From Deltaproteobacteria bacterium RBG_16_64_85 (GTDB lineage: Bacteria > Desulfobacterota > Deferrimicrobia > Deferrimicrobiales > Deferrimicrobiaceae): 37,928 nt of DNA. Each line of letters begins with the position of its first letter. The first letter of the stretch is position 1. Below the pieces are notes generated by a model. It was given only the letters and a program-made list of their open reading frames with translations, had not been told where the DNA came from and searched no databases. This document shows, piece by piece, positions 1 to 37,928 of this stretch. The stretch is from assembly GCA_001798885.1 (NCBI GenBank), contig MGQW01000065.1, positions 87,089 to 125,016 of the forward strand, in the 5' to 3' direction. A program made the position numbers and the translations under genes.

Positions 1-164
1 GGAGGGTCCGGTGGAGTCGCCGCAGGAGGGGGGCAAAGTGAGGTAAAGCGCAGCCGTTCAGGTGCAACGAACGGCGAGCCACGAACGGAGTCCCTCTCCG
101 AGGCGGCGCAGCCGGACCTCCCTGCGGTGTTTGCTATCCGTCAAGCGGGCGGCGTGACCGCCGT
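1..164. other. Unassigned leader before prmC; possible 3' end of an upstream gene
   Basis: No gene is recognised here. Two reading frames run in from the window edge. One ends at TAA 44-46 after 14 codons. The other stays open to TGA 166-168, overlapping the prmC start as ATGA, and would give a 55-residue tail that begins Gly-rich and ends in AIRQAGGVTAV. Neither resembles the usual prmC neighbour prfA. The stretch also holds short repeats (CGAACGG twice, at about 69-75 and 82-88) and small inverted pairs such as CGTTC/GAACG. It could be the 3' part of an unknown gene or a structured intergenic spacer. Confidence 0.3.
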
Positions 165-1010
165 ATGAAGCTTTCCGAGCTGCTTGACCTTTGCCGCAGG
201 GAGATGGCGGCCGCCGGCATCGCGGGAAATGCGGAACCCGAGATTCTCGTCTCGGCGCTGGCCGGGATTCCGCGCTCGCGTCTTCTCTCCGAGCGGGACC
301 GGGAAGTGGGCGATCCTGCGGAGACGCTGCACTCCTGGATCTCCCGGCGCGCCGCGGGCGAGCCGATCCAGTACATCCTTGGCGCGTGGGATTTCTACGG
401 GCGCGAGTTTCTCCTTACCCGGGACACGCTCATTCCCAGGCCCGAGACGGAAGGGCTGGTCGAACGGGTAATCGACGCGTGGAAGCGGGAGGACCGGGAG
501 AAGGGGTTCCTCCTGGACGTCGGGACGGGCTGCGGCGCGATCGCCGTGACGCTCGCGGCGGAGCTCCCCTCCGTGAAGGTCCTTGCGGCGGACGTCTCCC
601 CCGGGGCGCTCCGGACTGCGAGGGAAAACGCCCGCCGGCACGGCGTTGCCGGCCGCGTCTTCTTCCTGCGCGCGGATGCAACTTCCGCCTTGAAAAGCGG
701 GGACCGTTTTGATGTAGTGGTCTCGAATCCCCCGTACGTCTCTGAAGGAGAGTGGAGTTCCCTTCCCGCGGAAGTGCGAAACTTCGAGCCTCCCAGGGCG
801 CTGCTGGCCGGGGAGGACGGGCTGGCCGTCCTGCGGCGCCTCGTCGCCGAGGCGGGGGAAATCCTTGCCTCCCGCGGCGAACTCTGGTGCGAGATCGGGG
901 AATCCCAGGGTGAAACCGTGCGGCGGCTTCCGTCCGGAGCCTTGAAATTCGTCGACGTGTACAGGGACCTGGCGGGCCGGAACCGCGTGGCGCGCTGGAA
1001 GAAGCGCTGA
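165..1010 (+). CDS. prmC: Release factor glutamine methyltransferase PrmC
   Basis: Uses S-adenosylmethionine to methylate the glutamine of the GGQ motif in peptide release factors RF1 and RF2, raising termination efficiency; cytoplasmic. The 281-residue protein has the family layout: an N-terminal helical substrate-binding domain (about 1-95, ending in TLIPRPETE), then a Rossmann methyltransferase fold with the SAM loop LDVGTGCGAIA (about 113-123). The catalytic NPPY motif follows at about 184-187 (SNPPYVSEGE). Length is normal. ATG 165 has only a weak ribosome-binding site, but the protein start MKLSELL fits the family. murA follows after 30 bp; prmC-murA adjacency is common in Deltaproteobacteria. 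prfA, often directly upstream, is not visible. Confidence 0.95.
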   Translation: MKLSELLDLCRREMAAAGIAGNAEPEILVSALAGIPRSRLLSERDREVGDPAETLHSWISRRAAGEPIQYILGAWDFYGREFLLTRDTLIPRPETEGLVERVIDAWKREDREKGFLLDVGTGCGAIAVTLAAELPSVKVLAADVSPGALRTARENARRHGVAGRVFFLRADATSALKSGDRFDVVVSNPPYVSEGEWSSLPAEVRNFEPPRALLAGEDGLAVLRRLVAEAGEILASRGELWCEIGESQGETVRRLPSGALKFVDVYRDLAGRNRVARWKKR

Positions 1011-1040
1011 AGCAGGCTGCATCCGGTCAGGGGGGAAAAG

Positions 1041-2312
1041 TTGGACATCTTCGTCATCCAGGGAGGCAACCGGCTTTCGGGAACCGTCCGGGTCTCTGGG
1101 GCAAAGAACGCGACCCTCCCGCTCATGGCGGCTTCGCTCCTCGCGGAGGATCCTGTGGAGATCGTCGGCGCCCCCCGTCTTCGGGATATCTCGACCCTCG
1201 CGAAGGTCCTCGGCCACATGGGGGCCTCCGTCGAGAGAATCGACGCGGGGGAGGACGGCCGGGAGACGGTGCGGATCGACCCGCGAACCGTTGAGAGGGC
1301 CGAAGCGCCCTACGACCTGGTCAAGACGATGCGCGCCTCCGTTCTCGTGCTGGGGCCGCTCGTCGCCCGGTACGGCAAGGCGAGAATCTCCCTGCCCGGA
1401 GGCTGCGCCATCGGCGCCCGCCCAATCGACCAGCACTTGAAGGGCCTGGAGCTCATGGGGGCGAAGACCGCCCTCGTGGAAGGGTATGTCGAAGTCGACG
1501 CCGGGAGGCTCTCCGGCGCCACCGTCACCTTCGACATGAAGACCGTGACGGGGACCGAAAACCTCATGATGGCGGCGACCCTGGCCCGGGGCACCACGGT
1601 GTTGAAGAACTCCGCACATGAGCCCGAGGTGTGCGCCCTGGCGAGGGCGCTGCGCGCGATGGGGGCGGACATCGAGGGAGAGGGGACCGACGAAATCGTG
1701 GTGCGGGGGGTTCCCGCGCTGCGCGGCATCCGGCACGAAGTGATGCCCGACCGGATCGAGGCGTCGACGCTGCTCCTGGCCGGGGCGATCTCCGGGGGAG
1801 ACGTGACGGTCGAGGGAGCCGACCCCTCCGCGATGGGCGCGGTCTTGGAAAAACTGACGGAGAGCGGGGCGGAGGTCTTCGCCACCCCCGGGAGCGTCCA
1901 GGTCCGCCGGGAAGGTCCGATCCGCTCCACAAACGTGGAGACCTCCCCGTATCCGGGGTTCCCCACGGATGTCCAGGCGCAGTTCATGGCGTACATGTGC
2001 CTCGGGGACGGGTTCAGCATCATCCGGGAATCGATCTTCGAGAACCGGTTCATGCATGTGGCGGAGTTGCGCCGGATGGGGGCGAGGATCGACGTCTCCG
2101 GCAACACCGCGGCGGTCAAGGGCGTGCCGACCCTCTCCGGGGCGCCGCTGATGGCGACAGACCTGCGGGCCTCGGCATCCCTGGTGCTGGCCGGGCTGGC
2201 CGCGAAGGGCGCCACCGAGGTGCTGCGCATTTACCATCTCGATCGCGGCTACGAAGCGTTGGAAAATAAGCTTTCCTCCCTGGGGGCCCGGATCTCCCGG
2301 GTAAAGGAGTAG
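1041..2312 (+). CDS. murA: UDP-N-acetylglucosamine 1-carboxyvinyltransferase MurA
   Basis: Catalyses the first committed step of peptidoglycan synthesis, transferring enolpyruvate from PEP to UDP-GlcNAc in the cytoplasm. The 423-residue protein begins with the typical [19 protein letters not shown] and repeats the two-domain EPSP-synthase-like fold. The catalytic loop contains Cys122 in [12 protein letters not shown]; Cys rather than Asp at this position is the fosfomycin-sensitive form. The start is TTG 1041 with a purine-rich GGGGGAAAAG directly upstream, and no better start gives the conserved N terminus. The stop codon overlaps the AGGAGG site used by hisD, so murA probably shares a transcript with the his genes. 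Confidence 0.96.
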
Positions 2313-2323
2313 GAGGAAATGCC

Positions 2324-3613
2324 GTGCGCTGGGTGAAATCGGGAACTGCGGCGTTTCGGAAAGCCTTGGCCGAGACCCGGATGCGGGGCCGCACCGAGTC
2401 GGCGAAAGTCTCCGCGGTGGTGGCCGAGGTGCTCTCGCGCGTGCGGATGGAAGGGGACGTGGCGCTCGCGGAGTACACGCGCCGGTTCGACGGGTTCGAC
2501 CCGGGAACGAAGGGGTTTGCCGTCTCCCAGAGGGAGATCGACGCCGCGTGGAAACAGGCGCCGAAAGCCCTGAAGGACTCGCTCTTCCTTGCCGCATCTC
2601 GCATCGAGGCGTTCCATCGGCGCCAAGCGCGGGAAGGCTACACCGCCGAACTCCCCGGGGTCCTTTTGGGGCAGCGGGTCCTGCCGGTGGAGCGCGCCGG
2701 GGTCTATGTGCCCGGCGGGAAAGCGGCCTACCCGTCGACGCTGCTGATGAACGCCATCCCCGCGCGTGTGGCCGGCGTCCGCGACGTGATCGCCACCTGC
2801 TCGGCCCCTGGCGGAAAGGTTCCCGACGTGGTCCTCGTCGCTTCCCGGATCGCGGGGATCGCCCGGGTCTTTCGCATCGGCGGCGCCCAGGCGGTGGCGG
2901 CGCTGGCCTTCGGCACGGAGTCGGTGCCCCAGGTGGACGTCATCGCCGGGCCGGGAAACGCGTACGTGACCGAGGCGAAGCGGCAGGTCTACGGCGTTGT
3001 CGGAATCGACCTGCTGGCGGGCCCCAGCGAGCTCGCGGTACTCGCCGACGATTCGGCAAGAGCCTCGTACGTCGCGGCGGACCTTCTGTCTCAGGCCGAG
3101 CACGACGAAGACGCGTTCGTCGCACTGGTGACGGATTCCCGGGACCTCTCGCGGGAGGTGGAGGCGGAGCTCCTCCGGCAGGCAAAAAGGCTCCCGCGCC
3201 GGGAGATCTTTTCGGCGTCCCTTGCGCGGTCCCGCGGTTTTCTTGTTCGCGATTTGACGGAGGGGATCGAAGTGGTCAATGCCATCGCGCCGGAGCACTT
3301 GAGCATCATGGTGGAGAATCCATGGGACGCCCTGGAGCGGATCCGGAACGCGGGGACCGCTTTCCTGGGCCCGCACAGCCCGGTGGCGGTGGGCGACTAC
3401 ATCGCGGGGATCAACCATACGCTGCCGACGGGAGGGGCTGCGCGGTTCTCCTCCCCCCTGGGAGTCTCGAATTTCCTGAAGAAAATGAATGTGGTATCAT
3501 ATCAAATTCGGGCGCTTTCCTCCGATGCGCCGCATGTCGTAAGACTGGCCCGGAAGGAGGGCCTGGCCGCCCACGCACAGGCCGTTCTGGAACGGATCAA
3601 AGGGGAGGCGTAA
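2324..3613 (+). CDS. hisD: Histidinol dehydrogenase HisD
   Basis: Carries out the last two steps of histidine synthesis, oxidising L-histidinol to L-histidine with two NAD+ at a zinc site. The 429-residue protein is of normal length. Visible signatures are the NAD-binding and family motif GPGNAYVTEAKRQV, GPSELAVLAD, the zinc-ligand region LLSQAEHDEDA, PEHLSIMVENP, and the C-terminal block with GDYIAGINHTLPTGG. The start is GTG 2324, seven bases after AGGAGG at 2311-2316. It lies 11 bp after murA, where many related genomes have hisG; hisG is absent here. hisB begins 5 bp after its stop. Confidence 0.97.
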   Translation: MRWVKSGTAAFRKALAETRMRGRTESAKVSAVVAEVLSRVRMEGDVALAEYTRRFDGFDPGTKGFAVSQREIDAAWKQAPKALKDSLFLAASRIEAFHRRQAREGYTAELPGVLLGQRVLPVERAGVYVPGGKAAYPSTLLMNAIPARVAGVRDVIATCSAPGGKVPDVVLVASRIAGIARVFRIGGAQAVAALAFGTESVPQVDVIAGPGNAYVTEAKRQVYGVVGIDLLAGPSELAVLADDSARASYVAADLLSQAEHDEDAFVALVTDSRDLSREVEAELLRQAKRLPRREIFSASLARSRGFLVRDLTEGIEVVNAIAPEHLSIMVENPWDALERIRNAGTAFLGPHSPVAVGDYIAGINHTLPTGGAARFSSPLGVSNFLKKMNVVSYQIRALSSDAPHVVRLARKEGLAAHAQAVLERIKGEA

Positions 3614-3618
3614 AGAGG

Positions 3619-4209
3619 ATGCCAAGGGAAGCGCAGATCGCCCGCAGGACGAAAGAGACCGACATCACGCTGTCGTTGCGCCTGGAAGGGGCGGGAGACG
3701 GGAAAATCTCCACGACCGTCCCGTTCCTCGATCACATGCTCACCCTTTTCTCCCGTCACGGCGGGTTCGACCTTACGATGGCCGCGAAAGGGGACATCCA
3801 GGTCGATTTCCATCACCTCGTTGAAGACGTCGGCATCTGCCTCGGGGAGGCGTTCCGCAAGAGTCTCGGGAATATGGTTGGGATTACGCGCTACGCGTTC
3901 GCCAGCGTCCCGATGATCGAATCGCTCGCCAACGTCAGCGTGGATATCTCCGCGCGCCCCCACCTCGTCTTTCACTGCCCCATGAAGAGCGAGAAGGTGG
4001 GGGTCTTCGACGTGGAGCTGGTAGAGGAATTCCTCCGGGCGTTCTCCCAGTCGTCCGGCGTTTGCGTCCACGTCAACGTCCCCTACGGGGCCAACACCCA
4101 CCACACCATCGAGGCGATCTTCAAGGCCCTGGGGCGGGCGATGTCGGACGCCGTCCGGATCGACCCGCGAGTCAAGGGGGTTCCCTCCACGAAAGGCGTC
4201 CTGGGATGA
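3619..4209 (+). CDS. hisB: Imidazoleglycerol-phosphate dehydratase HisB
   Basis: Dehydrates imidazole glycerol phosphate to imidazole acetol phosphate, step six of histidine synthesis, using a manganese-bound substrate. This is the monofunctional form (196 residues), without the phosphatase domain of the E. coli fusion, so histidinol-phosphate phosphatase must be encoded elsewhere. Metal-binding histidine motifs are clear: FLDHMLTLFSRHGGFDL, DFHHLVEDVGI and the C-terminal HHTIEAIFKALGRA. ATG 3619 is chosen because PREAQIARRTKETDI matches the family start. The same frame is open far upstream, but only as a shadow of hisD. The stop overlaps the hisH start as ATGA. Confidence 0.97.
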   Translation: MPREAQIARRTKETDITLSLRLEGAGDGKISTTVPFLDHMLTLFSRHGGFDLTMAAKGDIQVDFHHLVEDVGICLGEAFRKSLGNMVGITRYAFASVPMIESLANVSVDISARPHLVFHCPMKSEKVGVFDVELVEEFLRAFSQSSGVCVHVNVPYGANTHHTIEAIFKALGRAMSDAVRIDPRVKGVPSTKGVLG

Positions 4210-4874
4210 GCCGGACGGATGTCATCGGCATCGTCGACTACGGCATGGGGAACCTCAGGAGCGTCAGCAAGGCGCTGGAAACCCTCGGATTCCCCACGTT
4301 GGTCAGCGGGAGCCCAAAGGAGCTGTCGCTGTGCCGGGGGATCGTCCTGCCCGGCGTTGGCGCATTCCGCGATTGCATGGAGAACCTTGCGCGGCAGGGA
4401 CTGCTCCCTTTCCTGAAAGACGTTCTCCGCGACGGCAGGCCATTCCTCGGAATCTGCCTGGGACTGCAGGTGCTTTTTTCCGGGAGCGAGGAATTCGGCC
4501 GGCACGAGGGGATCGGGTTCTTTCCGGGAAGGGTGATCCGCTTCCCCGCGGGCATGACCGTACCCGGCTTCGCCGCTCACGGCCATACCGCGCTGAAGGT
4601 CCCCCATATGGGGTGGAACCGCGTCGAGTTCACGATGGACCACCCGGTGCTCCGCGGCGTCCCTTCGGGGTCTTATTTCTACTTCGTCCACTCCTACTAC
4701 GTCCGACCGGACGAACCGGCCGTGGTCGCCTGCAGGACGTCCTACGGGGTGGATTTCGCGGCCGGGGTAGGGAAGGGGAATCTCCTGGCGGTCCAGTTCC
4801 ACCCCGAGAAGAGCCAGGTGGCGGGGCTTGCGCTCCTCGCCAACTTCGGACGGCTGTGCCGCGAGGCGGCGTGA
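4206..4874 (+). CDS. hisH: Imidazole glycerol phosphate synthase, glutaminase subunit HisH
   Basis: Class I glutamine amidotransferase that releases ammonia from glutamine and channels it to HisF. The 222-residue protein starts with IGIVDYGMGNLRSVSKAL. The nucleophile is Cys84 in LGICLGLQVLF, and the His-Glu pair is His199 and Glu201 in VQFHPEKS, so the triad is complete. ATG 4206 overlaps the hisB stop by four bases, which implies translational coupling. A longer open frame starting at 4062 only shadows hisB. HisF, its obligatory partner, is two genes downstream. Confidence 0.97.
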   Translation: MSRTDVIGIVDYGMGNLRSVSKALETLGFPTLVSGSPKELSLCRGIVLPGVGAFRDCMENLARQGLLPFLKDVLRDGRPFLGICLGLQVLFSGSEEFGRHEGIGFFPGRVIRFPAGMTVPGFAAHGHTALKVPHMGWNRVEFTMDHPVLRGVPSGSYFYFVHSYYVRPDEPAVVACRTSYGVDFAAGVGKGNLLAVQFHPEKSQVAGLALLANFGRLCREAA

Positions 4875-4884
4875 AGAGGTTCGC

Positions 4885-5616
4885 ATGGCGTTCCAGGTAA
4901 TTCCGGCGATCGACATCCAGGGGGGCAAGGCGGTCCGGCTCCGCCAGGGGAGGGCCGAGGACTCCACCGTTTTCGACGACTCGCCGCTCGAGGTGGCCCG
5001 GCGGTTCGCAGCCGCGGGCGCGTCGCAACTGCACGTGGTGGACCTCGATGGCGCGTTCCTGGGGAAGCCGGTCAACTTCGACATCATCCGGCGGATCGTT
5101 GCCGCCGTCGACATCCCGGTGCAAGTGGGCGGCGGGGTGCGGAACTTCGACATCGCCTCCCGGTACCTCGGCGCGGGGGTGTCCCGGATCATCCTGGGGA
5201 CCACCATCGTCCGCAACCCCGAAGAGGTCCTGCGCATCACGAAGGCGTACCCAGGGAAGGTGGCCGCGTCGGTCGACGCCAAGGAAGGACGGGTGGCCAT
5301 ACGGGGCTGGGTGGAGGTGACGGGAGTGGTCGCGGTCGACCTCGCGCGGCAGATGGAGAAGAGCGGGATCTCCCGGTTTATCTACACGGATATCTCCCGC
5401 GACGGCATGATGGCGGGCCCCAACTTCCCCAGCATCGGCGAATTCGCGAAGGGGCTTTCCACCCCCGTGATCGCCTCCGGGGGCGTGAGCACGCTGGCGG
5501 ACGTGGAAACGCTCAGGACGATGGAGAACGAGGGGGTCTGCGGCGTGATCATCGGGCGCGCGATGTACGACGGCTCCATATCGCTCCCCGACGTACTCCG
5601 TCTGGAAACGGAGTGA
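4885..5616 (+). CDS. hisA: ProFAR isomerase HisA
   Basis: Isomerises ProFAR to PRFAR (the aminoaldose-aminoketose step) on a beta-alpha barrel; cytoplasmic. The 243-residue protein begins [17 protein letters not shown], placing the first catalytic Asp at residue 10. The second phosphate-binding half is visible in [15 protein letters not shown] and [14 protein letters not shown] 4885 lies 10 bp after the hisH stop with GAAGAGG upstream. An in-frame start at 4828 would add 19 unrelated residues from within hisH and is rejected. hisF follows immediately. Confidence 0.96.
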
Positions 5617-5630
5617 GCCCTCCAAGCGAG

Positions 5631-6455
5631 ATGCTCGCCAAGCGGATCATCCCGTGCCTGGACGTGAAGGACGGCCGCGTCGTCAAGGGGGTCAACTTCG
5701 TGAATCTTCGGGACGCGGGCGACCCTGTGGAGATCGCCCGCCGGTATGACGAAGAGGAGGCCGACGAACTGGTCTTCCTCGACATCACGGCCTCCCACGA
5801 GCGGCGGGACATCCTCATCGACGTCGTGCGCCGGACGGCGGAGCAGGTGTTCATGCCCCTGACGGTCGGCGGCGGGGTGAGGACGATCACGGACATCCGG
5901 ACCCTCCTGTCGGCGGGGGCCGACAAGGTGTCGATCAACACGGCGGCGGTGGCGGATCCCGGATTCGTCCGGCAGTCCGCCGAGCGGTTCGGGAGCCAGT
6001 GCACGGTGGTCGCGATCGACGCCCGCGCGGTCCCGGGGCGGCCGGGGAAATGGGAAGTCTACACCCACGGAGGCCGCCGGCCCTCAGGGATCGACGCGGT
6101 GGAATGGGCGGCGCGGATGGAAGAGCTCGGAGCAGGAGAGATCCTGCTGACCAGCATGGACCGGGACGGTACGCGTGACGGCTACGACATCCCCCTCACG
6201 AGGACCATCGTGGACCGGGTGGGAATCCCGGTAATCGCCTCCGGCGGGGTGGGAAACCTCGACCACCTGATGGAGGGCCTGACCGCGGGCGGGGCGGACG
6301 CCGTGCTGGCGGCGTCGATCTTCCACTACGGGGAGTACACGGTGGGAGAAGCGAAGGAATATCTGCGGCGACGAGGGGTGCCGGTGCGGCCGGGCGCCCG
6401 GGGGACGATCCGCGCGGCCGCGGAAATGCAGGGAGGCGCGGACCCGCAGCCGTAG
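5631..6455 (+). CDS. hisF: Imidazole glycerol phosphate synthase, cyclase subunit HisF
   Basis: Condenses PRFAR with ammonia from HisH, giving imidazole glycerol phosphate and AICAR. The beta-alpha barrel is clear: [20 protein letters not shown] at the start (catalytic Asp11), VVAIDARAV in the middle, [15 protein letters not shown], and phosphate-binding [12 protein letters not shown] 5631 gives the canonical HisF N terminus. An in-frame GTG at 5613 overlaps the hisA stop and would add six residues; it cannot be excluded, since the site before 5631 is weak. The 274-residue length exceeds the usual roughly 255 because of a C-terminal tail ([13 protein letters not shown] onward). Confidence 0.95.
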
Positions 6456-6469
6456 ACGGGAGAAGGAAG

Positions 6470-6814
6470 ATGACGGCGGACGAGTTGATCGCGATGGTGA
6501 AATTCGGCGACCGGGGGCTTGTGCCCGTGGTGACGCAGGACGTCTCCGACAGCACGGTGCTGATGGTCGCCTGGGCGAACGCCGCCGCGTTGCGGAGCAC
6601 CTTCGAGACGGGGCGCGCCAGCTACTGGAGCCGGTCCCGGAACTCCCTGTGGGTCAAGGGGGAGACCTCCGGGCACTTCCAGGAAGTGGAAGAGGTGCGG
6701 TACGATTGCGACGTGGACACCCTCCTGTATCGCGTGCGCCAGGAAGGCCCCGCGTGCCATACGGGAGAGCGGACCTGCTTCTATCGGAGCGCCTGGCGGC
6801 GCGGAGGGAAATGA
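6470..6814 (+). CDS. hisI: Phosphoribosyl-AMP cyclohydrolase HisI
   Basis: Opens the adenine ring of phosphoribosyl-AMP, step three of histidine synthesis, using zinc and magnesium. At 114 residues this is the stand-alone cyclohydrolase without a fused HisE pyrophosphohydrolase domain, so hisE must lie elsewhere. Motifs: [26 protein letters not shown], the metal-binding [13 protein letters not shown], and the zinc cysteines of [17 protein letters not shown] 6470 follows a GGGAGAAGGAAG stretch. The stop overlaps a possible ATG (6811) of the next gene. Confidence 0.96.
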
Positions 6815-6816
6815 CG

Positions 6817-7164
6817 ATGGCCGACGAATGCATCATCTGCAAGATCGTCCGGAAGGAAGTGCCGTCCCAGCCGATCTACGAGGACCACGACCTGGTGGCG
6901 TTTCCGGACATTCGCCCGGTCGCGCCGGTCCACGTTCTGATCGTACCGAAGGAGCACATGGTCAACCTCAACGACGTGGGGAAGAACGATGCGGGCCTCC
7001 TGGGGAAGATGCTGCGTCTCTCCGCGAAGATCGCCAACGACAAAGGGATCGCCGATTCGGGCTACCGGGTCGTGATCAACAACGGGGACGACGGGGGACA
7101 AATCGTGCCCCACCTGCACTTCCACCTGATCGGCGGAAAGCCGCTGGAACACAAGATCGGCTGA
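6817..7164 (+). CDS. HIT-family nucleotide hydrolase (HinT-like)
   Basis: Histidine-triad protein, a purine nucleoside phosphoramidase type enzyme acting on AMP-linked amines; physiological substrate unknown. The 115-residue protein starts MADECIICKIVRKEVPSQPIYED and ends with the triad HLHFHLIGGK preceded by NNGDDGGQIVP, matching the HinT branch. The zinc-type Cys pair in ECIICK is present. ATG 6817 is preferred because GGAGG at 6803-6807 is nine bases upstream; ATG 6811, which overlaps the hisI stop, is too close to it. It is the last gene before a new promoter and so probably ends the his transcript. No terminator hairpin was found at its end. Confidence 0.93.
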   Translation: MADECIICKIVRKEVPSQPIYEDHDLVAFPDIRPVAPVHVLIVPKEHMVNLNDVGKNDAGLLGKMLRLSAKIANDKGIADSGYRVVINNGDDGGQIVPHLHFHLIGGKPLEHKIG

Positions 7165-7185
7165 ACACCGGTTGGAATCGATTCC

Positions 7186-7213
7186 TTGACTTGAGGTGGA
7201 AATCAGTTATAGT
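7186..7213 (+). promoter_or_regulatory. Sigma70-type promoter of the rpsU-dnaG-rpoD operon
   Basis: TTGACT (7186-7191) and TATAGT (7208-7213) are separated by 16 bp, a close match to the sigma70 consensus, in the first clearly AT-rich gap after the his genes. Transcription would start near 7220, giving a leader of about 40 bases before rpsU. Confidence 0.75.
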
Positions 7214-7260
7214 ATAGGAATTTTCGGTATTAAGCTGGCAGGGGAAGGGGTGATCCAGTT

Positions 7261-7458
7261 ATGCCGGGCGTCCGCGTGAAGGAAGAGGAGCCCTTTGAGA
7301 GCGTACTGAAACGGTTCAAAAAACAGTGTGAGAAAGCCGGTATCCTTTCGGAGATCCGCAAGCGCGAGCATTACGAGAAGCCCAGCGTCAAGCGGAAGAA
7401 GAAGGCGTTGGCGGCCAGGAAGCGCGCCTTGAAGAAAATGAAGAAATTGAGCCGGTAG
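7261..7458 (+). CDS. rpsU: Small ribosomal subunit protein bS21
   Basis: Ribosomal protein S21, a small basic protein on the platform of the 30S subunit that helps initiation near the anti-Shine-Dalgarno end of 16S rRNA. The 65 residues match the family: [26 protein letters not shown], then a Lys/Arg-rich helix ending [11 protein letters not shown]-like. GGGGAAGGGG at 7241-7250 serves as the ribosome-binding site. It heads the classical macromolecular-synthesis operon, followed by yqeY after 3 bp, then dnaG and rpoD. The unusually Lys-rich coding makes it look different from its neighbours, but this is normal for S21. Confidence 0.96.
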
Positions 7459-7461
7459 CGG

Positions 7462-7908
7462 ATGGGATTGAAGGACCGGTTGCGGAAAGACATGCAGAAG
7501 GCGGCCAAGGAGAGGAATCCCTTGGCCCTTTCTGCTTTGCGGATGGCCCTTGCGGAGATCAAGAACCGGGAAATCGAAGCGAGGGGGGAACTGGCCGACG
7601 ATGCAATCTTCAAGACGCTCGCGTCGATGGTCAAGAGGCGCCGGGAGTCCATCGAATTGTTCCAGAAAGGGAACCGGCCCGAGCTCGCGGAGAGAGAGCA
7701 GGCCGAGATCGTCATCCTTTCCGCCTACCTCCCGACAGGGCTCTCCGAAGCCGAGGTAGAGTCCCTCGCGCGGGAGGCGATCGCCGCCGCCGGCGCCAAG
7801 GCCCCTTCCGACATGGGCCGCGTGATGAAGGAGCTGATGCCGAAGGTGGCCGGCCGCGCCGACGGCAAACTGGTGAGCGAGGTTGTCCGGCGCCTGCTGT
7901 CCGGCTGA
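7462..7908 (+). CDS. yqeY: GatB/YqeY domain protein
   Basis: A 148-residue stand-alone YqeY-type protein. Its two helical domains resemble the C-terminal tRNA-binding tail of GatB, the subunit of the Glu/Asp-tRNA amidotransferase. A tRNA-related role is assumed from that similarity, but the cellular function is not established. Family features visible: LKDRLRKDMQKAAKERNPLALSALR at the start, the central RRESIELFQKGNRPELAEREQAEI block, and MGRVMKELMPKVAGRADGKLVSEVV at the end. It sits between rpsU and dnaG, its usual place in many bacteria. An intrinsic terminator follows 22 bp after its stop. Confidence 0.94.
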   Translation: MGLKDRLRKDMQKAAKERNPLALSALRMALAEIKNREIEARGELADDAIFKTLASMVKRRRESIELFQKGNRPELAEREQAEIVILSAYLPTGLSEAEVESLAREAIAAAGAKAPSDMGRVMKELMPKVAGRADGKLVSEVVRRLLSG

Positions 7909-7929
7909 GACGAAGACGGGAAGCGGTGC

Positions 7930-7963
7930 GTCCCTGACGACACAGTCGTCCGGGACTTTTTTT
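7930..7963 (+). terminator. Intrinsic terminator between yqeY and dnaG
   Basis: GTCCC (7930-7934) pairs with GGGAC (7952-7956), and inside it GACGA (7936-7940) pairs with TCGTC (7946-7950) across one mismatch and a five-base loop. Seven T residues (7957-7963) follow. Being inside the operon, it probably lets only part of the rpsU transcripts reach dnaG and rpoD, as the terminator between rpsU and dnaG does in E. coli. Confidence 0.85.
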
Positions 7964-7999
7964 ATCTGACCTTACACAAGGGCCGGGGCCGAAGGAAAC

Positions 8000-9781
8000 G
8001 TGGGAGGCCGCATCTCCGAAAGCACCATCCGTGAAATACGGGAAAAAACGGACATCGTGGCGGTGGTGTCCGAGACGGTTTCCCTTGCGCGCAGCGGCTC
8101 GGGCTTCAAGGGGCTGTGCCCGTTCCACCGGGAGAAAACACCCTCCTTCTTCGTCCACCCGTCCCGGCAGGCGTTCAAGTGCTTCGGATGCGGGGAGGGG
8201 GGGTCGGTCTTTCATTTCCTGATGAAGGCGCGCAACCTTTCGTTCACGGAGGCGGTCGAGGATCTCGGGGAGCGGTACGGCGTCCCGATCCAGTACGAGA
8301 AAGGGCCCCCTTCCAAAAGGCCCGGCGAGGACCTTTACCGGATCTTGAGGCTGGCGGCCGAAACGTACCGGGAGCTTCTCCGGTCCTCCCCCTCCGGGAA
8401 GCCCGCCCGGGAGTTCCTGATCAAGCGGGGAGTGACAAAGGAGGCCGAGCAGGAATTTTCCCTTGGGTACGGCGGCCAGGGGAAGGATCTCCTTTCTGTC
8501 CTTGCGCGGGAGGGGATCGAGACCGGCCGCGCGGCGCAGGCGGGACTGCTCTATCCCCAGGAGGGGGGAGGATACAGGGAACGGTTCCGGGGGAGGGTGA
8601 TCTTTCCCGTCACGGACGCCCGGGGGCGGGTGTGCGGCTTCGGCGCGAGGGCGATCCACGACGCCACCCCGAAATACCTGAATTCCCCGGAGTCCGAGCT
8701 CTACCGGAAAAGCTCCTTGTTATACGGGCTCTTCCAGTCTCTTCCGGCCATCCGGAACGAAAAGAAGGTGCTGGTGGTCGAAGGATACATGGACCTCATC
8801 GGCCTGTGGCAGAGAGGGGTCCGCAACGTCGTGGCGACGTGCGGGACGTCGCTCACCGAGGGTCACGCCAGGACGCTGAAGCGACTATCGGATACGGTCA
8901 TCCTACTCTTTGACGGCGATGTCGCCGGGAAGAGGTCCGCCGTCCGAGCGGGCGCGCCTCTGTACACGGCGGGGGTAAGCCCCCTGGTGCTCTTCCCTCC
9001 CAAGGGGATGGACCCCGACGACTGGGCGAAGGAGACGACGGGCCCCGAGTTTTCGGACCGGATCTCCCGGGCGGTTCCGTTGATGGAAACGATCGAGCGG
9101 GCGGCGGCCCGGAAGTACGATCTTTCCCAGATCACCGGGAAACTGTCCTATCTCCGGCTGATGGCGAAGTACCTCCCGTGGATCACCGAACCCGCCGAGC
9201 AGCGGCTTTACGTTCAGCGGGTGGCGCAGTCGGCCGGCCTTCCGGAGGAGACGGTGCTCGAGCAGTTGCACGGAAAAAGCCGCGCCGCGGCCGCGGCGGT
9301 GCCCGGCATTCCCGGAAGGCCATCGGGCGGACGGCCCGAGGAGGAACTTCTGCTGTGCCTGCTCTCCCGCGACCCCTCGCTGATCGAGGACGTCCGCAGG
9401 GACGGCGTCCTCGAGTGGATCGAGGGAGAGGAGGTCCGGGAGGCGGTCGGCCTGTTTTCCCGGCGGGCCGAAGCGGGCGGCGGCGCGGACCTCAACGAGG
9501 TTCTGGACGGGGAGATCTCCGATGCGGCCCGGAGGCGGATCTCCGAGGAGATCTTCCGGGCGGAGATGTCCGCCGGGGATGCGCGGCGGATCTACCCGGA
9601 CGTGGTGCTGGGCCTGAGGATCCGGAAGCTGGAGCGGGAGATCGTCCGACTGGGGGAAGAGAGCAAGGCGGCGATCGGCACCGGCGACCAGCGGCGGGCG
9701 CAGGAGATATTCACGGAATTGAAGACCGCAAAGAACGAGAAGGAGCGGCTGAAGCAGGAACGAAACGCGAGCGTGAGGTGA
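8000..9781 (+). CDS. dnaG: DNA primase DnaG
   Basis: Makes the RNA primers for DNA replication and works with the replicative helicase. In the 593-residue protein the N-terminal zinc-binding domain has the CHC2 ligands Cys40, His43, Cys61 and Cys64 (LCPFHREKTPS and FKCFGCGEGG). The RNA-polymerase core and TOPRIM fold follow, with Glu261 in VVEGYMDLIG and Asp305/Asp307 in LLFDGDVAGKR. The rest (about 430-593) is a divergent, charged C-terminal helicase-interaction region. The start is GTG 8000 with GAAGGAAA upstream; the start residues GRISESTIREIREKTDIVAVV fit the family. rpoD starts 6 bp after the stop. Confidence 0.97.
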   Translation: MGGRISESTIREIREKTDIVAVVSETVSLARSGSGFKGLCPFHREKTPSFFVHPSRQAFKCFGCGEGGSVFHFLMKARNLSFTEAVEDLGERYGVPIQYEKGPPSKRPGEDLYRILRLAAETYRELLRSSPSGKPAREFLIKRGVTKEAEQEFSLGYGGQGKDLLSVLAREGIETGRAAQAGLLYPQEGGGYRERFRGRVIFPVTDARGRVCGFGARAIHDATPKYLNSPESELYRKSSLLYGLFQSLPAIRNEKKVLVVEGYMDLIGLWQRGVRNVVATCGTSLTEGHARTLKRLSDTVILLFDGDVAGKRSAVRAGAPLYTAGVSPLVLFPPKGMDPDDWAKETTGPEFSDRISRAVPLMETIERAAARKYDLSQITGKLSYLRLMAKYLPWITEPAEQRLYVQRVAQSAGLPEETVLEQLHGKSRAAAAAVPGIPGRPSGGRPEEELLLCLLSRDPSLIEDVRRDGVLEWIEGEEVREAVGLFSRRAEAGGGADLNEVLDGEISDAARRRISEEIFRAEMSAGDARRIYPDVVLGLRIRKLEREIVRLGEESKAAIGTGDQRRAQEIFTELKTAKNEKERLKQERNASVR

Positions 9782-9787
9782 GGCGGA

Positions 9788-11575
<1,788 letters not shown>

Positions 11576-11606
11576 GGAAGGGTTTTCACGGTGGGCCGCG
11601 TCGGAA

Positions 11607-11636
11607 TTGACAAGGGCATCGTATGACGGAAATAAT
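11607..11636 (+). promoter_or_regulatory. Likely promoter for the tRNA gene
   Basis: A perfect -35 TTGACA (11607-11612) is followed after 18 bp by AATAAT (11631-11636), in an AT-rich gap after rpoD. Transcription would start about 25 bases before the tRNA. The -35 is strong; the exact -10 is less certain. Confidence 0.5.
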
Positions 11637-11668
11637 GGGAAAAAATAATCGTAGAGAGGGGCGTTTGA

Positions 11669-11745
11669 GGGCCCATAGCTCAGTTGGTCAGAGCCACCGG
11701 CTCATAACCGGTCGGTCCCTGGTTCGAGGCCAGGTGGGCCCACCA
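11669..11745 (+). tRNA. tRNA with anticodon CAU (tRNA-Ile2 or elongator tRNA-Met)
   Basis: The 77-base cloverleaf is complete. Acceptor GGGCCCA (11669-11675) pairs with TGGGCCC (11735-11741), with discriminator A and encoded CCA (11743-11745). The D arm starts TAGCTCAGTTGGTCAGAGC. Anticodon stem ACCGG/CCGGT encloses loop CTCATAA with anticodon CAT at 11703-11705. The T stem is CCTGG/CCAGG with loop TTCGAGG. The first pairs exclude an initiator, which has an unpaired C1. Tandem C-G pairs at positions 4 and 5 are those favoured by the lysidine synthetase TilS, so tRNA-Ile2, reading AUA after lysidine modification, is possible. Base 60 is G rather than the usual pyrimidine. Confidence 0.95.
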
Positions 11746-11788
11746 TCCTGCTGCAGGAACGTGTCGCCGTGAGATCGATGACCGTGCG

Positions 11789-11822
11789 AAATGCACCGCA
11801 CGCCGGTGCATTTTTCGTTTTT
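11789..11822 (+). terminator. Intrinsic terminator after the tRNA
   Basis: AAATGCACCG (11789-11798) and CGGTGCATTT (11804-11813) form a perfect 10-bp stem with a five-base loop, followed by a T-rich tail (TTCGTTTTT). It sits immediately before the nif3 start, so nif3 must be expressed by read-through or from a promoter within this gap. Confidence 0.8.
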
Positions 11823-11827
11823 CGAGA

Positions 11828-12988
11828 GTGGGGGGAGTGAGCTCCCGCCCCAAAGTCACGGTCAGGGACGTATGGCGCGCGCTCGATGACCATTTTCCCT
11901 TCGCCCACAGCGCCGACTGGGACAACGTGGGGATCCTCGCCGGGGACCCGACGGCGCCCGTCCGGTCCGTCCTCGTCGCGCTGGACGCCACCCCGGCGGC
12001 AGTTGCCCTGTGCGGGCGGATGCGCCCCGACCTTATCCTCACCCACCATCCCGTTATCTTCTCCCCCCTGAAGTCCGTCCGACCCGACCAGGGGGATTCC
12101 TCCGCCGCGTATTCCCTTCTGCGGATGGGCGTGGCGGTGATCTCCGCACACACCAACGCCGACGTTGCACCCCGCGGCGTGTCCTGGATCGTGGCGCGCA
12201 GGATCGGCCTCCGGGGGATCCGTCCCCTGCTCCCGGGGCAGCCTTCGGACGCCTGCAAGGTGGCCGTCTTCATCCCGCCGGATCGCGCGGACGACGTGAT
12301 GGCCGCTCTGTCGGAGGCGGGGGGCGGCCGGATCGGTGCCTACTCCCGCTGTTCCTTCCGCGTGGCCGGATGGGGGACCTTTCATCCCGCGGAATCCGCC
12401 AGCCCTTTTGCGGGGAGGGCCGGGCGGGAGGAGAGGATCGAGGAAATCCGTCTGGAGGCGGTCGTGGCGCGCAGCCTCCTCCCGCAGGTCCTGCGGGCCG
12501 TGCGGGCCGTCCATCCGTACGAGGAACCGGCGATCGACGTCTATCCGCTCGCCGGATGGGCGCTCGGAGGGGGCATCGGCGCCGTGGGGGACCGGGAGTC
12601 CGCAGCTGCGCTCGATGCCGTACTGGAGGAGATTCACCGGAAGATCCGTCCGGCCTGGATCAAGGTGGCGGGGCCGTCGAGGAAGACGGTCCGCCGGATC
12701 GCGGTCGTGGCGGGGAGCGGATCGGAATTCGCGGGCGCGGCGAGGGAGGCGGGGGCTGACCTCTTCGTGACCGGGGATGTGAAGTATCACCAGGCGCTCG
12801 ATGCGGCCGCGGGGGAGATGCCCGTCGCCGATGTCGGGCACGGTTCGGCTGAGAAATGGATCCTGCCGGAGTTCCGGCGGGTGCTCGCGGGAAGGTTCGG
12901 GAGGAGCCTCGCGATCCGCGTGTTCATGGAACAGGAGCCCCAGAGGGCATTTCACCCGGGGTCAACAAGGGGAGGGGAGCGGTCTTGA
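11828..12988 (+). CDS. Nif3-like dinuclear metal-centre protein (YqfO type)
   Basis: A GTP cyclohydrolase I type 2/Nif3 family protein, a hexameric ring with a two-metal site; the biological role is unsettled. The 386-residue form carries the central insertion domain of the YqfO subgroup (about 143-240), seen as YSRCSFRVAGWGTFHP and AVHPYEEPAIDVYPLA. Metal ligands are visible: LTHHPVIFSPLKS (His73/His74), SAHTNADVAP (about 107-112) and GHGSAEKW (His338 and Glu342). GTG 11828 and GTG 11837 are both possible starts; neither has a well-spaced ribosome-binding site, since the tRNA terminator lies just upstream. The stop overlaps the next gene as TGATG. Confidence 0.92.
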   Translation: MGGVSSRPKVTVRDVWRALDDHFPFAHSADWDNVGILAGDPTAPVRSVLVALDATPAAVALCGRMRPDLILTHHPVIFSPLKSVRPDQGDSSAAYSLLRMGVAVISAHTNADVAPRGVSWIVARRIGLRGIRPLLPGQPSDACKVAVFIPPDRADDVMAALSEAGGGRIGAYSRCSFRVAGWGTFHPAESASPFAGRAGREERIEEIRLEAVVARSLLPQVLRAVRAVHPYEEPAIDVYPLAGWALGGGIGAVGDRESAAALDAVLEEIHRKIRPAWIKVAGPSRKTVRRIAVVAGSGSEFAGAAREAGADLFVTGDVKYHQALDAAAGEMPVADVGHGSAEKWILPEFRRVLAGRFGRSLAIRVFMEQEPQRAFHPGSTRGGERS

Positions 12989-13713
12989 TGGAACAGATCA
13001 AAATCCTGGTCGGCCTTCAGGAGATCATGATCCAGGCGCGGATGGTGGAGACAGAGAAGCGAAAGGTCCCGCTCGAGGTGGCGGACCTGAAGGCCCTCTT
13101 CGAGGAAAGGGAAGCGAAGTTCCTGTCCGCCCAGCAGGAGTTCGAGCAGCTCAGGAAGGACCGTCGCGAGAAGGAGCGCGAAATCGAGGAGGAGCGCGAG
13201 AAGGTCGAGCGGGCCAAGGCCAAGCTCATGTCGATCAAGACGAACAAGGAATACTACGCGATGCTGAAGGAAATCGAGGGGACGAAACGGGCGAACACCG
13301 CCCGGGAGGACGAACTGCTGGCGATTCTTGCGCGCTACGAGGAGGCGGAGAAGCGCCTGGCCGAGTTCCAGGCGGAAGTCGAGGAGGTAAGCGGCAAGTA
13401 CCGCGAGCGGATGGTCGACGTCGAGGCGAAGATGGCGAGCTTCGACAAGGACATCGCCGTGCTTGCGGCGAAGAGGGCCGAGGTGGCCGGGCGCCTCGAA
13501 GCCGGTCTTGCGAGACGGTTCGTGATGATCTTCGACCGGCGCGACGGACTCGCGATCATCCCGGCGAGAAACCAGTCGTGTACGGGATGCCACATGAACC
13601 TTTCCCCCCAGCTCTTCAATCTGCTGCAGCGGGACGACCGGATCCACACCTGCCCCAACTGCAACCGGATCCTCTATTACGAGGCACCGGAAGGGGAGCC
13701 TTCCGGTAAATGA
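12988..13713 (+). CDS. Coiled-coil protein with C4-type zinc ribbon
   Basis: A 241-residue protein of the C4-type zinc-ribbon family. Residues 1 to about 180 are a long, heptad-rich charged coiled coil (for example KEREIEEEREKVERAKAKL). The C terminus is a zinc ribbon with two CxxC knuckles: SCTGCHMNL and HTCPNCNRILYYE. The family is widespread next to nif3 and is thought to bind nucleic acid, but no defined function is known. ATG 12988 overlaps the nif3 stop, so the two are translationally coupled, and its stop overlaps the rnhA start as ATGA. An in-frame extension to 12856 only shadows nif3. Confidence 0.92.
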   Translation: MEQIKILVGLQEIMIQARMVETEKRKVPLEVADLKALFEEREAKFLSAQQEFEQLRKDRREKEREIEEEREKVERAKAKLMSIKTNKEYYAMLKEIEGTKRANTAREDELLAILARYEEAEKRLAEFQAEVEEVSGKYRERMVDVEAKMASFDKDIAVLAAKRAEVAGRLEAGLARRFVMIFDRRDGLAIIPARNQSCTGCHMNLSPQLFNLLQRDDRIHTCPNCNRILYYEAPEGEPSGK

Positions 13714-14129
13714 AAGGGAAGTCGCTGACGCTCCGGACCGACGGCGCCAGCCGGGGGAACCCGGGGCCGGCCGGTATCGGGGCGGTGATCGAGGTCGACG
13801 GTACCGGCGAGCAGATCGAGTTGTGCGCCTACATCGGAGAGACGACCAACAACGTCGCCGAATATCGCGCCCTGCTTCTGGCCCTCGCGGAGGCGGAGAA
13901 GCTGTCCCCCGCCGCCATCACGGTGCGGTCCGACTCCGAGCTCCTCGTCCGTCAGCTCAACGGGGAGTACAGGGTGAAATCATCGCTCCTGAAGCCCCTT
14001 TTTCTCGACGCGGCCCGGCGGTTGCGGCGATTCCCGTCGGCGCGTATACTGCATGTGGGGCGGGAGGAGAACACGAAAGCCGACCTCCTCGCCAACCGCG
14101 CGATCGACGCTCATTTCAAAAACGTCTGA
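13710..14129 (+). CDS. rnhA: Ribonuclease HI family protein
   Basis: Degrades the RNA strand of RNA-DNA hybrids (R-loops, primers). The 139-residue protein has all four acidic catalytic positions: Asp11 (RTDGASRGNPGPAG), Glu51 (TTNNVAEYRAL), Asp75 (VRSDSELLV) and Asp125 (NTKADLLAN). It is shorter than E. coli RNase HI and seems to lack the basic protrusion, as in the archaeal-like RNase HI branch. ATG 13710 overlaps the upstream stop. The gene's own stop codon (14127-14129) lies at the very 5' edge of rnpB. Confidence 0.93.
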   Translation: MKGKSLTLRTDGASRGNPGPAGIGAVIEVDGTGEQIELCAYIGETTNNVAEYRALLLALAEAEKLSPAAITVRSDSELLVRQLNGEYRVKSSLLKPLFLDAARRLRRFPSARILHVGREENTKADLLANRAIDAHFKNV

Positions 14130-14517
14130 GGAGGCCAGGCGGCCGCCGGCCCTTTCAAGGGGCGGGAGGAAAGTCCGGGCTCCGCAGGGCAGGGTGCCGG
14201 GTAATCCCCGGTGGGGGCGACCCCGAGGACAGTGCCACAGAAAACATACCGCCTCCCGCGTTCCTCGGGAGGTAAGGGTGAAAAGGTGAGGTAAGAGCTC
14301 ACCGCGGGCCGGGCAACCGGCACGGCACGGCAAACCCCACCCGGAGCAAGACCGAATAGGAGGGCGACTCCGCAGGAAACCGCGGGGGAAGGGTGGCCCG
14401 CCCGGGGCCCTCGGGTACAGGTCGCTCAAGGCGCGCGGCAACGCGCGTCGTAGAGAAATGGCCGTCCCGCGGCGGATTCACCCGCCGCGCACAGAACCCG
14501 GCTTACGGCCTCCTCAG
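14128..14517 (+). ncRNA. rnpB: RNase P RNA, bacterial class A
   Basis: Catalytic RNA that trims the 5' leader of precursor tRNAs. The ends pair perfectly as helix P1: GAGGAGGCC from 14128 with GGCCTCCTC ending 14515, extendable to 11 bp (14126-14136 with 14507-14517). Universally conserved core segments are present: GAGGAAAGTCCGGGCTCC near 14168, CCACAGAAAACATACCGCC near 14234, GGTAAGGGTGAAAAGGTG near 14271, AGAGAAATGGCCGTCC near 14452 and ACAGAACCCGGCTTA near 14491. Length of about 390 is typical for class A. The exact mature ends are estimated from P1. It has no separate promoter that can be seen and probably shares the nif3-rnhA transcript, unless one lies inside rnhA. Confidence 0.95.
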
Positions 14518-14524
14518 GCCTTTT
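14507..14524 (+). terminator. Short intrinsic terminator at the rnpB 3' end
   Basis: GGCCT (14507-14511) and AGGCC (14516-14520) can form a hairpin with a four-base loop followed by TTTT (14521-14524). The left arm is also the 3' strand of rnpB helix P1, so the terminator hairpin and P1 are mutually exclusive structures. Confidence 0.5.
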
Positions 14525-14534
14525 ACGACATCCG

Positions 14535-14586
14535 GCGGGGGACACTCCTCGACGCGAAACTTGATAAAACCAGGAATGTCCCCCGC
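14535..14586. repeat. REP-like palindrome, copy 1 (upstream of fumarase gene)
   Basis: Left arm 14535-14549 (GCGGGGGACACTCCT) and right arm 14572-14586 (AGGAATGTCCCCCGC) are complementary at 14 of 15 positions, with a 22-base spacer. The same arms recur at 16266-16315. The GGGGGACA...TCCT/AGGAATGTCCCCC form resembles repetitive extragenic palindromes common in GC-rich environmental genomes. Confidence 0.75.
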
Positions 14587-14590
14587 AACA

Positions 14591-14608
14591 ACCGGGAATG
14601 TCCCCGGT
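14591..14608. repeat. Small hairpin repeating the AATGTCCCC core
   Basis: ACCGGG (14591-14596) pairs with CCCGGT (14603-14608). It contains GGAATGTCCCC, the right-arm core of the palindrome just upstream, and a third decayed version (AAATGTCTCCC) follows at about 14610. This looks like stacked partial copies of the repeat rather than a regulatory site. Confidence 0.4.
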
Positions 14609-14644
14609 GAAATGTCTCCCAATACACACAGAAGGAGCGAAGAG

Positions 14645-16258
14645 ATGGCAGAGTTCCAGTACCAGGACCCGTTTCCTCTAGGGAAGGACGGAACGAAGTA
14701 CCGGCTGCTAACCCGGGAGTACGTCTCCGTCGCGAAATTCAAAAGGAGTGAAGTCCTCGTGGTGAACCCGGAAGGGCTCTCCTTCCTGGCCAACCAGGCG
14801 ATGCGAGACGTTTCCTTCCTCCTGCGCCCGGCCCACCTGGAGAAGGTCGCCGCGATCCTCTCCGACCCGGAAAGCTCCCCCAACGACCGGGGCGTGGCCA
14901 TCTCCATGCTGAGGAACGCCGAGGTGGCAGCCAAATTCATCCTCCCCTTCTGCCAGGACACGGGAACCGCCACGATCGTCGGCAAGAAGGGACAGCAGGT
15001 CTGGACCGGCGGGAAGGACGAGGAATTCCTCTCCAAGGGGGTTTTCAAGACCTATACGGAGGAGAACCTTCGCTACTCCCAGACGGTCCCCCTGACCATG
15101 TACGAGGAGGTCAACTCCGGCTGCAACCTCCCGGCCCAGATCGACCTGTACGCTGCCGACGGGATGGAGTACAAGTTCCTGTTCGTGGCCAAGGGGGGCG
15201 GCTCCGCCAACAAGACCTACCTGTTCCAGGAGACCAAGGCGCTTCTCAACTCCGCGAGCCTCGAGAAGTTCCTCGTGGAGAAGATGAAAACCCTGGGGAC
15301 CGCCGCCTGCCCGCCGTATCATCTGGCGTTCGTCGTCGGCGGCACTTCCGCGGAGACCTGCCTGAAGACGGTGAAGCTGGCGTCCACCGGCTACCTGGAT
15401 CATCTCCCCACCGCCGGCAACAAGGGCGGCCGCGCCTTCCGTGACCTCGAGATTGAGGAGAAGATCCTCACGTCGGCTTACACATGCGGCTACGGCGCGC
15501 AGTTCGGCGGCAAGTACTTCGCCCTCGATGTCCGTGTGATTCGCCTGCCGCGTCATGGCGCCTCCTGCCCGCTGGGGATGGGCGTCTCCTGCTCCGCCGA
15601 CCGCAACATCAAGGCCAGGATCAACAAGAACGGCATCTGGCTGGAGAAGATGGAGAAGAACCCGGGACGGCTGATCCCCGAGAAGTATCGAAAGAAGCAC
15701 GATCACGGCATCGTCAAGATCGACCTCAACCGGCCGATGAGGGAGATCCTGGCCGAGCTGTCCAAATATCCGGTCACCACGCAGCTATCCCTCACAGGTA
15801 CCATCATCGTCGGACGCGATATCGCCCATGCAAAACTCAAGGAGCGGATCGACCGCGGGGAAGACCTGCCGCAGTACCTGAAGGACCACCCCATCTACTA
15901 CGCCGGTCCTGCCAAGACCCCCAAGGGAATGCCCTCGGGCTCCTTCGGACCGACCACCGCGGGCCGCATGGATTCCTACGTGGACCTGTTCCAGTCGCAT
16001 GGAGGATCGCTCGTCATGATTGCGAAGGGGAACCGCAGCCAGCAGGTGACGGACGCCTGCAAGAAGTACGGCGGATTCTATCTGGGCTCCATCGGCGGGC
16101 CCGCCGCCCTGCTCGCACAGGAGAATATCAAGAAGGTCGAAGTACTGGAGTACCCCGAACTGGGCATGGAGGCCATCTGGAAGATCGAGGTGGTCGACTT
16201 CCCGGCGTTCATCCTGGTGGACGACAAGGGGAACGACTTCTACAAGCAGCTGGGATAA
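14645..16258 (+). CDS. Class I fumarate hydratase (iron-sulfur type)
   Basis: Reversibly hydrates fumarate to L-malate in the citric acid cycle using an oxygen-sensitive [4Fe-4S] cluster. The 537-residue protein is of the single-chain FumA/FumB type. Cluster cysteines are Cys103 ([10 protein letters not shown]), Cys222 ([12 protein letters not shown]) and Cys316 (GVSCSADRN), spaced exactly as in E. coli FumA. The C-terminal domain is present ([23 protein letters not shown] onward). ATG 14645 has AAGGAG at about 14631. An in-frame ATG at 14611 and a frame open to 14393 would run through repeats and rnpB and are rejected. Its position is unusual: one metabolic gene between rnpB and mraZ, flanked by two copies of a palindromic repeat. 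Confidence 0.95.
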
Positions 16259-16265
16259 GCGTGGG

Positions 16266-16315
16266 CGGGGGACGCTCCTGGCGATATAAGGCGCAAGCAT
16301 CAGGAATGTCCCCCG
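16266..16315. repeat. REP-like palindrome, copy 2 (downstream of fumarase gene)
   Basis: Left arm 16266-16279 (CGGGGGACGCTCCT) and right arm 16302-16315 (AGGAATGTCCCCCG) match copy 1 at 14535-14586 in sequence, orientation and arm spacing (22 bases). The spacers differ. It begins eight bases after the fumarase stop codon and could also help end that transcript, although no T-run follows. Confidence 0.75.
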
Positions 16316-16328
16316 AAAGCGCATTCTC

Positions 16329-16350
16329 CTCTCGCGAACGCCTGCGAGAG
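16329..16350. repeat. Perfect 7-bp hairpin upstream of the mraZ promoter
   Basis: CTCTCGC (16329-16335) and GCGAGAG (16344-16350) form a perfect stem with an eight-base loop. No T-run follows directly, although six or more T residues occur about 45 bases later (16394-16400). The role is unknown; it may act with the preceding palindrome to separate fumarase from dcw transcription. Confidence 0.35.
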
Positions 16351-16435
16351 TGGACGTATCCTGAAAGAGTTCGCCAAGTTAGCAACAAAACGCTTTTTTA
16401 GACGGGCTCACTCTCCGGTTTTTCGCAGAAAATAC

Positions 16436-16463
16436 TTGACACTATCCCGTTAACCATTATTAT
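16436..16463 (+). promoter_or_regulatory. Promoter of the dcw cluster (PmraZ)
   Basis: A perfect -35 TTGACA (16436-16441) and a -10 TATTAT (16458-16463) lie 16 bp apart. Transcription would start near 16470, directly before the three GTGGG repeats and 40 bases before mraZ. No other equally good promoter was seen upstream of a dcw gene. Confidence 0.8.
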
Positions 16464-16471
16464 GGCCGCTA

Positions 16472-16496
16472 GTGGGTAATTGTGGGGAAAGGTGGG
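16472..16496 (+). promoter_or_regulatory. MraZ operator: three GTGGG direct repeats
   Basis: GTGGG occurs at 16472-16476, 16482-16486 and 16492-16496, exactly 10 bp apart. MraZ is known to bind such helically phased TGGG-type direct repeats near its own promoter and repress the dcw operon. Here they lie just downstream of the expected transcription start, consistent with autorepression. Confidence 0.8.
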
Positions 16497-16509
16497 TTCA
16501 GCGGCCACC

Positions 16510-16962
16510 ATGATCTTCCGAGGACGTTTCGAATATACCATCGATCCGAAGGGCAGGGTGAACATCCCCGCCCCCTTCCGGGAGCAGCTCCAGGAAACCG
16601 GCCAGGAATCGTTCGTCATCACCAATTACTCGGGCTGCATTTACGCCTATCCTGCCGACGACTGGGCGCGGATCGAGGAAAAGCTTTCCTCCGTCTCCAG
16701 CGTCGACAGGAAGCTCAACACCTTCCTCCGGTTTTTCGTCGGCGGAGCCGTGGAGACCGTTCCGGACAAGCAGGGCAGGATCCTCATCCCCTCCTCGCTT
16801 CGCACGTATGCAGGCCTCGAAAAAGACGTCGTCATCACCGGTATGCCGAATCGCTTCGAAATCTGGGCGCGCGAACAGTGGGTGGAGGAGATCGGCCGGT
16901 TCGAGAAGGAAGGGTTCGAAGATCCCGAGCTGGAGCGGGAGATCAAGTCGCTCAGGATCTGA
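16510..16962 (+). CDS. mraZ: Transcriptional regulator MraZ
   Basis: DNA-binding regulator that represses the division and cell-wall cluster it heads. The 150-residue protein has two tandem MraZ/AbrB-like half-folds, each with the family motif: YTIDPKGRVNIPAPFRE (about 9-25) and VPDKQGRILIPSSLR (about 82-96). ATG 16510 gives the standard N terminus IFRGRFEYTID. An in-frame TTG at 16480 would start inside the operator and adds residues not seen in the family. The ribosome-binding site is weak (GGTGGG, the third operator repeat). rsmH follows after 3 bp. Confidence 0.95.
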   Translation: MIFRGRFEYTIDPKGRVNIPAPFREQLQETGQESFVITNYSGCIYAYPADDWARIEEKLSSVSSVDRKLNTFLRFFVGGAVETVPDKQGRILIPSSLRTYAGLEKDVVITGMPNRFEIWAREQWVEEIGRFEKEGFEDPELEREIKSLRI

Positions 16963-16965
16963 TCG

Positions 16966-17889
16966 TTGTCCGCGGGACATATCCCCGTTCTTTTACAGGA
17001 GATGTTGAGACTGCTTTCCCCCGCCCCGGGAGAGGTTTTTTTGGACGGCACGGCAGGCGCGGGCGGACACGCGGAGGAAATTGCGCGGAGGATCGGGCCT
17101 GGCGGAATCCTGGTCTGCGCCGACGCGGACCCCGGCATGCTGGTCGTCGCCTCCGAGCGCCTCGGCGCGTTTCCTTGCGTCCGACTGGTCCACGCGGATT
17201 ACGCCGATTTCCCGAAGCTCCGGGACGCGACCGACGGGAGGCCGTTCGACGGGATGTTCCTCGATCTCGGGATCTCCTCTCTCCAGCTGGACGATCCCTC
17301 CAGGGGGTTCTCGTTCCGGGAGGACGGACCGCTGGACATGCGGCGGAACCCCGATGACGCCGTCCCGTCCGCGCGGGATCTCCTTCGAAGGACGACCGAA
17401 AGGGAGCTGGCCGACATCTTCTACCGGTTCGGCGAGGAGCGATTTTCCCGCCGCATCGCGAGAGCGATCGTTTCGCTGCGGAGGAGGGACCCGATCGAGC
17501 GGACCTTGCAGCTGGCCGAGCTGGTGAAACGGGCGATCCCCAGGAAGGCGTGGCCGAGGGACATCCATCCCGCCACGCGGGTGTTCCAGGCGCTCCGGAT
17601 CGCGGTCAACCGGGAGCTGGAATCTCTCTCGGCCTTCCTCGCCGCGTTCGCGCAGCACCTGGCGAAGGAGGGGAGGGTGGCGGTGATCAGCTTCCACTCG
17701 CTCGAAGACCGGCTGGTGAAGACGGCCTTTCGGGCCCAGTCGGCGGGGGAAAAGGCGGTGCTCACGGTGATGACCCGCAAACCGGTTATTCCGGGAGCGG
17801 AAGAAACTCGGATCAATCCGCGGGCCAGGAGCGCGAGGCTGCGCGCGGCCCGCCGCAGCGAAAAGGAGGAAAGGGAATGCAGAGAATAG
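16966..17889 (+). CDS. rsmH: 16S rRNA (cytosine-1402 N4)-methyltransferase RsmH
   Basis: Methylates N4 of C1402 in 16S rRNA near the decoding centre, using SAM; also called MraW. The 307-residue protein starts with the conserved HIPVLLQEMLRLL and has the SAM loop FLDGTAGAGGHAEEIA. Other conserved stretches are LDLGISSLQLDDPSRGFSFREDGPLDMR and the C-terminal VISFHSLEDRLVK with INPRARSARLR. The start is TTG 16966, three bases after the mraZ stop; no ATG or GTG would retain the conserved N terminus. The 3' end overlaps ftsL by 13 bases. Confidence 0.95.
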   Translation: MSAGHIPVLLQEMLRLLSPAPGEVFLDGTAGAGGHAEEIARRIGPGGILVCADADPGMLVVASERLGAFPCVRLVHADYADFPKLRDATDGRPFDGMFLDLGISSLQLDDPSRGFSFREDGPLDMRRNPDDAVPSARDLLRRTTERELADIFYRFGEERFSRRIARAIVSLRRRDPIERTLQLAELVKRAIPRKAWPRDIHPATRVFQALRIAVNRELESLSAFLAAFAQHLAKEGRVAVISFHSLEDRLVKTAFRAQSAGEKAVLTVMTRKPVIPGAEETRINPRARSARLRAARRSEKEERECRE

Positions 17890-18215
17890 TGGTCGGAAAC
17901 GGCGTGTGCATGATCACGGAGATCCGGAAGGAGACGCCCGTGTTCCCGGCGGTGCCGCGGCGACGCCGGCTCATGGTGTTGTTCGTCCTTCTTCTCGCCT
18001 TGGCGCTTTTCAACGTGTGGCTCTCCGGGCAGTACTACCGGATGGGGTACGCGGTGTCCATCTCGCTGGAGGAGCAGCGGAACCTGAAAAAAGGGCAGGA
18101 CCTGCTGAGGACCGAGATCCTGACGCTCCGCAGCCCGGTCCGGATCGAGGCCATCGCCAAAAACGAGCTCCGGATGGTGAACCCGAAGACGGAGAGGATG
18201 ATCCGGGTGAGATGA
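17877..18215 (+). CDS. ftsL: Cell division protein FtsL-like (short bitopic membrane protein)
   Basis: Likely FtsL, which forms the FtsQLB complex activating septal peptidoglycan synthesis. The 112 residues have a short cytoplasmic part, one membrane segment (about 34-52, MVLFVLLLALALFNVWLSG) and a periplasmic coiled coil followed by LRSPVRIEAIAKNELRMVNP, typical of the FtsL/DivIC fold. The identification rests on this architecture and on its position between rsmH and ftsI, because FtsL sequences diverge quickly. ATG 17877 has AAGGAGG at 17863-17869. It overlaps rsmH by 13 bases and ftsI by four (ATGA). Confidence 0.85.
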   Translation: MQRIVVGNGVCMITEIRKETPVFPAVPRRRRLMVLFVLLLALALFNVWLSGQYYRMGYAVSISLEEQRNLKKGQDLLRTEILTLRSPVRIEAIAKNELRMVNPKTERMIRVR

Positions 18216-20188
18216 GCCCCCGCGCCCGGATCATCCTCGGCGGGCTGGCGGCTGTCTATGTGCTCGTCGTGCTCCGGGCGTTCCACATCCAGATCCTAGG
18301 GGTCCAGGGGATTCGCGAGCGGGGCGCCAAGCAGTACGGCGTGAAAATCCCCCTCGTTCCCAAGCGGGGGGCAATCCTGGACCGGACCGGAAACGAGCTG
18401 GCGGTCAGCGTCGCCACGAAATCCATTTTCGTGCAGCCGGCGAAGCTGAAGTCGGCCAAGGAGGCAGCGAACCTCCTGTCCCGGCGAATCTCCCGACCCG
18501 TCTCGGATCTGCGAAAGATGTTCTCCTCGGAAAAAAGCTTCCTCTGGGTGAAGCGCCAGATCCCCTCATCGGCGGCCGATGAAATCGTGAAGGAGATCCA
18601 TGAGGTGCAGGGAGGAGGGAAGGGGCGCTTCGATGCGGACGGCATCGGGATCGTGGAGGAGCCGAAGCGGTTCTACCCCAACCGGGAACTGGCCTCCTCG
18701 CTCCTCGGTTTCACCGACCTCGACAGCGCGGGGATCGAGGGAGTGGAGCTCTCCCTGGACAAGTACCTGCGCGGCGAGCGGGCGTTCCTCATGTGCGAGC
18801 GGGACGCGCGCGGGCGCGTCATCGTCCCTTCGACGACCATGGTGGAGGTGAACTCCAACGGGAGCTCGGTGTCGCTGACCGTCGACCGGAACGTCCAGCA
18901 CGTGGCCGAGAGCGAGCTCAAGGAGGCCGTCGCCAAGTACAAAGCCCGGGGGGGGATCGCGCTGGTGATGCAGCCGAAGACCGGCGAGATCCTCGCGATG
19001 GCGTCGCTGCCCACGTACAATCCCAATACCCCGGCCACCGCCGTTCCCGAAGCGCGGAAGAACCGCGCCTTGACCGACACCTTCGAGCCGGGCTCCACGT
19101 TCAAGGTGTTCACGATGGCCGCTGCCTTGGAGACGGGGAGCGTGAAGACCTCGGAGAAGGTTTACTGCGAGAACGGCTCCTACCGGTTCGGGGATCGGGT
19201 TCTCCACGACGCGCACCCGCACGGATGGCTGACCGTGCCGGAGGTGCTCAAGTACTCGAGCAACATCGGGGCCTCCAAGATCGGCGAGCGGATGGATCCC
19301 GAACGCTTCTACGACACGATCCGGGCCTTCGGGTTCGGGACGAAGACCGGTATCGAGCTGACCGGGGAGGTCGGTGGGATTCTCCCGACGCGAAGCGGGT
19401 TCAAGGGGATCCGGCGCGCCACGGTTTCCTTCGGCCAGGGGATCTCCGTGACGCCGATCCAGATGGCCGCGGCGATGTCGGCAGCGGTGAACGGCGGAAA
19501 GATGATGAAGCCGTATATCGTGCGGGAGATCCGGGACCCCGAGGGGAAGGTCGTGTACCGCGGGGAGCCGACGGAGCTCCGAAGGGTCCTTTCTCCGAAG
19601 ACCTCGGAGCAGATGCGCGAGATGATGGGACTGGTCGTGCAGGAGGACGGCACGGGGACCCAGGCGCGTATCAAGGGGTTTCTCGTCGGCGGCAAGACCG
19701 GCACCGCGCAGAAGGTCGAGGTGGGGACGGGAAAATACTCCCCGAACAAGCGGGTCTCCTCCTTCATCGGATTTCTGCCGCTTCAGGATCCCGAGCTCAT
19801 GATCCTCGTGGTCATCGATGAGCCGAAGGGCCAGGTGTACGGAGGGGTAGTCGCGGCCCCGGCGTTCAACCAGATCGCGGTGAAAACCGCCTACTACCTG
19901 GGGATCCCGCCCACAGAGCCGGTCGCCCGGGCCGTGGCGCGCAACGGGAAGGAAGCCCAGAGGCCGGGGGGAGTGCCGCTGACCCGGGTATCCACATCGC
20001 CCGCGGAGAGCGCCATGGTCATGCCGGACCTGCGGGGGCTGAGCATGGGCAGAGCGGTCGACGTGATGGGGCGGCACTCGGTGAAGCTCAACCTGGTCGG
20101 CAGCGGAGTGGCGCGGCAACAGACCCCCGCCCCCGGCCAGTTGCTGGTTCCCGGCACGGAGTGCACAGTGACCTTTGGAGGGCATTGA
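18212..20188 (+). CDS. ftsI: Division-specific penicillin-binding protein (FtsI/PBP3) with a PASTA domain
   Basis: Septal transpeptidase that cross-links peptidoglycan with FtsW. In the 658 residues: a membrane anchor (about 7-29), a pedestal/dimerisation domain with KRGAILDRTGNELAVS, and a transpeptidase domain with Ser295 in PGSTFK, SSN at 349-351 (YSSNIGASK) and KTG at 495-497 (GGKTGTAQK). A C-terminal PASTA domain (about 603-655, VMPDLRGLSMGRAVDVM onward) is absent from E. coli FtsI but known in other PBPs. ATG 18212 overlaps the ftsL stop. The frame is open further upstream only as a shadow of ftsL. Confidence 0.95.
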   Translation: MSPRARIILGGLAAVYVLVVLRAFHIQILGVQGIRERGAKQYGVKIPLVPKRGAILDRTGNELAVSVATKSIFVQPAKLKSAKEAANLLSRRISRPVSDLRKMFSSEKSFLWVKRQIPSSAADEIVKEIHEVQGGGKGRFDADGIGIVEEPKRFYPNRELASSLLGFTDLDSAGIEGVELSLDKYLRGERAFLMCERDARGRVIVPSTTMVEVNSNGSSVSLTVDRNVQHVAESELKEAVAKYKARGGIALVMQPKTGEILAMASLPTYNPNTPATAVPEARKNRALTDTFEPGSTFKVFTMAAALETGSVKTSEKVYCENGSYRFGDRVLHDAHPHGWLTVPEVLKYSSNIGASKIGERMDPERFYDTIRAFGFGTKTGIELTGEVGGILPTRSGFKGIRRATVSFGQGISVTPIQMAAAMSAAVNGGKMMKPYIVREIRDPEGKVVYRGEPTELRRVLSPKTSEQMREMMGLVVQEDGTGTQARIKGFLVGGKTGTAQKVEVGTGKYSPNKRVSSFIGFLPLQDPELMILVVIDEPKGQVYGGVVAAPAFNQIAVKTAYYLGIPPTEPVARAVARNGKEAQRPGGVPLTRVSTSPAESAMVMPDLRGLSMGRAVDVMGRHSVKLNLVGSGVARQQTPAPGQLLVPGTECTVTFGGH

Positions 20189-20202
20189 GAGAGAGAGAAG
20201 GG

Positions 20203-21699
20203 ATGCGACTATCGGAGGCCCTGGCAAACGTAACCACGGCGGAGCCGCCGCACGATGCGATCGACATCGGCGGCATTTCGATCGATTCCCGCAAGGCCCG
20301 GAAAGCCGATCTGTTCGTCGCCCTCCGCGGGGAGCGAGCGGACGGCCACGCATTCCTTGCGCAGGCTGAGCGGGCGGGCGCCGCTGCGGCGCTGGTCGAA
20401 CGGGAGATCTCCTCCCCGCCGCTTCCGACCGTCCGGGTTGCCTCCACCGACGCCGCCCTTCCGAAGGTTGCGGCGAATTTTCACGGGGACCCGTCCGCGC
20501 GTCTCGCGGTGGTGGGGGTGACGGGGACCAACGGAAAAACGACGGTAACGTACCTGCTGGAGTCGATCCTCTCCGCTGCGGGGCGTAAAACGGCGGTGAT
20601 CGGCACCATCAATTACCGGGTGGGGGAAGAGGTTCTCCGCACGGGCCTCACGACCCCCTTTCCCCACGAGCTGCAGGAGGTGCTGGCGGAGGCGGCGTTC
20701 CGCGGCGTCACTCATGTGCTGATGGAGGTGTCCTCGCACAGCGCGATCCAGGGAAGAATCGCGGGGGTGCGGTTCGACGTCGGCGTGTTCACCAACCTGT
20801 CCCGCGACCACCTGGATTTCCACGGCGACATGGAGTCCTATTTCGCCGCCAAGGCCAGGTTCTTCCGGGAGTACCTCCCCGCCGGGGGAAAGCGGACGGG
20901 AATGGTGATCAGCGCGGATGATCCGTACGGCACAAGGCTTTGCCGTGAGTTTCCGGGGGCGCTGACGTACGGATTCCTGCAGGATCGTGCCGTGGCTCCC
21001 GTGCGCGTACAGATGTCGTGGGAAGGGACGCGGATGTCGCTTCGGACGCCTTGGGGAGAGCTCGATCTCCGCACCCGGCTCATCGGGTCCCATAACGCAT
21101 CTAACGTTATGGCGGCCGTCTGCGTCTCCGGCCTCCTGGGGATTTCCAGCGAGGCGATTCGAGCGGGGATCGAGCGTCTTCCTGCAATCTCCGGGAGGAT
21201 GGAGGAAATCCCCAACCGGCGGGGGCTGCACATCTACGTCGACTACGCCCACACTCCAGGGGGGTTGGACGTGGTCCTTTCCACGCTCATGGGGCTGGGA
21301 GGCGGGCGCCTGATCACGGTATTCGGATGCGGAGGGAACCGGGACCGTGGAAAGCGGCCAGAAATGGGCCGGATCGCGGCGCTCCGCTCGGACGTCGTCG
21401 TCGTCACCTCCGACAACCCCCGGAACGAGGACCCCGGTGCCATCCTCTCGGACATCCTGCTCGGCCTGCGGACGGAGGGGTTTCTCGATGGGCGGGGGGA
21501 AGTGGCGTGGGACGATGGGTATTTCCTGGTGATTCCCGACAGGAAAGCGGCGATCGATCGGGCGCTGTCCCTTGCGCGGCCGGGAGACACGGTGGCGATC
21601 GCCGGGAAAGGACACGAGAATGTACAGATCATCGGAGACCGGAGTCTGCCGTTCGACGACCGGGAAATCGTCCGGGGATTGCTTGCCGCCGACGAGTAG
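20203..21699 (+). CDS. murE: UDP-MurNAc-L-Ala-D-Glu:meso-DAP ligase MurE
   Basis: Adds the third stem-peptide residue to the cytoplasmic peptidoglycan precursor using ATP. In the 498 residues the N-terminal UDP-binding domain shows SIDSRKARKADLFVALRG. The P-loop is VTGTNGKTTVTYLL (about 106-119), and the C-terminal ligase domain contains DNPRNEDP (about 404-411). DNPR is the motif of enzymes that use meso-diaminopimelate rather than lysine. ATG 20203 gives the usual MRLSEAL start; in-frame GTG 20161 and TTG 20185 would overlap or abut ftsI and are less likely. murF starts 1 bp after the stop. Confidence 0.96.
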   Translation: MRLSEALANVTTAEPPHDAIDIGGISIDSRKARKADLFVALRGERADGHAFLAQAERAGAAAALVEREISSPPLPTVRVASTDAALPKVAANFHGDPSARLAVVGVTGTNGKTTVTYLLESILSAAGRKTAVIGTINYRVGEEVLRTGLTTPFPHELQEVLAEAAFRGVTHVLMEVSSHSAIQGRIAGVRFDVGVFTNLSRDHLDFHGDMESYFAAKARFFREYLPAGGKRTGMVISADDPYGTRLCREFPGALTYGFLQDRAVAPVRVQMSWEGTRMSLRTPWGELDLRTRLIGSHNASNVMAAVCVSGLLGISSEAIRAGIERLPAISGRMEEIPNRRGLHIYVDYAHTPGGLDVVLSTLMGLGGGRLITVFGCGGNRDRGKRPEMGRIAALRSDVVVVTSDNPRNEDPGAILSDILLGLRTEGFLDGRGEVAWDDGYFLVIPDRKAAIDRALSLARPGDTVAIAGKGHENVQIIGDRSLPFDDREIVRGLLAADE

Positions 21700-21700
21700 G

Positions 21701-23098
21701 ATGACCCTGGAGGAGGTCGTCGGGGCGATCCAGCCTCTTCGTGCGTGTGGACCGATTCCCGCCCGCACGCCAATCGGGCAGGTCACGACAGACAGCCGCG
21801 AGGCGACGCCGGGCGGACTCTTCTTCGCACTGCCGGGAGAAAAGGTCGACGGCGCCGGTTTCGTGGAGGAGGCGTTCCGGAAGGGAACGATGGCAGCCAT
21901 CGTGTCCGAGGAAAGCGCGGGCAAGATCCCCTCCGCGATCCTGTCCGAAAAGCCCGTGTTCGTCGTCCGGAACGCCGTGGAGGCGCTGGGCGACCTCGCA
22001 CACGCCCATCGGGAAAGGATGCGGAAGATTCCCCTCGTGGGGATCACGGGGAGCTCGGGCAAGACCTCCACCAAGGAGATGCTTGCCGGCCTCCTCTCGG
22101 CCGGAAGAAACGTTCTGAAAAACCCCGGGAACCGGAACAACCTCATCGGTATGCCGCTGGCGCTGCTCGGGCTTTCCGACCGACACGACGTCGCAGTGAT
22201 GGAGATGGGAACGAACCAGCCGGGGGAGATCGCGCGGCTGGCCCAGATCGCCGCCCCCGATATCGGGATCCTCACCAACATTGCCCCCGCGCACCTGCAA
22301 GGGCTTGGGAGCCTCGAGGGGGTTGCGCGCGAGAAGGGGGATCTCTTCCGGGCGCTTCCTGAATCCGGAACCGCGGTGGTGAACGCGACCGACCTGCGGG
22401 TCGTACGGGAAGCGGGGCGCTGCCGGGCGAAGAAAATCTATTACGGCGTTGCGCTCAACGAGTTTTCGGGCCGTGTCCTTTCCATGGACGACCGCGGGAT
22501 GAGGATCGCCGTGCGGACCCCTTCCGGCGGATTCACCTCCGCCCTGCCGGTGACGGGCGAGCACCATCTCATGAACGCGCTGGCGGCCACGGCCGCCGCC
22601 TACGTCCTCGGGTTCCGCCCGGAGGACCTTGCCGAAGGCTTCTCCTCCTTCGCCTCCGTGCGGGGGAGGTTTCATCCCATCCCGCTGCGGAGCGGCGGGC
22701 TGCTCCTGGACGATAGCTACAACGCGAACCCGGCCTCGATGGAGGCCGCCATCCGGGCCCTCCGGGTTCTTCGCGGAGCCCGGCGCAGCGTGGCCGTTCT
22801 GGGGGACATGCTGGAGCTCGGCGAAGCCTCGGCGGCGTCCCATTTCCGGATCGGCCATCTGATCGCGGGGTCCGGCCTGGACCTCCTGTTCACCTACGGG
22901 GAGGAGGCGGCGCAAGTCGCCCGGGGCGCTCTCGAGGGGGGGATGGATCACGAAAAGGTGGCCCACACCGGCGATCGGGAACGCCTGAAGGCGATGGTCC
23001 TGGGCGCTCTGCGGGAGGGGGACGTCGTCCTTGTCAAGGGGTCCCGGGGGATGCGCCTCGAGGAAATGGCAATCGAGATCGAAAGGAAATGGGCCTGA
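21701..23098 (+). CDS. murF: UDP-MurNAc-tripeptide:D-Ala-D-Ala ligase MurF
   Basis: Attaches D-Ala-D-Ala to the precursor, completing the pentapeptide made with Ddl. In the 465 residues: an N-terminal domain with TTDSREATPGGLFFALPG, a P-loop GITGSSGKTSTKEML (about 112-126), the central LKNPGNRNNLIGMPLALL, and the C-terminal LDDSYNANPASMEAA with VLGDMLELG. ATG 21701 lies 1 bp after murE; no separate ribosome-binding site is obvious, suggesting coupled translation. Confidence 0.96.
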   Translation: MTLEEVVGAIQPLRACGPIPARTPIGQVTTDSREATPGGLFFALPGEKVDGAGFVEEAFRKGTMAAIVSEESAGKIPSAILSEKPVFVVRNAVEALGDLAHAHRERMRKIPLVGITGSSGKTSTKEMLAGLLSAGRNVLKNPGNRNNLIGMPLALLGLSDRHDVAVMEMGTNQPGEIARLAQIAAPDIGILTNIAPAHLQGLGSLEGVAREKGDLFRALPESGTAVVNATDLRVVREAGRCRAKKIYYGVALNEFSGRVLSMDDRGMRIAVRTPSGGFTSALPVTGEHHLMNALAATAAAYVLGFRPEDLAEGFSSFASVRGRFHPIPLRSGGLLLDDSYNANPASMEAAIRALRVLRGARRSVAVLGDMLELGEASAASHFRIGHLIAGSGLDLLFTYGEEAAQVARGALEGGMDHEKVAHTGDRERLKAMVLGALREGDVVLVKGSRGMRLEEMAIEIERKWA

Positions 23099-23104
23099 CC
23101 GACC

Positions 23105-24181
23105 ATGCTGTATCACCTTCTCTACCCACTGCACGCGGACTACTCCTTCTTCAACGTATTCCGCTACATCACCTTCCGCACCATCTACGCTGCGATCACC
23201 GCGCTCCTGCTGTGTTTCGTCATCGGCCCCTGGCTCATCCGGGAACTGGGCTCGCATCAGATCGGGCAGACCATCCGGCGCGACGGCCCGGAGCGGCATC
23301 TGGCGAAGGAGGGAACGCCCACGATGGGAGGGCTGCTCATCGTCCTCGCCACCGTGATCCCGACTCTTCTTTGGGCCAACCTGGGGAATCCCTACATCTG
23401 GATCGCGGTGTTCGTGACGGTGGGATTCGGGGCGATCGGATTCGCCGACGACTACAAGAAGGTCATCCGGAAGGACTCCAAGGGGCTCTCTCCACGGAAG
23501 AAGTTCCTCTGCCAGTTGGCCCTCGCGGGAGTGGCGGCGACGCTCATCTACCTGGACATCGGGATCCAGCCCAAGGTGAGCATCCCGTTCTTCAAGAAGC
23601 TCAATCCCAGCCTGGGTGCGTTCTACATCCCGTTCATCATCCTGGTGATCGTGGGGGCGTCCAACGCCGTCAACCTGACGGACGGCCTCGACGGGCTCGC
23701 CATCGGGCCGTCGATCATCGCGGCCGGCACCTACATGCTGTTCGCGTACCTGGCGGGGCACATCAAGATCGCCAACTACCTGCAGATCCCGTACGTGCCG
23801 GGGGCGGGGGAGCTGACCATCTTCTGTGGGGCGATGGCGGGCGCCGGGATCGGGTTCCTCTGGTACAACACCTACCCGGCCTCGGTGTTCATGGGGGACA
23901 CGGGCTCCCTCTCCATCGGGGCGGCACTGGGGGTGGTGGCCGTCATGGTGAAGCAGGAGATCGTCCTGGCGCTGGTCGGCGGGGTGTTCGTCATGGAGGC
24001 GCTCTCGGTGATCCTGCAGGTGTACTCCTACAAGACGACGCGGAAACGGATCTTCCGCATGGCCCCCGTCCACCATCATTTCGAGCTGAAGGGGTGGGCG
24101 GAGCCGAAGATCATCGTGCGGTTCTGGATCATCTCGATCATCCTGGCGCTGCTGGCGATCAGCACGCTCAAGATCCGGTGA
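23105..24181 (+). CDS. mraY: Phospho-MurNAc-pentapeptide translocase MraY
   Basis: Integral membrane enzyme that moves phospho-MurNAc-pentapeptide onto undecaprenyl phosphate, forming lipid I. The 358-residue protein has about ten membrane segments. Catalytic landmarks are Asp115/Asp116 in [18 protein letters not shown] (about 190-199), FMGDTGSLS and the His-rich loop [10 protein letters not shown]. The start MLYHLLYPL fits the family. It follows murF after 6 bp and precedes murD by 1 bp. Confidence 0.97.
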
Positions 24182-24182
24182 G

Positions 24183-25529
24183 ATGGACGCGTTCGAGAGG
24201 AAAAACGTCTTCGTGGTCGGCGCCGGGAGGTCGGGAGTCGCCGCTGCCCTGCTCCTGCTGCGGGAGAGAGCGCGCGTGACGCTCCTCGACGAGCGTCCGA
24301 AGGCGGCCGTGGAACAGTCCCTCGGGGTCGAGATCCCGCCGCAGGTGACGTTTGTCCACGGCCGGATGCCCGAGAAGGCGGCACGGGGAGTGGACCTCGT
24401 CATCCTGTCCCCGGGGGTGCCGGCTTCGAGGCTTCCCCGGGAGGCGCTGCGCCGTGCGAACGTTCCGGTGTGGGGGGAGCTGGAGCTCGGTTTCCGGCGG
24501 TTCCGGGGAAACGTGGCGGCCGTCACGGGGACCAACGGCAAGTCGACCGTGACGACGCTCCTCGGGGACATGGTGGCGCGTGCATTTTCCCGCGTATTCG
24601 TCGGAGGGAACCTGGGGACACCGCTTGTCGCAGCGGCCGGAGAGCCGTTCGATTGGGGCGTGGTCGAGGTGTCGAGCTTCCAGCTGGAGTCGATCGACGC
24701 GTTCCGGCCGAAAGTTGCGGTTCTCCTGAACCTCACGGAGGACCACAGCGACCGGTACGAAAATTTCTCCGCATACGCGGAGACGAAGACGGCGATCCTC
24801 CGGAACCAGGGCGCGACCGACACGGCCGTCATCAACGGCGACGACCCGGAAATCATCTCCCGGGCCGACCGGATACGGGCGGAGAAGATCCCGTTTTCCC
24901 TGACCCGGCCCCTTTCCGAAGGGGTGTGCCTGGACGGCGGGGAAATGGTCTATCGCAACGGCGTGCAGGAAGAGCGTTACCCCAGGGCGCTGCTGCGGAT
25001 CCGGGGATTGCAGAACGTGGAAAACGCCATGGCGGCGATCGCGGCCGCGCGACGGATCGGGGTCCCGCCGGAGGCAGTGCGCGAGGCCCTCGCGGCCTTC
25101 CCCGGGCTGCCGCACCGGGTGGAGTTCGTCCGGCAGTTCCGGGGCGTCTCCTGGTTCAACGACTCCAAGGGGACCAACGTCGGTGCGGTGCTCAAGTGCC
25201 TGGAGGGATTCCCGGAGCCGATCGTGCTGATCGCGGGGGGGAAGGACAAGGGGGTCGATTTCCACCCGCTGCGCGAACCTCTGCGCCGCAAGGCCCGGGC
25301 GGCGGTTCTCTTCGGCGAGGCCCGCGGGAGGATGGAGCGTGTGCTTTCCGGCACGGTGCCGCTCACGATGGTCGGGACCCTTGACGAGGCCGTCCGGAAG
25401 GCGGCCGGGCTCGCGCGGCAAGGGGATGTCGTGATCCTTTCGCCGGCCTGTTCCAGCTTCGACCAGTTCCGGAATTTCGAGGATCGGGGCGAGACGTTCC
25501 GCAGGGCCGTGAAGGAGCTTCCGGGATGA
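24183..25529 (+). CDS. murD: UDP-MurNAc-L-Ala:D-Glu ligase MurD
   Basis: Adds D-glutamate to UDP-MurNAc-L-Ala using ATP in the cytoplasm. In the 448 residues: an N-terminal Rossmann-like domain (VFVVGAGRSGVAAALLL), a P-loop VTGTNGKSTVTTLL (about 114-127), NLTEDHSDRY, and the ligase domain with LPHRVEFVRQ, FNDSKGTNVGA and LIAGGKDKG. ATG 24183 lies 1 bp after mraY. The stop overlaps the ftsW start as ATGA. Confidence 0.97.
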   Translation: MDAFERKNVFVVGAGRSGVAAALLLLRERARVTLLDERPKAAVEQSLGVEIPPQVTFVHGRMPEKAARGVDLVILSPGVPASRLPREALRRANVPVWGELELGFRRFRGNVAAVTGTNGKSTVTTLLGDMVARAFSRVFVGGNLGTPLVAAAGEPFDWGVVEVSSFQLESIDAFRPKVAVLLNLTEDHSDRYENFSAYAETKTAILRNQGATDTAVINGDDPEIISRADRIRAEKIPFSLTRPLSEGVCLDGGEMVYRNGVQEERYPRALLRIRGLQNVENAMAAIAAARRIGVPPEAVREALAAFPGLPHRVEFVRQFRGVSWFNDSKGTNVGAVLKCLEGFPEPIVLIAGGKDKGVDFHPLREPLRRKARAAVLFGEARGRMERVLSGTVPLTMVGTLDEAVRKAAGLARQGDVVILSPACSSFDQFRNFEDRGETFRRAVKELPG

Positions 25530-26707
25530 ATATCGGCAAGCGGCACGAGAACCTGATCCTGTTCTTCTGCACCCTGATCCTGGCGGTCCTCGGGGCCGTG
25601 ATGGTGTTCAGCGCGACCTCCGTGACCGCCGTCGCCTCCGCGCGCTTCGGGAACGACACGGCGTACTTCTTCAAGCGGCAGGTCCTTTTCCTCGTTTTGG
25701 GCGCATCCCTGGCGGTCTTGCTGACGAGGATCGACTACGACTTCTACCGCCGGCGCCTCTGGCTCATCCTCGCCGCAACCTTCGTGCTCCTTCTCCTGGT
25801 CTTCGTCCCCGGCGTCCGGCACACGGCGAACGGCGCATCCCGCTGGATCAACCTCCGCGCATTCACGTTCCAGCCGTCGGAACTCGCCAAATTCGTGCTC
25901 ATCGCTTTCGCGGCTTACGCCATCGACCGGAAGGGGGAAAACCCCAAAGAGGGCCTCAAGGTCTTCCTGCCGGTGCTTTCGGTGATGGGAGTTTTCGTCG
26001 CCTTGATCCTCAAGGAGCCCGATTTCGGGATGGCGGTGGTCATCGTGGTCTCCTTCATGGCGCTCCTGTTCATCGCCGGATTCCCCTGGAAACTGCTGGC
26101 GGGGCTCCTTGGCGCGGGAGCGGCGGGGGTCGCTTTCCTGATCGCGACGAAGCCGTACCGCATGGCGCGGCTGCAGGCGTTCATCGATCCCTTCTCCCAG
26201 GCCCAGACGGCCGGCTACCAGGTGGTGCAGTCGCTGATCGCCTTTTCCAACGGAGGGCTCCTGGGGACGGGAATCGGTTCGGGGAGGCAGAAGCTGTTTT
26301 ACCTTCCGGAGATGCACACGGATTACATCTTCTCCGTCATCGGGGAGGAACTGGGGTTCGCCGGAGTCGTGGCCGTGGGGGCCTGTTTCCTGACGATGGT
26401 GTGGGTGGGGTTCCGGATCGCGCGCCGCGCCCGCGACCTGTTCGGGAGATACCTGGCGATCGGCCTGTCGTCGGTGATCGGCATCCAGGCGCTGATGAAC
26501 ATGATGGTGGGGTTGAAGATGCTCCCCCCCAAGGGGATGGTGCTTCCGTTCTTAAGCTACGGTGGAAGCTCCCTGATTCTCCACCTGGCGGCGATGGGGG
26601 TGCTGATCAACATCTCGATGAAAGGGGCGGAAGCCTTTGTCGATAACTCTGATCATCGCGGGCGGGGGAACCGGCGGGCACGTTTTTCCGGGGATCGCGC
26701 TTGCTGA
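25526..26707 (+). CDS. ftsW: Septal peptidoglycan glycosyltransferase FtsW
   Basis: SEDS-family polytopic membrane protein that polymerises glycan strands at the septum together with FtsI. The 393-residue protein has about ten membrane segments and family motifs: VFSATSV near the start, NGASRWINLRAFTFQPSELAK, KEPDFGMAVV, FSNGGLLGTGIGSGRQKLFYLPEMHTDYIFSVIGEELGF (in parts) and PFLSYGGSSL near the end. ATG 25526 has AAGGAG at 25512-25517. The reading frame continues 71 bases into murG, giving a charged tail (about the last 23 residues) that appears to be read-through rather than a conserved domain. Confidence 0.95.
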   Translation: MNIGKRHENLILFFCTLILAVLGAVMVFSATSVTAVASARFGNDTAYFFKRQVLFLVLGASLAVLLTRIDYDFYRRRLWLILAATFVLLLLVFVPGVRHTANGASRWINLRAFTFQPSELAKFVLIAFAAYAIDRKGENPKEGLKVFLPVLSVMGVFVALILKEPDFGMAVVIVVSFMALLFIAGFPWKLLAGLLGAGAAGVAFLIATKPYRMARLQAFIDPFSQAQTAGYQVVQSLIAFSNGGLLGTGIGSGRQKLFYLPEMHTDYIFSVIGEELGFAGVVAVGACFLTMVWVGFRIARRARDLFGRYLAIGLSSVIGIQALMNMMVGLKMLPPKGMVLPFLSYGGSSLILHLAAMGVLINISMKGAEAFVDNSDHRGRGNRRARFSGDRAC

Positions 26708-27746
26708 GGCGTTCCAGGAGGCGGTCCCCGGCGGCTCCGTTTCCTTCGTCGGGACGGAGAGCGGCCTCGAGTCGAGAGCCGTCCCGGCGCGGGGGTACGA
26801 GATCGATTTCGTCCCTTCGGGCCAGGTCAGAGGCAAGGGGGCCGGTGGATTGCTGGGGATGGCGCGGATGGTGAAGGGGATCGCGGTAGCGTTCTCGGTT
26901 CTGGGGCGTCGGCGGCCGGATCTGGTTTTCGGCGTCGGCGGGTACGCCTCCGTTCCGGTTTCCGTCGCGGCATGGATGAGCGGAATCCCCCTCTTCCTGC
27001 AGGAGCAGAATGCCGTGCCGGGCCGGGCAAACCGGATGCTGGGGAGGATGGCGAGGAAAGTATACGCGGGGTTCGGGGGGACTGCCGCCTATTTCCCGGC
27101 CGGCCGCACGGAAGTCGTGGGGAACCCTGTCCGGCGGGAGGTCGTTGGCGCGCGGAAATCCGGGACGGTTGTCCGATCGGATTCCCGCTTCACCGTTTTC
27201 GCGCTGGGCGGATCGCAAGGAGCGCAGGCGATCAACGCCCTGGTCCTCGAGATGGGCAGGCGAGTGAAAGAGGAACGGCGCTCGATCGCGTTCGTTCTGC
27301 AGACCGGCGCCGGCGAGTTCGAGTCGGCGGAAACGATCATCCGGGAGGAGGGATTGCCGATCGAGCCGTTCCCGTTCACCGACCGGATCGGGGAAATCTT
27401 CGCCCGGAGCGACGCCGTCCTCATGCGGGCGGGCGCGCTCTCGATCGCAGAGGCCTCACTTTTCGGGAAGCCCTGTATTCTCATCCCGTACCCGTATGCC
27501 GCCGATCGGCACCAGGAGAAAAACGCCCGGGAGTTCTGCGCCGGCGGGGCCGGCGTGTGGATGCGGCAGGAGGAGGCCACCGGGAAACGGATCCTCTCGA
27601 CGCTTGCCGCCTGGGCGTCCGACACCGGTGTCCGGGCCGCCGCCGGGGAAGCGGCAGCGAGATTTTCCCGCCCGGACGCGGCGGAACGGATCATCCGCTC
27701 GGCGCTTTGCGAGATCGGGAAAGGGCAGGGGGCGCCCCATGTATAG
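26637..27746 (+). CDS. murG: Lipid II synthase MurG
   Basis: Peripheral membrane glycosyltransferase that adds GlcNAc to lipid I, forming lipid II. The 369-residue protein begins [24 protein letters not shown] (glycine-rich loop at about 9-15), with [27 protein letters not shown], and the sugar-nucleotide site [13 protein letters not shown] and [10 protein letters not shown]. The start is TTG 26637 with AAAGGGGCGG upstream. No ATG or GTG retains the essential N-terminal loop, so the gene really begins 71 bases inside ftsW. The stop overlaps the murC start. Confidence 0.95.
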
Positions 27747-29106
27747 GAAGGACCTCCGCATCCATTTCGTCGGCATCGGCGGGATCGGAATGAGCGGCAT
27801 CGCGGAGCTCCTTCTCAACCTGGGATACCGGGTGAGCGGCTCGGACCTGCGCAAGTCCGACATCACCGACCGGCTGTCGCAGCTGGGCGCGGAGATCCAG
27901 GAGGGACACGCCGCGAAGAACGTTCCGGAAGACGGCCACGTCGTCGTGTTCTCCTCGGCCGTCAAGGTGGACAATCCGGAAGTGGTGGAGGCACACCGGC
28001 GGAAGATCCCCGTTATCCCCCGCGCGGAGATGCTGGCCGAGCTGATGAGGATGAAATACGGGATCGCGATCGCGGGAACGCACGGCAAGACGACCACCAC
28101 GTCGATGGTGGCCACCATCCTGGCAGCGGCCGGCTGGGACCCGACCGCCGTGGTCGGCGGGAGGCTGAACAGTCTTGGATCCAACGCCAAGCTCGGTCAG
28201 GGGGAGTTCCTGGTGGCCGAGGCCGACGAGAGCGACGGGTCGTTTCTCAAGCTGTCGCCCACGGTGGCGGTCGTGACGAACATCGACCCCGAGCACCTCG
28301 ATTTCTATTCCGGGATCGGCCAGATCAAGGAGACCTTCCTCCACTTCATCAACAAGGTCCCCTTCTACGGCTTTGCCGTGCTGTGTCTCGACCACCCGAA
28401 CGTGCAGGAGCTGATCCCGTCGGTGGCGAAGACATTCGTCACCTACGGATTCTCGGTCCACGCGGATTATCGCGCCGATGGGGTCGTATCGGAAGGGATG
28501 AGCAACCGATTCCGCGTGATCCGATGCGGGGAGACGCTCGGGGAGGTGACGCTCAAGGCCCCCGGCCGGCACAACGTGAGCAACGCCCTCGCGGCGGCGG
28601 CGGTGGCGGCGGAGCTCGGGATCTCCTTCGAGCGAATCCGCGCCGGGCTCGCCGATTACGACGGTGTTGCCCGGAGGTTCCAGGTGAAGGGGGAGCGGAA
28701 CGGCGTGACGGTCGTCGACGATTACGGCCACCACCCTGTCGAGATCCGGGCCACGCTGGCGGCGGCCCGGGAGGTGTGGCCGTCGAGAAGAATCGTCGTC
28801 GGGTTCCAGCCGCACCGGTACTCGCGCACGCAATCCCTGTTCCGAGATTTTCTCTCCGCGTTCAACGACGCGGATCTGCTCTTCGTTTTCGATGTCTATC
28901 CCGCCGGGGAAGAGCCGATCCCCGGGGCTTCCGGGGAGCGTCTCTGCGAGGCGATCCGCGAGCACGGGCACAAGGCGGCGATCTATGCGGGCAAGGCCGG
29001 GGACGCCCTTTCCACGGTCGCAGCGGGGCTTTGCGCGGGCGATATATTCCTAACGATGGGGGCAGGCGATGTCTGGAAACTGGGAGAAGGCGTTTTATCC
29101 GGCTGA
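27739..29106 (+). CDS. murC: UDP-MurNAc:L-Ala ligase MurC
   Basis: Adds the first amino acid, L-alanine, to UDP-MurNAc using ATP. In the 455 residues: a Rossmann-like domain [17 protein letters not shown], a P-loop [13 protein letters not shown] (about 113-125), [30 protein letters not shown] and QPHRYSRTQ. All are family landmarks. ATG 27739 overlaps the murG stop by eight bases. A longer frame back to 27496 is a shadow of murG. murB follows, with two candidate starts inside or near this 3' end. Confidence 0.97.
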
Positions 29107-29128
29107 CGGCCGGGTGAAGGGGAAGCGG

Positions 29129-30022
29129 ATGGCTGGAAGGACGGGGAAGGTGGAAGAGGTGTATGGGGCCAAGCTCCGCGATTTCACCACGATCGGAATC
29201 GGCGGCGCGGCCGAGCGGATGATCTTCCCCCGCTCCCTCCAGGAGGTCCAGGAGATTCTCAAGATGGAGCGGGAGGAAGGGCGCGAGGTGCGCTTTCTCG
29301 GTGCGGGCAGCAACCTCCTCGTCTACGACGGCGGGGTGCGGGGGACGGTGCTTTGCCTCAAAAAGAACATGGGGAAGATGCTCTTTTCCGCCGGAGGCTC
29401 GGTCGTCGCGGAAGGCGGGACGATGCTCCCTCGCTTCGCGGTGCTGTGTGCCCTGTCCGGCCTATCCGGCTCCGAGGAGCTGGCCGGGATCCCGGGAACG
29501 GTGGGAGGCGCGATGTCGATGAACGCGGGGGCATACGGCCGGTTCATCGGAGAAATCGCCGAGTGGGTGGAAATCGTGGACGCCGAAGGGAGACTGCACC
29601 GGCTCGTTGCGCACAACATCGGGTTTGCGTACCGCGAGGCAGCGCTCCCCGTGCGGGGGGTAATCGCCCGGGTGGGCTTCCGACTGGCCCCCGGCGTTCC
29701 GGACGAGGTGTTCGCCCGGATGAAAACGCTGAACGAGAAGCGCCGCGCGACCCAGCCCTGGGGGGAGCGGACCTTCGGCTCTACCTTCCGCAATCCGCCG
29801 AACGAGAAAGCGGGCCGGCTGCTGGAGCAGGCAGGGATGAAGGGCGCGCGGGAGGGCGATGCCCTTTTCTCGGAGAAGCACGCCAATTTCCTGATCAACA
29901 CGGGGCGGGCAACCTCCGCCGAAGCGCTCCGGCTCATCGTGCGAGGCCGAGAGCAGGTGCGGGTGATGGCGGGGATCGACCTCGCACTCGAAGTCAAGCT
30001 GTGGGGCGACTTCGATGCCTGA
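29129..30022 (+). CDS. murB: UDP-N-acetylenolpyruvoylglucosamine reductase MurB
   Basis: FAD/NADPH enzyme that reduces enolpyruvyl-UDP-GlcNAc to UDP-MurNAc, the step after MurA. The protein (297 residues from ATG 29129) shows TTIGIGGAAERMIFP, the FAD-binding GAGSNLLVYDGG, IPGTVGGAMSMNAGAYG, the catalytic-serine motif FGSTFRNPP and the C-terminal LALEVKLWG. Its length matches the short type II MurB. ATG 29129 with AAGGGG about six bases upstream is preferred; ATG 29069 and GTG 29114 are in frame, and 29069 would overlap murC by 38 bases. ddl starts within its last codons. Confidence 0.94.
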   Translation: MAGRTGKVEEVYGAKLRDFTTIGIGGAAERMIFPRSLQEVQEILKMEREEGREVRFLGAGSNLLVYDGGVRGTVLCLKKNMGKMLFSAGGSVVAEGGTMLPRFAVLCALSGLSGSEELAGIPGTVGGAMSMNAGAYGRFIGEIAEWVEIVDAEGRLHRLVAHNIGFAYREAALPVRGVIARVGFRLAPGVPDEVFARMKTLNEKRRATQPWGERTFGSTFRNPPNEKAGRLLEQAGMKGAREGDALFSEKHANFLINTGRATSAEALRLIVRGREQVRVMAGIDLALEVKLWGDFDA

Positions 30023-30950
30023 GAAGGGCAGGTACCGGGGAAAGACGGTGGGAGTGTTCCTCGGCGGTGAGTCCTCCGAGCGGGAGGTGTCGCTCCGCAC
30101 CGGCGGTGCCGCGGTCTCGGCCCTCCGCCGGCTGGGGTACCCGGTCCGTGAGATCGACATCCGCGGGGACTGGCTCGCCGGCATCCGGGGCGCTGGCGTG
30201 GACGTCGCCTTCCTTGCGCTGCACGGCCGGTTCGGCGAGGACGGCTGCATCCAGGGAGCGTTGGAGCTGGCGCGGGTCCCCTATACCGGGTCGGGCGTGG
30301 CCGCCTCCGCTCTCTCGATGAGCAAGGTCCTGGCCAAGCGGATAGCGGCCTCCGCCGGGGTTCCCGTCGCGCAGGACGCCCTCTACGATGGGGAGATGCC
30401 CGGTGCGCCTCCTCCTTCCGACATCGGCTTTCCCTTCGTCGTCAAACCGGATCGCGAGGGGTCCACGGTGGGGGTCAGCATCGTCCGAGGGCCGGAGGAG
30501 TGGGGTCCGGCCATGGCGGAAGCGGGAAAATTCGACCGCCGGATCCTCGTGGAGGCGTACATTCCGGGGCGGGAGATCACGGTAGGCATCCTGAACGGGA
30601 GGGTCCTGCCGGCGATCGAGATCGTCCCGAAGTCCGGCTCGGGGTTCTACGACTACCGGTCCAAATACACCGCAGGCCAGACCGAGTACGTCATCCCGGT
30701 CCCGATGGACCGCGACATCCTCGTGCGGGCGGCGGAATACACCCGCAAGGCCGCGGTGGCGCTCTCGCTCCGGGGGGCGGCCCGCCTCGATTACCGGGTG
30801 GATCCCGCGGGAAACCTGTTCTTCCTGGAGGCGAACACGATCCCCGGGATGACGGAGACCAGCCTGCTGCCGAAGGCCGCGAAGTTCGACGGGATGACCT
30901 TCGATGAGCTGGTGGAAGAGATCCTGGACGACGCGGGGCTCGGGAAATAG
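30015..30950 (+). CDS. ddl: D-alanine--D-alanine ligase
   Basis: ATP-grasp enzyme joining two D-alanines for MurF. The 311-residue protein has the short DdlB-type layout: GVFLGGESSEREVSLRTG at the start, LALHGRFGEDGCIQGALE, YTGSGVAASALSMSK, the ATP-grasp lysine region GFPFVVKPDREGSTVGVS and the C-terminal FLEANTIPGMTETSLLPK. ATG 30015 overlaps the murB stop by eight bases. The stop TAG is directly followed by the ftsQ ATG with no gap. Confidence 0.96.
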   Translation: MPEKGRYRGKTVGVFLGGESSEREVSLRTGGAAVSALRRLGYPVREIDIRGDWLAGIRGAGVDVAFLALHGRFGEDGCIQGALELARVPYTGSGVAASALSMSKVLAKRIAASAGVPVAQDALYDGEMPGAPPPSDIGFPFVVKPDREGSTVGVSIVRGPEEWGPAMAEAGKFDRRILVEAYIPGREITVGILNGRVLPAIEIVPKSGSGFYDYRSKYTAGQTEYVIPVPMDRDILVRAAEYTRKAAVALSLRGAARLDYRVDPAGNLFFLEANTIPGMTETSLLPKAAKFDGMTFDELVEEILDDAGLGK

Positions 30951-31790
30951 ATGATCGAGTACAAGGCCTACCACAAAAAGTCGCTCGGGAAGCGGAGGAA
31001 AAAAGTGCACGCCGCCCGCAAGAAGGGGAAGGAAAAGAACGGTGCGGCCGCACGGATCAACCTCCGGCAGGTGCTTCCCGTCGCGGCGGCGATCCTGGTC
31101 GTCGTTCTCGTCACGGCGGCGGGGGCCACGGTCTACTCCTGGCTGGGGCACTCCCGGCTCTTTTCGGTCCGCGACATCGACATGAACCGTTGCGCCTACG
31201 TGACCCGGGACGAGGTGTCGGGAATCCTGTCCGGCGTGGCGCAGGGAAACATCTGGTCGCTCTCGTCGCGGGACATCGGTCGCAGGCTGCTCACCCACCC
31301 CTGGGTCCGCAGCGTGTCGGTGAGGAAGGTATTCCCCGACCGGCTCGTGGTCCGCATCGAGGAGCGGAAACCAGCGGCAATGGTCAACCTCGACGCCCTC
31401 TACTACGTCGACGAAGAAGGGACGATCTTCAAGCGGCTCACCGCCTACGACCCGAAGAATTTTCCCATCGTGACCGGGTTCTCGCGGGGAGAGCTCACCG
31501 CGCGGGACGCCGTCACCCTGCAGAACCTGAGAAAGACGCTGGAGCTGTTGCGGAGCACGGAGTCGGGGGTGCTCCGTCAGAACATCTCTGAAGTCCACTT
31601 CGACGCCCAGGAAGGGTACACGCTGGTGACTCGGGACTCGGGGCTGCAGCTCAAGATCGGCATGATGGATTTCCGGGAGGCGATGAAGCGGATCGAGGAG
31701 GCCTTGCCCAAGCTCTCCAGCGTTGGGCAGGCGAGGGGCATCGTCGATCTGAAAACTGCGGGCCGCATTTACGTGCGGCCGGGGGAATAA
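30951..31790 (+). CDS. ftsQ: Cell division protein FtsQ
   Basis: Bitopic membrane protein linking cytoplasmic and periplasmic division proteins as part of FtsQLB. In the 279 residues: a very basic cytoplasmic N terminus (KKSLGKRRKKVHAARKKGKEK), one membrane segment (about 41-65), then a POTRA domain from about 72 (FSVRDIDMNRCAYVTRDEV) with THPWVRSVSVRKVFPDRLVVRIEE, and the FtsQ beta domain with YYVDEEGTIFKRL. ATG 30951 begins directly after the ddl stop. ftsA begins directly after this gene's stop, so translation is probably coupled through all three. Confidence 0.93.
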   Translation: MIEYKAYHKKSLGKRRKKVHAARKKGKEKNGAAARINLRQVLPVAAAILVVVLVTAAGATVYSWLGHSRLFSVRDIDMNRCAYVTRDEVSGILSGVAQGNIWSLSSRDIGRRLLTHPWVRSVSVRKVFPDRLVVRIEERKPAAMVNLDALYYVDEEGTIFKRLTAYDPKNFPIVTGFSRGELTARDAVTLQNLRKTLELLRSTESGVLRQNISEVHFDAQEGYTLVTRDSGLQLKIGMMDFREAMKRIEEALPKLSSVGQARGIVDLKTAGRIYVRPGE

Positions 31791-33020
31791 ATGGAAACGG
31801 TTTCGGGACCGGTGATCGCCGGGTTGGACGTCGGGTCGAGCAAGGTCGCCACGGTCGTGGCCAGGAAGGGGCCGGAAGGCCTGGAGATCCTGGGAGTGGG
31901 GAGGGCCGAAACGGACGGGATGCGGAAGGGGGCCGTGGTGAACGTGGACGCCACGGTCAAGTCGATCCAGCAAAGCCTTGGCGAGGCGGAGAAGATGACG
32001 GGAGTCTCGATCCCGTCCGTCTTCGTCGGCGTGTCCGGCCCGCTGATCAAGTCGTTCAACAGTCACGCCGCGATCTCGGTCCGCAACGAGCGGGAGGTGA
32101 CCGAGGTGGACGTCGCGCGCGTCCTGGAGCTCGCGAAGGCGGTCGAGCTTCCCAACGACCGGGAGGTCCTCCACGTCCTGACGCAGGAGTTCATCGTCGA
32201 CGACATGGGAGGGATCAAGGACCCGCGCGGCATGACCGGCATCCGGCTGGACGCCCGCGTCCACGTGGTGACCGACGACGTCCCCAGCACGCGCAACCTC
32301 GTCAAGTGCGTCGAGAAGGCGGAACTGGGCATCGACGACATCGCGCTCAGCCCCCTCGCATCTGCGAATGCGGTGCTGACTCCGGAGGAGAAGGAAGTCG
32401 GAGTGGTCCTGCTCGATTTCGGGGCGGGCACCGTGGAGATGGCCATTTTCTACGATGGGGCCCTGCGGCACACCTTCGTCCTCCCCCTGGGAGGAGCGAA
32501 CATCACGTCGGACGTGGCCGTCGGGCTTAAGGTTCCCTGGGCGGACGCGGAGGGGTTAAAGATCTCCTCCGGGTGCGCCATGATCCAGAAGGTCCGGCGG
32601 GACGAGCTGGTGGAGCTTCCGGGAGTGGGTGGCCGCCAGCCCCGGCCGATCCGCCGTCAATACCTGAGCGAGATCATCGAGCCGCGCACCGAGGAGATCT
32701 TCGGACTCCTTCGGAAGGAGATCCTCCGCTCGGGATTCGAGGAGATGCTCGGCGCGGGAGTCGTGCTGACCGGCGGGGGTTCCCTCCTCGACGGGCTTCC
32801 CGAGCTCGGGGAAAGGGTGTTCCAGCTCCCCGTCCGGCGCGGCGGTCCAATCGGCGTTGGCGGACTTGTGGAGGTCATCGGGAGTCCCGGCTACGCGACC
32901 GCGGTAGGGCTTGCAATCTACGGTTCGAGCATGGCCGAGGTCCTGGTCGCCCGGGAAGAAGTGGCGGGCAGCGCGGGTTGGCTGGAACGGGTCAAGCAGT
33001 TCCTTACGGATATTTTCTGA
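31791..33020 (+). CDS. ftsA: Cell division protein FtsA
   Basis: Actin-like ATPase that tethers FtsZ filaments to the membrane. In the 409 residues: the first phosphate loop [16 protein letters not shown], the 1C subdomain (about 85-165) unique to FtsA, the second phosphate loop [30 protein letters not shown], and a C-terminal amphipathic helix [14 protein letters not shown] that would insert in the membrane. ATG 31791 begins immediately after the ftsQ TAA. ftsZ begins 26 bp after the stop with its own strong ribosome-binding site. Confidence 0.97.
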
Positions 33021-33046
33021 TTCGATTAAATACGAAGGAGGTCGCC

Positions 33047-34207
33047 ATGTTCACACTGATCGAGGAGAATCGCTGCCACGCGGTCATCAAGGTATTCGGC
33101 GTGGGGGGAGGCGGCGGTAACGCCATCAATACGATGATCGAGGAGGGGCTCTCGGGCGTGGAGTTCATCGTCGCCAACACGGACGCCCAGGCCCTCTCGA
33201 AGAACCTGGCCCCGCTCAAGATCCAGATGGGGGCGAGACTGACCAAGGGATTGGGCGCGGGGGCGAACCCCGACATCGGCCGCGAGGCCGCTCTGGAGGA
33301 CCGGGACCTGCTCCGCGAGGCGCTCTCCGGCGCCGACATGGTGTTCCTCACGGCGGGGCTCGGCGGCGGGACCGGCACGGGCGCAGGCCCCATCGTCGCG
33401 GAGGTCGCCAGGGAGGTGGGTGCACTTTCGGTGGCGGTGGTCACCCGTCCCTTCTCCTTCGAGGGGGCCACGCGGAGGCGCCAGGCCGAGATCGGGGTCA
33501 AGGACCTGCGCAGCCTCGTCGATACGATCATCGTCATCCCGAACGAGAAGCTGCTGCTCATTGCCGGGAAGGAGATGCGTTTCGTGGAGGCGTTCCGGAA
33601 GGTCGACGAGGTCCTGTTCCAGGCGGTCCGCAGCATCTCGGAGCTGGTGACCAAGCCGGGATACATCAACCTCGACTTCGCGGACGTCAAGGCGATCATG
33701 GCCGGCATGGGCGTCGCGCTGATGGGCACCGGCTGCGCCTCCGGGCAGAACCGGGCGGTCGCCGCGGCGGAGAAGGCGATCTCCAGCCCACTGCTGGAGG
33801 ACGTCTCGATCCGGGGGGCGCGCGGGGTGCTGATCAACATCACCGCGGGACCCTCGCTCTCCTTAAGCGAGGTCAACGAGGCGGCGAGCCTCGTCCGGGA
33901 GGAGGCCGACGATGATGCGAACATCATCTTCGGCACCGTCATCGACGAGGGGCTCGGGGAGGAATTCAAGGTGACGGTCATCGCGACCGGGTTCGAATCG
34001 GGGGTGGCGGAGAGCTTCTGGAAGGGTCCGCGCCGCACGATCAAGCTGGTGGGCAAGGAGGATCTGGAGAAGCCGACATTCCTCCGGGCCGCGGCGCAGA
34101 AGCCCCCGGAGCGGATCGAGGACCTCCCCGTCATCGACAAGGAGAGCGAGTCGGAGGCCCTCGAGGAGTTCGAGATCCCGACGTTCCTGCGCCGCCGCGG
34201 AGAGTAG
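33047..34207 (+). CDS. ftsZ: Cell division GTPase FtsZ
   Basis: Tubulin-like GTPase that forms the Z ring. The 386-residue protein has the N-terminal [15 protein letters not shown], the tubulin signature GGGTGTGAG (106-114), [11 protein letters not shown], and the C-terminal peptide [13 protein letters not shown] that binds FtsA and other partners. ATG 33047 follows AAGGAGG (33035-33041) at ideal spacing, the strongest such site in the dcw cluster, consistent with FtsZ being needed in excess. A longer frame starting at 32573 is a shadow of ftsA. This closes the dcw cluster. Confidence 0.98.
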
Positions 34208-34215
34208 GAAGCTCC

Positions 34216-34229
34216 GCCCCCTAAGGGGC
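34216..34229. repeat. Small GC hairpin between ftsZ and the radical SAM gene
   Basis: GCCCC (34216-34220) and GGGGC (34225-34229) enclose CTAA. There is no T-run, so it is unlikely to stop transcription. It could shield RNA ends or affect translation of the next gene, whose ribosome-binding site is weak. Confidence 0.35.
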
Positions 34230-34243
34230 AGCCGGGATTCGTC

Positions 34244-35944
34244 ATGGCGTGGGAGATCCGAAAACTCCACGACGTCGTCCTGTCCCGCGAGGTCGGAGCC
34301 AAGAGGAAAGAGTGGGGCGGCAGGCTCCGCGTCGCACTGGTCTACCCGAACCGATACGCGGCGGGGATGTCGAACCTCGGGTTCCTCTCCATCCATGCAC
34401 GCATCAACGAGAGGCCCGACGCCCTGTGCGAGCGGGCCTTTTTACCGTCCGCCGCGGAGGAGCGGATCCTCGCCCGCCGGTCGCTTCCCCTCTCGACCCT
34501 GGAAAGCGGCTGTACCCTGAAGGATTTCGACGTCGTCGCATTTTCCCTGTCGTACGAGAACGATCTCCTGAACGTCCCGTCGATCCTTTCGGCGGGGGAC
34601 GTCCCGCCGTTTCGCAAGGACCGGGAGGCCGCCGGCGGTCGTCGGCCGCTGGTCCTCGCCGGAGGTTTCGCCGCCTCTCTCAACCCCGAGCCTTCCGGGG
34701 TTTTCGCCGACGCCGTGGTGATCGGCGACGGCGAAAGGGCGTCGGAAGCGGTTCTCGACCTGGGAGATCCTCATCCCGCGGACAAGGGATACCTGAAAAG
34801 TCTTGCCGCCATCTCCGGCGTCTACATCCCGGCCGGTTACGTTCCCGAATACCTCGAGCCCATCGGCGGCGATCCCGGGAAGGAAGGAAGGCTGCGAGCC
34901 CTGAACAACCTTCCCGGTTTTCCCGGGCACGTCGCGCGGGAGACCGTTTCCCTCTCCGAATACCCCCCGCTTCCCACCGTACTGGCCGAGGACGCCGAAC
35001 TGGGAAGGATGGCCCTGGTGGAGACCTCCCGGGGTTGCCCCCAGAGGTGCGGGTTCTGCGCCGCCGCGCACGCCTGCCCGGAATTCCGCGAGATGCCTCT
35101 TCCCTTCGTGCGCGCGGCCGTCGACGCTGCCTGGCCCCATCGGCGCAGGATCGGGCTGATCGGCGCCGCGGTTCTCGACTGGAGCTCGTTCCGGGAATTT
35201 TCAAAGGAAGTTCTCGCCCGCGGGGGGACGGTGTCGCCCGCCTCGGTCCGGGCGGACCTGGTGGACGAGGAGATCGCGGACATCCTGAAGCGCAGCGGAC
35301 ACCGCACGGTGGCGCTGGCTCCCGAGTGCGGAAGCGAACGCCTGCGCGCCCGCGTCGGCAAACGGGTACCCAACCGGGTCTTTTTCTCCGCGGGAAAAAC
35401 TCTCGCCCGCGCGGGGATCGTATCGTTCAAGCTCTACTTCCTCGTGGGAGTCCCCGGGGCGGAGCGGGATGAGGAGGTCGAGGGCGCCGTTGGCTTCCTC
35501 CAGAATTACCGGCACGCCGTGCTCGAGGAGTGCAGAACAGTGGGGCGGATGGGCACCGTGACGGTGGTCCTGTCGCCCTTCGTGCCGAAGCCTTTCACTC
35601 CGTTGCAATGGGCACCGATGGCGTCCGAGGCGGAACTCAAGCTGCGCCAAGAGAAAATCGCTGTCGGGGTGCGGGCAATCCCCAATCTGCGCATCGACCC
35701 CGAAGCTCCGCAGACGGCCATTTTACAAGGCTTCCTCGGCCTGTCGGATCGGCGCGTGGAGCAGGCATTGCACCACGCCCGCAAGGGGAGGCTGAAACTC
35801 TCTCCAGAAAACCTCGCTGTTCCCCTCTCCGAGATCGCCTACCGGGAGAAAAGGGGGGACGAATATTTCCCCTGGGATATCATCGAAGGCGGTCTGCCAA
35901 AGAAGGTCCTCCGGAAGCGGTACGAAGCGATCCTGAAGGACTGA
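34244..35944 (+). CDS. Radical SAM protein with B12-binding-like N-terminal domain, function unknown
   Basis: A 566-residue radical SAM enzyme. The N-terminal domain (about 28-210) has the cobalamin-binding-like fold signature VALVYPNRYAAGMSNLGF but no DxHxxG cobalamin-ligand motif is seen. The radical SAM core starts near 255 with the cluster motif CPQRCGFC (Cys265, Cys269, Cys272). Later come VALAPECGSERLR and the family motif FVPKPFTPLQW (about 446-456). The substrate is unknown; the last motif is shared by several uncharacterised B12-binding radical SAM proteins. It follows ftsZ after 36 bp and may be cotranscribed. After its stop the sequence changes composition sharply. Confidence 0.9.
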   Translation: MAWEIRKLHDVVLSREVGAKRKEWGGRLRVALVYPNRYAAGMSNLGFLSIHARINERPDALCERAFLPSAAEERILARRSLPLSTLESGCTLKDFDVVAFSLSYENDLLNVPSILSAGDVPPFRKDREAAGGRRPLVLAGGFAASLNPEPSGVFADAVVIGDGERASEAVLDLGDPHPADKGYLKSLAAISGVYIPAGYVPEYLEPIGGDPGKEGRLRALNNLPGFPGHVARETVSLSEYPPLPTVLAEDAELGRMALVETSRGCPQRCGFCAAAHACPEFREMPLPFVRAAVDAAWPHRRRIGLIGAAVLDWSSFREFSKEVLARGGTVSPASVRADLVDEEIADILKRSGHRTVALAPECGSERLRARVGKRVPNRVFFSAGKTLARAGIVSFKLYFLVGVPGAERDEEVEGAVGFLQNYRHAVLEECRTVGRMGTVTVVLSPFVPKPFTPLQWAPMASEAELKLRQEKIAVGVRAIPNLRIDPEAPQTAILQGFLGLSDRRVEQALHHARKGRLKLSPENLAVPLSEIAYREKRGDEYFPWDIIEGGLPKKVLRKRYEAILKD

Positions 35945-36067
35945 CCGCACTCTCGTTATCCAAATCCGCCGTGTTTTCATCCGAACCCTCCCACTCCTTC
36001 TTTAGCGAAAGGAACGCGAATTGCTAAGAATTCTCCCGGTGTTGTTTTCGAAAGGCATCCAAGGGGG

Positions 36068-37069
36068 ATGTCCTTGGCATATACCATCGTAAAGATTCCT
36101 CCGGACGGGAAGCCGAAGCTTCTCGACCAGGTTCGTGTCGTGCTTCGGAAACGACACTACAGCCACCGCACAGAGGAAGCCTACGTAGGGTGGATACGGC
36201 AATATATCCGGTATCACGGAATCCGGCACCCAAGGGAGATGGGGAAGGAGGAAATCGAGAATTTCCTGTCCCATCTCGCTGTGGTGCGAGAGGTGGCGGC
36301 TACCACCCAAAACCAGGCGCTGGCCGCCCTTCTTTTCCTGTATCGCGATGTTCTAGGCATCACCCTCGATTGGCTTGAAAACATTGTGAGGGCAAAGAAG
36401 CCGGTAAGGCTTCCGGTCGTGATGACCCGGGCAGAGGTGACGAAAGTCTCATCAAAACTTTATGGACAAAACTGGATCGCCGGGATGCTCATGTACGGCG
36501 CGGGTCTCCGGCTCCTGGAATGCCTGCAGCTTCGCGTGAAGGACATCGATTTCGGATACCGACAGATCGTCGTCAGGGAGGGGAAGGGGGGCAAGGCCCG
36601 GGTGACCATCCTGCCCTCTGCCATAGAGGATCGTTTGAAATTTCATCTTGAGGAAGTCGAGGCACGGCACGAAAAGGATTTGAGCGAAGGCGGCGGCTAC
36701 GTTAAACTTCCGGATGGGCTCGACAGGAAATATCCGGGTGCGGATCGACAATGGCGTTGGCAATGGGTGTTCCCTGCTGCGAGGCAATATATCGACCCCG
36801 CGACCGGATGTCCTTACCGGCACCACTTGCACGAAACGGTCCTCCAGAGGGCAGTAAAGGAGGCAGCTTCCCGTGCCGGAATCTCCAAGAAGATCACCTG
36901 TCACACTTTCCGGCATTCATTCGCTACCCATCTACTCGAGGAAGGGTACGACATTCGAACCATACAGGAGTTACTGGGGCATAAAGACGTCAACACGACG
37001 ATGATCTATACGCACGTCCTCAATCGAGGAGGAAGATGTGTGCGAAGCCCCATGGATTTTCCCAAGTAG
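36068..37069 (+). CDS. intI: Integron integrase IntI (tyrosine recombinase)
   Basis: Site-specific recombinase that inserts and excises gene cassettes at attI and attC. In the 333 residues: an N-terminal SAM-like core-binding domain (about 15-105) and a catalytic domain with Arg148 ([12 protein letters not shown]), Lys176 (GKGGKAR), His279/Arg282 ([13 protein letters not shown]), His305 (LLGHKDVNT) and nucleophile Tyr314 (TMIYTHV). The block that separates IntI from other tyrosine recombinases is present at about 221-237 ([17 protein letters not shown]), as is the C-terminal [13 protein letters not shown] 36068 touches AAGGGGG; an in-frame TTG at 36074 is better spaced. The gene appears intact, with lower GC than the preceding region. 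Confidence 0.94.
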
Positions 37070-37093
37070 AATATCACGGTCTTCAAAAGCCGA

Positions 37094-37120
37094 TTTAGGC
37101 TGCACTTCTCGCAGTCTAAA
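37094..37120. repeat. 10-bp palindrome downstream of intI with core-site-like arms
   Basis: TTTAGGCTGC (37094-37103) and GCAGTCTAAA (37111-37120) form a 10-bp stem (one G-T pair) around a seven-base loop. The arms resemble integron core-site sequence (TTAGGC and GTCTAA). CAGTCTAA at 37112-37119 is also the exact complement of TTAGACTG at 37239-37246. No T-run follows on the + strand. Confidence 0.45.
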
Positions 37121-37237
37121 CCTATTGGCAATCGATCCCATCTCAACCAAACCTCCTATTATCAAAAGTATTTTCCCCCGATTTAAGAAATTACTCTTTC
37201 CAAGATCCCGTATGATACGAGATGTATTTGTGATTTT

Positions 37238-37275
37238 ATTAGACTGACAGCCAAACCGTCTAATTTAAGTTAGGC
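37238..37275 (+). other. Candidate attI recombination site
   Basis: GTCTAAT (37258-37264, an inverse core) and GTTAGGC (37269-37275, a perfect match to the GTTRRRY core) face each other across four bases, the layout of an integrase simple site. A direct core-like ATTAGAC lies at 37238-37244 and pairs with GTCTAAT as a 7-bp inverted repeat. Class 1 attI also ends in AAAGTTAGGC, and this site reads TTAAGTTAGGC. The predicted crossover is between G37269 and T37270. It lies about 200 bp after the intI stop. Assignment is by motif only. Confidence 0.5.
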
Positions 37276-37286
37276 CTATTTCTCTA

Positions 37287-37315
37287 TTGACGAAGGAGTA
37301 TGAAGTGATTACATT
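37287..37315 (+). promoter_or_regulatory. Likely promoter of the mazEF-type operon
   Basis: TTGACG (37287-37292) and TACATT (37310-37315) are 17 bp apart. Transcription would start near 37322, about 29 bases before the antitoxin ATG. It lies within the predicted first cassette, so the pair would carry its own promoter. Confidence 0.5.
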
Positions 37316-37320
37316 GTAAT
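37308..37320. promoter_or_regulatory. Palindromic operator overlapping the -10 element
   Basis: ATTACA-T-TGTAAT is a perfect 6-bp inverted repeat centred at 37314 and covers the predicted -10. Antitoxins of the MazE/AbrB fold bind palindromes at their own promoters, so autorepression by the antitoxin, or by the toxin-antitoxin complex, is the likely use. Confidence 0.5.
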
Positions 37321-37350
37321 TATATCGATGTTGGTTGGAGGTGGTATTCG

Positions 37351-37608
37351 ATGAAGGCAAGCATCGTTCGTATCGGGAATTCCCAAGGCATTCGAATCCC
37401 CAAAGTGGTGTTGGAACAGACCCACCTAAGCGGCGAGGTTGAGCTTGAGGTTCGGGACCGCCAAATTATCATCCGCTCAACGAAAAAGCCGCGCCAGGGC
37501 TGGGCGGAAAAGTTCCGGGCTATGGCGGAACGGGGTGATGACAAGTTATTGGATGCGGAGGCGGTCAGCCAGACTTCCTGGGATAAGGAAGAATGGGAAT
37601 GGAAGTGA
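37351..37608 (+). CDS. MazE-like antitoxin (AbrB/SpoVT fold)
   Basis: An 85-residue antitoxin. The N-terminal half (MKASIVRIGNSQGIRIPKVVLEQ, then VELEVRDRQIIIRS) is the swapped-hairpin AbrB/MazE DNA-binding domain. The C-terminal half, acidic and tryptophan-rich toward the end (SQTSWDKEEWEWK), would wrap and inhibit the toxin. ATG 37351 has GGAGGTGG (37337-37344) at ideal spacing. It overlaps the toxin gene by 16 bases, as usual for such pairs. Expected role: neutralise the endoribonuclease and repress the operon. Confidence 0.92.
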   Translation: MKASIVRIGNSQGIRIPKVVLEQTHLSGEVELEVRDRQIIIRSTKKPRQGWAEKFRAMAERGDDKLLDAEAVSQTSWDKEEWEWK

Positions 37609-37919
37609 AACGGTTTGAAGTCTACCTGGTGAGCTTGGACCCTACCGTTGGAAGCGAGATCAAGAAGAGTCGTCCCTGTCTTGTCATCTCGCCGGACGAA
37701 TTAAACCGATTCATCGCCACAGTCATAGTTGCCCCAATGACCACGAAGGGGCGAGATTATCCCTCTCGGGTTTCTTGTGTTTTCCAAGGTAAGCAAGGTC
37801 AGGTTGTTTTAGACCAGATTCGTACAGTCGACAAAACGAGATTAGTGAAGCGGTTGGGGAAAGTTGGGCCGCAGACGCAGTCGGAGGTTTTATCGGCTTT
37901 GGCAGAACTGTTTTCTTGA
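37593..37919 (+). CDS. MazF/PemK-family endoribonuclease toxin
   Basis: A 108-residue toxin predicted to cleave mRNA at short specific sequences. Family features: VKRFEVYLVSLDPTVGSEIKKSRPCLVISPDELN at the start (the GSEIKKSRP loop is the usual catalytic-face motif), IVAPMTTKGRDYPSRV, and GQVVLDQIRTVDKTRLVKRLG, the conserved DQIRTVDKxRL block. ATG 37593 and ATG 37599 are both possible; AAGGA lies shortly before the first. The gene is complete, ending nine bases before the window edge. The cleavage specificity cannot be read from the sequence. Confidence 0.93.
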   Translation: MGMEVKRFEVYLVSLDPTVGSEIKKSRPCLVISPDELNRFIATVIVAPMTTKGRDYPSRVSCVFQGKQGQVVLDQIRTVDKTRLVKRLGKVGPQTQSEVLSALAELFS

Positions 37920-37928
37920 AAAGGCCTA

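Follow-up and report, generated by a model that had tools for sequence, protein, structure and literature searches.

Integrons in which the integrase gene is read towards the recombination site attI, known as reverse integrons, have been described, for example, in Treponema, including T. denticola (PMC3607928, PMC7691350, PMC6557892); others listed are those of Blastopirellula marina, Chlorobium phaeobacteroides and Acinetobacter baumannii (PMC6557892). In T. brennaborense, a GTTAGGT segment has likewise been read as the R box of attI (PMC3607928). The attI1 site of class 1 integrons lies at the 5' end of the divergently read intI1 gene and is accompanied by the accessory direct repeats DR1 and DR2 (PMC8946536). 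The attI1 sequence CCTAAAACAAAGTTAGGC was confirmed by searching plasmid records, of which at least 5,000 contain it.

Here we analyzed a candidate attI site behind an integrase gene in a stretch of 37,928 nucleotides from Deltaproteobacteria bacterium RBG_16_64_85 (the window, to which all positions refer unless a contig is named). Judging from the comparison with related genomes, the site is very probably a genuine attI, and the locus a further case of the published reverse arrangement, found in an uncultivated lineage.

The integrase gene and the adjacent site

The integrase gene and the elements of the candidate site are as follows:

36068-37069, + strand: intI, integron integrase of 333 aa (TIGR02249), transcribed towards attI
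37258-37264, - strand: putative attI L box, inverted core GTCTAAT, read directly from the sequence; YCYAA is kept in relatives
37265-37268: spacer TTAA between L and R, read directly from the sequence
37269-37275, + strand: putative attI R box GTTAGGC; GTTRRNY is kept in ten loci of the closest clade and in genome G001

The intI product matches the profile TIGR02249 (integrase_gron) with 459.7 bits, the cut-off being 265, and aligns end to end with IntI4 of V. cholerae (2a3v, E 1e-86). The catalytic motifs were located (R148, K176, H279/R282, H305 and Y314), and the patch specific to integron integrases was found at residues 212-241. By its sequence, the protein is a full-length tyrosine recombinase with the integron-specific patch and, as such, a member of the IntI family. 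The integron belongs to the reverse type, since intI points towards the array; intI and the mazEF genes behind it are both encoded on the + strand.

GTCTAAT, TTAA and GTTAGGC, described in the initial annotation as two motifs facing each other across four bases, were all found in place by direct reading, and the L-R site formed by them occupies nucleotides 189-206 past the stop of intI. GTTAGGC occurs a single time in the 37.9-kb window (either strand). At the scale of the whole assembly (2,208,713 bases), TCTAATNNNNGTTRRRY has one exact match, the present site at 37258-37275, which is the sole exact match of the pattern TCTAAT-N4-GTTRRRY. Strand exchange is predicted between G37269 and T37270. 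A scan of the region against Rfam gave no match.

Conservation of the site among related integrase loci

A search of 59 related genomes yielded a strong IntI match in 23 of them, and the closest clade comprises 11 intI loci, that of the window included. An L-spacer-R site was found 192-224 nt past the intI stop in ten of these 11 loci. When a relaxed L-N-R pattern was allowed within 300 nt of the stop, it was again present in 10/11 loci and in 0-7 of 500 dinucleotide shuffles for each locus, so that the L-R pair is far above chance. Examples from the clade are GTCTAATTCGCG/TTGGGC, ACCTAATTTAAG/TTAGGC and GTCTAAACCTCG/TTAGGT, where the slash marks the cut. The L box YCYAA is kept at a constant distance from R in ten loci of the clade and occurs also in G001, a genome from the same genus as the window; in G026, an outlying clade member from another family, the R box is clear and there is no clear L box.

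In alignments anchored at the cut, the mean pairwise identity was 0.61 in the 17 nt before the cut and 0.73 in TTRRRY; it was 0.28 and 0.33 further upstream (beyond position -20) and 0.34, 0.25 and 0.28 past TTRRRY, reaching the background level from 6 nt beyond the cut. Because identity peaks only at the L-R site and is low on both sides, the conserved footprint is the site itself. Behind intI of the relatives, the same short site nearly always leads into different captured genes.

Genome G015 has two intI copies of one clade (L007 on contig C18 and L026 on contig C58), each followed by its own attI. Similar candidate attI sites are also seen in reverse integrons of Acidobacteriota (L028, L031 and L055), at 184-252 nt past intI, for example GTCTAAGTTGCG/TTAGGC and CAGTCTATATGGCG/TTGGGC with the slash again at the cut.

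Motifs upstream of the core

The initial annotation had pointed to ATTAGAC at 37238-37244 as a further direct core-like motif. The motif is present, but it is not conserved and is best left out of the site. In ten flanks, RTTRRRY-like words occur four times, versus a mean of 1.6 in shuffled sequences, and 22 of 300 shuffles reach that number; the words share no position, and ATTAGAC is not clearly above chance. Since neither its position nor its number is conserved, ATTAGAC was rejected as an accessory site of the DR type. A hairpin suggested past the intI stop by TTTAGGCTGC...GCAGTCTAAA of the window was likewise rejected as a conserved structure, as RNAalifold predicted no pair for six relatives.

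One other motif lies closer to the intI stop:

37112-37118, + strand: CAGTCTA, L-box-like, possible accessory IntI site; CAGYCTA is kept in the family

At about 155 nt upstream of the cut, CAGYCTA was counted six times in ten family flanks versus a shuffled mean of 0.2, and none of 300 shuffles reached this count. Equivalents are found in L004, L006, L009 and L011, and the copy of the window, GCAGTCTAAACCT, matches 13 bases of the L region of the G010 attI. The attI of this lineage might be composed of two parts, the L-R core and the remote CAGYCTA near the intI stop, the latter serving IntI as an accessory site or filtering recombination, an arrangement that we put forward as a rather doubtful one.

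Different cassettes behind the same site

In G010 and G015, two genomes of one genus, intI occupies the same place as in the window, adjoining a radical SAM gene. The identity between the two is 86% in intI, 70% in the intergenic spacer and 92% in the last 13 nt before the cut, and in the next 85 nt past the cut it is 53% versus 47% for shuffled sequences. The locus of G001, from the window's own genus, consists of the radical SAM gene, an intI remnant of approximately 75 codons, GCCTAATACGCG/TTGGAC (slash at the cut) and then a cassette. This first cassette is unrelated to that of the window (local score 20 versus a shuffled mean of 19.6), and it ends in the R'' GTCCAAC, which pairs base for base with the R box of G001. 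The G001 locus (L133; contig C178, reverse complement of 1916-2240) is a fossil integron that has kept its attI and cassettes next to a fragmentary intI.

Conservation does not continue across 37269/37270 into mazEF: as the initial annotation had anticipated for an attI, sequence is shared as far as G, and also across the TTRRRY core, and then gives way to different cassette DNA in other species of the family, in the G010/G015 pair and in the same-genus G001. The proposed identity of the site as attI has thereby gained comparative support from ten clade loci and from G001, and its placement at the start of the first cassette was borne out as well, the mazEF cassette beginning at the cut, where relatives carry different cassette DNA. 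These comparisons show turnover of cassettes between relatives at exactly G|TT, an indirect sign of site-specific recombination between attI and attC.

attC arrays, orientation and the integrase tree

In several relatives, a series of attC sites lies downstream of the site and has the same direction as intI: five near-identical sites of 111 nt in G009; three sites of 101 nt in G002; two sites in G006; and sites of 71-76 nt in G020, where the covariance model reports a run of over 20 on contig C8. The attC covariance model was built from ten attC sites and identified several sites in G002, G006, G009, G010, G011 and G015.

Among the wider IntI homologues, attC sites are located downstream of intI and on the same strand in the window's own family and in several Acidobacteriota and Gemmatimonadota, and upstream on the opposite strand in Gammaproteobacteria, Chloroflexota and others. 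In the IntI tree, the reverse type of the window's family forms a clade together with G026 (support 100/97); the reverse label needs four changes on the tree, the deep forks of which are weak.

The first cassette and the probable end of the array on contig C48

The features between the cut and the end of the window are as follows:

37270-37928, + strand: first gene cassette (mazEF), starting at the cut site and cut off by the contig end
37287-37315, + strand: possible promoter in cassette 1, TTGACG-17-TACATT, weak, from a consensus scan only
37351-37608, + strand: MazE-like antitoxin of cassette 1, 85 aa (PF04014, E 3e-7)
37593-37919, + strand: MazF/PemK-like toxin of cassette 1, 108 aa (PF02452, E 2e-30)
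37922-37928, + strand: AGGCCTA, start of the R'' (GCCTA[AC]) expected for attC, pairing with TAGGCCT

The contig of the window, C65 (125,016 bases), ends at window position 37928, nine bases past the mazF stop. Its last seven bases, AGGCCTA, can pair with TAGGCCT at 37271-37277, in the extension of R', and the contig is expected to stop inside the predicted R'' of the attC of cassette 1. Because the contig stops there, the complete attC of this cassette is absent from the assembly; a direct overlap of the C65 end with other contigs of the same assembly was sought and none was found. An equivalent mazEF cassette is also in the first position in G026, where GGCCCAAC comes after mazF and pairs with GTTGGGCC at the junction of that genome itself, an arrangement that fits the notion that mazEF is carried as a cassette in these integrons.

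The scan for sigma-70-like consensus sequences found three sites, with 1.1 expected, and no such site for a cassette promoter Pc on the + strand between intI and attI. In L030 (Gemmatimonadota; 4394-4956), mazEF genes 60-65% identical to those of cassette 1 are located directly upstream of intI, not downstream.

Outside C65, the attC model revealed one convincing attC-like site in the same genome among the 150 of 1,250 candidates that were scored. It lies at positions 83-154 of contig C48 (L118 = G000:C48; E 4e-5), its R', GTTACGC, is non-canonical, and the gene after it, identified by eye, is MaoC-like and has a 78% homologue in the G001 array. The site and the MaoC-like cassette span C48 1-640, and C48:2385-3286 matches DNA of G005 that adjoins the radical SAM gene; the search of the 59 genomes found no intI in G005. 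Given the attC-like site, the cassette shared with G001 and the match to G005, C48 probably represents the other side of the window's integron, with the distal end of its array, the join being absent from the assembly. A tRNA remnant considered on C48 was not confirmed by ARAGORN.

Interpretation and alternative explanations

The segment 37258-37275 very probably represents the core, with its L and R boxes, of the attI site of a chromosomal reverse integron. If the known integron mechanism applies, IntI would bind L and R as double-stranded DNA and cut between G37269 and T37270, and attI would be joined to the attC of an arriving cassette in its folded bottom-strand form, the choice of the strand also following from that mechanism. 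This joining would place each new cassette at the head of the array, immediately after intI, a position now taken by mazEF; the expression of cassettes, too, would proceed as in known integrons.

The site could also be a fossil attI, one that worked formerly in an integron now inactive in its own genome. Decay does occur at this locus, since in the same-genus G001 only a fragment of intI is left beside attI and cassettes, and the one convincing attC-like site elsewhere in the window's own assembly has a non-canonical R'. However, intI of the window is of full length and keeps the catalytic motifs, both L and R are canonical, and R' finds its match in the R'' bases at the contig end, so that we consider an inactive integron unlikely.

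Far less probable is that the site is an attC remnant left by an older first cassette and that the true attI lies upstream, for example at 37094-37118 (TTTAGGC ... GCAGTCTAAACC). The conservation of CAGYCTA would agree with such a position, but the GTTRRRY core is present in none of the ten intergenic regions before the site, and in all relatives the sequence changes at the downstream site. Finally, the motifs could have arisen by chance, in an AT-rich spacer separating an orphan integrase gene from a mazEF operon that is simply chromosomal. The G+C content of the spacer (only 38%) and the common occurrence of mazEF genes outside integrons would fit this, but it can practically be dismissed: the site recurs in ten flanks, is kept within the genus and has no second exact match in the assembly.

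Comparison with known integrons

With attI as the preferred reading of the site, one bacterial family provides eleven comparable sites, including those of the window and of G001, in which a core of 18 nt lies about 200 nt behind intI. These are comparison-backed attI sequences for a reverse integron lineage of uncultivated bacteria, and they can be used in binding and recombination assays.

The same bacterial family also contains integrons of the standard orientation. G004 (L018) and G016 (L014) share IntI and attC of the integron system with the present locus, but they encode a second type of IntI, 49-50% identical and placed on a separate branch of the tree, and their attC sites are found 5' of intI and point the other way. 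Both integron orientations occur, then, within one bacterial family.

In the comparison with class 1 attI1, the likeness suggested by the initial annotation is limited to the GTTAGGC core and the adenines (AA) preceding it, the L box being an inverted CTAA in both. The location does not agree: the present site lies at the opposite end of intI, that is, at the 3' end past the stop codon. In addition, the L-R spacing is one base shorter here, and no conserved DR is adjacent to L-R. Were the attI of this lineage to consist of two parts, its L-like element would be remote from the core, whereas DR1 and DR2 are adjacent to it in attI1.

The reverse integrons of Treponema, compared here through publications, likewise carry an L and an R box, with G|TT, in the region separating intI from the first cassette, and their attI was read from a GTTRRRY core, but their integrases belong to another lineage, and the present site has no conserved equivalent of DR1/DR2.
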